Source: Arthrobacter pascens
Lineage (GTDB): Bacteria; Actinomycetota; Actinomycetes; Actinomycetales; Micrococcaceae
Direction of reading: 5' to 3'
DNA: 64,000 bases
Assembly (NCBI RefSeq): GCF_030815585.1
Contig: NZ_JAUSWY010000001.1
Span: forward strand, 3,844,001 to 3,908,000
Numbering within the stretch: position 1 is the stretch's first letter; every line of letters begins with the position of its first letter. The notes below the pieces were generated by a model. It was not told the DNA's origin and ran no database searches. It saw nothing but the letters and a program-made list of their open reading frames with translations. Position numbers and translations under genes: made by a program. Positions 1 to 64,000 of the stretch are shown here, one piece after another.

Positions 1-219
1 GCACTGTTCTCCGAGACCCAGGGCCGCGCCATTGTGGGCGTCCCCCGGTCCGAGGAGGTCCGATTCAAGGACATGTGCACCGCCCGCGGCTTCGAACACC
101 TGCGGATCGGTGTGGTGGACGCGGCCAGCGGCCAGCTGGCGATCAACGGCGTCGAGACCCTGTCCCTTGACGCCCTCCGCGAAGCCCATGAGGCCACCCT
201 GCCGAAATACTTCGGCTAG
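1..219 (+). CDS. purL: Phosphoribosylformylglycinamidine synthase PurL, C-terminal end (partial)
   Basis: Only the last 72 residues are inside the window; the 5' part lies to the left. The reading frame is open from base 1, starting ALFSETQGRAIV, which is the conserved motif near the C-terminus of the large FGAM synthase subunit. It ends in KYFG and a TAG stop. The enzyme performs the fourth step of purine synthesis in the cytoplasm, turning FGAR, glutamine and ATP into FGAM. A strong terminator follows directly. purA lies 7 kb away on the other strand, so the two purine genes are not one operon here. Confidence 0.9.
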   Translation, partial: ALFSETQGRAIVGVPRSEEVRFKDMCTARGFEHLRIGVVDAASGQLAINGVETLSLDALREAHEATLPKYFG

Positions 220-229
220 GACCGCACCG

Positions 230-304
230 AATCCGCGGCGGTTCCGGACCTCCGCATCCCTGAGCCGGGATGCGAAGCCCCGGAACGGCCGCGGATTTTC
301 GTTT
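230..304 (+). terminator. Rho-independent terminator of purL
   Basis: A long GC-rich hairpin: the arm at 230-247 pairs with the arm at 280-297, and the loop contains a second small hairpin (GCATCCC/GGGATGC). The T-rich tail TTTTCGTTTT ends at 304. It starts 11 bases after the purL stop, and the next gene begins at 318. Confidence 0.85.
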
Positions 305-317
305 TAACATTTTGATT

Positions 318-1124
318 ATGGGCAAGGTCGCAAGATTCCTGAGTTTCCCAGCGGTGTTGTTCTTCATCCTGGTCTCTGCGGCACCAACACCAACAGCTGC
401 CTACCCCCGCAGCATGGCCGCCCTGGGCGACTCCATGACGCAGGCCACCAATGCCTGCTGCGCGGAAGGCAACCACCCTGCCCAATCCTGGTCCACCGGG
501 GATGGCAAGGACGACGGCGTGAAGAGCCACTATGAACGGCTGCTCCGCCTGCAGCCTGGAATCTCTGGAAGGAATCACAACGACTCCCAGAGCGGCGCCA
601 AGGTGGCAGACCTTCCAGCCCAGGCTGCCCTTGCCGCCAGTCAGAAGGCGGCCTACATCACCATCCTCGTGGGAGCCAACGACCTTTGCACCCCGTCAGT
701 GGAAACAATGACTTCCGAGGCCCATTTCGCGGCAAATCTGAAGCAGGCGTTGGCTATCTTGGACCAGATGCGCCCCAGGCCACAGGTCTTTGTCAGCAGC
801 ATCCCGGACATCCATCAGTTGTGGGCTGTTCTGCACACAAATGCCACTGCGCAGTCCGTCTGGTCGGCTGCGGAAATGTGCCAGTCCATGCTTGCCAGGT
901 CCAACACCGAGGAGGCGCGCCAGCAGGTGGTGCGGAGGGAAGTCGCCTTCAACGCGATCCTCTCCAACACATGTGCGGCGTACGCCGGCACTTGCCGTAG
1001 CGACGGTGGAGCTGTGTATGAATATCAGTTCACCACAGACGACGTGAGCACCATCGATTACTTCCATCCAAGCCTGCAGGGTCAGGCCAGGCTGGCGGAG
1101 ATCACCTGGGAAGCGGCCTGGTAG
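318..1124 (+). CDS. Secreted SGNH/GDSL-family hydrolase
   Basis: A 268-residue predicted lipase/esterase of the SGNH superfamily. Residues 1-28 form a signal peptide (basic start, hydrophobic core, AA before the predicted cut), so the mature protein is probably exported. The family blocks are visible: GDSMT with the nucleophile Ser39 (block I), GAND (block III), and DYFHPS near the C-terminus giving the Asp and His of the triad (block V). I chose the ATG at 318 rather than an upstream in-frame start at 270, because only the shorter form begins with a normal signal peptide and the longer one would run into the purL terminator. The natural ester substrate cannot be told. It stands alone between purL and a convergent DUF503 gene. 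Confidence 0.85.
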   Translation: MGKVARFLSFPAVLFFILVSAAPTPTAAYPRSMAALGDSMTQATNACCAEGNHPAQSWSTGDGKDDGVKSHYERLLRLQPGISGRNHNDSQSGAKVADLPAQAALAASQKAAYITILVGANDLCTPSVETMTSEAHFAANLKQALAILDQMRPRPQVFVSSIPDIHQLWAVLHTNATAQSVWSAAEMCQSMLARSNTEEARQQVVRREVAFNAILSNTCAAYAGTCRSDGGAVYEYQFTTDDVSTIDYFHPSLQGQARLAEITWEAAW

Positions 1125-1153
1125 GAGCCACCCCGAGGAACGAAGAGCTGCAG

Positions 1154-1447
1154 TCAGTCTTCACTGTGAAGTTCCCGCTGCCTCGTGCTGAGGAGTTCAA
1201 ACTCCGGCCGGGCAGCCATAAAACGTTCGACGGCGGTCAGCACCTCCACGACATGCGCCCGGTCTGCTGCCACAAGGCCGGCCCCCACCTGGGAGCGCCG
1301 ATACTGCTCGTGGTCCCCCACCTCTGCCACGGAGACGTCGTAGCGGCGCTTTACCTCGGCGAGCAGCGGCCTGATGACGGAGCGTTTCTCCTTCAGGCTC
1401 TGGACGTCGCCTAACAGGATGTCGAATTCGATCCAGCCGATCCACAT
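1154..1447 (-). CDS. DUF503 family protein (YlxP-like)
   Basis: A 97-residue protein matching the small DUF503 family, whose biochemical role is not established. The family signature is the N-terminal WIGWIEFDILL strand followed by QSLKEKRSVIRPLLAEVKRRYDVSVAEV. The length is normal for the family. In many bacteria ylxP lies near ribosome-maturation genes, but here it follows a TPR protein and a DUF1990 protein on the same strand, about 40 bases after the TPR gene, so co-transcription is likely. The product is probably cytoplasmic. Confidence 0.8.
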   Translation of the reverse strand: MWIGWIEFDILLGDVQSLKEKRSVIRPLLAEVKRRYDVSVAEVGDHEQYRRSQVGAGLVAADRAHVVEVLTAVERFMAARPEFELLSTRQRELHSED

Positions 1448-1486
1448 GTCCTCATGCTACCCATCGGGATGGTCCAGGGTCTCTGT

Positions 1487-2110
1487 TCACCCGGCGGCCA
1501 GGGCCTGTTCGCACCCTTGGATGGCCTCACGCGCATGCTGTTGCTGCACCGGTGTTCCCGCCCGTTCGGCCCATTGTTCGGCCAGCTGGAACTCCACCAG
1601 CGCCTCGGCAAACCGGCGGGCACCGTGCAGCTCCCAGCCCAGGTTGTTGTGCAGCGCCACCATCCAGCGCCGGGTACTCGGATCATGAGCGGTGGACGCA
1701 TACTCCAGCGCGCTCCGAGTCCAGAGTTCCGCATGCGCGGAGTCGGCGATGGCAAGCATGTGCAGCGCGTCCACGGCGAGGAACTCCTCGCCGAGGTGAT
1801 CGCCGAGCTCGGCCGCCTGCTCGAACAAGGGCACGGCCATGGCAGCGTGGCCGCTTGAGTTCAGGACCCGCCCCCGCTCCAGCAGGACACGGATGCCAAC
1901 GGTGGGTTCCTCCGCGTCGATCAAGTCCAGCAGGGCATCGGCCTCGTCGAAGCGGCCCTGCAGGCCGATGGCCCGCCCCAGCTGTGTTGCGAGTTCCGCC
2001 TTTTCGTCAGCGTCATATTGGTGGTCTGCCATCGCGTCCCGGAACCGTTGCTCGGACAGCTTCGGATCCTTGAATTCCCACAACCGGTCAAGGGTCTTTT
2101 GGTCCAGCAT
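1487..2110 (-). CDS. Tetratricopeptide-repeat protein of unknown role
   Basis: A 207-residue acidic, helical protein without signal peptide or membrane segment. The pattern of paired helices with small residues at TPR positions is clear from about residue 40 (AELATQLGRAIGLQGRFDEADALLD) through residue 195 (LHNNLGWELHGARRFAEALVEFQLAEQWAERAG), giving roughly four repeats. TPR proteins act as protein-protein scaffolds. The partner is unknown. The gene starts 14 bases after the DUF1990 gene and is probably part of the minus-strand group 3085-1154. The specific family is not recognised. Confidence 0.65.
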   Translation of the reverse strand: MLDQKTLDRLWEFKDPKLSEQRFRDAMADHQYDADEKAELATQLGRAIGLQGRFDEADALLDLIDAEEPTVGIRVLLERGRVLNSSGHAAMAVPLFEQAAELGDHLGEEFLAVDALHMLAIADSAHAELWTRSALEYASTAHDPSTRRWMVALHNNLGWELHGARRFAEALVEFQLAEQWAERAGTPVQQQHAREAIQGCEQALAAG

Positions 2111-2124
2111 GTACGTTCTCCTGA

Positions 2125-2673
2125 TCAGCTTTCACCGTCGGCAAGTTGGCGTGCCCCTTCAATGTATCGGGAAGTGATGTGCCTCTGCGCCGTCCGGGCC
2201 AGCACGCCGCCCATCGTGTAAAACCAGTTGGAGTGCCTGCTGAAAGCCGTGATCTTCAAAAACACCCTCCCTTGTGAGTCAATCTCCACCTCGAACGCCT
2301 CCTCGCCGCGCTCTGGGTGACCGGGCAACGTGCCGTAGCCGAAGCCGGCTGACTGCGGACCTCCGCCCGGAGCCGGCCGGCGCACCCACACCACCTCACA
2401 CGGGGCATTGAGGCGGAAAGGCCCGACGCCGAATCCGCTCACCACCCGGGCACCGGAGAGAACGCCGTCGGACTCGGTCCGGATGCGCAGCCCGGACCGC
2501 CGCTGCAGCTCCCACGTGAGGATTCCCCGGGCCACCCGCCGGTAGACCGCCAGACCGTCACCGAGGTACGTCTGAGAGACAAGGCGGGGGTATCCTTCCG
2601 GCGGCTGGCCATGCTCGGTGGAACCGATGCCCGGGTAGTTCAGTTCGCCCGCCGCCAGGCGTTTTTTAGTCAA
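2125..2673 (-). CDS. DUF1990 family protein
   Basis: A protein of about 182 residues matching the DUF1990 family: LNYPGIGST near the start, then GxGxAVYRRVARGILTWELQRRSGLRI, then a C-terminal FSRHSNWFYTMGGVLARTAQRHITSRYIEGAR. The family is common in actinobacteria and plants and may bind a small hydrophobic ligand, but no function is proven. The start is uncertain. The frame is open back to a TTG at 2712. I prefer the TTG at 2673 because it overlaps the stop of the upstream MmcQ-like gene and has an AGGGCGG ribosome site just before it. Confidence 0.75.
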   Translation of the reverse strand: MTKKRLAAGELNYPGIGSTEHGQPPEGYPRLVSQTYLGDGLAVYRRVARGILTWELQRRSGLRIRTESDGVLSGARVVSGFGVGPFRLNAPCEVVWVRRPAPGGGPQSAGFGYGTLPGHPERGEEAFEVEIDSQGRVFLKITAFSRHSNWFYTMGGVLARTAQRHITSRYIEGARQLADGES

Positions 2674-3085
2674 CGGAACCGCCCTGGGAACCGGACAGCC
2701 CGGCCCAGCCAAGCTGCTCCCGCTGCCTGCGGCTCAGGCTGGCAACCACCAGGTCGTAGGAATCCTCCACCATGTCCCGGACCATGGCATCCGGCAGGGT
2801 ACCGTCAAGGCGCACGCCGTTCCAGTGGGTCTTATTCATGTGCCAGGCGCCCGTGATCTCCGGGTTGGCGGCGCGGAGCTGCTCGGCCAGGGCGGGCTCG
2901 CACTTCAGGCTCACGGACCAGTCGTCTGGGTCCATGGCGGATGCCGCGAACATCTTGGCCTCATGCCTGGCACCGCCGGCCACGTGGGCACGGACCTTGA
3001 ACACAGAGGTCTCAGGTCCGAACGGGAAATCCTCAAAGGCCCCCGGAAACGACAGGCAGATTTTCCTGAGTTGAGCTGTGTCCAT
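2666..3085 (-). CDS. MmcQ/YjbR family protein
   Basis: A 139-residue protein of the MmcQ/YjbR family (cyaY-like fold, sometimes called DNA-binding on the basis of structure only). The family pattern is present: LRKICLSFPGAFEDFPFGPETSVFKV, then the central MFA and SLKCEP, then the HMNKTHWNGVRLDG segment and the C-terminal SYDLVVASLSRRQREQL. Length is normal. It is the first gene of a minus-strand group with the DUF1990, TPR and DUF503 genes; its stop codon overlaps the start of the DUF1990 gene. It is transcribed divergently from the oxygenase gene at 3131, with only 45 bases between them. Confidence 0.8.
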   Translation of the reverse strand: MDTAQLRKICLSFPGAFEDFPFGPETSVFKVRAHVAGGARHEAKMFAASAMDPDDWSVSLKCEPALAEQLRAANPEITGAWHMNKTHWNGVRLDGTLPDAMVRDMVEDSYDLVVASLSRRQREQLGWAGLSGSQGGSVD

Positions 3086-3130
3086 GCAGCGAGCCTACAA
3101 AGCCTTCGCGGGCGGTGCTAGTCTGCGAGC

Positions 3131-4159
3131 ATGGCACATGACCGGGGGACCATACCTGTTCTGGACCTGAGCAGCGCACGCCAGCCAGACGGAACCTTCA
3201 GTCCGGATTTTATTGAGCAGCTCCGTGATGCCACCCACCGGGTGGGCTTCTTCCAGCTCACAGGCTACGGCGCCTCACCCGGACAGGCAGAGGGTCTCCT
3301 GGCAACCATCAAGCGTTTCTTCGACCTGCCCCTCGCAGAACGGATGAAGCTGGACAACCGGCTGTCACCCCATTTCCGTGGCTACACACGGATGGGCACC
3401 GAAGTCACCCAGGGCAGGGCGGACGCGCGGGAGCAGATCGACTACTCTCCGGACCGTGAACCGGTCCGGGAGTATCCCCGGGATCAGCCATACTGGCTCC
3501 TCCAGGGCCACAACATGTGGCCGGATGAGGCCCTGCCGGAGCTGGAGCCTGCCGCGATGGCCTGGGCAGGGCTGATGTCCAGGGTGGGGAGCGAGCTGCT
3601 CCGCGGCATCGCAGTATCCCTCCAACTGCCGGAGGACTACTTTGACGAACCGTTCCGGGACACACCCGCCTGGATGGGCAAGCTGGTCCATTACGTCGGC
3701 GGTGTGGTGGAGGCGGCCGGAGACCAGGGTGTCGGCTCCCACGCGGACTACGGTTTTGTGACCCTCCTCCTGCAGGACGCGGTGGGCGGCCTGGAGGTGC
3801 TGCCGCCTGGAGCAGACGAATGGGCGTCCGTGCAGCCCATTCCTGGCGCGCTGGTTGTCAACCTTGGCGAGATGCTGGAGGTTGCCACCGAGGGCTACCT
3901 GGCCGCCACCATCCACCGGGTCCAGGCACCTGCCCCCGGAGTGGACCGGTACTCTGTGCCGTTCTTCTGGTCGCCCCGTCTCGATGCGGTAATTGAGCCG
4001 GTGCCGTTGCCACCGGAGCTGAAGGCCCAGGCCCGCGGCATCTCCGACGACCCGTCCAACCCGATGCTCGCTTCGTTTGGGCTCAACATGCTCAAGGGCA
4101 GGATGCGCGCCCATCCGGATGTGACAGAGCGCCACTACCCGCAGCTGATGAAGCGTTGA
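3131..4159 (+). CDS. 2-oxoglutarate/Fe(II)-dependent oxygenase, isopenicillin-N-synthase family
   Basis: A 342-residue cytoplasmic oxygenase. The N-terminal DIOX_N part (residues 8-120) starts IPVLDLSSA and contains the GFFQLTGYG segment. The C-terminal double-stranded beta-helix carries the iron ligands His204 and Asp206 (SHADYG) and His262 (TIHRV), plus Arg273-x-Ser275 (RYSVPFF) for 2-oxoglutarate or substrate carboxylate. Family members hydroxylate, desaturate or ring-close small molecules using O2. The substrate cannot be predicted. There is no biosynthetic gene beside it, so a stand-alone catabolic or detoxifying role is as likely as a role in a natural product. Confidence 0.85.
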   Translation: MAHDRGTIPVLDLSSARQPDGTFSPDFIEQLRDATHRVGFFQLTGYGASPGQAEGLLATIKRFFDLPLAERMKLDNRLSPHFRGYTRMGTEVTQGRADAREQIDYSPDREPVREYPRDQPYWLLQGHNMWPDEALPELEPAAMAWAGLMSRVGSELLRGIAVSLQLPEDYFDEPFRDTPAWMGKLVHYVGGVVEAAGDQGVGSHADYGFVTLLLQDAVGGLEVLPPGADEWASVQPIPGALVVNLGEMLEVATEGYLAATIHRVQAPAPGVDRYSVPFFWSPRLDAVIEPVPLPPELKAQARGISDDPSNPMLASFGLNMLKGRMRAHPDVTERHYPQLMKR

Positions 4160-4175
4160 ACTTGTTGAGCACTGA

Positions 4176-4601
4176 TTAGAGGTTGTACTTCCAGGCCTGT
4201 TGCGCCGGACAGACATTCATCACCACGTCCAGGCCGGCGGCCTTGGCGCGCTCTGCGGCGGCCTCGTCAATCACGCCGAGCTGCAGCCACACCGCTTTGG
4301 CGCCGACGGCGATGGCCTGGTCAACCACGGCCCCGACTTTCTGGGAGTTCACGAAGCAGTCAACGACGTCGAGGGGCTGCTTGTCCGCCGGAATGTCGGC
4401 AAGGGCGCGGTAGCCGGTTTCGCCGTGCACCGCGTCCCCAGGCAGGTTGACGGGGATGATCTCCATGCCCAACTGGTCCCTGATGAACAGCGAGGTGTCG
4501 TAGGCCGCCCGCCATTCATTGGACGTCAGGCCCACGATGGCCCAGCGCCCCTTGGTGCGCATGAGGCGTTCAACGACTGCAGGATCATTGGTGTGGCCCA
4601 T
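4176..4601 (-). CDS. CoA-binding domain protein (YccU-like)
   Basis: A 141-residue single-domain Rossmann-fold protein of the CoA_binding_2 family. It has the GRWAIVGLTSN nucleotide-binding turn at residues 18-28, the IIPVNLPG strand, and LDVVDCFVNSQKV followed by AKAVWLQLGVIDEAAAERAKAAGLDVVMNVCP, which is the family hallmark. It resembles the CoA-binding part of succinyl-CoA ligases without the catalytic domains. The physiological role is unknown. It is convergent with the oxygenase gene (16 bases apart) and lies just downstream of the anti-sigma gene on the same strand. Confidence 0.85.
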   Translation of the reverse strand: MGHTNDPAVVERLMRTKGRWAIVGLTSNEWRAAYDTSLFIRDQLGMEIIPVNLPGDAVHGETGYRALADIPADKQPLDVVDCFVNSQKVGAVVDQAIAVGAKAVWLQLGVIDEAAAERAKAAGLDVVMNVCPAQQAWKYNL

Positions 4602-4621
4602 AAACCAAGCCTAGCCTGCGC

Positions 4622-5416
4622 CTACCGGCTGAACTTCTTCAGCCAGCTTGCACCGGGATCGGCCTTGCCGGCCCTGGTCTTGGCTGCGGTAGCCGGCACT
4701 GTCATGGCGCCCTTCAATGTTCTCTCGGCGCTTTCAGCCAGGGTCCGGCGCAGCTGATTCTGTACTCTTCCCAGCTCCACCGCACCGTTTTTCTGCGTTT
4801 TGACAGCGTCCTCCTCAGTCTGGGACTCGGTTGCCTTCCTGGACTCTGCCGCTGTGCCGGCAGCGCTGTCCGGATCCTTGGCGGCAGCACCGCCGTCGTC
4901 CTTTTTGGCCGTGACTCCCGCCTCCGCAGCTGCCTGATCCTGCACTGCCCCTGTCAATGGCTGTTCCGGCAGCGCCGGCATGGACTGAACGGCGGGCGCG
5001 GGCTCATGCTGCGCCGTCGGTTGGGGGGCCGGCAGTAAGCCGGCGGTGCTGGCTGATGGACCCCCCGCGATGGTCCAGGAGGGAGCCCAGCCCTCTAACA
5101 TGTGCTGGACGGACATGCTGGTCTGCCGGCCCTGGCCTGATGCGCTGGCAGCAACGCCGGTGACACCAAAACCCATGCCTGCAACGACAGCCAGGCCAAC
5201 AACGGCGGCCCGGTGTTTGCGCAGCCAGCGCTGTCGTCCAAGCTCATGCGTGCCAGCCATCAAGGCAGCCAGTTGGGCGTTGGGGGTGGGCACCGGCAGG
5301 CACGCCAAGGTTCCCAAGGACAGCAGGGCGGCGCGGAGCTCGGTGGCCTGCGCCTGGCCAGCGTCGAGCAGCATCTCATCCACGGTCTTGCCCAGATAAT
5401 TGGCGTTGAAAGTCAT
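4622..5416 (-). CDS. Putative anti-sigma factor, single-pass membrane protein
   Basis: A 264-residue protein with a short cytoplasmic N-terminus, one membrane helix at about residues 70-91 (AVVGLAVVAGMGFGVTGVAA), and a long low-complexity Ala/Pro/Glu-rich outer part with acidic and basic stretches. It lacks a recognisable zinc anti-sigma HxxxCxxC motif. The assignment as anti-sigma factor rests on context: its ATG overlaps the stop of the sigma factor gene by four bases, the usual arrangement for ECF sigma and its membrane antagonist. The C-terminal region beyond residue 180 looks disordered or coiled. Function is inference. Confidence 0.55.
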   Translation of the reverse strand: MTFNANYLGKTVDEMLLDAGQAQATELRAALLSLGTLACLPVPTPNAQLAALMAGTHELGRQRWLRKHRAAVVGLAVVAGMGFGVTGVAASASGQGRQTSMSVQHMLEGWAPSWTIAGGPSASTAGLLPAPQPTAQHEPAPAVQSMPALPEQPLTGAVQDQAAAEAGVTAKKDDGGAAAKDPDSAAGTAAESRKATESQTEEDAVKTQKNGAVELGRVQNQLRRTLAESAERTLKGAMTVPATAAKTRAGKADPGASWLKKFSR

Positions 5417-5964
5417 GGCGCCACATATTCCTTTACTGCGGACTGCTCACGGAGTTTGGTCAAAGCACGGCGCTGGAGCTGTTTGACGGAGCCGGGGCTC
5501 TTTCCCATTACCGCGGCAACCTGGTCAACGGTGAGTCCGCCGATGAGGCGCAGTGTCAGCACTTCCCTCTGCTCGTCGGGCAGGCCTTGCAGGAGGTCCA
5601 GGACTTCCTTCGGCGAGAAACGCTGCAGGGCCTCTGCCTCGGCGGAGGAGTCCTCCCGCTGGTCCATTTCCGCCTCAAAGGACAGCTGCACAGGGGTGCG
5701 GCTTTGCCGTCTGTGATCGTCCACCAAGCGGGCATGCGCCACCGAAAAGATAAAGGTTCGCAGGCCAGGGATTCCGCCGCTGACGGTATCCAGCTTGGGA
5801 AGAATGGCGAGGAACACTTCCTGCATGACCGCCTCCGGATCTTCCACTCCGCGGGCTGTGAGATAGCCCAGGACCTGTGACGCATATGTTCGGTACACGA
5901 GGCTGAAGAGCTCTGGATTGCGGGCACCGGCCCGCAACACATCGTCTGTCAGCGCATCGGTCAC
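5413..5964 (-). CDS. ECF-type RNA polymerase sigma factor
   Basis: A 183-residue sigma-70 family protein. Region 2 spans about residues 18-85 (LVYRTYASQVLGYL, then DPEAVMQEVFLAILPKL, the core-binding and -10 helices). Region 4 spans about 115-175 (LLQGLPDEQREVLTLRLIGGLTVDQVAAVMGKSPGSVKQLQRRALTKLRE), a classic helix-turn-helix for the -35 element. There is no sigma region 1 or 3, which fits the ECF group. It is translationally coupled to the membrane protein downstream, its probable antagonist. Regulated promoters cannot be told from this window. Confidence 0.9.
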   Translation of the reverse strand: MTDALTDDVLRAGARNPELFSLVYRTYASQVLGYLTARGVEDPEAVMQEVFLAILPKLDTVSGGIPGLRTFIFSVAHARLVDDHRRQSRTPVQLSFEAEMDQREDSSAEAEALQRFSPKEVLDLLQGLPDEQREVLTLRLIGGLTVDQVAAVMGKSPGSVKQLQRRALTKLREQSAVKEYVAP

Positions 5965-6309
5965 GGACGTAGGGCTTTCGGTGAGGGGGACTTTGCTTGC
6001 TAAGTCTAGGGCCAGTTACGCCTTCGCGGAATGCCCTTGCCCAGCTAACTTTACCCACGGTAACCAGGCTGTCCGAACCAACGGCATCCGTCCCCGCTCC
6101 AAAAACCCTGCAGCCCGCGAGGCCTGCCGGGCATAAAAAGAGCCGGGCTGGAACGTGATGGGGGACAAGTTCCAGCCCGGCGCTTCATAGGGGTAATCGC
6201 TCCGGACGCCCCAAGGGTTACGCTCTGGCACAAACTTTTTGGACTTTATTTTTGGACGGGATTTTTGGCCGTGGCTGCGCGGCTTTGGACGGGCTGTGAG
6301 ACGCGGCGC
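5965..6309. other. Intergenic region between the sigma factor and DUF1508 genes
   Basis: 345 bases without a credible gene. The left part must carry the promoter of the minus-strand sigma factor gene. It contains the hairpin terminator at 6136-6181. The right part, 6234-6296, is T-rich and repeats TTTGGAC or TTTGGCC four times. I see no tRNA or recognisable riboswitch. Confidence 0.6.
6136..6181 (-). terminator. Rho-independent terminator, minus strand
   Basis: A perfect 13-bp stem: GCCGGGCTGGAAC at 6142-6154 pairs with 6169-6181 around a 14-base loop. Read on the minus strand it is followed by CTCTTTTT. It probably ends the transcript of the DUF1508 gene at 6645-6310. Confidence 0.8.
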
Positions 6310-6645
6310 TTATGCCGCGCCGGTCCAACGGGCCGTGGCTGCGGACCGGCATATTGCTTTGGGGAGGGCGAAGACCCGCAGGCTGTTAGCCGGTATGCGC
6401 TGGTCATCACAGGCCTGCGGAAACGGGTCTGGATCAGGTGAGGAGGGAAGATCCTGTTTGCCGGCTGGGCAAAGGTCGGTGATCAGCCCCATACCGGCGC
6501 ACTCGCGGACGGCGGCGATCCCGGCCACGGCAGCGGACTTGTCCTCGTAGGCCGCCGAAACCGCCATCACGGTTCCGTCCGCCGCCTTGAGTTGGAATCT
6601 GAAATGCGAGTCCACATCCATAAAGACTTCAAACATCCCGGCCAT
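6310..6645 (-). CDS. DUF1508 (YegP-like) protein
   Basis: A 111-residue protein whose first 60 residues form one DUF1508/YegP domain: FEVFMDVDSHFRFQLKAADGTVMAVSAAYEDKSAAVAGIAAVRE. The domain has a compact beta-beta-alpha fold and no proven function. The C-terminal 50 residues are low-complexity and unlike the family. The ATG at 6645 is chosen because ACCGGAGGGA lies seven bases upstream; an earlier in-frame GTG at 6693 lacks such a site. A second, shorter DUF1508 gene lies at 50208, so the window holds two paralogs. The gene stands alone and ends at the terminator near 6136. Confidence 0.75.
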   Translation of the reverse strand: MAGMFEVFMDVDSHFRFQLKAADGTVMAVSAAYEDKSAAVAGIAAVRECAGMGLITDLCPAGKQDLPSSPDPDPFPQACDDQRIPANSLRVFALPKAICRSAATARWTGAA

Positions 6646-6751
6646 AACAATCCCTCCGGTCTGCGGGCTCCTGTCCGGCAACATCTTCACCACCGAGCAG
6701 GCCTCGACGCACCTCTGCGTCCTTCTCCCGCGGGTCTGGTCGAACGATCCG

Positions 6752-6786
6752 TTGAGTCACCATGTGTAGTTGATTCAACATGTGTA
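6752..6786. repeat. Two 17-bp direct repeats, period 18
   Basis: TTGAGTCACCATGTGTA (6752-6768) and TTGATTCAACATGTGTA (6770-6786) differ at two positions and are one base apart. They lie about 110 bases upstream of the DUF1508 start at 6645 on the minus strand, so they could be tandem regulator sites. No protein can be assigned to them. Confidence 0.55.
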
Positions 6787-6854
6787 AACGAGTCTGTCGC
6801 CAGCGCGTGTGGCTCACAAGACCGGACGGGTTAACCCTGCGTAAAAAGGATGCA

Positions 6855-6898
6855 ACGACGGCGGCGGGCCGCCCTTCCGGGTGACCCGCCGCCGTCGT
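6855..6898 (-). terminator. Rho-independent terminator of purA
   Basis: A perfect 14-bp stem (6855-6868 with 6885-6898, arm ACGACGGCGGCGGG) with a 16-base loop. On the minus strand it is followed by TGCATCCTTTTT. It lies 14 bases after the purA stop. Confidence 0.85.
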
Positions 6899-6911
6899 AT
6901 TTCAGGTGGTC

Positions 6912-8201
6912 CTAGTCCTTGATGAGGTCGTTGACCACAATGGTCTGGTCGCGGTCCGGGCCCACGCCGATGGCCGAGAAGCGCGTGCCGGAGAGCTTTT
7001 CCAGGGCCATCACATAGTTGCGGGCATTCTCTGGCAGGTCCTCCAGGGTACGTGCGCCGGTGATGTCCTCGGTCCATCCCTCGAAGTACTCGAAGATGGG
7101 CTTGGCGTGGTGGAATTCCGTCTGCGTCATGGGCATTTCGTCGTGCCGGACACCATCGACGTCATAGGCCACGCACACCGGGATCTGCTCGATGCCGGTG
7201 AGCACGTCCAGCTTGGTGACGAAGTAGTCCGTGAAGCCGTTGACGCGGGATGCGTGGCGGGCCAGGACGGCGTCGTACCAGCCGCACCGGCGCGGCCGGC
7301 CGGTATTGACGCCGAACTCGCCGCCCGTTTTCTGCAGGTACATGCCCATTTCGTCGAACAGTTCAGTGGGAAACGGGCCGGCGCCGACTCTCGTGGTGTA
7401 GGCCTTGATGATGCCGATGGAGCGCGAAATGCGTGTGGGCCCGATGCCGGAACCAACGGAGGCGCCGCCTGCCGTGGGATTGGAGGACGTGACGAACGGG
7501 TACGTGCCGTGGTCCACGTCCAGGAAGGTAGCCTGGCCGCCCTCCATCAGCACCACCTTTCCCTCGTCCAGCGCCTTGTTCAGGACCAGGGTGCTGTCGA
7601 TGACCAGCGGGCGGAGGCGTTCGGCGAATGAGAGGAAGTAATCCACGATCTCGTCCACCTCGATGTCGCGGCGGTTGTAGACCTTGACCAGGAGTTCGTT
7701 CTTCTGGCGGAGGGAGCCTTCAACCTTTTGGCGCAGGATCGATTCGTCGAACACGTCCTGGACGCGGATGCCGAGGCGGGCCACCTTGTCCATGTAGGCC
7801 GGGCCGATGCCACGGCCGGTGGTGCCGATGGCGCGGCTGCCCAGGAAGCGCTCCGTGACCTTATCCAGGACCTGGTGGTAGGGCGCCACCAGGTGGGCAT
7901 TGGCCGAGACGCGCAGCTTGGAGGTGTCCGCGCCGCGGGCCTGGAGTCCGTCGATTTCCTGAAACAGGGCCTCGAGGTTCACCACGCAGCCGTTTCCGAT
8001 GATGGGAACCGCATTGGGACTGAGGATGCCTGCCGGAAGGAGCTTGAGTTCGTACTTCTCACCGCCTACGACGACGGTGTGCCCGGCGTTGTTGCCGCCG
8101 TTCGGCTTGACGACATAGTCAACACGGCCGCCCAGAAGGTCAGTGGCCTTGCCTTTTCCTTCGTCGCCCCACTGGGCTCCTACGATCACGATTGCTGGCA
8201 T
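6912..8201 (-). CDS. purA: Adenylosuccinate synthetase PurA
   Basis: A 429-residue cytoplasmic enzyme, full length for the family. It joins IMP and aspartate with GTP to give adenylosuccinate, the first committed step to AMP. The signature [12 protein letters not shown] at residues 6-17 holds the catalytic Asp and Lys; NNAGHTVV follows, then the [14 protein letters not shown] loop, the STNPT-like TSSNPTAGG region, and [12 protein letters not shown] near the middle. The ATG at 8201 is chosen because GGGGGAGG lies just before it; an in-frame GTG five codons upstream is less likely. The gene is monocistronic, with its own terminator, and divergent from the MetE-like gene. Confidence 0.97.
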
Positions 8202-8583
8202 GGGATCCTCCCCCATTCGTTCGGGCCGTGTTCCGGCTTGCCCACCCTGCCTGATTCGCCAAGGTGGTGCACCGGAAGTCAGCGCCGTTCATGAGAATGC
8301 CCCGAAGGCAACAGCGTGGCTGGATCCGCGAGGCGGCCAGCCATGCAAGAGTTCGGGGCTCTTACCACCCAAGTTTAGCGGATGGGGGACTTACTCCACT
8401 CGTTGGGCCCGATGGGCCTCCACTCGTTGGGCCCGATGGGCGGACAGCCGCTCCTGGTCCGGTCGTACAGCGGACCTCAGGACACGCCATCCGCCGACAC
8501 ATAGCAAGGATGACTTGCTCCCACGTGCAGGGATGGAATTAAGTGAGAGGGACCATTCGGAGCGGCCGAGAGAAAGTTCCAGC
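8202..8583. other. Divergent intergenic region between purA and the MetE-like gene
   Basis: 382 bases that must hold both outward promoters. It contains a 24-base-period tandem repeat at 8394-8440. I looked for purine, SAM, cobalamin and T-box features and saw no convincing match by eye. A covariance search would be needed to exclude one. Confidence 0.5.
8394..8440. repeat. Tandem repeat, two 23-bp copies with period 24
   Basis: The unit begins CTCCACTCGTTGGGCCCGAT and ends GGG. It occurs at 8394-8416 and again identically at 8418-8440, separated by a single C. It lies in the purA/MetE-like divergent promoter region. Confidence 0.8.
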
Positions 8584-9792
8584 ATGTCCTTGAACACAGA
8601 CCACATTCGCGTCACGCACGCAGGTTCCCTGCCCCGGACGCCCGAGCTCATTGCTGCCAACGCGGCCAAAGAGACAGACGGCATCACACCCGAGTTCCTG
8701 GACCTCCTGGAAACCTCAGTGGTGGACGTGGTCCGGCGGCAAAAGGACCTTGGCATCGACATCCCCAATGACGGCGAGTACGGGCACACAATGTCCAACT
8801 CGGTGGACTACGGCGCGTGGTGGAACTACTCCTTCTCCCGCCTTGGCGGGCTGGAACCCACCAACGTGGACCGCTGGGCTGACTCCGAGATACACCGTTC
8901 CTCGCCCGGCAACATCGTGCTGACATCCTTCCCGGACCGCCGGGACAGGCAGAAGTTCAACGACGCCTACAACGATCCCTCCTCCGGCATCCTGGCCCAC
9001 CGCAAGAGCGTGACACAGCCCAGGATTGCCGGACCGCTGACGTACACGGGCCAAGACCTGGTCGCCTCGGATATCGCCAACCTCAAGACAGGCCTGGCGG
9101 CGGCCGGCCTCACGGACGGCTTTGTGGCCTCACTCTCGCCGGGATCGTGTGCCCGCGTGGCCAATAGCTACTACAAATCCGATGAAGAACTGGTCTACGC
9201 CTGCGCCGACGCCATGCGCGAAGAATACAAGGCGATTATCGACGCCGGCCTGACGGTCCAACTCGATGACCCGTCGCTTGCCGAAAGCTGGGACCAGATC
9301 AACCCCGAGCCCAGCCTCGAGGACTACCTCAACTTCATCCAGCTCCGCGTGGAGGCCACAAACTGGGCTCTCCGCGACCTGCCCCAGGACCAGATCCGCC
9401 TGCACGTCTGCTGGGGATCGTGGCACGGACCGCACACCACTGACATCCCGCTGGCGGACATCATCGGAGCCGTCTTGCAGGTCAACGCCGGCGGCTACTC
9501 CTTCGAAGCCGCCAACGTCCGGCACGAGCACGAGTGGCGCGTCTGGGAGGACACCAAGGTGCCCGAGGGCAAGGTGATCATCCCCGGCGTCGTCTCGCAC
9601 GCAACCAACGTAGTGGAGCACCCGGATTTGGTGGCTGACAGGATTGTCCGGTTTGCAGAATTGGTCGGCAGGGAAGGCGTCATCGCCTCCACCGACTGCG
9701 GACTGGGCGGCCGCGTCCATCCGCAGATCGCCGTCGCCAAACTGGAGGCCCTGGGCGAAGGCGCGCGTCGCGCCACCAAGCGTCTCTGGTAG
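8584..9792 (+). CDS. Cobalamin-independent methionine synthase II-like protein (MetE C-terminal family)
   Basis: A 402-residue TIM-barrel protein related to the catalytic C-terminal half of MetE. The zinc ligands are visible: His and Cys in RLHVCWGSWHGPH and a final Cys in IASTDCGLGGRVH. RVTHAGSLPR at residues 9-18 is the typical start of the stand-alone family. Proteins of this size lack the MetE N-terminal half, and many act as methyltransferases on other thiols or in homocysteine methylation with an unknown donor. The ATG at 8584 follows GAAAGTTCC; the frame is open far upstream, but no earlier start has a family match. A terminator follows. Confidence 0.8.
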   Translation: MSLNTDHIRVTHAGSLPRTPELIAANAAKETDGITPEFLDLLETSVVDVVRRQKDLGIDIPNDGEYGHTMSNSVDYGAWWNYSFSRLGGLEPTNVDRWADSEIHRSSPGNIVLTSFPDRRDRQKFNDAYNDPSSGILAHRKSVTQPRIAGPLTYTGQDLVASDIANLKTGLAAAGLTDGFVASLSPGSCARVANSYYKSDEELVYACADAMREEYKAIIDAGLTVQLDDPSLAESWDQINPEPSLEDYLNFIQLRVEATNWALRDLPQDQIRLHVCWGSWHGPHTTDIPLADIIGAVLQVNAGGYSFEAANVRHEHEWRVWEDTKVPEGKVIIPGVVSHATNVVEHPDLVADRIVRFAELVGREGVIASTDCGLGGRVHPQIAVAKLEALGEGARRATKRLW

Positions 9793-9806
9793 TAACTGAA
9801 CCGCCT

Positions 9807-9863
9807 GCGGTGCCTCTGCCTCCTGCCTCCGAACCATCCGGGGCAGGAGGCAGGCACCGCATT
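9807..9863 (+). terminator. Probable terminator after the MetE-like gene
   Basis: An imperfect hairpin: GCGGTGCCTCTGCCTCCTGC at 9807-9826 pairs with 9843-9860, with a two-base bulge. The tail is short (ATTTC). It starts 15 bases after the stop. Confidence 0.65.
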
Positions 9864-10003
9864 TCGTGGGGCTTGCTAAACTGATAAGGACCGCATAGGA
9901 ATCGGTCCACCACATTTCAAACCATCCCGGACTTGCCGCGCCCACGGTGCTCCATTTTCCGGATTGGCAGCACCGCCGAGCCCCGCAGGAGACATAGCAC
10001 TAC

Positions 10004-10636
10004 ATGACAGCCCTGGCACCTGAATCTTTCCGCGAGCAGCTCCTCAGCCGCCGTTACGAACCCAACGTCGCAGCCGTCAACGAGCTGTGCGATTCCCTGC
10101 AGAGCGTCAAGCCGCACACCGAAGTCCCCTACGTTGACCCCATGCACGACGTGGACGAGTGCCGCATCATCAGCCTGTATTCAAACATCGGCGAAGCGGA
10201 TAAGTCAGGATTCATCACCCCGGGCGACGACGACGCCGCCGCCCGTATGCTGGGCGTCCAGTGGAAGCTGGGCCTGCGTCCCGAGTTTGTGATGCCGTGG
10301 AATGTCCACCCTTGGCACACGCCGGGCGAGCCGAACGGAAAGTTCACTCCGGACCAGATCGCTGCCGGGCTCAAGCCCCTGCTCAAGTTCCTGGCCGTTG
10401 TCCCGCGCGCATCGGTGATCGTGGCGCATGGTACCGAGGCCAACCGCCTGGCCAACCTGCTGCTGAAGACCGAGGTTCCGCTGCTCTGGCGCCGGGGCCT
10501 GAAGACCTACAAGGTCCGCTCCCTCAGCGGTCGCGCGTTTGCCGGAACTCCGGCCCGGCAGGAACAGTACCTTGAGGAAATGCACGTGGCCTACGCGGAT
10601 GCCATGGCCCGGACAGGCCTGACGAAGCCCAGCTGA
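10004..10636 (+). CDS. Uracil-DNA-glycosylase-superfamily-like protein
   Basis: A 210-residue cytoplasmic protein. The features that suggest the UDG superfamily are VMPWNVHPWHTPGE at about residues 97-110, resembling the family's Asn/Pro-rich substrate loop, and VIVAHGTEANRLA, resembling the late His motif. The catalytic GxDPG/GQDPY motif of family 1 enzymes is not present; the equivalent place reads ISLYSNIGEADKSGF. It could be a diverged glycosylase or a protein that only shares the fold. The gene is alone, with a strong terminator after it. Assignment is tentative. Confidence 0.5.
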   Translation: MTALAPESFREQLLSRRYEPNVAAVNELCDSLQSVKPHTEVPYVDPMHDVDECRIISLYSNIGEADKSGFITPGDDDAAARMLGVQWKLGLRPEFVMPWNVHPWHTPGEPNGKFTPDQIAAGLKPLLKFLAVVPRASVIVAHGTEANRLANLLLKTEVPLLWRRGLKTYKVRSLSGRAFAGTPARQEQYLEEMHVAYADAMARTGLTKPS

Positions 10637-10655
10637 CCAACGCTCCGCTTAAGTT

Positions 10656-10702
10656 CGACGGCGGGCGGTCACCTTTTCTTCAAAGGTGACCGCCCGCCGT
10701 CG
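10656..10702. terminator. Strong hairpin terminator with 21-bp perfect stem
   Basis: 10656-10676 pairs perfectly with 10682-10702 around the five-base loop TCTTC. The stem ends in AAA/TTT at the loop and has little T-tail outside, so it may act in both directions, ending the glycosylase-like gene and the convergent DUF3151 gene at 10768. Confidence 0.75.
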
Positions 10703-10767
10703 TTCCCCACCCGCACCCTCGCCTCGCAAGCTCGGCCAGGGAACCCTGCGGGCGTGGGCCCATGGAG

Positions 10768-11190
10768 TTATTTGGCTTCGATGGCTGCTTTCGCTGCCGG
10801 GTCCGAATCGTTGAGGAACTTCTCGATGCGTTCCGGCTCGTCGGCCTCGCCGATGGCCGCCGACGCACGGCCCAGCGAATAAAGGGCCCGCAGGAAGCCA
10901 CGGTTGGGTTCGTGCTCCCACGGGATGGGACCCACGCCGCGCCAGCCGTTGCGGCGCAGCGAGTCCAGCCCGCGGTGGTAGCCCACGCGCGAGTAGGCGT
11001 AGGAATCGATGGTGCGGCCCTCAGCCCACGCCTCCTCCGCGAGTACGGCCCACAGGAGCGAGGACGTGGGGTGCTTCTCCACCAGATCGAGTGCTTCCTG
11101 GCCGGCCTCCAGCTGCTCGTAGACCTCAGTCTCGGCCGGCAGGAGTGTGGGCTCGGGGCCCATCAGGTTCTTGCGGAACTCGTCGGACAT
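10768..11190 (-). CDS. DUF3151 family protein
   Basis: A 140-residue actinobacterial protein of the DUF3151 family, no known function. The family pattern is clear: RKNLMGPEPTLLP at the start, then SSLLWAVLAEEAW, SYAYSRVGYHRGLDSLRRNGWRG, and VPW-like PIPWEHEPNRGFLRALYSLGRASAAIGE. The ATG at 11190 is chosen from the family start; the open frame continues upstream inside fba. It follows fba by a single base, so the two are surely co-transcribed. This neighbourhood is typical of actinobacteria and may point to a role linked to central carbon metabolism, which is only inference. Confidence 0.85.
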   Translation of the reverse strand: MSDEFRKNLMGPEPTLLPAETEVYEQLEAGQEALDLVEKHPTSSLLWAVLAEEAWAEGRTIDSYAYSRVGYHRGLDSLRRNGWRGVGPIPWEHEPNRGFLRALYSLGRASAAIGEADEPERIEKFLNDSDPAAKAAIEAK

Positions 11191-11191
11191 G

Positions 11192-12211
<1,020 letters not shown>

Positions 12212-12268
12212 GCTGACTCCTAAAGTGAATTTCGTCTGCGGGTTCTGATTCCTGGAGCGAACCTCGTC

Positions 12269-12288
12269 GGCTAGGAACTATCCTAGCC
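12269..12288 (-). promoter_or_regulatory. Dyad with a possible -10 box upstream of fba
   Basis: GGCTAGGA and TCCTAGCC form a perfect 8-bp inverted repeat around ACTA. Read on the minus strand it contains TAGGAT, a common actinobacterial -10 sequence, about 60 bases before the fba start. No good -35 box is seen, so this may be an operator instead. Confidence 0.35.
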
Positions 12289-12338
12289 ATTTCTGTCCGG
12301 AGGCCGTGTTTCGGGTCACGCGGAGCGGTAACACTTGC

Positions 12339-13013
12339 CTAGACGTGCTGGTTGAACACGTGCCGGCGGACCCAGGCGTGCATCGCTATGGCGGCCGCGG
12401 AAGCAGCGTTGATGGAGCGCGTGCTGCCGAATTGTTCTATGGATAACGTGGCGAGTGCGGCGTCGTGCACTTCGGGCGTGAGCCCGGGGCCTTCCTGGCC
12501 AAACACCAGCACGCAGTCCTTGGGGAGTTCGTAGGTTTCCAGCGGTACCGAGTCGGGGAAGATGTCGATGCCGATGATGGCCAGCCCCTCCCCCTGCGCC
12601 CACGCCACAAAATCCTCCACGGTGGGATGGTGGCGGACGTGCTGGTAGCGGTCGGTGACCATGGCCCCGCGCCGGTTCCACCGCCGTCGTCCGATGATGT
12701 GGACTTCTTTGGCGAGGAACGCATTCGCGGTGCGCACCACGGTTCCGATGTTGAGGTCGTGCTGCCAGTTTTCGATGGCGATGTGGAAATTGTGGCGCTT
12801 CGAATCAAGGTCCGCGACGATCGCGTCGTGTTTCCAGTAGCGGTACTGGTCCACCACGTTGCGGCGGTCGCCATCGGCCAGGAGTTCCGGGTCCCAGTGG
12901 TCCCCCACCGGCAGTTCACCTTCCCAGGGCCCGACGCCGACCTCCGCCTTGGGCTCCGGCTCCTCCTCGGGCGGGGGAACGGGCAGGGCAGGGTTCTGGG
13001 GGTGGTCAGTCAC
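12339..13013 (-). CDS. TrmH/SpoU-family RNA 2'-O-methyltransferase
   Basis: A 224-residue member of the SPOUT superfamily, which methylates the 2'-hydroxyl of a tRNA or rRNA nucleotide using S-adenosylmethionine. The three family motifs are present: NIGTVVRTANAF (motif 1, with the catalytic Arg), LVFGQEGPGL (motif 2) and STRSINAASAAAIAMHAW (motif 3). The first 45 residues are an acidic Pro/Glu-rich extension with no family match. The target nucleotide cannot be told. It is divergent from the HAD gene at 13064, with 50 bases between. Confidence 0.9.
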   Translation of the reverse strand: MTDHPQNPALPVPPPEEEPEPKAEVGVGPWEGELPVGDHWDPELLADGDRRNVVDQYRYWKHDAIVADLDSKRHNFHIAIENWQHDLNIGTVVRTANAFLAKEVHIIGRRRWNRRGAMVTDRYQHVRHHPTVEDFVAWAQGEGLAIIGIDIFPDSVPLETYELPKDCVLVFGQEGPGLTPEVHDAALATLSIEQFGSTRSINAASAAAIAMHAWVRRHVFNQHV

Positions 13014-13063
13014 CCCTCAACACTAGACTGGGCAACTGGAGCATTCATCACGGCGGAGGAAAC

Positions 13064-13894
13064 ATGGCAAAAGCGGACCAGGTCAGGGAATCGTCAGCGG
13101 TATATCGGAGCGGCCGGGAGATCGAGTGCTGGCTGACGGACATGGACGGCGTGCTGGTCCACGAAAACCAGCCTGTCCCCGGCGCGGCGGAACTCATCCA
13201 ACGCTGGGTGGACACCTCCAAGCGCTTCCTGGTCCTGACGAACAACTCCATCTTCACCCCCCGCGACCTTGCTGCCCGGCTGCGCGCCTCCGGCCTGGAG
13301 ATCCCTGAGGAGAACATCTGGACCTCGGCGCTGGCCACGGCCCAGTTCCTCAAGAACCAGGTGATGGGCTCGGGTTCCGGTAACCGCGCGTACACCATCG
13401 GCGAGGCCGGATTGACGACGGCGCTGCACGAGGCGGGCTTCATTCTCACCGACCAGGATCCTGACTTTGTGGTGCTCGGCGAGACCCGCACGTATTCCTT
13501 CGAGGCCATCACCATGGCTATCCGGCTGATCCTGGCGGGGGCGCGTTTCATCGCCACCAATCCCGATGCCACCGGCCCGTCCAAGGACGGCCCCATGCCT
13601 GCCACAGGAGCCATCGCCGCGCTCATCACCAAGGCCACCGGCCGTGAGCCGTACATTGTGGGCAAGCCCAATCCCATGATGTTTCGGTCCGCGATGAACC
13701 AGATCGATGCACACTCCGAAACCACGGCCATGATCGGGGACCGGATGGACACAGACATCATTGCCGGGATGGAAGCCGGCCTGCATACTGTCCTGGTCCT
13801 GACTGGAATCACCCAGCGCGAGGACATTGGGTCCTACCCGTTCCGGCCCAACCAGATCCTCAATTCCGTCGCTGACCTGAAGAACCAGATCTAA
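13064..13894 (+). CDS. HAD-superfamily IIA hydrolase (NagD-like)
   Basis: A 276-residue cytoplasmic phosphatase of the NagD type. Motif I is LTDMDGVLV with nucleophile Asp26 and Asp28. Motif II is VLTNNS, motif III is the Lys in YIVGKPNP, and motif IV is MIGDRMDTDIIAGMEAGL. The C2-type cap between motifs II and III is the class IIA arrangement. Substrates of this group include nucleotide monophosphates and sugar phosphates; none can be chosen here. Its stop overlaps the stop of the convergent alpha/beta hydrolase gene by four bases. Confidence 0.9.
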   Translation: MAKADQVRESSAVYRSGREIECWLTDMDGVLVHENQPVPGAAELIQRWVDTSKRFLVLTNNSIFTPRDLAARLRASGLEIPEENIWTSALATAQFLKNQVMGSGSGNRAYTIGEAGLTTALHEAGFILTDQDPDFVVLGETRTYSFEAITMAIRLILAGARFIATNPDATGPSKDGPMPATGAIAALITKATGREPYIVGKPNPMMFRSAMNQIDAHSETTAMIGDRMDTDIIAGMEAGLHTVLVLTGITQREDIGSYPFRPNQILNSVADLKNQI

Positions 13895-14931
13895 AAAACT
13901 GTGACCCTGGATCCTCCGCCGGGCAGTGGGAAGAAGCCATTCATCAGCCGCTCCACTATGGGCCGGTAGACCGTCGGGTTCCATCCCGGGCTGGCGTGTG
14001 CCGGCAGCGCACCCGCAGTCTGGAGGTCCGTGGACACCATGTTGGATTTGAACGCAGCCGCCCACTTTCTGCGGGCTGACTCGTAGTTAACCGTCTGGTC
14101 CTTGGGGCTGCCGATGAAAGCCATCTTCGCTGCGCCCAGCTTGTCCACAAACCGCGTCCCGTCAAAGTGGTAGATGTATGCCGATTCGGACTGGATCAGC
14201 ACGCTGGATGGCGCGATCGGGGACAACTGCTCCATCGTCTGATCCAGGATCTGGCGCCACGACCGTTCATCTTTGTGGATGACGCGCTCACCCAGCTCAT
14301 ATCCGCCGCGAAGCATGGACGGGAAGCGGAATCCGCTCTCGTAAAGAAGGACCACGCTGTCGAACCAGCTCTGGTCAAGCACGTCGTTTCGGTTGTAGGG
14401 GCTGGAATCCAGCAGGATGAAAGCCACCTCCACGCCGTGGAGGTCGCGGAGCCTTGCGGCAACCTGGGTGGCCACCATGCCGCCAAAGCTGTGGCCGTAG
14501 AAGTACAGTTTGGTGAGCTTCTTGGCCCGGACATGCTCGATCACGGCGATGACCAGTTCGTCGATGTTCAGCCCCCCGTTGGAATAGCCGACGGCGGCCA
14601 GCTGGCCGCGCCTATTCAGGGCACCGCGGAGGGAGTTCAGGATCCACTGCGCTTCTTCCCAGCTGGTCTTGTAGCCGGGAAACAGGAACCAACTGGCTTC
14701 GGGGTAGTAGGCGTCGGCGAAGTCATCGGGCATCGTCAGGATTCTGTTGACCAGGCGTTCTGACTGGACACGGCGGGTGAAGAGCATGTCTGCGGCCAGG
14801 AGGGATGACGCGCCTGCTCCTATCAGGAAACTGCGGCGCGAGAACCGCTTGAGCGCAGCGGCTTCGGCAAGCAGCCGGGCTTCAGCAGCCCCGGGCTGTT
14901 CGCGTGGCTCTGGTGTCCCCTTGTGCAGCAC
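13891..14931 (-). CDS. Alpha/beta hydrolase with Tat-type signal
   Basis: A 346-residue protein. Residues around 30-50 read FSRRSFLIGAGASSLLAA, a twin-arginine motif (SRRSFL) followed by a hydrophobic stretch, so export by Tat or a membrane anchor is likely. The catalytic nucleophile elbow is GHSFGG, preceded by KLYFYGHS, as in lipase-like alpha/beta hydrolases. The final His may lie in the C-terminal 100 residues, but I cannot place it with certainty. The substrate is unknown. The long N-terminus before the RR pair (about 30 residues) suggests that the true start could be later than the one given. Confidence 0.75.
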   Translation of the reverse strand: MLHKGTPEPREQPGAAEARLLAEAAALKRFSRRSFLIGAGASSLLAADMLFTRRVQSERLVNRILTMPDDFADAYYPEASWFLFPGYKTSWEEAQWILNSLRGALNRRGQLAAVGYSNGGLNIDELVIAVIEHVRAKKLTKLYFYGHSFGGMVATQVAARLRDLHGVEVAFILLDSSPYNRNDVLDQSWFDSVVLLYESGFRFPSMLRGGYELGERVIHKDERSWRQILDQTMEQLSPIAPSSVLIQSESAYIYHFDGTRFVDKLGAAKMAFIGSPKDQTVNYESARRKWAAAFKSNMVSTDLQTAGALPAHASPGWNPTVYRPIVERLMNGFFPLPGGGSRVTVF

Positions 14932-15002
14932 ACCTCTACCGTAGCCACAGGCGAAGCCGTCACCGCAACCCTGCGGCGGGTGTCCCTGCGCGGGATCGGC
15001 CG

Positions 15003-15608
15003 TCAGCCGGCAGCGGGCTCCTGCGCCGCCGGCCCGTACGCGGCGTCGGCCTGGCGCCGCCGCGAAATCTCCTGGCCGATATCGGTGTATCGGGCCAGCA
15101 GATCCGATCCGGCGAACGTTTCGGGGGTGTCCAGGAGCGCAAAGATCGAGTCGCTGGCTGCCAGCAGTTCGTCGTCGGAGAACTCCGCCAGTGGCCGGGT
15201 GCCCAAGGCCCAGAAGCTTGCGGAGGTCTCCGCGTCGGGCTCGTCCGAGAATCCAGCCATGGGCTCATCCGTGATGGCCAACGCCTGCTCGCCGGCGCCG
15301 GGTGCCGTGGACTCCACGTGCGTACGGACGGCCAGTTCCAGCGTAACCCCTGCGTCGTCGGTTCCTGGAACCGCGGCGCCGTCAATGGCATTGAGATCAT
15401 TGCGGAGGCCTGCAAGCGCTGTTGATTCGATGAAGGTGGCGCCGGTGAGGTCAACGCGGATATGGGATCTGACCCCCATGCGCCGGACGCGCCGGACAAT
15501 GTGGACGAGGCACGGACGCGATTCCTCGTTGAGGCTCCCCCGGACTTCTATCCTGACAACGTCGGTAACGACGTCGAGCTTAACGAGGGCATGCAGTCTG
15601 CGGTCCAT
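15003..15608 (-). CDS. STAS-domain protein (anti-sigma antagonist-like)
   Basis: A 201-residue protein. Residues 8-105 form a STAS domain: LDVVTDVVRIEVRGSLNEESRPCLVHIV, then IRVDLTGATFIESTALAGLRNDL, where the Ser in ESTALAG is at the usual phosphorylation site. The C-terminal 95 residues are acidic and unrelated to known domains. STAS proteins of this type bind anti-sigma kinases in partner-switching stress systems, but no such kinase gene is nearby. It lies 96 bases after the GAF-ANTAR gene on the same strand, an arrangement that suggests a shared role in stress signalling (inference). Confidence 0.75.
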   Translation of the reverse strand: MDRRLHALVKLDVVTDVVRIEVRGSLNEESRPCLVHIVRRVRRMGVRSHIRVDLTGATFIESTALAGLRNDLNAIDGAAVPGTDDAGVTLELAVRTHVESTAPGAGEQALAITDEPMAGFSDEPDAETSASFWALGTRPLAEFSDDELLAASDSIFALLDTPETFAGSDLLARYTDIGQEISRRRQADAAYGPAAQEPAAG

Positions 15609-15704
15609 AGGTACTCCAAAAGAGGGCGTCTATGGCCGACGGCTCAACCTCAGCAAGCGTATCCTCCCCGCAGTTCCGGCACAAGCCGCAGTGTCAGGCC
15701 AGGC

Positions 15705-16463
15705 CTAGCCGGCCTGCTTTTTGTCCGGCTCCTCGTAGTGCGTGCGGGTGCCGGTTCCGCCCACCGATTCCACCAGGGATTTAGCGACGTCGCGCAGCTT
15801 GGTGTTGCTGTTGCTGGACGCGTCGGTGAGGATCCTGACCGCGGCGTCCTGGCTGCAGCGGTTCTGGGCCATAACGATCCCCACCGCGATGTCGATGATG
15901 GTCCGGGACTCCAGCGTGGCCCGCAGGTTGGCGGCGCTGTCCGTATGGAGCGAAAACCTGACGGCAAGCCGCAGCGCCTGCGAGATTTCCCGGGTGTAGC
16001 CCCTCGCCTTGGCAGACGCGCGTTCGTCGAACTTGTTCGGCACGTCCGAGTAGAGGTTCAGGGCAGCCCTCGCTTCCCCCTGCAGGTTGAAGGGCAACGA
16101 CAGCACTGACCGCAGCCCGTGCGACGCGACTGCATTGGCGTAGTCCGGCCCCCACCGGTCCTCCTCGAACAGGTCCGGCACATGGACTTCGCGCTCGTCC
16201 TCCGCCGCCGTGAGGCAGGGGCCCTGCGACAGCGAATACTGGATTTCATCCACTTCCCGGGCTGACTCGCTGCTCCAGCCGATGGTGGCAGCCTTGCGGT
16301 CCCGGAGCAGCGTGATGCCGCACAGCGCGTCGTCACCGTCGCCCGCCATCTGGTGGGCGGAGAACCGGGCCAGTTCGTTAACGAAGTCCTCAAAATCCGC
16401 GCTTTCCAGAATGAGGTTCTGGATTTGCTCGACGGTGCTCAAAGGTTGTTCTGGCGGGAGCAT
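15705..16463 (-). CDS. GAF and ANTAR domain protein
   Basis: A 252-residue cytoplasmic regulator. The GAF domain spans about residues 15-165 (ITLLRDRKAATIGWSSE, LSQGPCLTAAEDEREVHVPDL, VLSLPFNLQGEARAALNLYS). The ANTAR domain spans about 175-235: ANLRATLESRTIIDIAVGIVMAQNRCSQDAAVRILTDASSNSNTKLRDVAKSLV, with the conserved Ala and aromatic-poor three-helix pattern. ANTAR domains bind paired hairpins in leader RNA and act as antiterminators. The GAF ligand and the target RNAs are unknown. It is followed by the STAS gene on the same strand. Confidence 0.9.
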   Translation of the reverse strand: MLPPEQPLSTVEQIQNLILESADFEDFVNELARFSAHQMAGDGDDALCGITLLRDRKAATIGWSSESAREVDEIQYSLSQGPCLTAAEDEREVHVPDLFEEDRWGPDYANAVASHGLRSVLSLPFNLQGEARAALNLYSDVPNKFDERASAKARGYTREISQALRLAVRFSLHTDSAANLRATLESRTIIDIAVGIVMAQNRCSQDAAVRILTDASSNSNTKLRDVAKSLVESVGGTGTRTHYEEPDKKQAG

Positions 16464-16570
16464 TATGCACGTTCTCCAAGGGTTTTGAAGGGGGTTACCG
16501 CAAATAGTAGGTCACCCCCAGAACCTAGTCCAGCCCGCGCAGCTCCGGCCGCGTGCCGGTCCGGCTGTCG

Positions 16571-17143
16571 CTATGAGAGTCCCAGCTCGTCCTTGCCGAA
16601 GGCGAACAGGTACGGCACACCGGTCTCGGCCTCGATCTTTTCCTTGGCTCCGGTGTCCCGGTCCACGATCACCGCTACCGCCACCACGTTCCCGCCGGCC
16701 TTCCGCACACCCTCAACCGCGGTCAGCGCCGAGCCGCCGGTGGTGGAGGTGTCCTCGAGCACCAGGACCTTGCGGCCGTCAACGGAGGGCCCCTCAACCT
16801 GGCGGCCCATGCCGTAGGACTTCTGGGCCTTGCGGACCACAAAGGCATCCACGTTCCGCCCCGCGTCCACAGCGGCGTGCATGACTGCGGTGCCCACCGG
16901 GTCTGCCCCCATGGTCAGGCCACCGGCGCACTCAAAGTCGATGCCGGCGTCGTCCGCCAGAGCCAGCATGACCTGCCCCACCAGCGTGGACGCCTCGTGG
17001 TGGAGCGTGATGCGGCGCAGGTCGATGTAGTAATCGGCCTCCGCACCGCTGGACAGGATCACCTTGCCGCGGACCACGGCGAGTTCCTTGATCAGTTCCA
17101 GCAGGCGGGCACGGGCAGCGGCAGCGTCAAGAGGGGAAGTCAT
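16571..17143 (-). CDS. pyrE: Orotate phosphoribosyltransferase PyrE
   Basis: A 190-residue cytoplasmic enzyme that joins orotate to PRPP to form OMP in pyrimidine synthesis. The PRPP loop VLVLEDTSTTGGSALTAVEGVR lies at about residues 123-144 with its two acidic residues. Upstream, VILSSGAEADYYIDLRRITLH and AGGLTMGADPVGTAVM match OPRTase motifs for substrate and phosphate binding. Length is normal. It is not in a pyr operon here: the upstream neighbour is an FAD monooxygenase ending 11 bases away on the same strand and the downstream one is GAF-ANTAR. Confidence 0.95.
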   Translation of the reverse strand: MTSPLDAAAARARLLELIKELAVVRGKVILSSGAEADYYIDLRRITLHHEASTLVGQVMLALADDAGIDFECAGGLTMGADPVGTAVMHAAVDAGRNVDAFVVRKAQKSYGMGRQVEGPSVDGRKVLVLEDTSTTGGSALTAVEGVRKAGGNVVAVAVIVDRDTGAKEKIEAETGVPYLFAFGKDELGLS

Positions 17144-17153
17144 GGTCTCCAGT

Positions 17154-18419
17154 TTAGTGGTTTCCGTATTTGTGACTGCGCCCCGGCGAGGGAACGCGGC
17201 GGGCGAAGCCGGGCGCGTGCTCCGGCCGGGGTCCGAAAGCGATGATCCGCGGCATGACCCGCCGCACTATCGGAGCGTGCCGGACCAAGAACAGCAGGGC
17301 CGGCGGAGGCCCGGTCCTCCTTCCGGCGAACAGTGGAACGAACACTGCCCGGTGCATGATGCGCTGTACGGTCTGGACAACAATGGTGGGCATCCGGCGC
17401 CGCCGTTCCACTGCAGCAAGGTCCTCCACCCCGACGTGCCCCCGGAGAAGCGCCGGGGCCAGCCGGGCTGCGGCCGCCACGGCATCCTGGATGGCCAGGT
17501 TGATGCCCACACCACCGGCAGGGGACATGGCATGTGCGGCGTCGCCGATGCACAGCAGCCCGTCCACGTACCAGCGCCGCAGCCGGTCCAGCCGCACGTC
17601 CAGCCAGTGAAGGTCATCGATCGAACGGATCGAACCCACGCGGTCAGCCAGGTCAGGACGCAGGGCGGCCACCCGTTCCCTGAACCGTTCAATCCCTTCG
17701 GAACGGATCCGCGCGTCTTCTCCCTTGGGACCGAGGTACCCCATCTGGTAGTAGTCGTCACGGAACAGCGCGATCATGGCTTCGCGGTCCCGAAAGGCCG
17801 GAACGATGCCCGCCACGGCGCCTTTTTCCGAAGCATGGCGCGGAAGCCTGAACCACCAGGTGTCGAAGGGGACCGGATATTCCTTCGACTGAAGGCCGGC
17901 GGCCCGGCGCAGCACGGAATGGCGCCCGTCCGTGGCCACCACGAGGTCCGCGTGGAGCGCCCCTTCAGCACCCCCACGCGTCCTGTAGCGGACGCCGGTG
18001 ACGCGTCCGCCGTCGAACATTATCGACGTGGCCTCATGCTCCATCAGGAGCCTGAACGTGGGTTCGCGCGCCGCCTCGGTGGCCAGGAAGTTGAGGAAGT
18101 CCCACTGCGGCATCATCGCAATGTAGTTGTACGGCGGCTTTAGGGAAGCGAAATCACCAACGGTGACCAGGCCGACGCCCGGGATGGGGAAGGCGACGTT
18201 GTTCAGCCTGCTCTGCGGAAGCTTGCGGAATTTGTCGCCCAATCCCAGTTCGTCAATCAGCCTGATGGTGGATGCATGGACGGTGTCGCCGCGGAAATCC
18301 CGCAGGAAGTCGCCGTGCTTCTCAAGCACCGTGACCTGCACTCCGGCCCGGGCAAGGAGGAGCCCCAGCATCATGCCCGCCGGGCCACCACCGGCCACCA
18401 CACAACCAGTCTTTTCCAT
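17154..18419 (-). CDS. FAD-dependent monooxygenase, PHBH/UbiH type
   Basis: A 421-residue group A flavoprotein. The FAD Rossmann motif is VAGGGPAGMMLGLLLARAG at residues 8-26, the second FAD/NADPH motif DLVVATDGRHSVLRRAAG is near 158-175, and LCIGDAAHAMSPAGGVGINLAIQDA is the C-terminal FAD-ribityl motif. Enzymes of this class hydroxylate aromatic or quinone substrates with NAD(P)H and O2. The substrate is unknown; the close gap of ten bases to pyrE indicates co-transcription but not a shared pathway. It is the last gene before the sugar-acid island. Confidence 0.85.
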   Translation of the reverse strand: MEKTGCVVAGGGPAGMMLGLLLARAGVQVTVLEKHGDFLRDFRGDTVHASTIRLIDELGLGDKFRKLPQSRLNNVAFPIPGVGLVTVGDFASLKPPYNYIAMMPQWDFLNFLATEAAREPTFRLLMEHEATSIMFDGGRVTGVRYRTRGGAEGALHADLVVATDGRHSVLRRAAGLQSKEYPVPFDTWWFRLPRHASEKGAVAGIVPAFRDREAMIALFRDDYYQMGYLGPKGEDARIRSEGIERFRERVAALRPDLADRVGSIRSIDDLHWLDVRLDRLRRWYVDGLLCIGDAAHAMSPAGGVGINLAIQDAVAAAARLAPALLRGHVGVEDLAAVERRRRMPTIVVQTVQRIMHRAVFVPLFAGRRTGPPPALLFLVRHAPIVRRVMPRIIAFGPRPEHAPGFARRVPSPGRSHKYGNH

Positions 18420-18464
18420 GCCCTAACGCTACGCCGGGATTTCGCTGCCGATACGGACCCTGGG

Positions 18465-20828
18465 TCAGAGCCGGGTGTCGAAGGAATCGCAGAAGACGTT
18501 GTCGTTGAACGTTCCCTGGAAGCCGGACTTGCCCTGGATTTTCTCAATGGTGGCCCGGATGGCCTCGCGCGACCCGGCGTGGGCGTGGATGACGGTCCGG
18601 ACCATGGGCACGTCGATCAGGTGGTTGGGCTGGTTCAGCGAGACAAAGACGGTGGGCACCTCGGTGACGTACCACGGGATTTCCGCCGCCATCGGCGACG
18701 ACCATTTGATCCGGATGGCTGCTTCCTGGGCAAAGCCTTTGACGTTGGCGAAGACGAATGCGGCGTCGTACTTCTCGGCGTAGTCGCCCGTGGCTTCCTC
18801 GGAGATGATGGACATGAAGTTCACGCCCGCCTCTCCCGCGGCTTCGCGCTGCTCCGCCGTCCGGAACAGGTGCACCTCGAATCCGGCCTTCTCCAGCTCG
18901 TCCTTGACCGTGTCAAGGTAGGCCAGGGGGTCCGCGCGCGTGAAGTCCGGGCCTGCCGAGATGCCGTACAGGCGGATGCGTTTGTGCGTCTCCGGTGTGA
19001 TGGGCAGGCTGTTGGCCGTGTCCTTGACCAGGGTGACGGTCTTGTCCGCAATCTCCGCAGCGACGGCCCGGTGTGCTTCGCTGCCGATGACACCCAGCGC
19101 CTCAACCGGCGGCACCAGTTCCTCCCGCGCCGTGGCATGCAGGCCCAGGCTGGCCTTCAGTGCCAGGATCCGGCGCAGGGCGTCCTGCAGCCGCTGCTCG
19201 CTGATGACGCCGGTCTTGTAGCCCTCCATCATGTACTGGAAGTCCTCTGCAGGGTTGCGGAAGAACAGGAACATGTCGCAACCGGCCGCGATGGTGGCCG
19301 GAACCAGGTCCTTGCGCTTCATGGCCTGGGTCAGGCCGATCATCTGCGAAGCGTCCGTGAGAATCAGCCCGTTGAAGCCGAGTTCGCCGCGCAGCAAGTC
19401 CTGGAGCAGTTCGGGCGCCAGGGTCGCCGGCAGAATCTCTTTGTCCGCAGTGCCGGGGCGGAAATGCCGGGAAAGCTCCGGCGCCCCGATGTGGCCGATC
19501 ATGATGGACTGCACGCCGTGGCCGATCATCTCCCGGTACACGTGCCCGTACGTCCGGTTCCACTCCTCGTAGCCGAGGGTGTTGTAGGACGTCACAACGT
19601 GCTGGTCACGCTCATCTATTCCGTCGCCTGGGAAGTGCTTGATGGCGCAGACCGTCGGCGATTCGCTGATGCCGTCGAAGTATTCCTTGGCCCGCTCCAC
19701 CACAATCTCAGGGGTGTTGCCGAAGGACCGGGTGGAGATGACCGTGTTCCGCCAGTTGTAGTGGATGTCCACAATTGGGGCGAACGCCCAGTTGCAGCCA
19801 AGGGCCGCCGTCTCCACCCCGGCCACTTGCCCCATTTGCCTCGCGATGGACTTGTCCGGGTGCGAGCCCGCCTGCAGGTGCGTGCACACGAAGGTTCCGT
19901 CGTCGCAGCTTCCGGCCCCGCCCATTTCCGGGTTGGACGCTATCAGCAGCGGCACCCGGGTTTTCGACTGGGCATACCGGATGTGTTCCTGCACCGCGGC
20001 CGACGGGCCTGGACGGTAACGCATTCCCCCGACGTGGTAGTTCTCGAGGACGCCGTCAAGGTACTCCGGCGAGTAGTCGTTGTTGTGGTTGATGAACAGC
20101 TGCCCGATCTTTTCCTCGAGTGTCATCGCATCAATAGTGGAATCTATCCAGACGATAGCGTCGTCGTCGAGGTTGAACGGCGCCGCCTTGAGGTCGACGT
20201 CGAACTGGCGCAGGGGGGTGCCTACGGTTCCGGTCGGCGGGGCAAGCGGTGCCGGCGGGGCAAGCGGGGCTGGCGGGGCGACGCCGCCAGCGAGTGCGGC
20301 GGAAATGCCGGCGAGTGCCGCCGTCACCACGGCGTCAACCGGTTCTGCGACGTCCACCACCACGCCTGCCTCGTCCGCTTGGAGTGGTTCCAGGGTTGCC
20401 AGCTGTGACTCCAGCAATGCGGGCGGCATGAAATGCCCGGAGCGCCCCTCAATTCGCGCTGCGAGAACGTCCTTGCTGCCATGCAGGTGGAGGAACACGG
20501 TGTCCGGGGCCTGGGCCCGGATGGCGTCACGGTAGCTGCGGCGCAGGGCCGAGCAGGCCAGGACCAGTCCCCTGTTACCGGCCGCGGCGAGTTCAGCGCC
20601 CACCGTGGCAAGCCACGGCCAGCGGTCCTCATCCGTCAGTGGAGTGCCGGCTGCCATCTTGGCGACATTCTCCACGGGGTGGAGGGAGTCGCCGTCGAGG
20701 AAGGGCACGCCCAGTTGGCGGGCGACGAGGTCGCCGATGGTGGTTTTGCCGCAGCCGGAAACACCCATGACAACGATGCGGCGGGAAGCAGGTACTGCAT
20801 TCGAGGACACTGGTTCATCGGTGGTCAC
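18465..20828 (-). CDS. Fusion of gluconokinase-type kinase and glycoside hydrolase family 3
   Basis: One uninterrupted 787-residue frame with two enzymes. Residues 15-178 are a GntK-type gluconokinase: P-loop GVSGCGKT at 22-29, FLDGDSLHP at 43-51, [27 protein letters not shown] and [19 protein letters not shown] Pro/Ala linker follows (183-203, two APPAPL repeats). Residues 225-787 are a GH3 enzyme of the NagZ-like branch: KHFPGDG at 397-403, Asp408 and His410 as the D-x-H pair, nucleophile Asp492 in LILTDASQM, and a C-terminal GH3_C domain from about 590. No signal peptide, so cytoplasmic. NagZ-branch enzymes release N-acetylhexosamines or related sugars and some are phosphorylases. Its ATG overlaps the ManD stop by four bases, in an operon with a GPH symporter. 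The kinase could act on the released acid or on KDG; this is inference. Confidence 0.9.
20237..20279 (-). repeat. 18-bp coding tandem repeat in the kinase-GH3 linker
   Basis: The linker codons repeat as an 18-base unit encoding APPAPL, followed by a partial third copy APP. The two full copies differ at two bases. It lies exactly at the junction of the two enzyme domains. Confidence 0.7.
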
Positions 20829-22054
20829 CAGTCGTGCACCGTTCCGTCCACAAGCCGGTTGTAGGGCAGGTAGGCCTGCTGGTACGGGTACGTCGCGGCG
20901 GCTTCCTCGTTGAATTCGACGCCGATGCCGGGCTTGTCGCCCGGGTGCAGGTATCCGTCCACAAACGTCATGGACTGCTCGAAGACCGTGTTCGTGGCGT
21001 CGGAGTGCTGCATGTATTCCTGAATGCCGTAGTTGTGGATGGCCAGGCCAACGTGCAGCTGGGCGGCGAACCCCACCGGGGAGATGTCGGTGGGGCCATG
21101 GAAGCCGGACTTGATCTGGTACTGCGCGGCGAAGTCCATGACCTTCTTCAACGGGGAGATGCCGCCGAAGTGCGTGGACGCTGCCCGGACATAGTCGATC
21201 AACTGTTCCTTGATCAGCGTCTGGAAGTCGAACACGGTGTTGAAGATTTCGCCGATGGCCAGCGGAGTGGTGGTGTGCTGGCGGACCAGGCGAAGCCCCT
21301 CCTGGTTCTCGGCCGGCGTGCAGTCCTCAAGCCAGAACAGGTCATAAGGCTCAAGCGCCTTGCCCAGTTTGGCCGCCTGGATCGGAGTCATCCGGTGGTG
21401 GCCGTCATGCAGCAGGGGCAGTTCCGGGCCGAACTCGTTCCGGACCGCCTCGAACACCGAAGGCAGGTGGCGCAGGTACGCACGGGTATCCCAGTCCTCC
21501 TCCACGGGGAACGCGCCGCGGCCGGCGGGCTCGTAGTCGTAACGCTCGCCCGAGGCCTGCGCCTGGGCAGCGACGCCGTACAAGGCCTTGATGCCGGGCA
21601 CGGCGGTCTGGATCCGGACCGACTTGTAGCCGAGTTCCAGATGCTCCCGGACGGAATCAAACAATGCCGGAATGTCCGCGCCCGAGGCGTGACCGTAGGC
21701 CCGCAGGCCGTTGCGGGAAGCGCCGCCCAGCAACTGGTACACAGGCATGCCGGCCATCTTGCCCTTAATGTCCCACAGGGCCATGTCCACGGCCGCGATG
21801 GCGGCCATCGTCACCGGACCGCGGCGCCAGTAGGCACTCCGATAGAGGAACTGCCAGGTGTCCTCGATCCGGTGCGGATCCTTACCGATGAGCAGCTGCG
21901 CCACGTGCTCCTTCAGATACGCCGCCACCGCCAGCTCCCTGCCGTTCAGGGTGGCATCACCGATGCCGGTCACGCCGTCTTCCGTGGTGATCCTCAGGGT
22001 CACGAAGTTGCGGGACGGGCTTGTCACGAAGACTTCCGCGGCAATAATTTTCAC
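20825..22054 (-). CDS. manD: D-mannonate dehydratase of the ManD (enolase-superfamily) type
   Basis: A 409-residue enolase-superfamily enzyme that removes water from D-mannonate to give 2-keto-3-deoxygluconate. It has the ManD landmark [31 protein letters not shown] at residues 69-99, Arg147 and Tyr159 as the proton-transfer pair, metal ligands Asp217, Glu243 and Glu269, and catalytic His219 in LHDGHHR. Some ManD-like enzymes act weakly on gluconate too. Here it replaces the usual UxuA and completes glucuronate to KDG together with UxaC and the fructuronate reductase. It lies 45 bases after the GPH symporter and overlaps the kinase-GH3 fusion by four bases. Confidence 0.88.
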
Positions 22055-22099
22055 AGCTATTCCTTTCGAACGGGGCTGGGTCGAGGCTGGTCAGGGAAC

Positions 22100-23524
22100 T
22101 TAGTTGGAGTTGGCAGCGATTGGCTTGGCGGCCGGCGAAGCGTCGGCGGCGCTGGACGCTTCGCTTCCGGGAGCACCGTTTTGGGTGTTCTCTCCGTCCA
22201 CGCGGCGGGCCCGGATCTCGGTGAGGATCTCGGCGTGCATGGCATCCGTCAGCTTGTATTTGGACATGACCAGGACGGCCAGGATGGTGAGCACGGCCGG
22301 GATGGCGCCGGCGGCGAGCTGGATACCGAACACGGCGTCCGCCGTCTGCACGGCACCGGACTTGTACCCGCCCAGAGCCAGGGCGTACGCGGCAAGGGCA
22401 CCGCCCACGGCCTGCCCGGTCTTGCGGGTGAACGAGAAGAGCGCGTACGTGATTCCTTCGGTGCGGATGCCCGTCCTCCATTCGCCGTATTCCACGGTGT
22501 CCGCTTCCAGGGCCCACACTACGATGTTCACAGCGAGGACGCCCACGAGGCTGATCACGAGGCCGGAGAATCCGATCCAGACCTGGCTGGCAGGGGTGAA
22601 GAAGATGATGGCGCCACCGATGACGGTGAGCAGCGACGAGTAGATGTAGACGCGCTTCTTGCCGATGGACCGGACCAGCTTGGGCATGAACGCGGCCAGC
22701 ACGAAAGTGAATACCAGCTGGATGATGGACAGCACCGGGTACAGGTCAAGGCGTCCCAGGACATCGCGAAGGTAGTACAGCTGCACCGATGTCAGTGCCA
22801 GGTAGCCGGAGAGGAAGAAGAAGGAGCTGATGCAAAGCATCAGGAGGGGCTTGTTGCCTTTCAGGGTTTCCATACTCTGCTTGACCGAGACGTTCGGGAC
22901 GGCGCGGTGGACGCGTTCCTTGGCGGTCAGGACTGTGAAGAAGTAGAGGGCGGCACCGATGGCCACGAATACCAAGGTGATGGTGGTGAAGGTTCCCTGC
23001 AGGTCAGCTCCCGGCTTGATGAGCGGTGCCACAAAGATGCCGAGGGCCGAACCCACCAGCAGGCCGCCCACCATGCGGGCCGATCCCAGCTTGGCGCGCT
23101 CCCCTGGGTCCTGGGTCATGGCGCCGGCGAGGGAGCCGTAGGGGATGTTGACCAGGCTGTAGGCCAGGCCAAGGGCCGCGTACGTAACGTAGGCGTAGAG
23201 CAGGGTTCCGGATTCGCCCAACTGCGGGACGGAGAACGTTGCAACGCTCAGGAGCAGCAGGGGGATGGAGCCGAACATGATGAATGGACGGAACTTCCCG
23301 AAGCGCCTACTGAAGGTGCGGTCCACCATGCGGCCGGCAAAGACATCGGCGAACGCGTCAAAGATCCTGACGACCAGCAGCAGGGTGCCTGCCGCGGCGG
23401 CCGAGATTCCCGCAACGTCCGTGTAGTACACCAGCAAGAACATGGTGGCGGTGGTGAAGGCGAGATTGTTGGCCGCATCCCCGGCGCCGTAGCCGATGAT
23501 GCTTAGCTTGCTCAGCTTTTTCAT
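22100..23524 (-). CDS. GPH-family glycoside/hexuronide cation symporter
   Basis: A 474-residue integral membrane protein with about 12 hydrophobic segments. The family start is seen: LSIIGYGAGDAANNLAFTTATMFLLVYYTDV, then RIFDAFADVFAGRMVDRT (the GPH motif after helix 2), and the central FRPFIMFGSIPL. Homologs such as the glucuronide carrier GusB and melibiose carrier MelB move sugars with protons or sodium. It is the first gene of the operon with ManD and kinase-GH3, driven by the promoter at 23664-23692. It probably imports a uronic-acid glycoside that the cytoplasmic GH3 domain can cleave, but the substrate is inference. Confidence 0.88.
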   Translation of the reverse strand: MKKLSKLSIIGYGAGDAANNLAFTTATMFLLVYYTDVAGISAAAAGTLLLVVRIFDAFADVFAGRMVDRTFSRRFGKFRPFIMFGSIPLLLLSVATFSVPQLGESGTLLYAYVTYAALGLAYSLVNIPYGSLAGAMTQDPGERAKLGSARMVGGLLVGSALGIFVAPLIKPGADLQGTFTTITLVFVAIGAALYFFTVLTAKERVHRAVPNVSVKQSMETLKGNKPLLMLCISSFFFLSGYLALTSVQLYYLRDVLGRLDLYPVLSIIQLVFTFVLAAFMPKLVRSIGKKRVYIYSSLLTVIGGAIIFFTPASQVWIGFSGLVISLVGVLAVNIVVWALEADTVEYGEWRTGIRTEGITYALFSFTRKTGQAVGGALAAYALALGGYKSGAVQTADAVFGIQLAAGAIPAVLTILAVLVMSKYKLTDAMHAEILTEIRARRVDGENTQNGAPGSEASSAADASPAAKPIAANSN

Positions 23525-23663
23525 GATTGGGCTCCTTTACCCGGTGCCGCCCCCGTGGAGCCGGCGAAAACGTGTGAAAAATGCTTGGGGCGGTGATGCT
23601 GTGGAAAGTCTTTGGCGGCCGACGGGTGCGATTCCCCGGGAAGCCGGTATAGCTCGTGTTGTA

Positions 23664-23703
23664 ATCCTAGTCACTTGGCAATCATTTGGCAAGCGGTTGC
23701 CAA
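23664..23703 (-). promoter_or_regulatory. Promoter of the symporter operon with overlapping LacI-type operator
   Basis: On the minus strand a -35 box TTGCCA (23692-23687) and a -10 box TAGGAT (23669-23664) are 17 bases apart. The dyad TTGGCAAGCGGTTGCCAA at 23686-23703 covers the -35 box, as expected for a repressor site. Confidence 0.75.
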
Positions 23704-23785
23704 CTGTTGGCTGAAGGTTTTATGAAACACAGCTGCCCGGCCTCCGGGATCTGGAAGCCGGGCAGCAGCGCATGCGCGGAGGACG

Positions 23786-25225
23786 TTAAGGGGAGGCAGC
23801 CGGCTCCCCGAACGTTCCGCATAGGTCTTCTATCAGCTCGACGACGGTGGCGTCCCCGGCAAGCGCCCGATCCACTAGGCCCAGCAGGGCACGGACGCGC
23901 TCCGTACCGCTGAGCCGGTTGGCTGCGGCCACCTGGTCAGCGAGAGGATCCTGGAACGCGTCGGCGGCTGCGCTGTAGTCCATCCAGGCGGCAATCATGA
24001 GCGCTGCCGCAGTGCCGGACCTGCCCGCGGCACGCTCGGCCTGCAGCACCGGAACGGCGCGCATCCGCAGCTTGGTGCTGCCGTCCATAGCGATCTGCGC
24101 GAGGTGGTGGGCAATCCGGGCGTTGCTGAAGCGCGCCAGCAGGGCAGCGCGGTAGGCCGGGATCTGCAGCTCCGCAGCGTTTCCCTCCGGCCCGGAAAGG
24201 TTGGCTTCCGCCTCGTCCCAGAACTTTTCAACGGCCTGCAGGCACAGCGGGTCCGCCAAAGCCTGGGCCACGGTGGTGTGGCCGCGGAGCAGACCCGCGT
24301 AGGCGAGCAGGGAGTGCGCGCCGTTCAGGAGCCAGAGTTTGCGGTTCTCGTACGGCTCGATGTCGGCCACGAACACAGCACCGGCGTCCTCCCAGCGCGG
24401 CCGTCCGCCCGGGAATTCCCCGCTGAGTATCCAGTTGGAGAAGGGCTCGGCCACCACGGGCGAATTGTCGCGGTAGCCGCACGCGGCCTGGACGGCGGCA
24501 AGGTCCGCGTCAGTGGTTCGCGGAGTGATGCGGTCAACGGAGGTGCTCACGAAGCTGATGTTGGCGTCTATCCAACCAGCCAGGCCTGCGTCCCACGCCC
24601 CGGCCATGCCCACCACGGCGTTGTGCGCCACGGTGCCATTGTTGGAGAGGTTGTCACAGCAGACGACGGCGAGCGGTCCCGCCCCGGCAGCCCGGCGGGC
24701 GGCGAGGGCCAGCACAAGCCGGCCCACCGGCGTCGTCGGGTTGCCGCTGCCTGATGCCAGCAGCGCAAGGTCGGCAACGACGTCGGACGCGGTCCGGCCG
24801 AGGTGGCCGTCGGAGCCGAGCCGGTAGGCCGCTTCGGTAATGGTCAAGGTGACTACGCCGGTGGTGGGAGCGGCAACCAGGTCCGCGAGCCGCTGCACGT
24901 CGGCGCCGTCCACGGCCTCCACGATGCTGCTGACCACCGTGAACGAGTCACCGCCGTCGGCGCGTTCCACCACGGTGAACAGCCCGTCCTGTTCGGCCAG
25001 GGCCAGGGCGGCGTCGGGGCGGCGGCCGGTAAAGGCGGCGATGCCCCAGTCCGCGGCATCGGACGCCTGATGCGTGTACCAGGCCTGGTGTGAGCGGTGG
25101 AAGGCGCCCAGCCCCAGGTGGACGATCCGGACGGGCCCCTTGGCGGAGGGGCGCAGCTGGCGGCTGAGTTGGGGCAGTTCCACGGCGGGTTCTGCCTCTT
25201 CAGCATTCTGCAGTTCGGTGCTCAC
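23786..25225 (-). CDS. uxuB: Mannitol dehydrogenase family protein, probable fructuronate reductase (UxuB)
   Basis: A 479-residue NAD(H)-dependent long-chain polyol dehydrogenase. The N-terminal Rossmann part starts RIVHLGLGAFHRSHQAWYTHQ, and the C-terminal domain has the family LWLLNGAHSLLAYAGLLRG and Lys-containing catalytic region (ENRKLWLLNGAHS). Family members reduce fructuronate to mannonate (UxuB), tagaturonate, or mannitol-type substrates. Its four-base overlap with uxaC, and ManD downstream, make D-fructuronate the likely substrate. It follows uxaC from the leaderless promoter at 26635-26663. A 261-base gap with a second promoter separates it from the symporter operon. Confidence 0.88.
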   Translation of the reverse strand: MSTELQNAEEAEPAVELPQLSRQLRPSAKGPVRIVHLGLGAFHRSHQAWYTHQASDAADWGIAAFTGRRPDAALALAEQDGLFTVVERADGGDSFTVVSSIVEAVDGADVQRLADLVAAPTTGVVTLTITEAAYRLGSDGHLGRTASDVVADLALLASGSGNPTTPVGRLVLALAARRAAGAGPLAVVCCDNLSNNGTVAHNAVVGMAGAWDAGLAGWIDANISFVSTSVDRITPRTTDADLAAVQAACGYRDNSPVVAEPFSNWILSGEFPGGRPRWEDAGAVFVADIEPYENRKLWLLNGAHSLLAYAGLLRGHTTVAQALADPLCLQAVEKFWDEAEANLSGPEGNAAELQIPAYRAALLARFSNARIAHHLAQIAMDGSTKLRMRAVPVLQAERAAGRSGTAAALMIAAWMDYSAAADAFQDPLADQVAAANRLSGTERVRALLGLVDRALAGDATVVELIEDLCGTFGEPAASP

Positions 25226-26628
25226 AGTTTGAAGACCCTTCGTGGCGAGCCGTCGACAAGGTCGACGATCAGTTCATGGGCGCGGTCCTCGCTGACCCGG
25301 TGCTCCGCCACGAGCCTGGCCAGGAAGGATGCCTCGATCCGGCGGGAAGCGTCGTGGCGGGCCGGGATGGAGCAGAAGGCGCGGGTGTCGTCGATGAAGC
25401 CGGACGAGCGGGAGAAGCCGGCCGTCTCCGTGACGGCGGAGCGGAAGCGCAGCATGGCGTCCGGCGCGTCAAGGAACCACCACGGCGCACCGAGGTAGAC
25501 GGACGGATAGAAGCCTGCCAGCGGCGCGAGTTCGCGGGAGAACACGGTCTCGTCCAGGGTGAAGAGCACCAGGTGGAAGTCCTTGGCGGTGCCGAAGTCC
25601 TGCAGCAGCGGGCGGATCGCCTCGGTGTAGTTGACGGCGAACGGGATGTCGTGGCCGGTGTCCGCGCCGTAGGCGTTGAAAGTGGGTTCGTGGTGGTTGC
25701 GGTACGACCCCGGGTGGATGGTCATCACCAGGCCGTCCTCCACGGACATGCGCGCCATCTGGTACATCATGTGGGCTTCGAAGTCCTCGCGGTCCTGCGG
25801 GCTGGCCTGGCCCGCGCGGGCCCGGTCGAACAGCTTCGCCGCATCGCCGGCGTCGAGCTTCAGCGTTGCGGGAGTGCGGACGCCGTGGTCGGCCGAAACT
25901 GCGCCGTGTTCCACGAAATAACGACGCCGGATTTCCAGGGCGTTGATGTAGCCGGCATAGCCGGTGGCGCCGTCGCCCGCTGCCGCGATGAGCCGGTCCA
26001 CATTCGCGGACCAGGCGGGGTGCGCGATGTTCAGGTAGGCGTCCGGGCGGAAGGTGGGCAGGACGCGTCCGTGGAACGTGGGGTCCTCGGCGATCGCCTT
26101 GTGGCTGGCGAGGCTGTCCAGGGGGTCGTCCGTGGTGGCCAGCACCTCGATGTTGAAGTCCTTGAAGAGCTGGCGGGGGCGGAAGCCCGGCTCCAGCAGC
26201 TTGGCCGAAATGGCGTCGTAGCTGGCACCGGCAGTCTCCGCGCTGATCTCCTGCTGGAGGCCGAACACGCTGTCGAACTGGGTGCGGAGCCAATAGCCGG
26301 AGGCCGTTCCCTCGAACAGCGGCCAGGCCTTGCAGAACTCGCGCCACACAGTGCGGGAGTCCGGTTCCGAGGTGTTCGAACCGCGCAGCCGGTCCAGCGG
26401 GACGCCGCTGGCGTGGATCAGGCGGGTGACGTAGTGGTCCGGGCTGACCAGCAGCGCTGCCGGGTCCGGGAAGGGGGTGTTGTGCTCAATGACTGCGGCG
26501 TCAACGTGCCCGTGCGGGGAAATGATGGGGAGGTCCTGGACGCGCTGCAGGAGGTCGCGCGCAATACTGCGCGTTCCGGGATCCGCGGGCAGGAGCCGGT
26601 CTGGGTTGGCTGCAATCGACTGTGACAT
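25222..26628 (-). CDS. uxaC: Glucuronate isomerase UxaC
   Basis: A 468-residue cytoplasmic enzyme that interconverts D-glucuronate and D-fructuronate (or galacturonate and tagaturonate). The amidohydrolase-like metal motif is PHGHVDA with His39 and His41, and the family start LPIISPHGHVDAAVIEHNTPFPDPAALLVSPDHYVTRLIHASG is complete. The C-terminal YLGAPWWFLDAPDAMLRFRSAVTETAGFSRSSGFIDDTRAFCSIPARHD is also characteristic. The ATG has no ribosome-binding site, and the -10 box ends about seven bases before it, so the mRNA is probably leaderless. First gene of the uxaC-uxuB operon. Confidence 0.93.
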   Translation of the reverse strand: MSQSIAANPDRLLPADPGTRSIARDLLQRVQDLPIISPHGHVDAAVIEHNTPFPDPAALLVSPDHYVTRLIHASGVPLDRLRGSNTSEPDSRTVWREFCKAWPLFEGTASGYWLRTQFDSVFGLQQEISAETAGASYDAISAKLLEPGFRPRQLFKDFNIEVLATTDDPLDSLASHKAIAEDPTFHGRVLPTFRPDAYLNIAHPAWSANVDRLIAAAGDGATGYAGYINALEIRRRYFVEHGAVSADHGVRTPATLKLDAGDAAKLFDRARAGQASPQDREDFEAHMMYQMARMSVEDGLVMTIHPGSYRNHHEPTFNAYGADTGHDIPFAVNYTEAIRPLLQDFGTAKDFHLVLFTLDETVFSRELAPLAGFYPSVYLGAPWWFLDAPDAMLRFRSAVTETAGFSRSSGFIDDTRAFCSIPARHDASRRIEASFLARLVAEHRVSEDRAHELIVDLVDGSPRRVFKL

Positions 26629-26634
26629 AAATCA

Positions 26635-26673
26635 ATGGTCACGTCTGTCGCAGGCTTTGTCAACCGGTTGCCA
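26635..26673 (-). promoter_or_regulatory. Promoter of uxaC with LacI-type operator; predicted leaderless start
   Basis: Minus strand -35 TTGACA (26663-26658), 17-base spacer, -10 GACCAT (26640-26635). The dyad TGTCAACCGGTTGCCA at 26658-26673 overlaps the -35 box. The predicted transcription start coincides with the uxaC ATG at 26628. Confidence 0.65.
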
Positions 26674-26848
26674 TGAATTGCCATCCGGGTTGCGGCCGGT
26701 CTCGGACGCGGCTCGTGCGCGAGGACGCGGATAGGGCGTAGGGCCGCGCGGATACGGGCGTCCCCGGACCTGTGGCACATCGCCGGACCGTTTGCGCGTC
26801 GCCAGCCGCCGCGGGGAGTCACCAGCCGCTGTGGGACGTCGGGAGTTG

Positions 26849-27910
26849 CTAGCCCGCGGGCAGGAGCCGTCCGCTCGAGCCGCGCAGCACCAGCTCAGTT
26901 TCTACGCGGAGCGTCGCGGCAGGCTCCCCGGCGCCGTGCAGGAGATCAAGCAGCAGTGTGGCAGCGCCCGCGCCGCACTTCCCGAGCGGTGAGCGCACGG
27001 TGGTGAGCGGGGGTGTGGTGAAGTCGGCGCCGAAAATATCGTCGAAGCCCACGATGCTGATCTGGTCCGGGACCACCATGCCGGCGGCCTGGAGTTCCTG
27101 CATGAGGCCGATGGCCAGGAGGTCGTTGTAGGTCAGGACCGCGGTGGCGCCGCTGGCCCGGACGTCGCGCGCCACCTGCCTGCCACCGTCGACCGTGGGT
27201 TTGGTGGATTCCAGCCGTACGGCCTCCAGCCGGGACCATTCGCAGGCAGCCTGCACGCCGTCCCAGCGGCGGGCGGACATCCAGGACTGCGGCGGACCGG
27301 CAACAAAAGCAACTTTTGTGTGCCCGTTGGCGGCCAGGCTGCGGACTGCCTCACTGATGCCCTTGTTTACGTCGGGAACCACGCACGGCACGCCGTCGAC
27401 CTCGCGGTTGATGACTACCACCGGTTTGTCGCGGGCGAGCCTGCGGATGTCGTCGTCGTTCATGCGCGGGCTGGCAAGGATGAGGCCGTCCACGGTGGCC
27501 ATCATCCGGCGGGCGGCGGTCAGCTCGGTGACGGCGGACTCGGCGGATTCGGCCAGCACCAGGGTGTAGTCCCGCAGCGTGGCGGTGGTCTCCGCTCCGC
27601 GGATGATGTCGAAGAATGTGGGGTTGGTGATGTCCGCGACGATCAGCCCGAAGGTGTTGGTGCGGCCGGTGGGGAGCGCCCGGGCGAACGGGTTGACCTG
27701 GTAATTCAGCTCGGCAGCGGCATCCTCAATGAGTTTCTGCGTCTTGGCGCTGACCCGGCCCGGCTTGGTGAGCGCACGGGAAACTGTGGATGGATTGACG
27801 CCGGCAACCTTGGCAATGTCGTAGATAGTGGCGTTGGGCTTGCCGTCCCGCGCGTGCTTTTTGGCCGGCGCTCTTGTTGCGGCAACTTCCGGCGTCTTGG
27901 GTTCAGTCAC
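26849..27910 (-). CDS. LacI-family transcriptional regulator
   Basis: A 353-residue repressor-type protein. The helix-turn-helix and hinge are at about residues 27-75 (ATIYDIAKVAGVNPSTVSRALTKPGRVSAKTQKLIEDAAAELNY), followed by a periplasmic-binding-protein-like sugar domain. The start codon is GTG at 27910. The first 25 residues are a Lys/Ala-rich extension. Its closest relative in the window is the LacI protein at 37694, with which it shares the segment FGADFxxPPLTT. It lies 221 bases upstream of uxaC on the same strand and probably controls the operators described at 23686 and 26658; the effector is unknown, perhaps a uronate or KDG. Confidence 0.9.
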   Translation of the reverse strand: MTEPKTPEVAATRAPAKKHARDGKPNATIYDIAKVAGVNPSTVSRALTKPGRVSAKTQKLIEDAAAELNYQVNPFARALPTGRTNTFGLIVADITNPTFFDIIRGAETTATLRDYTLVLAESAESAVTELTAARRMMATVDGLILASPRMNDDDIRRLARDKPVVVINREVDGVPCVVPDVNKGISEAVRSLAANGHTKVAFVAGPPQSWMSARRWDGVQAACEWSRLEAVRLESTKPTVDGGRQVARDVRASGATAVLTYNDLLAIGLMQELQAAGMVVPDQISIVGFDDIFGADFTTPPLTTVRSPLGKCGAGAATLLLDLLHGAGEPAATLRVETELVLRGSSGRLLPAG

Positions 27911-27934
27911 CGCCCCATCCTAACGAGGAACAAT

Positions 27935-27998
27935 CCAACTGGGTCGCAGTTAATGTCGTTTCTAGCGCCCATAACGACAATAACTGCGACCTAGTTGG
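27935..27998. repeat. Long imperfect inverted repeat (REP-like element)
   Basis: A 26-bp arm at 27935-27960 pairs with 27973-27998 with two mismatches, around a 12-base loop. The arms contain GGTCGCAGTTAATGTCGTT and its complement. It lies between the LacI start and the dehydrogenase stop. It could terminate the ABC-dehydrogenase operon, but there is no T-tail, which fits a dispersed palindromic repeat better. Confidence 0.7.
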
Positions 27999-28043
27999 GC
28001 CTAGTTGGCCAGCGGTTGCCGGTTGCGGGTTAGCAGTGCCCGG

Positions 28044-29210
28044 CTAGGATCGCTCGGGGAACTTGCCTTCGTCCGCGATGCGCTTGTTCAGCTCGGCGAG
28101 GAACTCGTCCTCGTCGAAGTCCAGGCCCACTTCCGTGCCGGTCCAGCTGGAGAGGTGGATGGCGTTGGCCAGGCGGACGCCGTTGATGCCGTCCGATCCC
28201 GGGGCCAGCAGCGGGGTGCCGTCCAGGATGTTGGCCGCGAAGTTCTCCAGGACGCCGGCATGCTGGCCGCCCCAGACGGATTCGAACTCGATGACCTCGG
28301 TGGAGTAGTACTGTTCCGGATTCAGCTCGCCCATAAAGAGCTTGCGGACATCGTCCATATCCATGGCGTCGCTGAGTTCACGCTCCGGCTTGACCAGGCG
28401 CGTGACGGTGGCTGTTTTGGAGTTTTCGACCACGATCTTGCCCTGGTCGCCCAGGATCTCGAAGCGGTCGGTTCCCACAATGTCGTGGGTGGCAGTGACG
28501 AAAACGCCGGTGGCGCCGTTGCCGTAGTCCACCACTGCAGTTACTTCGTCCTCGACGGCGATGTCGCGACGGAAGCCGTACGCAACCTTCGAGTAGACGG
28601 ACTTCGGCACTCCACAGATCCACTGCCACAGGTCCAGCTGGTGCGGTGCCTGGTTGACCAGGACGCCGCCGCCTTCGCCGCCCCACGTGGCGCGCCATTC
28701 GCTGGAGTTGTAGTAGCCCTGCGGACGCCACCAGTTGGTGATGATCCAGTTGGTGCGGCGGATGCTGCCGATCTCGCCGTTCTCGACGATCTCCTTGAGC
28801 TTCCGGTACAGCGGGTTGTTGCGTTGGTTGAACATGATCGCGAAGGACAGCTCGGGCTTGCTCGCGGCGAACTCGTTGAGCTCTTTGACCTGCTTGGTGT
28901 ACACGCCGGCCGGCTTCTCCACGAGGGCGTGGATGTTGCGTTTGAGGGTCTCGATGCCCATTTCGGGGTGCAGGAAGTGCGGAACGCAGGTCACGACGGC
29001 GTCTACGTCGCCGCTTTCCAGCATGGCGATGTAGCCGTCGTAGAAGGGCACATCGGGGTACGTAGCCGAGGCAACGTCCTTCTTCGCAGGATCGGTGTCG
29101 CAAATGGCGCCGATCTCCATGTTGGGAACCATGCCGTCCGTGATGAACTTGGCGTAGGCGCCGCCCTGCTGACCCAGGCCGATAATGCCGAGGCGTACTG
29201 TCTTGCTCAT
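28044..29210 (-). CDS. Gfo/Idh/MocA-family NAD(P)-dependent sugar dehydrogenase (first copy)
   Basis: A 388-residue cytoplasmic oxidoreductase. The N-terminal Rossmann domain has LGIIGLGQQGGAY (residues 8-19) and the catalytic Lys99 in VEKPAGV. The C-terminal sheet domain has GGGVLVNQAPHQLDLWQW with His190 and Asp193, the usual catalytic and substrate residues. Family members oxidise or reduce sugars, inositols and glycosides, often at C3. It is the last gene of the operon that starts with the ABC importer at 35369 and follows an epimerase-like gene by 41 bases. Substrate unknown; the pairing with an epimerase suggests a 3-keto-sugar route. Confidence 0.85.
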   Translation of the reverse strand: MSKTVRLGIIGLGQQGGAYAKFITDGMVPNMEIGAICDTDPAKKDVASATYPDVPFYDGYIAMLESGDVDAVVTCVPHFLHPEMGIETLKRNIHALVEKPAGVYTKQVKELNEFAASKPELSFAIMFNQRNNPLYRKLKEIVENGEIGSIRRTNWIITNWWRPQGYYNSSEWRATWGGEGGGVLVNQAPHQLDLWQWICGVPKSVYSKVAYGFRRDIAVEDEVTAVVDYGNGATGVFVTATHDIVGTDRFEILGDQGKIVVENSKTATVTRLVKPERELSDAMDMDDVRKLFMGELNPEQYYSTEVIEFESVWGGQHAGVLENFAANILDGTPLLAPGSDGINGVRLANAIHLSSWTGTEVGLDFDEDEFLAELNKRIADEGKFPERS

Positions 29211-29251
29211 GTGTAAATCTCCGTATTCTTTGGTGCTGAGTCTGGGGAGTC

Positions 29252-30112
29252 TTAGAAGAGGCGGGCGTGGCCCATGGCCACCAGGTTGTCGTGGGAGGTC
29301 TGCAGTGCATCCCAGACGGTGCGGCCGTAGAGTTCGTCCTGTTCAACCAGCATGTACTGGGCTCCGGCGGCCTGCGAGGCGTCGATGATCGAGGGGAAAT
29401 CGAGGTTTCCTTCGCCCACTTCGGCGAACTGGACGACGTTCTTGAACTCGCTCATGAATCCCATGATGTCCCCCGAATCGAGCAGTCCGAACGCTGATTC
29501 CGGCAACTGACCGATTCGGTAGTCCTTCAGGTGCACCATGGCCGTCCGGCCGGCGTACTTCTGCAGCGTCCGGACCGGGTCGAGGCCGCCGCGCTGGACC
29601 CAGTGCACGTCGATTTCCATGCCCATGGCCGGGGAGTTCTCGGCGATGATGTCCAGCATGTATTTGCCGTCGAACTTCGCGAACTCGATGTGGTGGTTGT
29701 GGTAGTACAGTCCGAGCCCCTGTTCCTGCAGGCGTTCGGCGTATTCGTTGGCCTGCTTGGCGAAGTCAATGACTGCACCGATGGACCGCATCGCCGGAAA
29801 CGGCAGCATGCCGATCCGAAGAAGCTTGGAGTCGAGGCGCTTCGCGTCGTCCACGATCTTGTCGAAGTGATCCTGGAGCGAATCGCCGGGACGGCCCTTG
29901 GGTGCTTCCATCGCGACGGACAACGCCGCGATGTCCATGCCCAGTTCATTACGGGAGCGGTCCAGCTCGGCCACATTTTCGGGTGTCATCGGGATCTGCG
30001 AGATTTCGACGGCGTTGTAACCGATCGCGCTGACCTTGCGGAGCGTTTCGAACGGCCCGATCTCCGCGAAGCTGTCCTTCAACATCATCGCCTGCACGCC
30101 TATTTTGGCCAC
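29252..30112 (-). CDS. Sugar phosphate isomerase/epimerase-like TIM-barrel protein (first copy)
   Basis: A 286-residue xylose-isomerase-like TIM-barrel enzyme. Metal-binding motifs are seen in order: AVEISQ, YYHNHHIEF, MEIDVHWV with Asp and His, MVHLKDY, EVGEGNLDFPSII and VEQDE at the C-terminal Glu. Relatives act as epimerases, isomerases, or lyase/hydratases on 3-keto sugars and glycosides. It sits between the ABC ATPase gene and the first Gfo/Idh/MocA gene in one transcript. Together these form a dehydrogenase-plus-epimerase module that is repeated at 35602-37457. The exact reaction cannot be told from sequence. Confidence 0.82.
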   Translation of the reverse strand: MAKIGVQAMMLKDSFAEIGPFETLRKVSAIGYNAVEISQIPMTPENVAELDRSRNELGMDIAALSVAMEAPKGRPGDSLQDHFDKIVDDAKRLDSKLLRIGMLPFPAMRSIGAVIDFAKQANEYAERLQEQGLGLYYHNHHIEFAKFDGKYMLDIIAENSPAMGMEIDVHWVQRGGLDPVRTLQKYAGRTAMVHLKDYRIGQLPESAFGLLDSGDIMGFMSEFKNVVQFAEVGEGNLDFPSIIDASQAAGAQYMLVEQDELYGRTVWDALQTSHDNLVAMGHARLF

Positions 30113-30160
30113 GTTATTCCTCCGTTGTTGTACCTGGTGTGTTAAGTCCGGCGTCCGCCG

Positions 30161-31036
30161 CTAGGCGAGGGCGCCGGCCTGTTCAATCTGATGCCGCTGG
30201 CTTTCCAGCAGCCGGTGACGATCCGCCCGGCGCTGTTCCTGCCGGTCCGGATCGGGTACTGGGGACGCCAGCAGGAGGCGCTGCGTGTAAGGGTGCTCGG
30301 GGTCGCGGGTAACGATCTCGGCTGGTCCCTGTTCGACGATTTCGCCGTGGTACATGACCGCCACGCGGTGACTGATGTGGCGGACCACATCGAGATCGTG
30401 GGAAACGAAGAGGTAGGAAACCCCGGTATCACGCTGGATCTGCAGGAACAGGTCAAGCACTCGCGCCTGGGTGGACAGGTCCAGTGCACTGACGGGCTCG
30501 TCGCAGACGATCAGCTTGGGTGAGAGGGCCAGGGCCCGGGCGATGGCCACGCGCTGGCGCTGGCCGCCGCTGAACTCGCGCGGGAGGCGGTGGATGGCAT
30601 CCGCGGGCAGACCCACCTGGTCCAGGAGTTCCTTGACGCGCTTCTTGGCGGCACTCTGCTCCATGCCCTGCACGCCGAGGGGCTCGGCGAGGATGTCACC
30701 GATCTCCAGGGCGGGGTTAAGCGAAGTGTACGGATCCTGGAAAACCACCTGGAGGTCGCGGCTCAGGGTTCGCCGTTGCTTTCGGGTGGCGTGGCTGATG
30801 TCCTTGCCTTCGAAAGTGATTTTGCCGCCCGTGACCGGGGCCAGGCCCAGGACCGCACGGCCCAGGGTGGTCTTGCCGGAACCGGACTCCCCGACCAAGC
30901 CAAGGGTCTCGCCCTGGCCGATGGAGATGTTGATGTTCGTCAGGGCCCTGAACGGCTTTGCCCGGAACTTCTTGCTCGGGTATTCGACAACCAGGTTGTT
31001 CACTGTCAGAAGCGGTGCGCTTTCCGTGGTGCTCAT
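30161..31036 (-). CDS. Oligopeptide/oligosaccharide-type ABC transporter ATP-binding protein (OppF/DppF-like)
   Basis: A 291-residue ATPase. Walker A is GESGSGKTT, the signature is EFSGGQRQRVAIARAL, Walker B is LIVCDEP, and the D-loop and H-loop (SALD, VSHDLDVV) are intact. HPYTQRLLLASP is the C-terminal oligopeptide-transporter motif. The ATG at 31036 overlaps the stop of the permease-ATPase fusion by four bases; the open frame continues upstream but has no family match there. It pairs with the ATPase half of the fusion to power the importer. Substrate is probably an oligosaccharide or glycoside given the neighbours, although many Opp-type importers take peptides. Confidence 0.9.
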   Translation of the reverse strand: MSTTESAPLLTVNNLVVEYPSKKFRAKPFRALTNINISIGQGETLGLVGESGSGKTTLGRAVLGLAPVTGGKITFEGKDISHATRKQRRTLSRDLQVVFQDPYTSLNPALEIGDILAEPLGVQGMEQSAAKKRVKELLDQVGLPADAIHRLPREFSGGQRQRVAIARALALSPKLIVCDEPVSALDLSTQARVLDLFLQIQRDTGVSYLFVSHDLDVVRHISHRVAVMYHGEIVEQGPAEIVTRDPEHPYTQRLLLASPVPDPDRQEQRRADRHRLLESQRHQIEQAGALA

Positions 31037-32898
31037 GCGACCGGCTCCTTCTGGCTGGATACAAGCATGGACAGGGGGGTTTTGTCTTCGAGCATCGATG
31101 CCAGGAGAGTCTGGGTGTACCGCTCTTTCGGGTTCCGGAGGATGTCGCGGACGGATCCTTCCTCCACGAGCCGGCCGTTCTGCATTACAGCCACGCGGTC
31201 GCAAAGGTCCGCCACCACACCGAAGTTGTGCGTCACCAGGATGATGCCGATGTTCAGGCGCTGCTGGAGCTCGCGCAGGAGGTCCAGCACGTCGGCCTGC
31301 ACCGTGACGTCCAACGCGGTGGTGGGCTCATCGGCTATCACCAGGTCCGGTTCACAGCTGATGGCACCGGCGATCAGCACACGCTGGGCCATGCCACCCG
31401 AGACTTCGTGCGGGTACGCGCTGAAGGTCCGCTCCGGGCTGACGATCCCGACGTCGGTCAGCAGCTTCAGCGCACGCTTGCGGGCCTCCTCCTTGGAAAT
31501 CCCCAATACCCGCACCATGGGCGTGACCAGCTGGTAGCCGATGGTGAAGGCGGGGTCCAGGTTGCTCATGGGCTCCTGCGGAATGTAGGAGATGCGCTTG
31601 CCCCGCAGCTTGGACAGCCGCGACTGGTTGACGCGTTCGTCGCCCGGGGCAACGGTGTAGTTGCCATCGAACTGAATGGCGCCGCCCACAATGCGGGCAT
31701 TGTCCGGAAGCAGGCCCAGGATGGAGAACGCCGTCTGGGACTTTCCTGAACCGGATTCACCCACGATGCCGAGGATTTCGCCCCGGTCCACGTGGAAGGA
31801 CACATCGTCCACTACCTTCTTGATGGAGCCGTCGGCCTGCGGGTAGCCGACGCCGAGATTGGTCACCTTTACGAGGTGGTGCTCAGTTCCGGCATCGACG
31901 GCGGCCACGGACTTACGCGACGGGCGCGCCGTGGCGGGCGCCGCCGTCGGGCTCGCTCCCGTGGCCGAAGACGTGGCCCTTTTCTTGCGGTGCTTGACCT
32001 TTTCGCCGTCTTCCAAGGCGTCGCGGATGGCGTTGCCGAGCAGCACCAGGCCGCCGATAGTGAGCGCCATGGCGAGGGCGGGCCAGAGGAGCAGCGTGGG
32101 GGTCAGGTAGACGTTCTTGAAGCCCTCGGAGAGCATCACGCCCCAGGTTGCCTTGGTGGGATCGCCGAGTCCCAGGAACTCAAGTCCGGACTGGATCGCA
32201 ATGGCCACGCCGGCAATGGCTGCGGTCTGAATGATGATGGGTGCGCGGACCACGGAGAAGATGTGGCGGGCAATGATGCTCCAGTCGGAGAGCCCGGACA
32301 CCCGGGCTGCATCGACATAAAGCTCGTTGCGCACCGACTGGACAGCGGTGCGGGTCAAGCGGAAGTAGGACGGGCTGATGAGGACGCCGAAGGCGATCAT
32401 CGAAATCCATACCGAGGGTCCGAACGCTGCGCGGATGGTGAGCAGCACGATCAGGCCCGGCAGGCTCATGAGGATGCTGACCACCCAGTTGGAGACCGCC
32501 TCGAACTTCCCGGCGTAGTAGCCGGCGATCAGGCCGGCTGGGAGGCCGATGGCGATGGCAACACCGGCACACAGCAGTGCGGACAACAGCGTGAGCTGGG
32601 CACCGAAGAGCAGGCGGCTCCAGGTGTCGCGTCCGGCGCTATCCGTGCCCAGGATGTTCACAGAGTCTGCCGGTGCCAGGGTCTTGGTGATGTTCGCGAA
32701 GTTCTCCTCGAACGGGGCCAGGACCGGGGCCAAGATGGCCAGCAAGGCGATGGATCCCAGGATCACCAGCGAGGCGATGCCCATCGGGTTCCTGAGGAGG
32801 CGGCGCATCACGGTGGAACGGACCACTGTGCCACTCTGCCCCGTCGGAACGGGGGCAGGGACGGCCGTTACGGCCGCTGTTTCTACGGAATCGCTCAT
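31033..32898 (-). CDS. Fused ABC permease and ATPase (DppC-DppD type)
   Basis: A 621-residue fusion. Residues 25-300 are a DppC-like permease with N-terminal MRRLLRNPMGIASLVILG, five to six membrane helices and the inner loop DAARVSGLSDWSIIARHIF that docks to the ATPase. An Ala/Lys-rich linker follows at about 305-345. Residues 348-615 are a DppD-like ATPase: Walker A GESGSGKSQ, signature EVSGGMAQRVLIAGA, Walker B LVIADEP, and RYTQTLLASM at the end. The start at 32898 overlaps the DppB stop by four bases. Fusions of this kind are known in actinobacteria. Confidence 0.9.
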   Translation of the reverse strand: MSDSVETAAVTAVPAPVPTGQSGTVVRSTVMRRLLRNPMGIASLVILGSIALLAILAPVLAPFEENFANITKTLAPADSVNILGTDSAGRDTWSRLLFGAQLTLLSALLCAGVAIAIGLPAGLIAGYYAGKFEAVSNWVVSILMSLPGLIVLLTIRAAFGPSVWISMIAFGVLISPSYFRLTRTAVQSVRNELYVDAARVSGLSDWSIIARHIFSVVRAPIIIQTAAIAGVAIAIQSGLEFLGLGDPTKATWGVMLSEGFKNVYLTPTLLLWPALAMALTIGGLVLLGNAIRDALEDGEKVKHRKKRATSSATGASPTAAPATARPSRKSVAAVDAGTEHHLVKVTNLGVGYPQADGSIKKVVDDVSFHVDRGEILGIVGESGSGKSQTAFSILGLLPDNARIVGGAIQFDGNYTVAPGDERVNQSRLSKLRGKRISYIPQEPMSNLDPAFTIGYQLVTPMVRVLGISKEEARKRALKLLTDVGIVSPERTFSAYPHEVSGGMAQRVLIAGAISCEPDLVIADEPTTALDVTVQADVLDLLRELQQRLNIGIILVTHNFGVVADLCDRVAVMQNGRLVEEGSVRDILRNPKERYTQTLLASMLEDKTPLSMLVSSQKEPVA

Positions 32899-33836
32899 GA
32901 CACACGCACTTTCGGGTTGAGCCAACCATTGAGGATGTCCACCAGGAGGTTCACCACAATGACCACCACCACGGTGTACATGACCACTCCCATGACCACG
33001 GGAAGATCGGACTGGCCAGTGGCGGTGACCGCGAGCGGTCCCATACCTGGAAGGGCGAAGATCTGCTCGATGATCACCACGCCGCCCAGCATTCCGATCA
33101 GTTGCAGGCTCAAGACGGTCAAGCCTGCCGGTGCGGCACTGCGCAGCACGTGCTTGAAGAGGATTTCACGCTCTCCGATGCCACGGCTGCGAAGTGTCCG
33201 GACGTAGTCGCGCTCGAGCTGCTTGATCACGGCGCTGCGGATCTGCTGCGCGCCGCCGGTCACGCCGTTGATAAGCAATGCAATGACCGGAAGGGTCATC
33301 GAGTAAACCCAGGCCTCTGGACCCACCCCAGGAGAGATGGTGCTGGTGGCCGGGAAGAGGCCCAGCTGGATGGCCAGGAGGGTCACAAGGAGCACGCCGA
33401 TCACGTACCCCGGGATGGAGTCGCCAACGATCGCGCCCACCTGGACCACCCTGTCCACCCAGCCGCGCTTGACGGCTGCGGCAACACCGATCAGTGCTGC
33501 GCAGATGGCGATCAGGATCATTGCGGTGAAAACCATCGTCATGGTCACCGGGATACGCGTAGCCAGGGAGTTGGCCACCGGTTCCGAGGTGAACCACGAA
33601 GCTCCAAGGTTTCCTGAGAGGGAGTCGCCCAACCAGGCGAAGTAACGGGTCGCGAGGGGCTGGTCGAGTCCGAGCTCCTGTTCCTTAAAGGCAACCTGCT
33701 CCGGAGTGGCCTGGTCACCCAGGATGTTCCGGGCAATGCTGCCGCTGGAGGTGTACAGCAAGGTGAAGGTGAGTGCCGAGACTACGAACAACACCACCAG
33801 ACCGCTGCCTAGCCTTTTCGCAATGAACTTGATCAT
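32895..33836 (-). CDS. ABC transporter permease, DppB type
   Basis: A 313-residue inner-membrane protein with about six helices. The family start MIKFIAKRLGSGLVVLFVVSALTFTLLY and the N-terminal GDQATPEQVAFKEQELGLDQPLATRYFAWL linker are typical, and the ATPase-contact loop is DYVRTLRSRGIGEREILFKHVLR. It forms the channel with the permease half of the DppC-DppD-like fusion. It lies six bases after the binding-protein gene, with AGGAC directly before the ATG. Confidence 0.92.
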   Translation of the reverse strand: MIKFIAKRLGSGLVVLFVVSALTFTLLYTSSGSIARNILGDQATPEQVAFKEQELGLDQPLATRYFAWLGDSLSGNLGASWFTSEPVANSLATRIPVTMTMVFTAMILIAICAALIGVAAAVKRGWVDRVVQVGAIVGDSIPGYVIGVLLVTLLAIQLGLFPATSTISPGVGPEAWVYSMTLPVIALLINGVTGGAQQIRSAVIKQLERDYVRTLRSRGIGEREILFKHVLRSAAPAGLTVLSLQLIGMLGGVVIIEQIFALPGMGPLAVTATGQSDLPVVMGVVMYTVVVVIVVNLLVDILNGWLNPKVRVS

Positions 33837-33842
33837 GGAGTC

Positions 33843-35369
33843 CTACTTGGCAGGCGAGTAGTTGTAGATGGACGGAACGGCCTGCTGGATCTGCGGAGTG
33901 ACGTTCACCTTGTCGTTGTGGTAGTACATCTGGTTCACACGGAACAACGGAGCGAACCATGCCTGTTCCACTACATACTTGTTGACGTCCTGTGCCAGCT
34001 TGCCGGCCTCTTCGCCCCCGGTGCGCACAGCCTGTATCTTGGCCTCGAGCTCCGGCGTGGTGTTCTTGAACGGGTTGTACAGGGCCTTGGTGGAGACGAT
34101 CTGGTCAATCGCAACCGTGGGCTCGCCCTGGAAGAGGTTGTAAAACAGTGCGTGGTATTTCTGGGCCGCAACGTCCGCAGTGAACGTGTTGGTGATCGCG
34201 GCGCCCGGCTTCAGGGTAATGCCGACGTCCGCGAGCTGCTGCTGGAGAACGGAGATAAGGGTTTCACCTCCCGGAAGGGTAGGGACGTCCAGAGTTACGT
34301 TGCCCTCGAAGCCGGACTCCTTTAGGAGTTGCTTGGCCTTGGCGGGATCGTAGCTGTAGTAGTTCTCCAGCTCTTCGGTCCAAGCGCCGCTGTCCTTGCC
34401 AAACGGCTGCGAGGTGGGAGTTCCTTGGCCGAGCATGACCTGATCCAGGATGGTCTTGCGGTCGAACGCGTGGTTGATGGCCTGGCGGACCTTCAGGTTG
34501 GCCAGGGCGGGGTTACTGGTGCCGTCGCGGTCCAGGAGGAGCAAGCCGGACCAGTCCACCTGGTTGGTTTCGAGCTTCATCTTGGCGCCCTCGGCCTGCT
34601 TGCCGTTCTTGGGATCCAGGAGGGTGGCATCGATCTGGCCGGAAACCAGCGCATTGGTGCGGGCTGTGGGATCGGTGAGGATCTTGAGGGTGAGCTTCTG
34701 GTACTTCTGGAGGTCCTTGTTCCAGTAGCCCTCGCGGGCGGTGAAGACCGTTTGCGAGTCCTTCACCGAGGCTGCCTTGTCCATCACGTACGGGCCGGAG
34801 CCCACAGGAACGGTCTTGATGGCGTCAGTACCCAGTGACTGGGGGCTTCCCATCAGGCCCGCGGCCTGGCTCAGGAAGTACTCCAGTGCCGGATCCGGGG
34901 TAGCGAGGTTGATATCGATGGTGTCCGCGTCCACCACGGCTACGTCCTGCACCGAGGCGAGCTGGGCCATCTGCGGGCCGTTGGCCTTCTTGAAGTGGTC
35001 CATGTTGGCCTTGGCTGCTTCGGCGTCGAACTTGGCACCGTCGCTGAAGGTGACGTCGGTCCGGAGATCCAGGGTGAGCTTGGTGTTGGTGTCGTTGTAC
35101 TTCCACGCCGTGGCCAGCATCGGACTGAGCTTGCCGTCCGGTTCGCGCAGGATCAGGGTGTCATACGCTGCCTGGTACGGCTGCAGGGCATGGCCGACGT
35201 GAGCCTGGGCAGGATCCCAGGAAGTGATGTCCCGGAGGGTGCCCAGGGTGAGTGATGTTGGAGAAGCGCCGGCGTTTGAGCCCGCTCCGGCGCCCCCGCC
35301 ACATGCGGTGAGCGCCAGCGAGGCGCTGAGTACGAGGGCGGCTGCTGCCGCCTTGGGACCTAACTTCAT
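33843..35369 (-). CDS. Extracellular solute-binding lipoprotein, family 5
   Basis: A 508-residue substrate-binding protein. The lipobox LTAC at residues 20-23 gives a lipid-modified Cys23 after a short signal peptide, so it is anchored outside the membrane. The SBP_bac_5 pattern is clear: SWDPAQAHVGHALQPYQAAYDTLI, DVTFSDGAKFDAEAAKANMDHF, VPVGSGPYVM, LANLKVRQAINHAFDR and LLKESGFEG. The ATG at 35369 with CAGGAG upstream fits the signal peptide; the frame is open to 35480. First gene of the importer operon and likely to set its specificity, which is not predictable. Confidence 0.92.
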   Translation of the reverse strand: MKLGPKAAAAALVLSASLALTACGGGAGAGSNAGASPTSLTLGTLRDITSWDPAQAHVGHALQPYQAAYDTLILREPDGKLSPMLATAWKYNDTNTKLTLDLRTDVTFSDGAKFDAEAAKANMDHFKKANGPQMAQLASVQDVAVVDADTIDINLATPDPALEYFLSQAAGLMGSPQSLGTDAIKTVPVGSGPYVMDKAASVKDSQTVFTAREGYWNKDLQKYQKLTLKILTDPTARTNALVSGQIDATLLDPKNGKQAEGAKMKLETNQVDWSGLLLLDRDGTSNPALANLKVRQAINHAFDRKTILDQVMLGQGTPTSQPFGKDSGAWTEELENYYSYDPAKAKQLLKESGFEGNVTLDVPTLPGGETLISVLQQQLADVGITLKPGAAITNTFTADVAAQKYHALFYNLFQGEPTVAIDQIVSTKALYNPFKNTTPELEAKIQAVRTGGEEAGKLAQDVNKYVVEQAWFAPLFRVNQMYYHNDKVNVTPQIQQAVPSIYNYSPAK

Positions 35370-35451
35370 TGTTGGCTCCTGGGATCCGTGGAACGTGAGA
35401 CTTGCGAAATGAAGCAGATGTGGCGTGGACCACACCCGTCTTGTGAGATTC

Positions 35452-35491
35452 AGAATACGCACTAATGGCTTTTTTGGCAACCGATTGTCAA
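35452..35491 (-). promoter_or_regulatory. Promoter of the ABC importer operon with LacI-type operator
   Basis: Minus strand -35 TTGCCA (35480-35475), 17-base spacer, -10 TATTCT (35457-35452). The dyad TTGGCAACCGATTGTCAA at 35474-35491 covers the -35 box in the same register as at 23686. Confidence 0.75.
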
Positions 35492-35553
35492 AAATGTTGC
35501 GGTATTTCTTTTTTCATACCGGAATGGGTTGCCCGGGCATGTGCGGGCTGGTT

Positions 35554-35565
35554 GCAACCGGTTGC
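35554..35565. promoter_or_regulatory. Second LacI-type operator upstream of the importer operon
   Basis: GCAACCGGTTGC is a perfect 12-bp palindrome, 80 bases centre to centre from the promoter operator (about seven or eight helical turns). An upstream auxiliary site for looping is plausible. Confidence 0.6.
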
Positions 35566-35601
35566 TTCCAGCTACCGCCCAGACGCCACTACAGCCATGG
35601 G

Positions 35602-36612
35602 TCACGACACTTTGCCAGTCCATTCCGGGTAGCTCTGCCGGTAGACATCCTTGATGATGCGCAGCGATTTTTCGGCCTCTGCGGGGCTGATCCAGAACGG
35701 CTCCGCCTCGTCCAGCCGGCCATAGAAGTCGCTGATCAGCAGCTCGTGGGATACACCCCAGTAGGACCGGCCCCCGGAGCCGCTCGTGCGCTCCGGAATG
35801 ACGTCCACCCGCCCGTCATTATGGTTGACAGTGAGGTCGCCCTTCAGGCTCAGGACGGCTTTCTCGGTGACAACGTCGAGTGCCACCGGGGCGTTGAAGG
35901 CATTGGCTAGGGTGGCATAGAACGCACTCCGGGCACCGTTGGCATGTACCGCCACGAATTCCGCGGTGTCTTCCACTTCGATGGTGCCGCCCAGGAATCG
36001 CGTCGAAGCATTTCCCGTGACCGTGACAACGTCACCCACCAGCCACTGGAGCAGGTCTACGGTGTGGATGGCCTGGTTCATCATCAGCCCGCCTCCGCCG
36101 CTGGCCCAGGTCCCCCGCCAGGGGCGGTTTTCGTAGTACTCGGCGGAGCGCTGCCACATCACCGTTGCCGAGGCCCCCACCACAGCCCCCAGCTCGCCCG
36201 ATGATAGCAGGGCGTGCATGGCCTGCGCCGTTGCGTTGTACCGGTTCTGGAAGCACACTGCGATTTTCGCCGGGCTTGCCGAGGCGGCCTCCACCAGCCG
36301 CCGGCCTTCTGCCAAGGTGTGGGCCAAAGGCTTCTCCACAATGACGTTGACGCCACGCTCCAGGCAGTCCGCGGCCACCGACGCGTGCTGGTCATGCGGG
36401 GTGCAAATGTGCACCACGTCCGGACGGACCGCCTCGATGAGGCTCAGGTGGTCGGCGAAACCAGGCACGCCGTAGGCGGCCACGGCGGCAGCCAGCCGCT
36501 GCGGATCCGGATCGCAGACCGCAACCAGCGTGGCGCCGTCGAGCTTTGCAAGTGCCTCGAAGTGCACTGTCGAAACATCACCGCAGCCGATGACCGCCGC
36601 CGTCGTGCTCAA
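35602..36612 (-). CDS. Gfo/Idh/MocA-family NAD(P)-dependent sugar dehydrogenase (second copy)
   Basis: A 336-residue oxidoreductase related in architecture to the one at 28044 but distinct in sequence. Rossmann motif VIGCGDVSTVHF at residues 7-18, catalytic Lys94 in VEKPLAH, and GGGGLMMNQAIHTVDLLQW with His183 and Asp186. It overlaps the preceding epimerase gene by four bases (ATGA), so the two are tightly coupled. In known 3-keto-sugar pathways such as levoglucosan use, one family member oxidises the glycoside and a second reduces the keto product. A similar division between the two copies here is plausible but unproven. Confidence 0.85.
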   Translation of the reverse strand: MSTTAAVIGCGDVSTVHFEALAKLDGATLVAVCDPDPQRLAAAVAAYGVPGFADHLSLIEAVRPDVVHICTPHDQHASVAADCLERGVNVIVEKPLAHTLAEGRRLVEAASASPAKIAVCFQNRYNATAQAMHALLSSGELGAVVGASATVMWQRSAEYYENRPWRGTWASGGGGLMMNQAIHTVDLLQWLVGDVVTVTGNASTRFLGGTIEVEDTAEFVAVHANGARSAFYATLANAFNAPVALDVVTEKAVLSLKGDLTVNHNDGRVDVIPERTSGSGGRSYWGVSHELLISDFYGRLDEAEPFWISPAEAEKSLRIIKDVYRQSYPEWTGKVS

Positions 36613-37457
36613 GAGAGTTCAACCCCGTTCTTCGCCGCGAGCGCAGCGAAGGCGCGGGCCGCGATGCCGAAGGCTACCGGGCCCGAGAAACCGCCAAGCT
36701 CGTGGGCGCTGGCCAAGTGGGGTTCCAGCGAGGCGAAACCGGCGAAGCCGTCCGCCTTCAGAGCAGCGATGGTGGCGTCCAGCTCGCCGTCGCCCTCTCC
36801 GGAGGGCACCACTTCGCCGGTGGTGGAGAGCGCGTCCTTGACCTGGAAGTACTCGAGGTAGGGGCGCAGCATCGCGTAGCCCTCGGTGAAGGGCTTGACC
36901 CCCACCTGGACGAAGTTCGCATTGTCCCACGCGATGCGCAGCGCCGGGGAGTCCACGGACTGCATGATGTCCAGCACGCGCTGCGGAGTATCGCCGTAGA
37001 TGCCCTTTTCGTTTTCGTGCAGAAGCACGACGCCGGATTCCTCAGCGAGCGCTGCCAGCGCGCCCATGCGGATGAGGACGTCCTCACGGATGTCTTCGGC
37101 GCTCCGGTCTTCCGCCCGGTAGAACGAGAAGATGCGGATGTACTTGGTATCCAGGCCCTTGGCCACGGAAATGACCTGGCGGAGGCGTTGCAGCTCGTGT
37201 TCCACCGGCAGGCTCACCTCCACCTTGCCAATGGGGCTGGCCACTGCCGAGACCTTGAGGCGCTTTTCATCGAGGATTTCCTTGAGTCGGGCAACCTGCT
37301 CCGGTTCCAGCTGGGAGACATTGGTGCCCCAGGCGCTGCGCACCTCGATGTGGCTCGCGCCCAAGGCCAGCAATACGGCAGCCTGCACGGCGGGATCCGG
37401 ATCTATCTCGTCGCCGAAACCTGAAAGGGGCCAGACTGCGATTGTTGTTTTGCTCAC
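36609..37457 (-). CDS. Sugar phosphate isomerase/epimerase-like TIM-barrel protein (second copy)
   Basis: A 282-residue xylose-isomerase-like TIM-barrel protein. Metal-site segments in order: HIEVRSAWG, LLHENEKGIYGD, LRIAWDNANFVQ, YFQVKDAL, GEGDGELDATIAAL and ASLEPHL. The GTG start at 37457 is chosen for its CCAGGAG site and the family-like first strand; upstream codons have no match. Sequence similarity to the copy at 29252 is low by eye, so the two are not a recent duplication. First gene of a two-gene operon under the operator at 37570. Confidence 0.82.
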   Translation of the reverse strand: MSKTTIAVWPLSGFGDEIDPDPAVQAAVLLALGASHIEVRSAWGTNVSQLEPEQVARLKEILDEKRLKVSAVASPIGKVEVSLPVEHELQRLRQVISVAKGLDTKYIRIFSFYRAEDRSAEDIREDVLIRMGALAALAEESGVVLLHENEKGIYGDTPQRVLDIMQSVDSPALRIAWDNANFVQVGVKPFTEGYAMLRPYLEYFQVKDALSTTGEVVPSGEGDGELDATIAALKADGFAGFASLEPHLASAHELGGFSGPVAFGIAARAFAALAAKNGVELS

Positions 37458-37569
37458 GCGGATCTCCTGGGTTTTGCGGCCGCCGCGCAGGCAGCTCGCC
37501 TTCGGCTCCAGCGCGGTGACGCAGTTCACAAACGGTGTCCATCCCAGTTTAGCTAGATCAGCCATCAAA

Positions 37570-37585
37570 TGACAACCGATTGCCA
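37570..37585. promoter_or_regulatory. LacI-type operator between divergent lacI and the second dehydrogenase operon
   Basis: TGACAACCGATTGCCA matches the other operators. Minus-strand boxes TTGTCA and TAAACT are 18 bases apart, and a plus-strand pair TTGCCA and CATTCT is possible, so one site could control both directions. Confidence 0.65.
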
Positions 37586-37693
37586 AAAACCGACAATCTG
37601 TGGCATTCTTTGCTGATGGATCTGTGTCGGCAGTCACAGGCCCTCCCCTGACCGGCCATAACGGCCCGGCCACCACGTTCAGAGAGGAGCGCC

Positions 37694-38731
37694 GTGGCTA
37701 CGACGCAACCAGCAGCTGTGGACCGCCCGCCCACGATCCACGACATCGCCGCACTCTGCGGCGTGGCGGCATCCACCGTTTCCCGGGCGCTCTCCTCGCC
37801 GGACCGCGTCAACATCCGGACGCGCCAGCGGATTGAGGCGGCTGCGGCCCAGCTGCACTACATCCCCAACAGCCAGGCCAAGGCACTGAGTTCCGGGCGC
37901 ACGGGCGCAGTGGGGGTGCTGGTCCCGGACATCACCAACCCCTTTTATTTCGACCTCATCCGGGGCACCCAGCTTCAGCTCAAAGCGGCCGGCTACACCC
38001 AGCTGCTGGTGGACACGGAGGAATCGGACGAGGTGGAGGCCAGCACCATGGAACAGCTGCGCAAGAGTGCGGACGGAATCGTGGTGACTGCCTCCCGGCT
38101 CAGCGACGAAGCCCTGCTGGCCGCGGCGGCGAAGATGCCCATGGTCACCATCAACCGGGACGTCCCCGGAGTGCCTGCGGTTCTCATTGACACGCCGTCC
38201 GCCACAAGCCAGGCCCTCGACCACCTCATCTCGCTGGGCCACACCCGGATTGCCTACATCGCCGGCCCTGCCACGTCCCAGTCCAGCACACGCCGCTGGG
38301 CCGCCCTGTCCGAGGCCGCCGAGGAACGCGGCGTGGAAGCGCGCCGGCTGGGACCGTTCGCGCCCAAGACGCAGTCCGGCGCAGCCGCCGCGGACGCCGC
38401 CGTGCACAGCGGAGTGACAGCCTGTATCGCGTTCAACGACCTCATCGCCATCGGCATGCTCCAGCGCCTTCGCGAACGCGGCATCCGTGTTCCGGAGGAC
38501 ATGAGCATTGTGGGCTGCGACGACATCTTCGGCGCGGACTTCTGTAACCCGCCCCTGACGACGATGGCCTCCCCGATCGAACAGGCCGGGCGGGTGGCCG
38601 TTTCCATGCTGCTGGCGCAGCTGAACCCCCTTGCAGGCGGTGGTACCCGCAGCCGGTCCGTGATGCCAACGCATCTGACGGTCCGCGGCTCCACCGGGCC
38701 CGCGCCTGCACCTGGTCCGACAGCGCCATAA
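37694..38731 (+). CDS. LacI-family transcriptional regulator
   Basis: A 345-residue regulator. Helix-turn-helix and hinge at residues 14-65 (TIHDIAALCGVAASTVSRALSSPDRVNIRTRQRIEAAAAQL), then the sugar-binding domain with GVLVPDITNPFYFDLI and FNDLIAIGMLQRL. GTG start with GAGAGGAG upstream. The recognition helix AASTVSRAL is very close to NPSTVSRAL of the LacI at 26849, so both may read the same operators. It is divergent from the epimerase-dehydrogenase operon across the operator at 37570, suggesting autoregulation and local control. Confidence 0.9.
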   Translation: MATTQPAAVDRPPTIHDIAALCGVAASTVSRALSSPDRVNIRTRQRIEAAAAQLHYIPNSQAKALSSGRTGAVGVLVPDITNPFYFDLIRGTQLQLKAAGYTQLLVDTEESDEVEASTMEQLRKSADGIVVTASRLSDEALLAAAAKMPMVTINRDVPGVPAVLIDTPSATSQALDHLISLGHTRIAYIAGPATSQSSTRRWAALSEAAEERGVEARRLGPFAPKTQSGAAAADAAVHSGVTACIAFNDLIAIGMLQRLRERGIRVPEDMSIVGCDDIFGADFCNPPLTTMASPIEQAGRVAVSMLLAQLNPLAGGGTRSRSVMPTHLTVRGSTGPAPAPGPTAP

Positions 38732-38813
38732 CTCCGTGCACGACTCGGGCGGACCGTGCCGAACCGGCGGAAACAGTTGAGCGATGTTGACACCGCTGAC
38801 TAGGCTGGGACAC

Positions 38814-39635
38814 ATGCGCGAACTCCAGGCCACCATCATTGAAGAAATGGGCGTGCAGCCCCGGATCGATCCCGCTGGGGAGGTGCGCAAACGCGTGACT
38901 TTCCTGAAGGACTACCTCAAGGCGACCCGGACCCAGGGCTTTGTCCTGGGCATCTCGGGCGGCCTGGATTCGTCCCTTGCCGGAAAGCTGGCCCAGCTCG
39001 CGGTCACAGAACTGGAGGCTGAGGGCACGGAGGCCAACTTCGTGGCCGTCCGCCTGCCCTACGGTGTCCAGCACGACGAGGATGACGCCCAGGCAGCGCT
39101 GGACTTTATCCAGCCCAAGACGGAGTGGACGTTCAATATCTCCGCGGCCGTGGACGGCTTCGAGGATGAGTTCGAGAAGACCGCCGGCGCCTCCATCTCC
39201 GATTTCCACAAGGGCAACACGAAGGCCCGGGCACGCATGACCGCCCAGTACGCACTGGCCGGCGAATACAACTACCTGGTGATCGGCACGGACCACGGCG
39301 CCGAGTCCGTCACCGGGTTCTTCACCAAGTATGGCGACGGCGGCGCAGACATCCTTCCGCTGTTTGGCCTGAACAAGCGCCAGAACCGTGCGCTGCTTGC
39401 GGAACTGGGCGCTCCCGCCCGGGTCTGGGAAAAGGTGCCCACGGCCGACCTTCTGGACGACAGGCCCGGCCGCACTGATGAGGACGAGCTTGGCGTCAGC
39501 TATGACCAGATCGATGATTACCTTGAAGGCCGTGAGATCCCTGAGGCGGCGGCCCAGCTGATTGAAGAGAAGTACCTCCGCACCCGGCACAAGCGGACCG
39601 TCCCGGTCACCATCTTCGAGACTTGGTGGAAATAA
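38814..39635 (+). CDS. nadE: Ammonia-dependent NAD synthetase NadE
   Basis: A 273-residue enzyme that converts deamido-NAD to NAD with ATP and ammonia. The ATP pyrophosphatase loop is [17 protein letters not shown], with [14 protein letters not shown], then [15 protein letters not shown] and [25 protein letters not shown], and near the end YLRTRHKR. It has no glutaminase domain, so it is the short form like E. coli NadE. The ATG at 38814 matches the family start; the frame extends ten codons further upstream. It is convergent with the oxidoreductase gene 22 bases downstream. Confidence 0.95.
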
Positions 39636-39657
39636 CTCGCCACGCTCCTCTGCCTAA

Positions 39658-40572
39658 CTATGGCAGCAGGACGATCTTGCCGCGGCCGTGCCCCGTGCGG
39701 CTGACCTCCAGGGCATCGGCAGCTTCTGCGAGCGGGAACCGGTGCGCGATGGTGAAGGTGAGGAGGCCTTCGGCGGCGATCGTGGCCACGTCCTCGATCC
39801 GGCCCTCCAGTTCTTGCACGGCGGCGATCCCGGCTTCCTCGGAATGCCGGCTGGGAACCGTGACCACAGCCTTACCGCGGTCCCGGAGCAGCTCCACGGT
39901 GGCAGCAACAGACTCCTCGGTTCCCGCAGCATCGAGTATGGCGGTCACCGGTCCAGAATCTTCAGCAAGAGAGCTAATGCGTTCCACCAGGCCTGGCCCG
40001 TAGGTGACGGCCTCGGCGCCCAGCTCGCGCAGATACTCCTGATTTGCCCCGGATGCCGTGCCGATCACCCGGGCACCGAAGGCCTGGGCCAACTGGACCG
40101 CGGCCGAACCAACGCCGCCGGCTGCCGCATGGATCAGGACGGTGTCGCTGGCACCCACGCCCAGCTGCTTCAGTGCTGAATATGCTGTTCCCCCGGCCAC
40201 GGGCAGGCAGGCCCCCTGCTCAAAATCGACTCCGGCCGGCAGTGGCGTGAGCTCTTCAGCCGGTACCACCGCCTCCGTCCGGTAGCCACCGGTGAAACCG
40301 TTCCAGATAACTTCATCCCCGACTGCGAATCCTTCGAAGGCCGGGCCCACCGCGGTGACCACTCCCGCAGCCTCGCTGCCGGGAACTTCAGGCAGATCCA
40401 GCGGGGCCATTTCCTTGAGGTAGCCCGCCACAAGCATCCAGTCCGTGGGGTTGACTCCCACGGCACGGAATTCCACGCGCACCTGGCCGGCACCGGGTTC
40501 CGCCAGTTCCTCAGGCCCCACCTGCAGCACGCGTGGATCGCCATACTCATCGAAGTAGATCCTGGTGCTCAT
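39658..40572 (-). CDS. Zinc-independent NADP quinone-oxidoreductase-like MDR protein
   Basis: A 304-residue medium-chain dehydrogenase/reductase. The nucleotide motif is HAAAGGVGSAAVQLAQAFGARVIGTAS at about residues 148-175, and GVNPTDWMLVAGYL and VPGSEAAGVVTAVG are typical of the quinone oxidoreductase branch. The structural and catalytic zinc cysteines of alcohol dehydrogenases are missing. The usual role is reduction of quinones or enones with NADPH. It starts 80 bases from the end of the IclR gene on the same strand, and no specific substrate is indicated. Confidence 0.88.
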   Translation of the reverse strand: MSTRIYFDEYGDPRVLQVGPEELAEPGAGQVRVEFRAVGVNPTDWMLVAGYLKEMAPLDLPEVPGSEAAGVVTAVGPAFEGFAVGDEVIWNGFTGGYRTEAVVPAEELTPLPAGVDFEQGACLPVAGGTAYSALKQLGVGASDTVLIHAAAGGVGSAAVQLAQAFGARVIGTASGANQEYLRELGAEAVTYGPGLVERISSLAEDSGPVTAILDAAGTEESVAATVELLRDRGKAVVTVPSRHSEEAGIAAVQELEGRIEDVATIAAEGLLTFTIAHRFPLAEAADALEVSRTGHGRGKIVLLP

Positions 40573-40651
40573 GTCCCTTGCTCCTTTGGGTGTCCGGCAC
40601 TCTACCGCCAGCCTAAGCGCGCCGTTCCCGCCATCACAACAGTTCTTTGCT

Positions 40652-41440
40652 TCACAACAGTTCCTTGCCCGGTGTCCCCAGCTGGACGGTGATCCGGTGG
40701 GCTTCCTCCATCAGCAGCCGGCCCAGGAAATTCTGGCGGTCTTCGCGGAAACGGGGTTCGATGCCGGTGAGGGAGAGTGCCCAGGCAGGGCGGCCCGCGG
40801 CGTCGAATACTGCTGCACCCATCCCCCAGCTGCCTTCCAGCACCAGGCCCGGATTCACGGCGTAGCCTGTCTGGCGGGTCTTCGCCAGGTTGGCCCGGAC
40901 CACAACTTCGGTGTGGGTGTCGGCGAACGGTCCGGCGTGGACGGGCCAGTTTTCCAGCAGCTGGTCCTGTTCGTCGTCGTCCAGGAAGGCCATGATGGCG
41001 GTTCCCGCCGAGGCGACCCCCAGGGGAAAGCGGACGCCCTCGTGCAGCACAAAGGACCGGACGGGAAAACTGCCCTCCTCCCGCAGCAGGCAGACCGTTT
41101 CCGAACCTCGCCGGATGGAAAAGAAGGCGCTCTCCCCGGTTTCTTCGGCCAGCCGGCGAAGGCTGGGCCGGGCGATCTCCTCCAGCGGGAACCGGGCCGA
41201 GGCGACCGATCCCATCAGCAGGATCTCCGGCCCCAGGACCCAGTTCCCGGTGCGGGCATCGTGATCCAGCAGCCCCTCGGAGGCCAACGAGGTCAGGAGC
41301 CGGTGGACTGTCGGCCGGGTGAGCCCCGACTCCCGGACCAGCGCGACCAGCGGGCTGCCCTCCGGTTTGCGGCCCACGATGCGTAGCAGTCCGGCGATGC
41401 GGCTGACCACCTGGGCCCCCTGCACGGGAAGTTGATTCAT
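40652..41440 (-). CDS. IclR-family transcriptional regulator
   Basis: A 262-residue regulator with a winged helix-turn-helix at about residues 10-70 (QVVSRIAGLLRIVGR, LTRPTVHRLLTSLASEGLLDHD) and a C-terminal effector domain (VRFPLGVASAGTAIMAFL, VVVRANLAKTRQTGYAVNPGLVLEGSWGMGAAVFDAAGRPAWALSLTG). It is divergent from the CoA-transferase operon with 200 bases between, which hold three TCCA-n5-TGGA type dyads. It very likely controls that operon and itself in response to a carboxylic acid effector. Confidence 0.92.
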   Translation of the reverse strand: MNQLPVQGAQVVSRIAGLLRIVGRKPEGSPLVALVRESGLTRPTVHRLLTSLASEGLLDHDARTGNWVLGPEILLMGSVASARFPLEEIARPSLRRLAEETGESAFFSIRRGSETVCLLREEGSFPVRSFVLHEGVRFPLGVASAGTAIMAFLDDDEQDQLLENWPVHAGPFADTHTEVVVRANLAKTRQTGYAVNPGLVLEGSWGMGAAVFDAAGRPAWALSLTGIEPRFREDRQNFLGRLLMEEAHRITVQLGTPGKELL

Positions 41441-41466
41441 TTTGTTCCTCTGAATTGATGACAGAC

Positions 41467-41481
41467 ATCCATATTATGGAT
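41467..41481. promoter_or_regulatory. IclR-type operator 1
   Basis: ATCCATATTATGGAT is a near-perfect dyad close to the IclR start. It shares TCCAnnnnnTGGA with the sites at 41498 and 41590. Confidence 0.6.
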
Positions 41482-41497
41482 AGCAGCCAGTCTATCG

Positions 41498-41510
41498 TCC
41501 ACATTGTAGA
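41498..41510. promoter_or_regulatory. IclR-type operator 2 (weaker)
   Basis: TCCACATTGTAGA keeps the left half and spacing of the other sites with one mismatch in the right half. Confidence 0.45.
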
Positions 41511-41541
41511 ATTGCCGGATTTCCGCGGGAAACTCTTTGCC

Positions 41542-41571
41542 TTGACAGGGTGAATCCTCCTCCCGTACGCT
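41542..41571 (+). promoter_or_regulatory. Promoter of the CoA-transferase operon
   Basis: -35 TTGACA at 41542-41547 and -10 TACGCT at 41566-41571, 18 bases apart, 70 bases upstream of the first gene. The operators at 41498 and 41590 flank it. Confidence 0.6.
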
Positions 41572-41589
41572 CCACATTCAGACATGCAG

Positions 41590-41602
41590 TCCATAAAGTG
41601 GA
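41590..41602. promoter_or_regulatory. IclR-type operator 3
   Basis: TCCATAAAGTGGA, downstream of the predicted -10 box and 38 bases before the ATG of the CoA-transferase A gene. Confidence 0.55.
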
Positions 41603-41640
41603 TAGCCATCGAAGAGCCAAACTCTCAATGAGGAGATGCG

Positions 41641-42363
41641 ATGACCAAACTCAAACCGGCAGCGGCCGAAGCCCTGCGGGATGTCCTGCAGAACGGGATC
41701 ACCTTGGCGGTTGGAGGTTTCGGGCTCAGCGGAATCCCCGCGGACCTGATTGAAGCCGTCCGTGATTCCGGCGCGCAGGACCTGACCGTGGTCTCCAACA
41801 ACATGGGCGTGGACGGCAAGGGGCTCGGCGTCCTGATCGAGGCCGGGCAGGTCCGGAAGGTTATCGCGTCCTACGTAGGCGAAAACAGGCTGTTCGCCGA
41901 GCAGTACCTCGCCGGCAGGCTGGAAGTTGAGTTCACGCCGCAGGGCACCCTCGCCGAGCGCCTCCGCGCCGGCGGCGCCGGCATTCCGGCGTTCTACACC
42001 AAGACCGGGGTAGGAACCCTAGTTGCCGAAGGCAAACCGCATGAGGTGTTCGACGGCGGGACGTACGTCCTGGAGCGCGCCATCCGGGCCGATGTCGCAC
42101 TGGTCCACGCGCACACGGCCGACACGGACGGGAACCTGATCTACCGCTACACCGCGCGGAACTTCAACCCGGTAGTGGCCACCGCGGGTAAGGTCACCAT
42201 CGCCGAAGCCGAAGTCATTGTGGAACCAGGAGCGCTTGACCCCAACCACATCGTGACGCCTGGCGTTTACGTCCAGCGGCTGGTCCAGGCGGGCGGCCGG
42301 GTCAAGGACATCGAGCAGCGCACCGTCCGTCCTCGAGCCGAAGCGATGCCTGTCCCGGCCTGA
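41641..42363 (+). CDS. scoA: 3-oxoacid CoA-transferase subunit A
   Basis: A 240-residue subunit with the typical GGFGLSGIPADLIEAV CoA-binding loop at residues 22-37 and the ITVVSNN-like LTVVSNNMGVDGKGLG, then PQGTLAERLRAGGAGIPAFYT and KTGVGTLVAEGK. With subunit B it transfers CoA from succinyl-CoA or acetyl-CoA to acetoacetate or 3-oxoadipate. The presence of AtoE and a thiolase in the same operon favours acetoacetate or another 3-keto acid over the beta-ketoadipate pathway. GAGGAG precedes the ATG. Confidence 0.9.
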   Translation: MTKLKPAAAEALRDVLQNGITLAVGGFGLSGIPADLIEAVRDSGAQDLTVVSNNMGVDGKGLGVLIEAGQVRKVIASYVGENRLFAEQYLAGRLEVEFTPQGTLAERLRAGGAGIPAFYTKTGVGTLVAEGKPHEVFDGGTYVLERAIRADVALVHAHTADTDGNLIYRYTARNFNPVVATAGKVTIAEAEVIVEPGALDPNHIVTPGVYVQRLVQAGGRVKDIEQRTVRPRAEAMPVPA

Positions 42364-42415
42364 ACGCCGCCTCACGCTGCAACGGGCCACACACTCAACG
42401 GAGAGAAACCTGATC

Positions 42416-43855
42416 ATGACTACTACGCAACTCAAGCACCAGGACGTCCCGCAGAAGGGTCTGGCCCGAATGGCGCAATGGCTCGCCGGCTGGACGCAGA
42501 AGTGGTTTCCGGACGCCTACATTTTTGCCCTCGCCGGCGTCGTGCTGGTCGCTGTGGCGGCACTGGCCATAGGGGCCTCCCCTAAATCTGTTGTCGATTC
42601 CTTCGGCAACGGCTTCTGGGACCTGACAGCGTTCACCCTGCAGATGTCCATGGTGGTGCTGACGGGCTATGTTGTCGCCACATCGCCACCGGTCGCGCGG
42701 ATGATTGATCGCTTGGCGCACGTTCCGAGTAATGCCCGCACGGCTGTCAGCTTTGTCGCTGTGCTGGCAATGTCCGTCTCCTTCCTCAATTGGGGGCTGA
42801 GCCTGATCTTCGGCGGCCTCCTGGCGCGAGCCATTGCCCGCCGCAAGGATCTCGTCGTCGACTACCGCGCCCTCGGCGCGGCCGCCTTCATGGGACTCGG
42901 CGCTGTTTGGGCTTTGGGCCTGTCCTCCTCGGCCGCCCAGCTCCAAGCGACCAAGGCCTCCATTCCGCCGGCGTTGTTGAAAATTACGGGAGTCCTGGAC
43001 TTCGGCACCACCATCTTTACCTGGCAGTCTCTGCTGTCGCTGGCCATCCTAATGCTGCTCACCACCGTGATCGCCCATTTCTCGGCTCCCCGGGGCAGCG
43101 CCATCAGGACAGCCGCCGATCTGGGTGTTGACCTGGACGACCGGCCCGAAGACTCCGAGCCACGGTCGCGTCCGGGCGAATGGCTGGAATACAGCCGGAT
43201 CCTCCCCATCCTCGCGGGTGTTCTCACCTTGGGCTGGCTTATCTCGCAGGTTCTGACCCTGCCCGTTCTTAGCGTGGTCAGTTCGCTCAACGCCTATCTG
43301 CTGGTCTTTTTGGTGCTGGGGCTGGTGTTGCATGGCACTCCCCGCAAATTCCTCCAGGCGGTGACCAAAGCAGTGCCCGCCACGGCCGGAATCTTGGTGC
43401 AGTTCCCGCTGTACGCGGCAATGGCTGCCATTCTCACCAAAGCCACCGGGGCAGGGGGCCTCTCCGTCTCCGAACATCTGGCGCACTTTTTCACCAGCAT
43501 CGGCGGCAACGGGGGTTTCGCCGTCATCATCGCCCTCTACACTGCCGTCCTCGGCATGTTTGTGCCCTCCGGCGGAGGAAAGTGGCTGGTCGAGGCGCCC
43601 TACGTGATGCAGTCCGCCACGGATGTAAACATGAACCTTGGCTGGACGGTGCAGATATACAACATCGCAGAGGCGCTGCCCAACCTGGTCAATCCATTCT
43701 TTATGCTGCCGCTGCTGGCGGTGCTGAAGCTGCGCGCCCGGGATCTGGTGGGCTTCACTTTCCTGCAATTCCTGTTCCACCTGCCGGTTGTGTTGCTGCT
43801 GGTCTGGCTGCTGGGCATGACCTTCGAATTCGTGCCGCCGGTGATACCGAACTAG
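42416..43855 (+). CDS. atoE: AtoE-type short-chain fatty acid transporter
   Basis: A 479-residue membrane protein with about 11-12 hydrophobic segments. The family start [34 protein letters not shown] and [22 protein letters not shown], and [32 protein letters not shown] are characteristic of the AtoE family. It probably imports acetoacetate, butyrate or similar acids, providing the substrate for the CoA transferase whose two subunit genes flank it. Placement of a transporter between the A and B subunits is unusual but keeps the same direction and short gaps. Confidence 0.9.
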
Positions 43856-43905
43856 TCCGGAAACACACCAAATCAACAGCCCCGAAACCATCTGAGGAGA
43901 CCCCC

Positions 43906-44628
43906 ATGGCCTGGACCAGGGATGAAATGGCTGCCATCGCAGCCGAAGAACTGAACGACGGCGACTACGTCAACCTGGGCATCGGCATCCCCACGCTCGT
44001 GGCCAACAATTTGCCTGACGGCGTCCGTGTTGTCCTGCAGAGCGAAAACGGACTGCTCGGCATGGGCCCCTTCCCCTACGAAGGCGAGGAAGACGCCGAT
44101 CTCATCAACGCCGGCAAGCAGACAGTCACTATCCTGCCCGGCGGCAGCATCTTCGACTCCGCCACCTCGTTCGGCATGATTCGCGGCGGCCACGTCAAGG
44201 TCGCTATCCTCGGCGCCATGCAGGTCTCCGCCCACGGCGACCTCGCCAACTGGACCATCCCCGGCAAGATGGTCAAGGGCATGGGCGGCGCCATGGACCT
44301 CGTGGCCGGGACCCCGCGCGTCGTGGTCCTCACGGAGCACATTGCCAAGGACGGCACCGCCAAGATTGTGAAGGAATGCACACTGCCCCTCACCGGCCTT
44401 CGGGTGGTGGACCGGATCATCAGCGACCTCGCCGTGTTTGACCTCGTCAGGACCGACGTGAGGAACGAACACGAAGCAGCCGGGCGGCAGCTCACGCTCA
44501 CCCGCCTCGCGCCGGGTGTCACCGTGGAGGAGCTCCGCGAAAAGACCGAGGCGGAGTTCACCATCGCCTTTAAAACACCTACGCCCGCTCTTGGAGGAGC
44601 AGCGATTTTGGAGGGAACACGGGCATGA
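43906..44628 (+). CDS. scoB: 3-oxoacid CoA-transferase subunit B
   Basis: A 240-residue subunit. The catalytic Glu47 lies in [12 protein letters not shown], which forms the CoA thioester intermediate; [17 protein letters not shown] precedes it, and [42 protein letters not shown] follows. The ATG at 43906 has TGAGGAG six bases upstream; an open frame runs earlier inside atoE but is a shadow. It overlaps the thiolase start by four bases. It forms a heteromer with subunit A at 41641. Confidence 0.93.
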
Positions 44629-45809
44629 GCCTGAAAGAACAGTTCGGCAAGGATGTCCTGCTCACGGGCTGGGGCCACAGCCGTTTCGGCAAGCTCACCG
44701 AGGAGACCCTCGAGTCGCTGATCGTCCAGGTCGCCACTGAAGCCATCTCCACCGCCGGCATCGAGCCCGCACAGATCGACGAGATCTACCTCGGTCAGTT
44801 CAACTCCGGCATGATGCCGCTGGCCTTCCCGTCCTCGCTTGCCCTGCAGGTATCGGACCAGTTGGCCAACGTCCCGGCGACGCGGGTGGAGAACGCCTGC
44901 GCGTCGGGTTCGGCTGCCTTCCAGCAGGGCACCAAGTCGCTGCTTGCAGGCACCGCGAAAACAGTCCTGGTGATCGGCGCGGAAAAGATGACCCACGCGG
45001 GCGCCGAAGCGGTGGGCGCTGCGCTGCTGGGCGCGGACTACGACATGGCGGGCCAGGCGTCCACCACGGGGTTCACCGGCCTGTTCGCCGACATCGCCAA
45101 GCACTACGAGAAACGCTACGGCTCCGTGTCCGATGTCCTCGGCACCATCGCTGCGAAAAATCACCGCAACGGCGTGGACAACCCCTATGCCCAGCTCCGC
45201 AAGGATCTGGGCGAGGAGTTCTGCCGCACCGTTTCGGACAGGAACCCCATCGTGGCCGACCCCCTGCGCCGCACCGACTGCTCCCCCGTGTCCGACGGCG
45301 CCGCCGCAATTATCCTCAGCACCTCGCCTACCCGCGGAGCCACTGCGCCGGTACGGCTCGCCGGCTTCGGCCACGCGAACGACTTCTTCCCCGCCGCACG
45401 GCGCGACCCCACCGCCTTCGCGGCCACCCGGGCGTCGTGGCAGCGCGCATTGGCGATGGCCGGCGTCGGGCTTGAAGCCCTCGACTTCGCGGAAGTCCAT
45501 GACTGCTTCACCATCGCCGAACTGATCATGTACGAAGCCATGGGGCTCACCGATCCGGGGCAGGGCGCCCGGGCCATCCAAGAGGGCTGGGTGTTCAAGG
45601 ACGGTAAACTGCCCATCAACGTCTCCGGCGGTTTGAAGGCCAAGGGCCACCCGGTGGGCGCCACGGGCGTGTCGCAGCACGTCGTCGCCGCCATGCAGCT
45701 CACCGGCACCGCCGGCGACATGCAGCTGAACGGCCCCCGCCGGGCCGCGGTGCAGAACATGGGCGGCGTGGGCATTGCCAACTACGTCAGTGTCCTCGAA
45801 GCGGTATAG
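44625..45809 (+). CDS. Thiolase-family acetyl-CoA acyltransferase (SCP-x-like)
   Basis: A 394-residue thiolase. The nucleophile Cys92 lies in [10 protein letters not shown] and the catalytic His in [14 protein letters not shown]. The second catalytic Cys of classical thiolases (CIGGGQG) is replaced by NMGGVGIAN, as in the SCP-x/sterol-carrier branch and many actinobacterial acyltransferases. In the operon it would cleave acetoacetyl-CoA or another 3-ketoacyl-CoA made by the CoA transferase, giving acetyl-CoA. It is the last gene of the IclR-controlled unit. Confidence 0.88.
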
Positions 45810-45886
45810 CCGCCCGCCGAGGAGCGGGACGTTGACCGGGTGCGGCTAGACTTCTTGGCACCTTCAAATCCCGTCCAAGGAGAGCC

Positions 45887-46942
45887 ATGCGTGCCACCAT
45901 CATCCACGGCCCCGGTGATATCCGAGTCGAGGACCGCGACTATCCCGTTGTCCAGCTCGCCACGGATGTTGTCGTCAGAGTGACTGCATCCTGTGTCTGC
46001 GGCTCGGACCTCTGGCCCTACCGCGGCGTGAAACCGACCCACAGGCCGTCCGCAATCGGCCATGAATTCATCGGCGTGGTGGAGAGCACCGGAGCCGAAG
46101 TCACCGGGCTCAGGGAAGGCGACTTCGTGATCGCGCCGTTTGTGGTCAGCTGTGGGAAGTGTCCGCAGTGCCTGAACGGCGTCACGGTTGCGTGTGACCG
46201 GCTCGCCGGCTGGGGCGGGAAGGACGATTCAGGGGTCAGGATCGACGGCGGCCAGGGCCAGGTCGTGCGCGTCCCGCTGGCCGAATCCACCCTCGTCAAG
46301 GTGCCCGGCGTCGACAAGGCGGACCAAGCGCTCCGGAGGAGCCTGCTTACTTTGTCCGATGTAATGGCCACTGGCCACCACGCGGCCCTCAGCGCCCAGG
46401 TAACCCCGAACCGGACGGTGGTGGTGGTGGGCGACGGGGCCGTGGGACTCTGCAGTGTGCTGGCAGCCAGGCGGCTTGGAGCCGAGCGGATTATTGCGAT
46501 GTCCCGGCACGCCGACAGGCAGGCAATCGCCCGGGAATTCGGCGCCACGGACGTTGTGGAAGAACGCGGGGACGACGGCGTTGCCAAGGTCCGCGAGCTG
46601 CTCGGCGGCGTATTGGCCGACTCCGTGCTCGAGTGCGTAGGTACCAAAGAGTCCATGGAGCAGGCACTGCACTGCGTCCGGCCCGGCGGCGCGCTGGGTT
46701 TTGTGGGCGTCCCGACCGGAGGCGCAGAGATCCCGCTGCGCTACCTGTTCGACAAGAACATCACTGTGGCGGGAGGCATGGCACCCGCCCGGACGTACAT
46801 TCCGGAACTGCTCGCCGATGTGCTCGCCGGCACCATTAATCCCGGCCGCGTCTTCGACATCGATATGCCGTTGGAAGAAGTGGCCGAAGCCTACAAGGCC
46901 ATGGACGAACGGCGGGCTATTAAGGTGCTGCTGACGCCGTAG
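45887..46942 (+). CDS. Zinc-dependent alcohol dehydrogenase (MDR)
   Basis: A 351-residue enzyme. Catalytic zinc ligands are the Cys in SCVCGSDLWPYRG and His-Glu in IGHEFIGVVE; structural zinc cysteines are in CGKCPQCLNGVTVACD. The NAD(P) motif is VVVVGDGAVGLCSVLAARRLGAERIIAM. Many close relatives are annotated for small alcohols or formaldehyde/threonine-like substrates, with no certain choice here. It has its own ribosome site AAGGAGAG and lies 77 bases after the thiolase gene. Co-transcription is possible but not needed. Confidence 0.9.
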   Translation: MRATIIHGPGDIRVEDRDYPVVQLATDVVVRVTASCVCGSDLWPYRGVKPTHRPSAIGHEFIGVVESTGAEVTGLREGDFVIAPFVVSCGKCPQCLNGVTVACDRLAGWGGKDDSGVRIDGGQGQVVRVPLAESTLVKVPGVDKADQALRRSLLTLSDVMATGHHAALSAQVTPNRTVVVVGDGAVGLCSVLAARRLGAERIIAMSRHADRQAIAREFGATDVVEERGDDGVAKVRELLGGVLADSVLECVGTKESMEQALHCVRPGGALGFVGVPTGGAEIPLRYLFDKNITVAGGMAPARTYIPELLADVLAGTINPGRVFDIDMPLEEVAEAYKAMDERRAIKVLLTP

Positions 46943-47097
46943 GCGTGCGGTCCCGCCGTTACAGGAGTGACAGTTGATGACCGCAGCTATTGCACCGTCA
47001 AGGCTCGACCCCTAGGTTTGAGACAGCGGAAGACAGTCTCCGCATCTGCCTGCCGTCGGAGCAGGGCCAGAAAAATGGGTTACAAAGGAAGTTAGCA

Positions 47098-47301
47098 ATG
47101 GCAACAGGCACAGTTAAATGGTTCAACGCTGAAAAGGGCTTCGGCTTCATCGCTCCGGATGACGGATCCGCAGATGTTTTCGCGCACTACTCGGCAATTG
47201 CCAGCAGCGGGTACCGCTCGCTGGACGAGAACCAGAAAGTCGAATTCGATGTGACCCAGGGCCCCAAGGGCCCGCAGGCAGAGAACATTCGTCCGCTGTA
47301 A
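47098..47301 (+). CDS. cspA: Cold-shock protein, CspA family
   Basis: A 67-residue single cold-shock domain. RNP1 is KGFGFI and RNP2 is [30 protein letters not shown] is the family start. It binds single-stranded RNA/DNA and acts as an RNA chaperone. The ATG at 47098 has AAGGAAG eight bases upstream. The 155-base leader is long for so small a gene, as in other csp genes where it serves temperature control. A hairpin follows the stop. Confidence 0.95.
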
Positions 47302-47307
47302 CGGCTG

Positions 47308-47356
47308 AGAAGCTCCCCCGCCGGTGTGCCTACAGGGCAGCTGCGGGGGAGCTTCT
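47308..47356. terminator. Terminator-like hairpin after the cold-shock gene
   Basis: A perfect 14-bp stem: AGAAGCTCCCCCGC (47308-47321) with 47343-47356. There is no clear T-run after it. It lies between two convergent genes and may serve both. Confidence 0.65.
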
Positions 47357-47384
47357 GCATCCCTGGTTAAACCCCGGATGGCAC

Positions 47385-48320
47385 TCAGGTGCCTCCATAC
47401 CGGCGATACCATTCCACCGCTTCCGCCGAAAAACCGAAGCGTCCCGGCCGGGCGCCCGTCAGCGTCCAGAGTCTGTCGGACTGATACCAGTGGTCCTGCG
47501 ACAGCAGCGCCACCTGATGGGCGGTGAAACCGCTCTTGAGCAGGAGCGCGACGGAGCTCGCTGAGTCGGTCCGGGCTGACCATTGGGGACCGGTGATGCG
47601 CTCTTCTATGTGGCGCAGGATCTGCCCCACGGTCACCGGTATCGGTTCAGCGGCGTGGAAAGTCCCGCTCGTTCGTGTCCCCGTTGTGAGCAGCCCGGCG
47701 ATCAGGCGGCCCAGGTGTTCAACACTGATGACGGAGAGTTTGGAATCTCCGTCGCCTACAGGACCGCCCAGGATGCTCGCCATGCGGATCAGGGACGGGA
47801 TAAACCACCTGTCCCCAGGGCCGTAGATCAAGCCGGTGCGGACGACAGTACCGCCAGCCTCCAGGACGAGTTGATCGGCGGATGCCCGGCTGCGGCTCAC
47901 TGCCGATTCAGGCCGGCACGGAAGTGAGGTCTCCGTCTCGCCACGGTGTGGTCCTGTCCCGTAGACGGAGGTGGTACTGAGCTGGACGAACCCCGGGACG
48001 GTGCAGCTGGCGGCGGCTTCGAGCAGGTTCCGCGTCCCTTCATGGTTAACCAGGGCTGCCTTCGAAGCGTCGGATCCAGTGTAGGAGGCAGCGTTGACCA
48101 CGAGGTCCGCCCCGCGCATCGCTGTCTCAAGCGTCGCACGGTCGGTGATGTCGCCTGCGTATATGCTGGCTTCACTGTTCTTTATGAGGACGGTCGTCCG
48201 CCTTGTCAGGACGCGAAGGTTGATTTCTCCCCTGGCAGCGGCAGCTTGAAGAACGCCCTGGCCGATGAAACCGGACGCTCCGACCAGCAGGACGGTCGGC
48301 CGTGGGACACTCCCCTTCAT
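47385..48320 (-). CDS. NAD-dependent epimerase/dehydratase-like protein with altered catalytic motif
   Basis: A 311-residue extended-SDR protein. The nucleotide motif is VLLVGASGFIGQGVLQA at residues 10-26 and STTSVYG carries the usual catalytic Ser/Thr region. At the YxxxK position the sequence reads VSRSR (Val141, Arg145), so the classical catalytic Tyr and Lys appear to be replaced. RTGLIYGPGD follows as in the family. The gene is divergent from the butyrolactone-receptor-type regulator at 48416. In streptomycetes an SDR reductase gene often lies beside afsA and its receptor and finishes butyrolactone synthesis. The same role here is inference, weakened by the motif change. Confidence 0.7.
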   Translation of the reverse strand: MKGSVPRPTVLLVGASGFIGQGVLQAAAARGEINLRVLTRRTTVLIKNSEASIYAGDITDRATLETAMRGADLVVNAASYTGSDASKAALVNHEGTRNLLEAAASCTVPGFVQLSTTSVYGTGPHRGETETSLPCRPESAVSRSRASADQLVLEAGGTVVRTGLIYGPGDRWFIPSLIRMASILGGPVGDGDSKLSVISVEHLGRLIAGLLTTGTRTSGTFHAAEPIPVTVGQILRHIEERITGPQWSARTDSASSVALLLKSGFTAHQVALLSQDHWYQSDRLWTLTGARPGRFGFSAEAVEWYRRYGGT

Positions 48321-48357
48321 AGTTCGGACTCACTTGGGGGACCAACTTCTGCCATGT

Positions 48358-48390
48358 CCGGACGGTCCGGGCTAGGGGTACCGCGGGTAC
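48358..48390. promoter_or_regulatory. Two dyads in the divergent promoter of the receptor gene
   Basis: CCGGACGGTCCGG at 48358-48370 and GTACCGCGGGTAC at 48378-48390. The second resembles an ARE core (ACCG...GGT) but is shorter than the sites near afsA. It may be an autoregulatory site for the receptor. Confidence 0.4.
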
Positions 48391-48415
48391 ACACATCTAA
48401 TGAAAGGTCGCTGTT

Positions 48416-49087
48416 ATGCCTCTGCAGGAACGCGCCAGGGCTACAAAGGCGTCCATTGTGGAAGGCGCGGCCGCGGTGTTCGAAGAGATCGGCTACGGCA
48501 ACGCAAGCCTTAGCAGCGTCGCCGAGCGGGCAGGTGTGACCAAGGGCGCCCTGTATTTTCATTTCAAATCCAAAGAGGACCTCGCGCTGGCGGTGATCGA
48601 AGCCCAGCATGCCCTGGCCACCCAAGAAGGCGAGCGGATCGCCGGGCTGGGCCGCAGTGCCCTGTCCACCATCATTTTGACGTGCGCCAGTTTCGGGCGG
48701 CTGCTGGTTCAGGAGCCGGTGGTCCGTGCCGGCGTCCGGCTGACGCTTGAGGCATCCGCCTTCGGGCACTCGGTGACCGCTCCCTATGAGGACTGGATCC
48801 GAACCATGGAGTTCCTGACCCGCCAGGGCCAGTCCGAGGGTGAAATCGACGAGGCGTTGGATACCGCTGCCTTCGCCCGATACCTCGTTGCGTCGTTTAC
48901 CGGCGTGCAGATGGTGTCCGGCGTCCTCACGCATCGTGCTGATGTGCTGGAGCGGATCGAGGACATGTGGTCGATCCTCTTGCCGGCGATGGTTCCCGAG
49001 ACCAAACTGGCTGAGTTCCTGGATCTTGCCCGCCTGGGCGTTCATGAGGCAGATCCTGCCGAGGGCCGTTCGGGGCATTCAGTGTGA
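48416..49087 (+). CDS. TetR-family gamma-butyrolactone receptor-type repressor (ArpA/ScbR-like)
   Basis: A 223-residue TetR regulator. The DNA-binding domain spans residues 8-55 (TKASIVEGAAAVFEEIGYGNASLSSVAERAGVTKGALYFHFKSKEDLALAVI), with the KGALYFHF pattern shared by butyrolactone receptors. Trp127 in APYEDWI is the position of the ligand-pocket Trp known in CprB and ArpA. It is convergent with the afsA-like gene, whose stop lies 161 bases inside its 3' end. Expected role: bind ARE sites upstream of afsA and release them when the signal accumulates. The ligand itself is not known. Confidence 0.82.
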   Translation: MPLQERARATKASIVEGAAAVFEEIGYGNASLSSVAERAGVTKGALYFHFKSKEDLALAVIEAQHALATQEGERIAGLGRSALSTIILTCASFGRLLVQEPVVRAGVRLTLEASAFGHSVTAPYEDWIRTMEFLTRQGQSEGEIDEALDTAAFARYLVASFTGVQMVSGVLTHRADVLERIEDMWSILLPAMVPETKLAEFLDLARLGVHEADPAEGRSGHSV

Positions 49088-50012
49088 ACCGGCAGCTGAG
49101 CTCGACGCAGACGGCTCCGTCCACGCTGATGGCAGCAGTAGCCCACCCCTTTACCTGATCTTCAATGACGACGGTCCGCAAAGAGACAGACGCATCATCG
49201 TCGAGTTCGACGATTTTCAAGAATGAGGCTTCGAAGGCCTGAAAATCCAGGTCGGGAGCCGTCATCCGGACCCGAAGGGCCTGCCGGATTCCTTCCACCA
49301 TGAGAAGACCCGGAACGTGGTCCAGCGGATGGTCAAAGAACGTGGGGTTTGTCCCGTCAACGTGCAGGGGCCAGGTATCTGCGGGACCACCTGCGCCAAT
49401 GGCGACGTTGTGGGAAAACCGGTGCCCCACCTGTTCCGGCGGCAAAGGCACGGTCTGCGGTGGCTGGCCATCGGTGGCGGACCTCAGCCGCAGCCGGGCA
49501 TAGCTGGCGGGGTCCACGAGCCGCGCTCCGGCGGCCCCCGTGGCGATGGGATGACCGCCGACGTCGAAGCGTGCCTCGACCCGAAAAACGACCGGTCCGC
49601 GTGAGTTCCGTTGTGAGACATTCACGTCGAGGAGCATGTTGACTTCTGTCGGAGTGCCCGGATCGCCGGCGTGGCCGCCGAGAGCCTGGACGGACATGTC
49701 CGGCATCAGGAAGACCTGCCCCAAGGGCACGCCCTCCATTGCGTGGGCAACCAGGATGGTAGCTTGCCGCAGGGATTCAGCGATCAGTGCTGTGTCGTAC
49801 GCTCCAGGCCTGGAACAAAAGAAGGGGTGCAGCCGAGGCCACTGTGCAGTGGCCAGGTACCGGCCCTCACCGATCCTGCGGATATCGGTCATAAAAACCT
49901 CGGAAATGGCCCGGCGATGCACCAGTTCACGGGGGACCGTGCTGCTGAACGAGTGCCTCCGGTCGGCCCATTGCGATCGGCCGGCGTCGAACTTCCGGCG
50001 ATCAAAGCGCAT
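48927..50012 (-). CDS. AfsA-type gamma-butyrolactone synthase with two hotdog repeats
   Basis: A 361-residue protein with the duplicated AfsA hotdog domain. First repeat motif: HPFFCSRPGAYDTALIAESLRQA at residues 62-84. Second: FFDHPLDHVPGLLMVEGIRQA at 225-245. AfsA joins a beta-ketoacyl chain to dihydroxyacetone phosphate, the key step of A-factor-type butyrolactone synthesis. The ATG at 50012 has GGAAGGGGG upstream; a GTG five codons earlier is less likely. The last 40 residues are low-complexity and run antisense into the receptor gene, so the functional domain ends near residue 315. Two ARE-like sites lie upstream. Confidence 0.85.
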   Translation of the reverse strand: MRFDRRKFDAGRSQWADRRHSFSSTVPRELVHRRAISEVFMTDIRRIGEGRYLATAQWPRLHPFFCSRPGAYDTALIAESLRQATILVAHAMEGVPLGQVFLMPDMSVQALGGHAGDPGTPTEVNMLLDVNVSQRNSRGPVVFRVEARFDVGGHPIATGAAGARLVDPASYARLRLRSATDGQPPQTVPLPPEQVGHRFSHNVAIGAGGPADTWPLHVDGTNPTFFDHPLDHVPGLLMVEGIRQALRVRMTAPDLDFQAFEASFLKIVELDDDASVSLRTVVIEDQVKGWATAAISVDGAVCVELSCRFTLNAPNGPRQDLPHERPGGQDPGTQPVWSREPSPARGSTTCPRSAPAHQHDA

Positions 50013-50040
50013 GGTTCCCCCTTCCACAACTGACTGGTGG

Positions 50041-50068
50041 AAAAAGCATACCGACCGGATGGATTGTT
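50041..50068. promoter_or_regulatory. ARE-like operator 1 upstream of the afsA-type gene
   Basis: Contains GCATACCGACCGGATGG, matching the ARE pattern (CATACCG then CGG-ATGG) bound by butyrolactone receptors. It lies 29-56 bases before the afsA-type start, where it would block transcription. Confidence 0.65.
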
Positions 50069-50107
50069 AACCGATGGAGGACGCCGCGATTCACAGGCAA
50101 CCTCATG

Positions 50108-50133
50108 ATAAACATACCGGTCGCATGGTTTAT
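50108..50133. promoter_or_regulatory. ARE-like operator 2 upstream of the afsA-type gene
   Basis: Centre ACATACCGGTCGCATGGT flanked by ATAA and TTAT, an extended pseudo-palindrome very close to known ARE sites. It is also 75 bases before the divergent DUF1508 gene at 50208, which it could control. Confidence 0.7.
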
Positions 50134-50207
50134 TGTTGTTAGCAGCAGTATTACCGTCGGAAGGGACATCTCCGCCGGATAAACAGCGACCTAGAGCAAG
50201 GACTGCA

Positions 50208-50411
50208 GTGGCGGGCGTTTTTGAAGTTATCCAGGACAATGACGGACCGCTGCCGTTCAGATTCCTCCTGCGGGGAAGCGACGGTGCAGTCGTGGCAGTT
50301 TCCCCACAGCTCGGGAGCATCACAGCCGTGAAGGCAGGAATCAGGGCGGTCAGGGAAAGCGCGGCCAGCGGGGCCGTTGTGGACCTGACCGACGAGGCAG
50401 ACCCGAGCTGA
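50208..50411 (+). CDS. DUF1508 (YegP-like) protein, short paralog
   Basis: A 67-residue protein consisting of one DUF1508 domain: AGVFEVIQDNDGPLPFRFLLRGSDGAVVAVSPQLGSITAVKAGIRAVRESA. The GTG at 50208 is chosen because the domain begins directly after it; the frame is open from 50133. It is similar in plan to the N-terminal part of the protein at 6310 (FEVF...FRFQLKAADGTVMAVS). It is divergent from the afsA-type gene across the two ARE-like sites, so butyrolactone control is possible. Function unknown. Confidence 0.7.
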   Translation: MAGVFEVIQDNDGPLPFRFLLRGSDGAVVAVSPQLGSITAVKAGIRAVRESAASGAVVDLTDEADPS

Positions 50412-50432
50412 CAGCTGCGGTCGTCGGGCCGC

Positions 50433-51677
50433 CTACACGAAGGCCGACTTCCCTGTCACGGCACGCCCCACTATCAATGAGTTGATTTCGTAGCTGCCCT
50501 CGTAGGTGTAGAGGACCTCCGCGTCGCCAAAGAGCTTGCCCATTTCATAGTCGGCGCTGATCCCGTTGCCGCCCAGGATTGACCTGCCCATCGCCACGGA
50601 AGCCCTCGCCAGCCTGGTACACGTGGCCTTGGCCATCGCGGCCTGCGCCATTTCCAGCTTTCCGTCCTCCTGGATCCTGGCGAGTTGCGCCATCAGTGCG
50701 AGCGAGGCCGAGGCGTTCCCCAGGATTTCGGCCAGCTGCTGCTGGATGAGCTGGAACCGCGCCAGTTCCTTACCGAACTGCCGGCGTTCCAGAGAGTAGG
50801 AACGGGCGACGTCGAACGCGGCAAGCTGGATACCGGCACCTTGCCAGCCCACCCAAGCGCGTGAATCCCTCAGGAGGCGGTTGGCCCTGGAGAAGTCCGT
50901 GGCTCCCGGCAGCAGGTTGGACTCAGGAATGCGGACGTTATCCAGCACGATATCGGCATTCTGCATGATCCGCAGGCCGATCTTGTTGCAGATCTTGGTG
51001 GCCCTGTAGCCGGGGCGGTCTGTCTCCACGATGAAGCCCTTGATCTGCTGGTCCGCCTCGTCCCTGGCCCAGACCAGTGCAAAGTCGGCGATGGTCCCGG
51101 CGCCGATCCAGCGTTTGGCTCCGTTGATCACCCACTCGCCGCGCTCCAGCCGGGCAGACGTTTCAAGACCGCCGGCGATGTCCGAACCATGGTCCGGTTC
51201 CGTCAGCGCAAACGCTCCCAGCTGGGTAAAACCCGTCAGGCCCGGCAGCCAGCGATGCTTCTGTTCTTCCGAGCCGAGCTCGTCGATCATGCCCACGATC
51301 AGTTCATTATGAATCCCGACCAGGGCGGAGAGGGAAACGTCAGCCCGGGCCACCTCCACGTACATCAGGCCCTTGAAGAGTTTGGAACTGCCGTCCGTCT
51401 GAAGTCCGCCCAGGCCGAGCTGGCCCATCCCCGCCAAGAGCCCGAACGGGAACTCTTCACGGTTCCAGTAATCAATGGACGGCTGCCGCACCGAAGACTG
51501 GAGGAAGCTCCGGATGGCCAGGTAGCGCTCCCGCTCGGGTTCCGGCAACAGGTCCACGATGTACATCAGGTCTGCATCCGGAAAGGGCGGCCCCTCCGGC
51601 ACGGGCTCCGCGGGAGCCACCTGCGCAGCCTTCGGCGCGATGGATGAAGCCGCCTCCTCACGTCCTTGTGGCTGCAC
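50433..51677 (-). CDS. Acyl-CoA dehydrogenase (glutaryl-CoA-dehydrogenase-like)
   Basis: A 414-residue FAD enzyme. GAFALTEPDHGSDIAGGLETSARLERGEWVINGAKRWIGAG is the central FAD and substrate segment; the predicted base Glu lies in YTYEGSYEINSLIVGRAVTGKSAFV, the pattern of the glutaryl-CoA group. RDSRAWVGWQGAGIQLAAFDVARSYSLERRQFGKELARFQLIQQQLAEI is also typical. The first 30 residues are Ala/Pro-rich and not part of the family. It is divergent from the acyl-CoA synthetase gene across a palindrome and may degrade the acid which that synthetase activates. The exact chain is unknown. Confidence 0.9.
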   Translation of the reverse strand: MQPQGREEAASSIAPKAAQVAPAEPVPEGPPFPDADLMYIVDLLPEPERERYLAIRSFLQSSVRQPSIDYWNREEFPFGLLAGMGQLGLGGLQTDGSSKLFKGLMYVEVARADVSLSALVGIHNELIVGMIDELGSEEQKHRWLPGLTGFTQLGAFALTEPDHGSDIAGGLETSARLERGEWVINGAKRWIGAGTIADFALVWARDEADQQIKGFIVETDRPGYRATKICNKIGLRIMQNADIVLDNVRIPESNLLPGATDFSRANRLLRDSRAWVGWQGAGIQLAAFDVARSYSLERRQFGKELARFQLIQQQLAEILGNASASLALMAQLARIQEDGKLEMAQAAMAKATCTRLARASVAMGRSILGGNGISADYEMGKLFGDAEVLYTYEGSYEINSLIVGRAVTGKSAFV

Positions 51678-51718
51678 GGGCCTTCATCCCTTCGCTCTTC
51701 CAAACCCTTGGATGTCCT

Positions 51719-51758
51719 AGTATATTCACAGAGTTGGATGTTTAGTGATGCGCATCAC
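51719..51758. promoter_or_regulatory. Divergent promoter with perfect palindrome, probable MarR operator
   Basis: GTGATGCGCATCAC at 51745-51758 is a perfect 14-bp palindrome. A minus-strand -10 TATACT lies at 51724-51719, so the palindrome sits at about its -35 region. It also lies 19 bases before the synthetase ATG. The MarR gene is two genes downstream. Confidence 0.65.
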
Positions 51759-51776
51759 GTGACGAAAGGGGGCCCC

Positions 51777-53501
51777 ATGTCAGTCACCGAAGACTTCCGT
51801 GCAGCACGCGACCGCCTGCTGGCCCTGCGTGCCGATTACGCACAGGCCAGGCACGAGTTCCAGTGGCCGCACTTTGAAGAGTTCAATTTCGCCCTCGACT
51901 GGTTTGACCAGATCGCGGCAGACCCTTCGAAGGGACACAACCCGGCGCTGGTGATTGTTGAGCAGGACGGCTCGGCCACCCGCCGCAGCTTCGCCGACCT
52001 GGCCGCACGCTCCAACCAAGTGGCCAACTGGCTCCGCGGCCACGGCGTTCGCCGCGGCGACCGGATGATCATCATGCTGGGCAACCAGGTGGAACTGTGG
52101 GAGTTGATGCTGGCAGGCATCAAGCTCGGCATTGTCCTGATCCCCACCACCACGCTCATGGGTCCGGCGGACCTGGCAGACCGGGTGGAGCGTGGCGAGG
52201 CGGGCTGGGCCGCCGTCGGAAGTTCCAACATCGGCAAATTTGCCGCTGTCCGCGGGAACTACCGCCTCATTGAAATCGGCGACGGCGTTCCTGTCGCGGC
52301 CCCTGAAGCCCTTCAGTACGCGGAGTCGTCGACGGCGGCACAAACCTTCTCTCCAGACGCCCCCACCGCGGCCGACGAGACGCTGCTGCTGTATTTCACC
52401 TCGGGCACCACTTCCAAGGCGAAGCTGGTGGAGCACACCCACACGTCCTACCCGGTGGGGCACCTGTCCACGATGTTCTGGATCGGAATTGAGCCGGGCG
52501 ATGTGCACCTGAACGTCGCCTCACCCGGCTGGGCCAAGCATGCGTGGTCCAACGTATTTACGCCCTGGATCGCGGAGGCCTGCGTCTTCATCTACAACTA
52601 CGAGCGTTTCGATGCCCGCGCCCTGATGGAGCAGATGGACAGCGAGGGCGTCACCAGCTTCTGCGCCCCGCCCACCGTATGGCGCATGCTCATCCAGGCG
52701 GACCTGACGCTCCTGGAGAATCCACCCACCAAGGTGGTCTCCGCGGGCGAACCGCTGAACGCCGAAGTGATTGACCAGGTGCAGCGCGCCTGGGGCCAGA
52801 CCATCCGCGATGGCTTTGGCCAGACTGAAACCACCGTCCAGGTGGCCAACACGCCCGGCCAGCCGGTCAAGATCGGCGCGATGGGTCAGCCGCTTCCCGG
52901 GTACGACGTGGTGCTGGTGGATCCGAATACCGGACAGGAGGCCGACGACGGCGAGCTGTGCCTGCGCCTGGAGCCGCGGCCCGTGGGCCTGATGAAGTCG
53001 TACTACGGTGACCCCGAAAGGACAGCCGAGGCGTTCCGTGGCGGCTACTACCACACAGGCGACATGGCAAGCCGGGATGAGCATGGGATCATCACCTATG
53101 TTGGCCGGGACGATGATGTCTTCAAGTCCTCTGATTACCGGCTCTCGCCGTTTGAGCTGGAGAGCGTACTGATCCAGCATCCTGCGGTGGCCGAGGCAGC
53201 CGTCGTGCCGTCGCCCGATGCCCTCAAACTGTCGGTTCCCAAGGCCTACGTGGTGCTCGCTGCCGGGCATGAACCGGGCCCGGAGCTGGCAGAGGACATC
53301 CTGCGGTATTGCCGCGAGCACCTTGCCCCGTTCAAACGCATCAGGCGGCTGGAATTCGGTATCCTGCCCAAGACCATCTCGGGCAAAATCCGCCGCGTGG
53401 AGCTGCGGCACAGCGAAGAAGTGAGGCACGGCGGGGAAGCACTTCACCAAGGGCTTGGGATTGAATACTCCGAGACCGACTTTCCGGGGTTGAAAGGTTG
53501 A
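51777..53501 (+). CDS. AMP-dependent acyl-CoA synthetase/ligase
   Basis: A 574-residue adenylate-forming enzyme. The P-loop-like motif is LLYFTSGTTSKAKLVEHTH, the ATP-site motif is DGFGQTETT, then YHTGDMASRDEHGIITYVGRDDDVFKSSDYRLSPFELES (the hinge), and the catalytic Lys near the C-terminus in KTISGKIRRVEL. It activates a carboxylic acid to its CoA ester. The closest pattern is medium-chain or aromatic acyl-CoA ligases. The ATG at 51777 has AAAGGGGG upstream. It is followed after three bases by MarR and is divergent from the dehydrogenase. Confidence 0.93.
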   Translation: MSVTEDFRAARDRLLALRADYAQARHEFQWPHFEEFNFALDWFDQIAADPSKGHNPALVIVEQDGSATRRSFADLAARSNQVANWLRGHGVRRGDRMIIMLGNQVELWELMLAGIKLGIVLIPTTTLMGPADLADRVERGEAGWAAVGSSNIGKFAAVRGNYRLIEIGDGVPVAAPEALQYAESSTAAQTFSPDAPTAADETLLLYFTSGTTSKAKLVEHTHTSYPVGHLSTMFWIGIEPGDVHLNVASPGWAKHAWSNVFTPWIAEACVFIYNYERFDARALMEQMDSEGVTSFCAPPTVWRMLIQADLTLLENPPTKVVSAGEPLNAEVIDQVQRAWGQTIRDGFGQTETTVQVANTPGQPVKIGAMGQPLPGYDVVLVDPNTGQEADDGELCLRLEPRPVGLMKSYYGDPERTAEAFRGGYYHTGDMASRDEHGIITYVGRDDDVFKSSDYRLSPFELESVLIQHPAVAEAAVVPSPDALKLSVPKAYVVLAAGHEPGPELAEDILRYCREHLAPFKRIRRLEFGILPKTISGKIRRVELRHSEEVRHGGEALHQGLGIEYSETDFPGLKG

Positions 53502-53504
53502 GCC

Positions 53505-54014
53505 ATGGCCACACCACTCCCCCGCGACCCCATCGCCGACGCCCAGAGCAACTGGGAAGAACACGGCTGGGCCGTTGTCGCAGCACCCATGGCCGCCATC
53601 ACGGCGATCATGCGCACCCAGCAGATCCTGCTGGCCCGGATCGAAGGCGTCCTGAAACCCTTCGGCCTGACGTTCGCACGCTATGAGCTGCTCGCACTGC
53701 TGAGCTTCGCCCGCAGCGGCGCGCTACCCATGAACAAGGCGAGCGCCCTGCTCCAGGTGCATCCCACCTCGGTGACCAACGCCGTCGACCGGCTCGAAAG
53801 CGCCGGCCTCGTGACCCGCTCACCGCACCCCACCGACGGCCGCACCACGCTGATTGAGCTCACCGCCGAGGGCCGCACCCTGGCCAAAAGTGCGACGGCG
53901 GTGCTCAATACCGAGGTTTTCGGCAAGTCGGGGTTCGCGGATGAAGACGTCGACCAGCTGATCCGTATCCTCGGCAACTTCCGTCGGAACGCCGGCGACT
54001 TTACGGGAGGGTGA
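53505..54014 (+). CDS. MarR-family transcriptional regulator
   Basis: A 169-residue winged-helix regulator. The DNA-binding core is at residues 60-125: FARYELLALLSFARSGALPMNKASALLQVHPTSVTNAVDRLESAGLVTRSPHPTDGRTTLIELTAEG, with the DGR wing motif. It lies three bases after the synthetase gene, in one transcript. It probably represses the divergent fatty-acid or aromatic-acid unit by binding the palindrome at 51745, with the acid or its CoA ester as effector. Confidence 0.92.
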   Translation: MATPLPRDPIADAQSNWEEHGWAVVAAPMAAITAIMRTQQILLARIEGVLKPFGLTFARYELLALLSFARSGALPMNKASALLQVHPTSVTNAVDRLESAGLVTRSPHPTDGRTTLIELTAEGRTLAKSATAVLNTEVFGKSGFADEDVDQLIRILGNFRRNAGDFTGG

Positions 54015-54089
54015 GCCGGCCCAGGGCTGGTCCTTCACAGAGTTGGCCAGTGGGCAGCAGATAGGGACAGCCAGCTGAACGTGAAGATC

Positions 54090-54743
54090 CTAGCGATCTG
54101 ACCTGCTGCGGCGAATACCCCTGACCACAAGCCACGCCACCATGAGGCCCAAAGCTCCGTAGACGGCGTAATTGAGGAATCGCGAATACTGCTCGATCAG
54201 CCGGTACTGGGTGCCCAGCAGGAAACCCAGGCCAATGAGTGTGCCGTTCCAGAGTCCGCTTCCGGCAAGGGTGAAAAAGCTGAAGGTCCCCAGGTGCATG
54301 TTGGAGGCGCCGGCTGGAAGCGAAATGAGGCTCCGGACGCCGGGGAGCAGGCGGCCGAAGAAGATTGAGGACCTGCCGTGACGGCAGAACCAGCCTGCGG
54401 CCTTGTCAAAGTCCTCCCTGTCCACCAGGGGCAGCTTGGAGAGGCCTCGGATAGACCGCTCGAGGCCAAGCTTGGCGCCCAGCCAGTACAGCAGGAGGGC
54501 GCCCACATATGCACCCAGCGTGCTGGTGACAAAAATGAGGACCAGGTTCAGGTCTCCCTGCTTGGCCAGGAAACCGGCCAGCGGAAGGATCACCTCGCTG
54601 GGAATGGGCGGCAGGACCGTCTCGGCAAGGGTGAAGAGTCCCACTCCCCATTCGCCCAGGTTGTCGATGGCCTGGGCGGCCAACCCCACCAGACCGCCAA
54701 GGTTCTCCGCCGTACTTGCTGCGGCCACGGATGTTCCCCGCAT
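54090..54743 (-). CDS. DedA-family membrane protein
   Basis: A 217-residue membrane protein with about five hydrophobic segments. Family motifs: TLAETVLPPIPSEVILPLAGFLA, LGAYVGALLLYWLGAKLG, and FFGRLLPGVRSLISLPAGASNM, the conserved FxRxxPxxR region. DedA proteins belong to the VTT/SNARE-associated group and are now linked to lipid-carrier flipping and membrane homeostasis. No partner gene is close by. It is convergent with the MarR gene (75-base gap). Confidence 0.9.
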   Translation of the reverse strand: MRGTSVAAASTAENLGGLVGLAAQAIDNLGEWGVGLFTLAETVLPPIPSEVILPLAGFLAKQGDLNLVLIFVTSTLGAYVGALLLYWLGAKLGLERSIRGLSKLPLVDREDFDKAAGWFCRHGRSSIFFGRLLPGVRSLISLPAGASNMHLGTFSFFTLAGSGLWNGTLIGLGFLLGTQYRLIEQYSRFLNYAVYGALGLMVAWLVVRGIRRSRSDR

Positions 54744-54825
54744 GCAGTCTCCCCATTTCCACTACGTAGCCATGTTCCGTGTTCTGTGTCCCCTGCCGTG
54801 TATACCCCAGGAACCTGCACAGAAG

Positions 54826-55419
54826 CTAGGAGTCCATTGCCCGCCTGGCCGGCTTTGCCCGCACGTGCATCCGTTCGCCCTGGGTTCCGAACAGACTCAG
54901 GAACTCCACGGCGTTGGCGTCCGCCCGGCAGAACCAGTGCGGGACGCGCGTATCAAACTCCGCGGCCTCCCCCGGGCCCAGGGCAAAGTCCTGCCCGCCC
55001 AGGACCATCCTGAGCTTGCCGTTGAGCACATATAGCCACTCGTAGCCTTCATGCACCTGGGGATCAGGCTCCTCCAGCTTGCCGGCCGGCAGGATGTGCT
55101 TGTACGCCTGGATTCCGCCGGGACGTTTCGTCAGCGGAATGATGGTCATGCGGTTGCGCATAATGGGGCGGAGGTGGACGCGCGGATCCCCGGTGTCCGG
55201 CGCACCCACCAGTTCGTCGAGCGGAACCTGGTGAGCCTTCGCGAGCGGCAGAAGCAGCTCAAGGTTGGGCCGACGCTGCCCCGATTCCAGCCGGGACAGT
55301 GTGCTGACCGAAATACCGGTGGCTTCGGAGAGCGACGTAAGAGTGGTGTTTGTGCTCAACCGCAAGGCCCTGAGCCGCGGGCCGACCCTCGCCAGAACGT
55401 TGTCTATCTGTTCATCCAT
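54826..55419 (-). CDS. XRE-family regulator with cupin domain
   Basis: A 197-residue two-domain protein. The XRE helix-turn-helix is at residues 10-67: LRALRLSTNTTLTSLSEATGISVSTLSRLESGQRRPNLELLLPLAKAHQVPLDELV. The cupin domain follows at about 100-185 (PQVHEGYEWLYVLNGKLRMVLGGQDFALGPGEAAEFDTRVPHWF). The ATG at 55419 fits the family; the frame is open upstream to 55560. It is divergent from the thioredoxin-reductase-like gene with 66 bases between, so it probably controls that gene. The cupin ligand is unknown. Confidence 0.9.
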   Translation of the reverse strand: MDEQIDNVLARVGPRLRALRLSTNTTLTSLSEATGISVSTLSRLESGQRRPNLELLLPLAKAHQVPLDELVGAPDTGDPRVHLRPIMRNRMTIIPLTKRPGGIQAYKHILPAGKLEEPDPQVHEGYEWLYVLNGKLRMVLGGQDFALGPGEAAEFDTRVPHWFCRADANAVEFLSLFGTQGERMHVRAKPARRAMDS

Positions 55420-55485
55420 CCCCCTACTTTGCCATTCCGGCAAGGAACTTTGCCAGTCCTCAATCGGTCGGAACATCATGAAGAC

Positions 55486-56460
55486 ATGACTGAAAATACT
55501 CACAACACCAGCGACGTCCTGATTATCGGCGGCGGCGCCGCCGGCCTGAGCGCCGCACAAATGCTGGGCCGCTCGCGGCGTTCAGTGGTGGTGGTCGACG
55601 GCGGGGAACCCCGCAATGCCCCTGCCGAAGGGGTCCACGGATTCCTGACCCGCGACGGACTAAGCCCCGCTGAGCTCCTTAATATCGGCCGCGCTGAAGC
55701 CGAGCACTATGGTGTCCGGATGGTTCAGGGCGAGGTAGTGGCTGCGGAAGGCGGCGTCACCGAAGGCTTCTCACTTACGCTGGCGGACGGCCGCCTGGTC
55801 CGCGGCCGGCGCCTGCTCGTCACCACCGGCCTGGTGGATGAGCTGCCGGACGTTGCGGGGCTCCGCGAGCGCTGGGGCAAGGACGTGCTCCACTGCCCGT
55901 TCTGCCATGGCTGGGAGGTGCAGGACCAGGCCATCGGCATCCTGGGCAACGGGCCGTGGTCCGTGCACCAGGCCCTGCTTTTCCGTCAGTGGAGCAGCAA
56001 CCTCACCCTTTTCCTCAACAACAAAACCCGGCCCGCCGACGTCGAACTGGAGCAGCTCGCTGCCCGCGGCATCAAGGTGGTGGAGGGCGCCGTGGAATCG
56101 CTCCGGGTGGAACAGGACACGCTGCGCGGCGTGGCCCTGGCCGGCGGAGCGGAAGTCGCTGTGGACGCGGTGGTGGTGGGACCGCAGGTCCGGGTCCGGC
56201 TGGATGCCTTCACAGGACTCGGCCTAAAAGCTTCACCGCATCCAATGGGCGTCGGCGACTACCTTGAAACAGACCCGGACGGAGCCACGGCTGTCCCCGG
56301 GGTCTGGGCAGCCGGGAACGTGACCGACATCCGTGCGCAGGTGCTGGCCTCGGCGGCGGCAGGCGCCTGGACCGCCGTCGTGATCAACAACGATCTCATG
56401 GCGGAGGAACTCAACCGGGATGTGGCCGCATACCGGGAATCCCTATCGATTGCTCCGTAA
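55486..56460 (+). CDS. Thioredoxin-reductase-like NAD(P)/FAD-dependent oxidoreductase
   Basis: A 324-residue flavoprotein. FAD motif DVLIIGGGAAGLSAAQMLGRS at residues 9-29; the redox-type CxxC is HCPFCHGWEV at about residues 132-141; the NADPH motif AIGILGNGPWSVHQ follows, and the final FAD motif is GVWAAGNVTDIRAQV. This CPFC branch often acts without a dedicated thioredoxin and includes small-molecule oxidases and reductases. It is divergent from the XRE-cupin regulator, and its stop codon lies inside the left arm of the inverted repeat at 56447. Confidence 0.9.
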   Translation: MTENTHNTSDVLIIGGGAAGLSAAQMLGRSRRSVVVVDGGEPRNAPAEGVHGFLTRDGLSPAELLNIGRAEAEHYGVRMVQGEVVAAEGGVTEGFSLTLADGRLVRGRRLLVTTGLVDELPDVAGLRERWGKDVLHCPFCHGWEVQDQAIGILGNGPWSVHQALLFRQWSSNLTLFLNNKTRPADVELEQLAARGIKVVEGAVESLRVEQDTLRGVALAGGAEVAVDAVVVGPQVRVRLDAFTGLGLKASPHPMGVGDYLETDPDGATAVPGVWAAGNVTDIRAQVLASAAAGAWTAVVINNDLMAEELNRDVAAYRESLSIAP

Positions 56461-56502
56461 CCGCCCTTATGGGCCGCGAAAGGGGCGTTTATGGAGCAAT
56501 CG
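56447..56502. repeat. Inverted repeat between convergent genes
   Basis: The arm 56447-56468 (CGATTGCTCC...CCGCCC) pairs imperfectly with 56479-56502 (GGGGCG...GGAGCAATCG), loop about ten bases. It includes the stop codon of the flavoprotein gene and ends eight bases before the enoyl-CoA hydratase stop. Terminator or dispersed palindrome. Confidence 0.65.
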
Positions 56503-56509
56503 GCGGGCG

Positions 56510-57286
56510 TCAGCGCTGCCGGAAAGCCGGTTCACGCTTCTCCATGAAGGCGGCCATTCCTTCTTTCTGGTCTTCGGTGGCGAAGAGGGAGTGAAAGATT
56601 CGACGCTCGAACAGGACCCCTTGGGCGAGGCCGGTTTCAAAGGCGGCGTTCACGGCTTCCTTCGCCACCATGGCCACCGGCTTGGACTTGGACGCGATGA
56701 CTTCGGCAACCTTGAGTGCCTCCTCCACGACGTCCTCCGCCGGCACCACACGCGAGACCAGACCGGATCGCTCGGCCTCCTCTGCGCCTACGAATCTTCC
56801 GGTGAGGATCATGTCCATGGCCTTGGCCTTGCCCACGGCGCGGGTGAGGCGCTGGGAACCGCCCATGCCCGGCAGCACTCCCAGGTTGATCTCCGGCTGG
56901 CCGAACTTCGCGTTGTCGCCCGCAATGAGGAGGTCGCACATCATGGCTAGCTCGCAGCCTCCACCCAGGGCGAAGCCGGATACGGCAGCGATGGTGGGGA
57001 TACGCAGCCGGGTGAAGTCCTCCCAGCCGCGGAACCAGTCAGCGGCGTACATGTCCATGTATCCCTGGGCGGCCATCTCCTTGATGTCGGCCCCTGCGGC
57101 GAATGCCTTGGAGGAGCCGGTGATCACCACGGCCCCCACGGCAGCGTCGGCGTCCATGGCCGAAACCGCTGCAACCAGTTCCTCCATGGTGGCCTTGTTC
57201 AGGGCGTTCAGTGCCTCGGGCCTGTTCAGCGTCACCAAGCCCACCCGGCCGCGCCGTTCCACGAGGATGTTCGCATACTCCGTCAT
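56510..57286 (-). CDS. Enoyl-CoA hydratase
   Basis: A 258-residue crotonase-fold enzyme that adds water across a trans-2-enoyl-CoA. The oxyanion and CoA site is [13 protein letters not shown], and the catalytic Glu region is [38 protein letters not shown], preceded by [17 protein letters not shown]. It ends the operon with mmsB, the hydrolase and mmsA, and in valine breakdown would hydrate methacrylyl-CoA. Its start overlaps mmsB by four bases. Confidence 0.93.
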
Positions 57287-58239
57287 GCCTGACTCCCGTC
57301 CTGTTGCGCCCGCTTCACCGTGCCGGCAGGCTGCGACTTATCCCGGATATCAGTGATAATTCCCGAGAAGTCGCGGCCGGCACCGCCTTCCGCCGCAAAC
57401 GTATCGTAAATCTCGGACGCGAGTGGCCCCAGGCGGGCCGCCACCCCCGTGCCCTGCAGGGCATTAAGGGCAAGTTTGAGATCCTTGGCCATGAGCGCGC
57501 CGGCGAAGCCCGGCTGGTAGTCGCGGTTTGCAGGGCTCGTGGGGACAGGCCCTGGAACGGGGCAGTTGGTAGTCAGCGCCCAGCACTGTCCCGAGGCGGC
57601 GGAGGCGACGTCGAACAGTGCCTGGTGGGTCAGCCCCAGCTTCTCGCCCAGCACGAAGGCCTCGCTCACGGCGATCATGGAGACTCCCAGGATCAGGTTG
57701 TTGCAGATCTTGGCTGCCTGGCCTCCGCCGTGTCCGCCGCAGTGGACCACGCGCTTGCCCATCACGTCCAGCACTGGCCGGACAGCCTCGAAGTCCTCCG
57801 GCTCGCCTCCCACCATAAAGGTGAGGGTGCCGGCCTCCGCGCCCACCACGCCACCGGAAACCGGAGCGTCCACGGCACGGTGCCCGGCGTCGATGGCAAG
57901 AGCGGAAGCCTCACGGGCCTCGTCCACGTTGATGGTGGAGCAGTCCAGGAACATCGTTCCGGGGGCTGCTGCGGCCAGCAGGCCGGGCTGCCCGTCCGTG
58001 CCGCGGTAGGCATCCAGCACGTGCTGGCCGCTGGGGAACATGGTCAGCACCACTCCGGCTCCTGACACCGCGTCCCCGGAGTTTGCCGCAATGGGTACCC
58101 CGTGGGATTTCGCAGTCTCCAAAGCAACGGGCACCACGTCGAAGCCCACAACGTTATAGCCCGCCTTGACCAGGTTGACGGCCATTGGCCCGCCCATGTG
58201 GCCAAGGCCCAGGAACGCGATGGTGGTCTTGTCAGACAT
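57283..58239 (-). CDS. mmsB: 3-hydroxyisobutyrate dehydrogenase MmsB
   Basis: A 318-residue NAD-dependent beta-hydroxyacid dehydrogenase. [19 protein letters not shown] is the Rossmann motif, [19 protein letters not shown] and [22 protein letters not shown] are family signatures, and the catalytic Lys lies in [18 protein letters not shown]. It oxidises 3-hydroxyisobutyrate to methylmalonate semialdehyde in valine catabolism. It overlaps the hydrolase gene upstream by eight bases and the hydratase downstream by four. Confidence 0.95.
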
Positions 58240-59329
58240 TGTCCTTCTCCTTTGACCTAAGGTTCAGCTCTCGGTTGCCCAGCGGCGCGAAATACCGTTC
58301 CACGTCCGCCGCGTGCACCTCGCGCAGGGTGGCAGGCTTCCAGTGGGGCGTGCGGTCCTTGTGCACCACCTGCGCCCGGATCCCTTCGCGGAAGTCCGGG
58401 GCAGCCAGGAACCGGAGCCCTACCCGGTATTCCTGCGCCAGCGCTTCGTCCAGCGTCAGGCCCTTCACGCGCCGCACGGACTCCAGCGCCACCTTCACGG
58501 CGGTGGGCGATTTCTCTTCGATGGCCCGGGCGGCTTCTTCGGCCTCTCCCCCGGTTTCCCGCAGCCGGCGGAGGATGTCCTCGGCGTCGGAGGAGGCGTA
58601 GCAAGCGTCAATCCAGTCCCTCCGTGCCTCCAGTGTGGATGCCGGCGGACTTTTTGTGAAACGTACGACGGCGGCTTCCGCAGTTTCGCTTTCGAGTGCC
58701 ACGGCCAGCTCCACGAGGCTTTCTGACGGGACGTAGTGGTCCGCAAGGCCCAGGAACAGCGCATCCGCCCCGCTCAAATGGGCGCCTGTCAGGGCTGCAT
58801 GCGTCCCGGCCTCACCGGGCGACTTCGCAAGCAGCCATGTGCCTCCGACGTCGGGCACAAATCCGATGGTGGTCTCCGGCAGTCCCATCCGGGTCCGCTC
58901 GGTGACCACGCGGACCGACCCGTGCGCCGAGATCCCCACGCCGCCGCCCAGCACCAGCCCGTCCATGAACGCCACGTAGGGTTTGGGATATCCGGAGATC
59001 AGCGAATTCAGCCGGTACTCCGACTGCCAGAAGTTCGCCGTATTATCCCCTCCGGCGAGTATGTCCTGGTAGATGGCCACGATGTCCCCGCCTGCACACA
59101 AGCCCCGCTCTCCGGCGCCCCGGACCAGGACCGTGGCCACGCCGTCGTCGTCTGCCCAGGAGATGAGCTGCTCCAGCATGGCGGCCACCATCCCGGCGGT
59201 GAGCGCATTGACGGCCTTGGGCCTGTTGAGGGTGATGACTCCCAGGCGCCCACGCCGCTCGAACAGCACCTCCGCCTGCGCCTCCCCGCCCGGCGCTGTG
59301 TTGGGTGCTTCCTTCGGAAGATCCGCCAT
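58232..59329 (-). CDS. 3-hydroxyisobutyryl-CoA hydrolase (crotonase fold)
   Basis: A 365-residue crotonase-superfamily thioesterase. RGAGERGLCAGGDIVAIYQD and PYVAFMDGLVLGGGVGISAHGSVRVVTERTRMGLPETTIGFVPDVGGTWLLAKSPG are the CoA and catalytic Glu segments, and the longer C-terminus (residues 240-365) separates it from enoyl-CoA hydratases. It releases 3-hydroxyisobutyrate from its CoA ester. The ATG at 59329 matches the family; the open frame upstream lies inside mmsA. It touches the mmsA stop by one base. Confidence 0.92.
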   Translation of the reverse strand: MADLPKEAPNTAPGGEAQAEVLFERRGRLGVITLNRPKAVNALTAGMVAAMLEQLISWADDDGVATVLVRGAGERGLCAGGDIVAIYQDILAGGDNTANFWQSEYRLNSLISGYPKPYVAFMDGLVLGGGVGISAHGSVRVVTERTRMGLPETTIGFVPDVGGTWLLAKSPGEAGTHAALTGAHLSGADALFLGLADHYVPSESLVELAVALESETAEAAVVRFTKSPPASTLEARRDWIDACYASSDAEDILRRLRETGGEAEEAARAIEEKSPTAVKVALESVRRVKGLTLDEALAQEYRVGLRFLAAPDFREGIRAQVVHKDRTPHWKPATLREVHAADVERYFAPLGNRELNLRSKEKDNV

Positions 59330-60828
59330 CAGCTGCCTTCCGGCATCACAAAGCTGGAGCCCTGTCGGACACCGGAGGGCCAACGTGTGGTGACCGTCTT
59401 GGTCTTGGTGTAGAAGCGGAAGGCATCGGCGCCGTGCTGGTTGAGGTCGCCGAACCCCGAGGCCTTCCAGCCGCCGAAGGTGTAGTAGGCGATGGGGACC
59501 GGGATGGGCACATTGATGCCCACCATGCCCACTTCCACGCGGCTGGCGAAATCCCTTGCGGCGTCGCCGTCGCGCGTGAAGATGGCCACGCCGTTGCCGA
59601 ATTCGTGGTCGCTGCACAGCCGGAGCGCCTCGTCGTAATCGGAGGCCCGGAGCACGCTGAGGACCGGACCGAAGATCTCCTCCTTGTAGATCTTCATCTC
59701 CTTGGTGACATGGTCAAAGAGCGTGGGACCCACCCAGAAGCCGCCGTTGTATCCCTCCACCGTCAGGCCACGACCGTCGGCCAGCAGGGTGGCACCTTCG
59801 TCTAGACCAGACTGGATGTAGCCCTCGATCCGTTCCTTGGCACTGGCAGCAACCACGGGTCCGAAGTCCGAGTCCTTGTCCAGGCTGTGCCCTACCTTGA
59901 GATCTTTGATCCGGTCCTGGAGTTTGGCCACCAGCCTGTTGGCGGTTTCGTCGCCTACCGGTACGGCCACGGAGATGGCCATGCAGCGCTCTCCGGCCGA
60001 ACCATATCCGGCACCGATCAGGGCGTCCGCCGCCATTTCCAGATCCGCATCCGGCATGACCACCATGTGGTTCTTGGCCCCGCCGAAGCACTGCGCGCGC
60101 TTGCCGTGGGCCGCCGCAGTGGCGTAGATGTACTGGGCTATGGGGGTAGAGCCTACAAAGCCGATCGCTTTGACCCGCGGGTCTTCGAGTAGCGCGTCCA
60201 CCGCTTCCTTGTCCCCGTTGACCACGTTGAAGACGCCGTCCGGAACCCCGGCTTCCGAGTACAGCTCAGCCAGCCGCAACGGCACCGACGGATCCCGTTC
60301 CGAAGGCTTGAGGATGAAGGCGTTGCCCGCGGCGAGGGCCGGGCCGGACTTCCAGAGCGGAATCATGGCCGGGAAGTTGAACGGCGTGATGCCCGCCACC
60401 ACGCCCAGCGGCTGGCGCAGGGAGTGGACGTCGATCCCGGCGCCGGCGTCGTCGGAAAACTCTCCCTTGAGCAAGTGGGGGGCGCCGGCCGCGAACTCCA
60501 CTACCTCGATGCCGCGCTGGATGTCCCCCTTGGAATCGGGAAACGTCTTGCCATGTTCGGAGGACAGCAGCGCAGCCAGCTCGTCCATGTTCTGGTTGAC
60601 AAGGTCCACGAACCTGAGCAGGATCCGGCCGCGGCGCTGCGGGTTCATGGCGCCCCATTCCTGCTGGGCCTTCTCCGCGGCGGCAACCACGTTCTGGACT
60701 TCCTCCCGGCTGGCCAGGGGCAACCTTGCCTGGACCTGGCCCGTGCAGGGGTCAAAGACATCGCTGTACCGGCCGGAGGTCCCGCTCACCCGTTGGCCAC
60801 CTACGTAGTGGGATAGTTCGCGCACCAT
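59329..60828 (-). CDS. mmsA: CoA-acylating methylmalonate-semialdehyde dehydrogenase MmsA
   Basis: A 499-residue aldehyde dehydrogenase, the exact usual length of the family. ITPFNFPAMIPLWKSGPALAAGNAFILKPSE is the NAD segment, FGGAKNHMVVMPDAD is the MMSDH signature, and the nucleophile is Cys282 in AGERCMAIS. It turns methylmalonate semialdehyde plus CoA into propionyl-CoA. The ATG at 60828 has AAGGAG nine bases upstream; an in-frame GTG six codons earlier is less likely. First gene of the valine operon mmsA-hydrolase-mmsB-hydratase. Confidence 0.95.
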   Translation of the reverse strand: MVRELSHYVGGQRVSGTSGRYSDVFDPCTGQVQARLPLASREEVQNVVAAAEKAQQEWGAMNPQRRGRILLRFVDLVNQNMDELAALLSSEHGKTFPDSKGDIQRGIEVVEFAAGAPHLLKGEFSDDAGAGIDVHSLRQPLGVVAGITPFNFPAMIPLWKSGPALAAGNAFILKPSERDPSVPLRLAELYSEAGVPDGVFNVVNGDKEAVDALLEDPRVKAIGFVGSTPIAQYIYATAAAHGKRAQCFGGAKNHMVVMPDADLEMAADALIGAGYGSAGERCMAISVAVPVGDETANRLVAKLQDRIKDLKVGHSLDKDSDFGPVVAASAKERIEGYIQSGLDEGATLLADGRGLTVEGYNGGFWVGPTLFDHVTKEMKIYKEEIFGPVLSVLRASDYDEALRLCSDHEFGNGVAIFTRDGDAARDFASRVEVGMVGINVPIPVPIAYYTFGGWKASGFGDLNQHGADAFRFYTKTKTVTTRWPSGVRQGSSFVMPEGS

Positions 60829-60979
60829 GGCTGAATGCTCCTTCACATGTGATCCAGGTCATCTCTGCAAGCGAATATACTCGGACTTCCTACTAAATTC
60901 CAGAGCGCCGGAGATGAGCGCCGAATCCCTCTGGCGCGGGCTTTTCCCGCCGCTGCACTGCCAAGGTAAGTTAGGGACT

Positions 60980-61786
60980 GTGAAGATTGCTACCTGGAAT
61001 GTGAACTCGCTCCGTGCCCGCGCCGACCGCGTGGAGGCGTGGCTGCGGCGCAGTGACTGCGACGTCCTGGCCATCCAGGAAACCAAATGTAAGGACGACA
61101 ACTTTCCCTGGGAACTCTTCGAACGCATGGGCTATGAGGTTGCCCATTACGGCGTGGACCAGTGGAACGGCGTCGCCATTGCCTCCCGGGTAGGCCTGGA
61201 GGATGTCGAGCGCACCTTCCTGGACCAGCCCGCGTTTGGAAAGGCCGGCAAGGACCCCGTCCAGGAAGCCCGCGCCATGGCTGCCACGTGCGGCGGCGTC
61301 CGGGTCTGGAGCCTCTACATTCCCAATGGCCGATCCCTGGATGATGAGCACATGCCCTACAAGCTCAAGTGGCTGGAAAGCCTGAAGACCCACGCACAGG
61401 GGTTGGTAACCGAAAACCCGGAGGCCCAGATCGCGCTCATGGGCGACTGGAACATTGCGCCCCTGGACGAGGATGTCTGGGACATCAACCTTTTCCTTAC
61501 CCAGGGTTACACGCACGTGAGCGAGCCGGAGCGCGCCGCCTTCCGGGCCATTGAGGCGGCGGGCTTCACGGACGTGGTGCGTCCCCACACCCCCGGCCCG
61601 GGCGTCTACACGTACTGGGACTACACCCAGCTCCGATTCCCGAAGAAGGAGGGCATGCGGATCGACTTCGTGCTGGCCTCTCCTGCGTTGGCCTCCCGCG
61701 TGACCGGCGCCTCGATCGACCGCGAGGAACGCAAGGGCAAAGGCGCCTCCGACCATGCCCCCGTTGTGGTGGAACTGGCCGATTGA
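60980..61786 (+). CDS. xthA: Exodeoxyribonuclease III
   Basis: A 268-residue AP endonuclease/3'-exonuclease of the ExoIII family for base-excision repair. VKIATWNVNSLRARADRVEAWL is the start, with Asn in the metal site, then the catalytic Glu in IQETKCKDDNFP, GDWNIAP with Asp and Asn, and the final SDHAPVVVEL with Asp and His. The start is GTG at 60980, after AAGGTAAG; the frame is open upstream to 60827 without family match. It is divergent from mmsA and followed by an unknown protein gene 34 bases later. Confidence 0.93.
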   Translation: MKIATWNVNSLRARADRVEAWLRRSDCDVLAIQETKCKDDNFPWELFERMGYEVAHYGVDQWNGVAIASRVGLEDVERTFLDQPAFGKAGKDPVQEARAMAATCGGVRVWSLYIPNGRSLDDEHMPYKLKWLESLKTHAQGLVTENPEAQIALMGDWNIAPLDEDVWDINLFLTQGYTHVSEPERAAFRAIEAAGFTDVVRPHTPGPGVYTYWDYTQLRFPKKEGMRIDFVLASPALASRVTGASIDREERKGKGASDHAPVVVELAD

Positions 61787-61820
61787 TGAAAGCGTCCCGG
61801 GCCACTGAAAGGAGGCCGCA

Positions 61821-62759
61821 ATGACTGGAAACCTCTACCGGGGCCAGGCCGGCCTGCCGTTCTCCTCAACGCTCCGGGTCTACGAACCGCTGGACGCCTT
61901 CCCGGAGGACCAGCGCGAAGCCATCCAGGCCGCCGGCGCACGCACCGCCTCCCGCGCAGCCGTGGAAAACGCCGAGCTGCTGGCGTCCCTCGGCCGGATC
62001 ACCAGACCCGGAGGGGACCCCTTTCCCACCGGGCGCACGGATCTGGTCCGGGTAACCACCGCACCCCATGCCCCACCAGACGGTGCCCCAGCAGCGGAAG
62101 CGCCCGACGGCGGCGCTGGCTCTCGTTCTGGATCTGAGGCGGGCGCTGGTTCAGGCTTAGAGCCCGTCCTGCTGTACTGCCCCAGCCAGCTGGTGCTGCG
62201 CGCCGGACTGGCGGCCAATGCGCTGATGGAAGGGATCCACGGCCCGCTTGCCGAAATGCTGATTCCGGAGGAACAAAGGGACAAGCACCAGGAGCGGATC
62301 GACTTGGTCAAGGCCCGGGATGGTGCCATCCGGGTGCACACCCGCGCCTCCACCTGGGGAATCCCTTTCAGCTGGTTCTCCCTGTTTATGGAGAACGACC
62401 GCAAGGATGTGGTGGAATCCGGCGGCCGGATCCTCACCGTCAGGGTGTGGGCGTCCATCACCGAGGCCATGGAGCGCGCCCGCTACGCTGTAGCGAACCT
62501 GGCCCTGGCGGCACCGGACCTGGACATGCTGGACGATCTCGCCCAGCTGACCGAGTGGCTGGAGCAGTTCCACGTCGCTTCCATGGTGGAACTCGATTAC
62601 GGGGCGGTAGCGGACAAGGTGTACCCGGACGAGTCACCGATGGACATCAGGCTGGGCATCGAGTGCCTGGCGGAAGGCGACATGACCGGAGCCGCGGCAG
62701 CCTATCGCCGGCTGGCGTCCCGCTGGATCCCCATCCGGCAACTGGCCCGCGCTTCCTAA
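61821..62759 (+). CDS. Hypothetical protein, unknown family
   Basis: A 312-residue soluble protein that I cannot assign. Visible parts: an N-terminal region (1-85) starting MTGNLYRGQAGLPFSSTLRVYEPLDAFPEDQREAI, a Gly/Ser/Ala-rich linker at about 90-112, then a folded-looking part from 113 with IRVHTRASTWGIPFSWFSLFMENDRK, RARYAVANLALAAPDLDMLDDLAQLTEWLEQFHVASMVELDYGAVADKVYPDESPMDI. There is no signal peptide or membrane segment. AAAGGAGG lies seven bases before the ATG, so it is expressed, probably with xthA. Homologs would be expected in other actinobacteria. Confidence 0.7.
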   Translation: MTGNLYRGQAGLPFSSTLRVYEPLDAFPEDQREAIQAAGARTASRAAVENAELLASLGRITRPGGDPFPTGRTDLVRVTTAPHAPPDGAPAAEAPDGGAGSRSGSEAGAGSGLEPVLLYCPSQLVLRAGLAANALMEGIHGPLAEMLIPEEQRDKHQERIDLVKARDGAIRVHTRASTWGIPFSWFSLFMENDRKDVVESGGRILTVRVWASITEAMERARYAVANLALAAPDLDMLDDLAQLTEWLEQFHVASMVELDYGAVADKVYPDESPMDIRLGIECLAEGDMTGAAAAYRRLASRWIPIRQLARAS

Positions 62760-62783
62760 CCTCCGCTTTCTAAAAGGTGCCTG

Positions 62784-63836
62784 CTAGGCGGGCGGCGCCG
62801 CCGTCGTGCGTCTGACGATGAGCTCGTGGGGTGCGACGGCGGACCGCACCGCTCCGGCAGCACCGTTCAGTTCGTCAAGAAGCATCTTGGTGGCCAGCTC
62901 GGCCTGTTCGTCAGGCCGCTGGCCCACGGTGGTCAGACCCATGGCGTCAGCGAAGTCGTGGTTGTCGATGCCCACGACGGAAAGTTCCTCCGGCACGCGC
63001 ACGCCAATCCGGGTGGCTTCGAAGATGACCCCCATGGCCATTTCGTCACTGGCACAGAAGATGGCTGTGGGTTTAGGGCCGGGATTGGCCCAGAGCCGCC
63101 GGAAGGCCTCCTGGCCGCTCTGGACCGTGAAATCGCCCCACTCATCCCATTCGGGCCTGGTAGGCAGGCCAGCTGCGGTCATCACATCCTTGAATGCCAG
63201 GATCCGCACGCGGGGAACGTCGAAGTTAAGGTCGGTTTCGTCGTCGCCATGCAGGAGAGCGATGTCGCGGTGCCCCAGATCAATCAGGTGCCGCACAGCT
63301 GTTGACGCGGCGGCGTAGTCGTCGATGCCGATGTAGGCACATTCCTCGACGTGGCCGCCCACCACCACCAACGGGATGTCGATCTTCTGGAGGTGTTCAA
63401 GCTCATCGTGCGTGAGAGCCATACAAAGAACCAGCAGCGCATCGATCTGCTTGTAGACCATGGTCTTGCTGAAAAGCCGTTCGCGGTTGCTGCCGTGCCC
63501 GCCCAGATTGAACAGCGAGAGGTTGTAGTGGCGTGCGTGCAGTTCCCTGTCCGCACCCTCGATGGCCTTGGAAAAGAACCAGCGGCTCACGAAGGGGGCC
63601 AGCACTCCGATGGTTTTGGTGCGTCCCGTGGCCAGTCCGGAAGCGGATGAAGAAGCCACGTAGCCCAAAGCGCCGGCCACCTCAAGAATTTTCTCCCGGG
63701 TGGCCGGCGAAACCCTGGGCAGTCCCCGCACGGCCCTGGACACGGTGGCGGTGGATACCCCCGCAGCTGCAGCTACGTCCTCTATGCTGACGCCGCTGTG
63801 GCCGCCCCGCTGTGCCCTGTCCGATGTCCGTGCCAC
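62784..63836 (-). CDS. LacI-family transcriptional regulator
   Basis: A 350-residue regulator. Helix-turn-helix at residues 16-62 (VSIEDVAAAAGVSTATVSRAVRGLPRVSPATREKILEVAGALGYVAS), followed by the sugar-binding domain (TIGVLAPFVSRWFFSKAIEGADREL, AYIGIDDYAAASTAVRHLIDLGHRDIALLHG). The GTG at 63836 has AAAGGGG six bases upstream; earlier in-frame starts are not supported. It lies 124 bases from the end of a sugar ABC permease gene on the same strand and probably controls that transport operon. Confidence 0.9.
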   Translation of the reverse strand: MARTSDRAQRGGHSGVSIEDVAAAAGVSTATVSRAVRGLPRVSPATREKILEVAGALGYVASSSASGLATGRTKTIGVLAPFVSRWFFSKAIEGADRELHARHYNLSLFNLGGHGSNRERLFSKTMVYKQIDALLVLCMALTHDELEHLQKIDIPLVVVGGHVEECAYIGIDDYAAASTAVRHLIDLGHRDIALLHGDDETDLNFDVPRVRILAFKDVMTAAGLPTRPEWDEWGDFTVQSGQEAFRRLWANPGPKPTAIFCASDEMAMGVIFEATRIGVRVPEELSVVGIDNHDFADAMGLTTVGQRPDEQAELATKMLLDELNGAAGAVRSAVAPHELIVRRTTAAPPA

Positions 63837-63960
63837 GGTGTCCCCTTTGTCGACTCCATGCAGGCGTCCGCTATGCCCTGCGATACCCCCAGGCCATAGT
63901 ATTTTGCGCGTCCTCCTGCTTCGCAGTGTTACCTCTGTGCCGGCTATCGGCAGTTGAGGA

Positions 63961-64000
63961 TCAGCCCTTGAGTCCGCCCGAAAGAAGGCCCCTGACAAAG
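63961..64000 (-). CDS. Sugar ABC transporter permease, C-terminal end (partial)
   Basis: The last 12 codons of a minus-strand gene that continues past the right edge: FVRGLLSGGLKG followed by TGA. This is the common C-terminus of MalG-type carbohydrate ABC permeases (QRYFVRGLLxGAVKG). Only the final segment is visible, so the sugar is unknown; the LacI gene follows immediately. Confidence 0.75.
   Translation of the reverse strand, partial: FVRGLLSGGLKG

Follow-up and report, generated by a model that had tools for sequence, protein, structure and literature searches.

The window analysed here is a stretch of 64,000 nucleotides from the genome of Arthrobacter pascens, numbered from its first letter. 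Its segment 47385..50411 holds an intact gamma-butyrolactone (GBL) cassette, made up of an AfsA/ScbA synthase, an ScbR-family receptor and a GblE-type SDR, with the following features:

47385..48320, minus strand: gblE-like extended SDR of the NAD epimerase/dehydratase family, 311 aa (Pfam Epimerase, 92 bits)
48416..49087, plus strand: gblR, ScbR-family autoregulator receptor (TetR), 223 aa (NCBIfam NF041196)
48927..50012, minus strand: gblA, AfsA/ScbA-type synthase with two Pfam AfsA hotdog repeats (NCBIfam NF041195)
48927..49087: tail-to-tail overlap of gblA and gblR, 161 bp, the gblA part being a weakly constrained C-terminal tail
50047..50062: proximal ARE, CATACCGACCGGATGG, exact pattern match upstream of gblA
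50113..50128: distal ARE, CATACCGGTCGCATGG, exact pattern match
50126..50154, plus strand: putative promoter TGGTTT-N17-TATTAC, read from the sequence, toward the DUF1508 gene
about 50208..50411, plus strand: gene of a DUF1508 small protein of ~67 aa from GTG 50208, divergent from gblA

The synthase scores 242 bits against NF041195 (the ScbA/BarX equivalog, cut-off 200), and an HMM search, called for beforehand, matched Pfam AfsA in two stretches, in agreement with an earlier note on this DNA that had read both hotdog repeats. The longest gblA frame spans 48927-50027 on the minus strand, with its start at 50027; translation probably starts at the ATG at 50012, behind GGAAGGGGG. The receptor reaches 197 bits against NF041196 (ScbR_bind_reg equivalog, cut-off 150), and the PDB sequences closest to it are 5xaz and 5xay (gamma-butyrolactone receptor protein), 6srn, CprB and AvaR1. 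The ligand-pocket Trp127 named in the same note is indeed a Trp at residue 127, aligned with a Trp of 5xaz, and a ligand-binding role of the conserved receptor Trp is described in the available text of PMC7480387. The SDR-like gene beside gblR encodes an extended SDR of the epimerase/dehydratase family that matches both Epimerase and 3-beta-HSD in Pfam; a GblE model was absent from the NCBIfam matches, and the name gblE stands here for the SDR family and the position beside gblR. The DUF1508 match has 24.5 bits, on the longer frame 50133-50411 that was scanned (Pfam gathering score 22), and 24.7 bits in the orthologue of L133, the nearest locus. The Pfam scan at the locus covered ten proteins around the cassette, and codon-score gene calling, which missed many gbl genes, was used for neighbours only. 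A profile search of the whole genome returned a single AfsA and, in gblR, a single ScbR-family receptor above the curated cut-off.

L133 has the same flanks as the window, in the order ACAD, DUF1508, gblA, gblR, gblE, CSP. Against this closest locus dN/dS is 0.19 for gblA and 0.25 for gblE, and across nine comparisons it ranges from 0.16 to 0.29; at 0.19-0.25 against L133, the locus is no decayed remnant, an outcome that the earlier note had allowed for. The ends of the overlapping genes are less constrained: the last 50 AfsA codons gave 0.91 and 0.81 in two pairs, which disfavours a functional domain in the AfsA tail, and the last 50 gblR codons gave 0.54 and 0.91. The overlap itself recurs in other loci, with 155 bp in L133 and 152 bp in both L127 and L134. 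All three genes occur together in 23 of the 23 genomes of the genus with an AfsA over cut-off, the window's included, as well as in Frigoribacterium and Micromonospora loci. Every element listed in the note (AfsA, TetR receptor, SDR, two AREs) was thus found in its place, and its view of a butyrolactone signalling locus has good support from the curated models, from synteny and the operators, and from purifying selection. Judged from its sequence, this is an intact GBL autoinducer system under selection, whose gene set and order are already known from Rhodococcus.

Operators and promoters of the gblA/DUF1508 spacer

Both ARE-like operators are exact and lie in the spacer between afsA and the divergent DUF1508 gene; nowhere else in the 4.73 Mb genome is the broader ARE motif matched perfectly. 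The two sites presumably resemble the ArpA half-site. No ARE of the searched type was found in the gblR-gblE spacer of the window. With up to 2 mismatches the genome holds 79 matches, against 86 for a reversed-pattern control; at 3 mismatches the motif is at background in the window alone (15 found, 11.7 expected), and the first ARE pattern shows a small genome-wide excess (786 matches, 616 for the control). Since matches equalled those of the reversed control, the pattern scan gave no further regulon targets. Model R1 assigns the proximal ARE a genome-wide E of 3.6e-4, a value that holds by construction because this site, like the distal one, is among the nine from which R1 was built; the R1 search scored 150 of the 488-626 first-look candidates per genome, and the control set of the operator PWM contains the operators themselves.

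The distal ARE is conserved with L133 although the rest of the spacer has diverged, while the proximal ARE keeps one half-site only in that locus. The form CGaCCGGTATG occurs upstream of gblA in 10 of the 23 AfsA genomes, including the window's. A consensus of 18 nt, derived from ten footprinted regions of SfbR/SfbR2 of S. filipinensis according to the available part of PMC7480387, is matched by the distal ARE with 2 mismatches in 18 and by the proximal one with more than 2. The -35 hexamer of the putative DUF1508 promoter reaches into the distal ARE at its edge, and the promoter block is kept in L133 with a spacer of 18 bp; a strict sigma-70 consensus scan returned no promoter in the locus. 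The DUF1508 gene is a candidate for a direct target of the receptor.

A putative structured RNA element in relatives

In relatives, a short structured RNA element lies behind gblE, as in A. terricola and A. silvisoli, or divergently from the receptor gene, and an operator that fits a published ARE consensus overlaps its promoter. At gathering scores, Rfam assigned no family to the hairpins of L120, L115, L043 and L118 or to any part of the window, and a literature search, in the texts available to it, brought up no paper in which a small RNA is under the control of a GBL receptor. An RNA model built from 15 elements matches 78 of 198 Arthrobacter genomes at E<=0.05; the co-occurrence table holds 70 of them and is complete to 0.01, the eight with a best E of 0.01-0.05 being left out. 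A receptor is present in all 35 genomes with an RNA at E<=1e-6, versus 67 of 198 overall, and adjoins the RNA in 34 of the 35, the exception being the window's genome. When the 13 model-building genomes are set aside, the receptor occurs in 22 of 22 RNA genomes versus 54 of 185 (Fisher p 4e-14), in a test that treats genomes as independent and whose p-values are too small since the species are related. At E<=1e-4, 7 of 51 RNA matches fall in genomes with no receptor over cut-off. With a broader RNA model, 16 of 20 receptor genomes gave no match at E<=0.5, and G016, G062, G049, G109 and G120, whose cassettes are of the window's kind, are among these 16.

Among the 30 best-scoring loci returned by the RNA model, the promoter fits the S. 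filipinensis consensus exactly in 23 and with one mismatch in 7, versus 0 of 966 control windows at <=1 mismatch, and promoter-like hexamers stand at a near-constant distance in 29; because elements were chosen by top score, or in an earlier set by an exact string, diverged copies are missing. The evidence for structure is mixed. The outer stem averages 7.8 bp, the largest of 200 null means being 4.5, and it persists although its sequence varies; a G-run on one side of it is unpaired. For the inner helix, the covariation score was reached by 0 of 500 shuffles and the number of further pair types by 177 of 500; one of its pairs fails to form in 8 of 25 sequences and another in 13. RNAalifold reports a double change in 1 of 16 pairs, and single-sequence folding gives z-scores of only -1.2 to -2.5.

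The element of the window's genome lies 3.8 Mb from the cassette, at G000:C1:105379-105445, and its operator, at G000:C1:105301-105319, is an ARE with one mismatch, at a conserved C. It is found at E 7.2e-10 with a model lacking it and at 6.6e-7 with a model containing it, and it keeps the operator, the promoter hexamers and their spacing, the length (79 nt) and the hairpin. A weak hairpin match inside the window (3335-3384, 13.3 bits, E 0.42) was taken as chance.

Distribution, mechanism and competing readings

An AfsA over the curated cut-off is present in 23 of 198 sampled Arthrobacter genomes and also in other Micrococcaceae genera; relatives with the same kind of cassette include A. cupressi, A. 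silvisoli, A. terricola, A. bambusae and A. horti. In quick trees the Micrococcaceae form groups apart from Streptomyces, for AfsA (36 rows, SH-aLRT 90, L152 not being in this tree) and for the receptor (32 rows, SH-aLRT 86). The available texts of PMC5793183 and PMC9228311 report antiSMASH 'butyrolactone' clusters in two Arthrobacter genomes, so that presence in the genus is already in print. Given the genome counts, the other genera, the AfsA group and these reports, the earlier note's view that the locus would be unexpected in an Arthrobacter-type bacterium does not stand. The cassette (gblA>, <gblR, gblE>) most probably belongs to a Micrococcaceae lineage, as against a recent import from Streptomyces. 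That the locus was recently acquired from Streptomyces and has no settled role would fit the patchy distribution and the GC3 of the cassette genes, which at 0.73-0.75 lies below the 0.80-0.87 of four neighbouring genes measured; it is nevertheless very improbable in view of the trees, of a gene order differing from the Streptomyces loci examined and of the flanks that window and L133 have in common.

The reading I consider likely is that of an intact, selected GBL switch acting on gblA and the DUF1508 gene, with the unlinked RNA at 105 kb as a candidate target of the receptor in trans. Gene families, synteny, conserved operators, selection, RNA structure and the co-occurrence of RNA and receptor were computed. 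By family analogy, GblA would condense a beta-ketoacyl thioester with a C3 unit; the lactone would then be completed by GblE and unlinked enzymes. Bound to the two AREs, GblR would keep gblA and its divergent neighbour, the DUF1508 gene, repressed until accumulated signal releases the receptor, resulting in positive feedback; this chemistry, the binding and the direction of regulation, like the transcript nature of the RNA and its control in trans, are inferred from the families. In much of the Micrococcaceae lineage, one receptor output would be the small structured RNA, with an ARE inside its promoter; in this genome no family member over cut-off other than the window's receptor is available to control the 105-kb copy. 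The controlled traits, which the earlier note had left open, can thereby be reduced to the afsA/DUF1508 spacer, plus one unlinked small RNA that is no more than a candidate.

Another reading, to which I give somewhat less than an even chance, is that GblR regulates gblA and the DUF1508 gene only, and that the 105-kb RNA, expressed constitutively or by another regulator, is the relic of a lost receptor-RNA locus. The RNA could be such a relic since none was found in the genomes with the nearest cassettes (G016, G062, G049); moreover, perfect gblA-type AREs are confined to the gblA/DUF1508 spacer, the ARE of the 105-kb RNA carries a mismatch, and in G034, G084, G166 and G179, four other genomes with AfsA in which the cassette receptor clusters with that of the window, the RNA adjoins a second receptor of its own. 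The preserved operator, promoter spacing, 79-nt length and hairpin of the 105-kb element speak for a working target instead, as do the lack of a second receptor over cut-off in this genome and the gblR segment VTKGALYFHFKSKEDLALAVI, which is identical in L118 and L120, both RNA-bearing loci. That the relatives' hairpin is a transcription terminator or a DNA site and no functional small RNA seems rather unlikely. In its favour, the inner stem is a palindrome with next to no variation (8 of 12 pairs are constant) and could be a terminator without a U-run. Against it, the element has its own ARE and regularly spaced promoter-like hexamers (29 of 30), maintains its outer stem despite letter changes, with the G-run unpaired on one side, and is found in L256 with neither gblE nor a tRNA close by and in L043 with no tRNA.

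A synthase making little or no signal, with a receptor mainly detecting the lactones of neighbouring actinomycetes, is an improbable account of the window itself, where gblA is complete, under purifying selection (dN/dS 0.19) and preceded by conserved AREs. Elsewhere the receptor often stands alone. A synthase over cut-off is missing from 44 of the 67 receptor genomes in the Arthrobacter sample, and 40 of these 44 have no AfsA match at E<=0.001, so that about 60-66% lack a recognisable (40/67) or full-scoring (44/67) synthase; 21 receptors with no linked gblA fall in three places of the quick receptor tree, a count from which L268, labelled orphan there, is left out as it adjoins a sub-cut-off AfsA. 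Many synthase-less genomes keep receptor and RNA side by side, which suggests that they may listen to the signals of others. A further hypothesis, for and against which I find the balance about equal, is that a widespread receptor output in Micrococcaceae is an ARE-controlled structured RNA of ~90 nt, that synthase-less genomes may listen, and that the window's genome carries a split module, with the three cassette genes at 3.89 Mb, the RNA at 105 kb and the receptor linking them in trans.

Most work on GBL signalling concerns Streptomyces, where antibiotics and sporulation are under its control; Arthrobacter are non-sporulating soil bacteria. The window offers a selected GBL system in such bacteria, with few clear operators and with named relatives that carry a like cassette. 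Should the RNA be switched and receptors be kept without a synthase, GBLs would be a wider language of the soil, with listeners that do not speak.

Comparison with known systems

The earlier note had called the arrangement well known in Streptomyces. This stands for the synthase family, the receptor family and the ARE-type operators, which the window has in common with scbA-scbR of S. coelicolor and afsA-arpA of S. griseus. It does not stand for the gene order, since gblR lies between gblA and gblE here: in the available text of PMC3765725, scbA and scbR point away from each other and overlap at their 5' ends, whereas gblA and gblR of the window are convergent with overlapping 3' ends, and the table of PMC5735094, in the part available, lists no GblE for S. 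coelicolor or S. griseus, unlike the window. The S. filipinensis consensus, as given in the available part of its source, which names no small-RNA target, fits the relatives' RNA promoters (23 of 30 exactly) better than the window's own AREs. In Micromonospora, too, gblR stands between gblA and gblE. The same three gene types, with gblR flanked by gblA and gblE, are described for Rhodococcus jostii RHA1 in the available text of PMC5735094, which calls gblR 'divergently oriented' and single-copy, with flanking genes that differ between species; that host belongs to another family, and a signal has been shown in Rhodococcus, whereas that of the window is predicted.

The cassette and its operators

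The earlier note had claimed a butyrolactone locus with an AfsA protein, a receptor, an SDR and two ARE operators, and family models and exact motif matches found the three proteins and both operators where it had placed them:

48927-50027, minus strand: gblA, AfsA frame; two Pfam AfsA stretches; ScbA/BarX equivalog 242 bits (curated cut-off 200)
48416-49087, plus strand: gblR, TetR receptor; ScbR equivalog 197 bits (cut-off 150)
47385-48320, minus strand: gblE, SDR of the extended epimerase type

In this genome a single AfsA and a single ScbR score over cut-off. Among PDB sequences the TetR protein best matches butyrolactone receptors and their relatives, and alignment to them places a Trp at residue 127. 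Nine comparisons give dN/dS of 0.16-0.29 for the cassette genes, so the locus is maintained; it is a real, complete and selected gamma-butyrolactone (GBL) system. At their 3' ends the genes gblA and gblR share 161 bp, and their counterparts in the three loci nearest to this one share 152-155 bp; the AfsA tail encoded there is under weak constraint. The overlap is taken as a by-product; antisense coupling may arise from it. For S. coelicolor, PMC3765725 describes antisense RNA from divergent scbA/scbR.

Both AREs are exact, and no other site in the 4.73-Mb genome matches the wider motif perfectly. The distal one borders a promoter-like TGGTTT-N17-TATTAC directed toward a DUF1508 gene; a strict sigma-70 scan listed no site in the window locus. 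The closest locus, L133, keeps the distal ARE and promoter block and only half of the proximal ARE. The form AAnCCrTnCGaCCGGTATGcTT stands upstream of gblA in 10 of 23 cassette loci, the window included, spacers having otherwise diverged; it was not found there in the remaining cassette loci, mainly of the other subclade. With a nine-site sequence model, the gblA promoter is by construction the top match in each of 10 genomes, and among the 150 of 488-626 candidates scored per genome the matches after it are near chance, except one of E 0.09 in genome G016. Loci L129, L130, L113 and L119 have a second operator-like palindrome, roughly AAACAAG.CGG.CG.CCGGTTT, farther upstream of gblA.

One Arthrobacter subclade has two further genes upstream of gblA, for another TetR protein and a classical SDR, each with ARE-like sites nearby (L120, 5417-6890; the TetR likewise in L115, L117, L121, L122, L123 and L125). 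This TetR scores 134 bits with the ScbR model, under the cut-off of 150, and the pair resembles a pseudo-receptor plus ketoreductase.

A putative small RNA element beside receptors of relatives

In an Arthrobacter subclade other than the window's, gblE is followed by an ARE that shares bases with a promoter-like -35, and what stands downstream of this promoter-like sequence is a hairpin, not a gene. GGGGGGAGGTGCGG is common to 15 aligned copies of this putative small RNA element, which has no Rfam match at gathering scores. The 18-nt ARE consensus, derived from S. filipinensis footprints (PMC7480387), fits the promoters of the 30 best-scoring elements exactly (23) or with one mismatch (7), and none of 966 control windows; promoter-like hexamers occur at 29 of the 30. 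The distance from expected start to inner stem end is mostly 75-82 nt (range 70-103). The outer stem is kept although its letters change. The covariation score of the inner helix was reached by 0 of 500 shuffles, 8 of its 12 pairs being invariant and two often unpaired, and the sequences folded one by one beat their shuffles only slightly (z -1.2 to -2.5). In Arthrobacter locus L114, an ARE-like site behind gblE precedes a cytidine/deoxycytidylate deaminase family protein (PF00383, 51.6 bits; 5221-5691, minus strand) rather than the small RNA; the same locus has an Rfam match to 5_ureB_sRNA (10969-11258, minus strand; 80.8 bits).

At E<=0.05 a model search matched the element in 78 of 198 genus genomes. 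A receptor over cut-off is present in 67 of the 198, and in 44 of these 67 no synthase reaches its cut-off. All 35 genomes with the small RNA at E<=1e-6 have the receptor; with the 13 model-building genomes removed, the receptor occurs in 22/22 small-RNA genomes versus 54/185 (p 4e-14, relatedness ignored). The two adjoin in 34 of the 35, either divergent at no more than 600 bp or separated by about 1.1 kb. In the family sample, four genomes of two other genera (G215, G265, G441, G447) have the element on the gblA contig, 1.7-1.9 kb from that gene; the arrangement there, viewed in L043 only, puts it directly after gblE. The association is weaker in the converse direction, receptor genomes often lacking the RNA: 16 of 20 re-searched gave no match at E<=0.5.

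In the three receptor-only loci examined for this, two tRNA-Ala(GGC) genes some 1.1 kb from each other enclose the receptor and the RNA element (L260, 3468-4674; L263, 2974-4220; L265, 3071-4254), which recalls a small cassette with a tRNA repeat at its borders. In L141 (G131:C1:4377216-4378044) the AfsA gene is in pieces, with internal stops, beside an intact receptor and small RNA; the synthase is apparently being lost.

The distant copy and its proposed control in trans

In the window's own genome the element occupies 105379-105445, at a distance of 3.8 Mb from the receptor. The translations of the frames on either side of it read as MerR/HspR-like and aldolase-like. Here AAACCGGCTGAAAGGTTT overlaps TTGTTT-N17-TAGACT, and nowhere else in the genome does the operator pattern fit with at most one mismatch. 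The receptors of L118 and L120, both of which have the small RNA, carry the same recognition-helix segment as that of the window. On this basis I propose that the receptor might control the distant RNA in trans, tentatively and with a slight leaning against. Weighing on the other side, the nearest cassette-bearing relatives lack the small RNA, the RNA of other AfsA genomes in the receptor group has a separate receptor beside it, and the distant operator has one mismatch.

Distribution and comparison with known systems

AfsA exceeds the cut-off in 23 of 198 genus genomes (any match, 28) and in 15 of 395 family genomes (any match in 23, from 8 of 32 genera). All 23 genus genomes have gblA, gblR and gblE together, with gblR convergent to gblA. 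Among loci with weaker AfsA relatives, L136-L140 and L142 lack the full cassette and L135 has it rearranged; in L051 (Arthrobacter sp. 35W) gblR is missing between gblA and gblE. Quick trees put 36 Micrococcaceae AfsA rows and 32 receptor rows in groups apart from Streptomyces and Micromonospora (SH-aLRT 90 and 86), with more divergent family relatives placed elsewhere and several long branches that make positions unsure.

The Frigoribacterium and Micromonospora loci inspected are like the window's, the three genes together and gblR convergent to gblA, whereas the Streptomyces loci listed have a divergent pair. For Rhodococcus, PMC5735094 describes the same genes in the same order, with their orientation given as "divergently oriented". 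Butyrolactone clusters called by antiSMASH in Arthrobacter are already in print (PMC5793183 and PMC9228311). The window locus adds to a known kind of GBL system, one that has received little study in this host; as judged by comparison of genomes alone, the novelty would lie in the module of receptor and RNA and in the large number of receptors that have no synthase.
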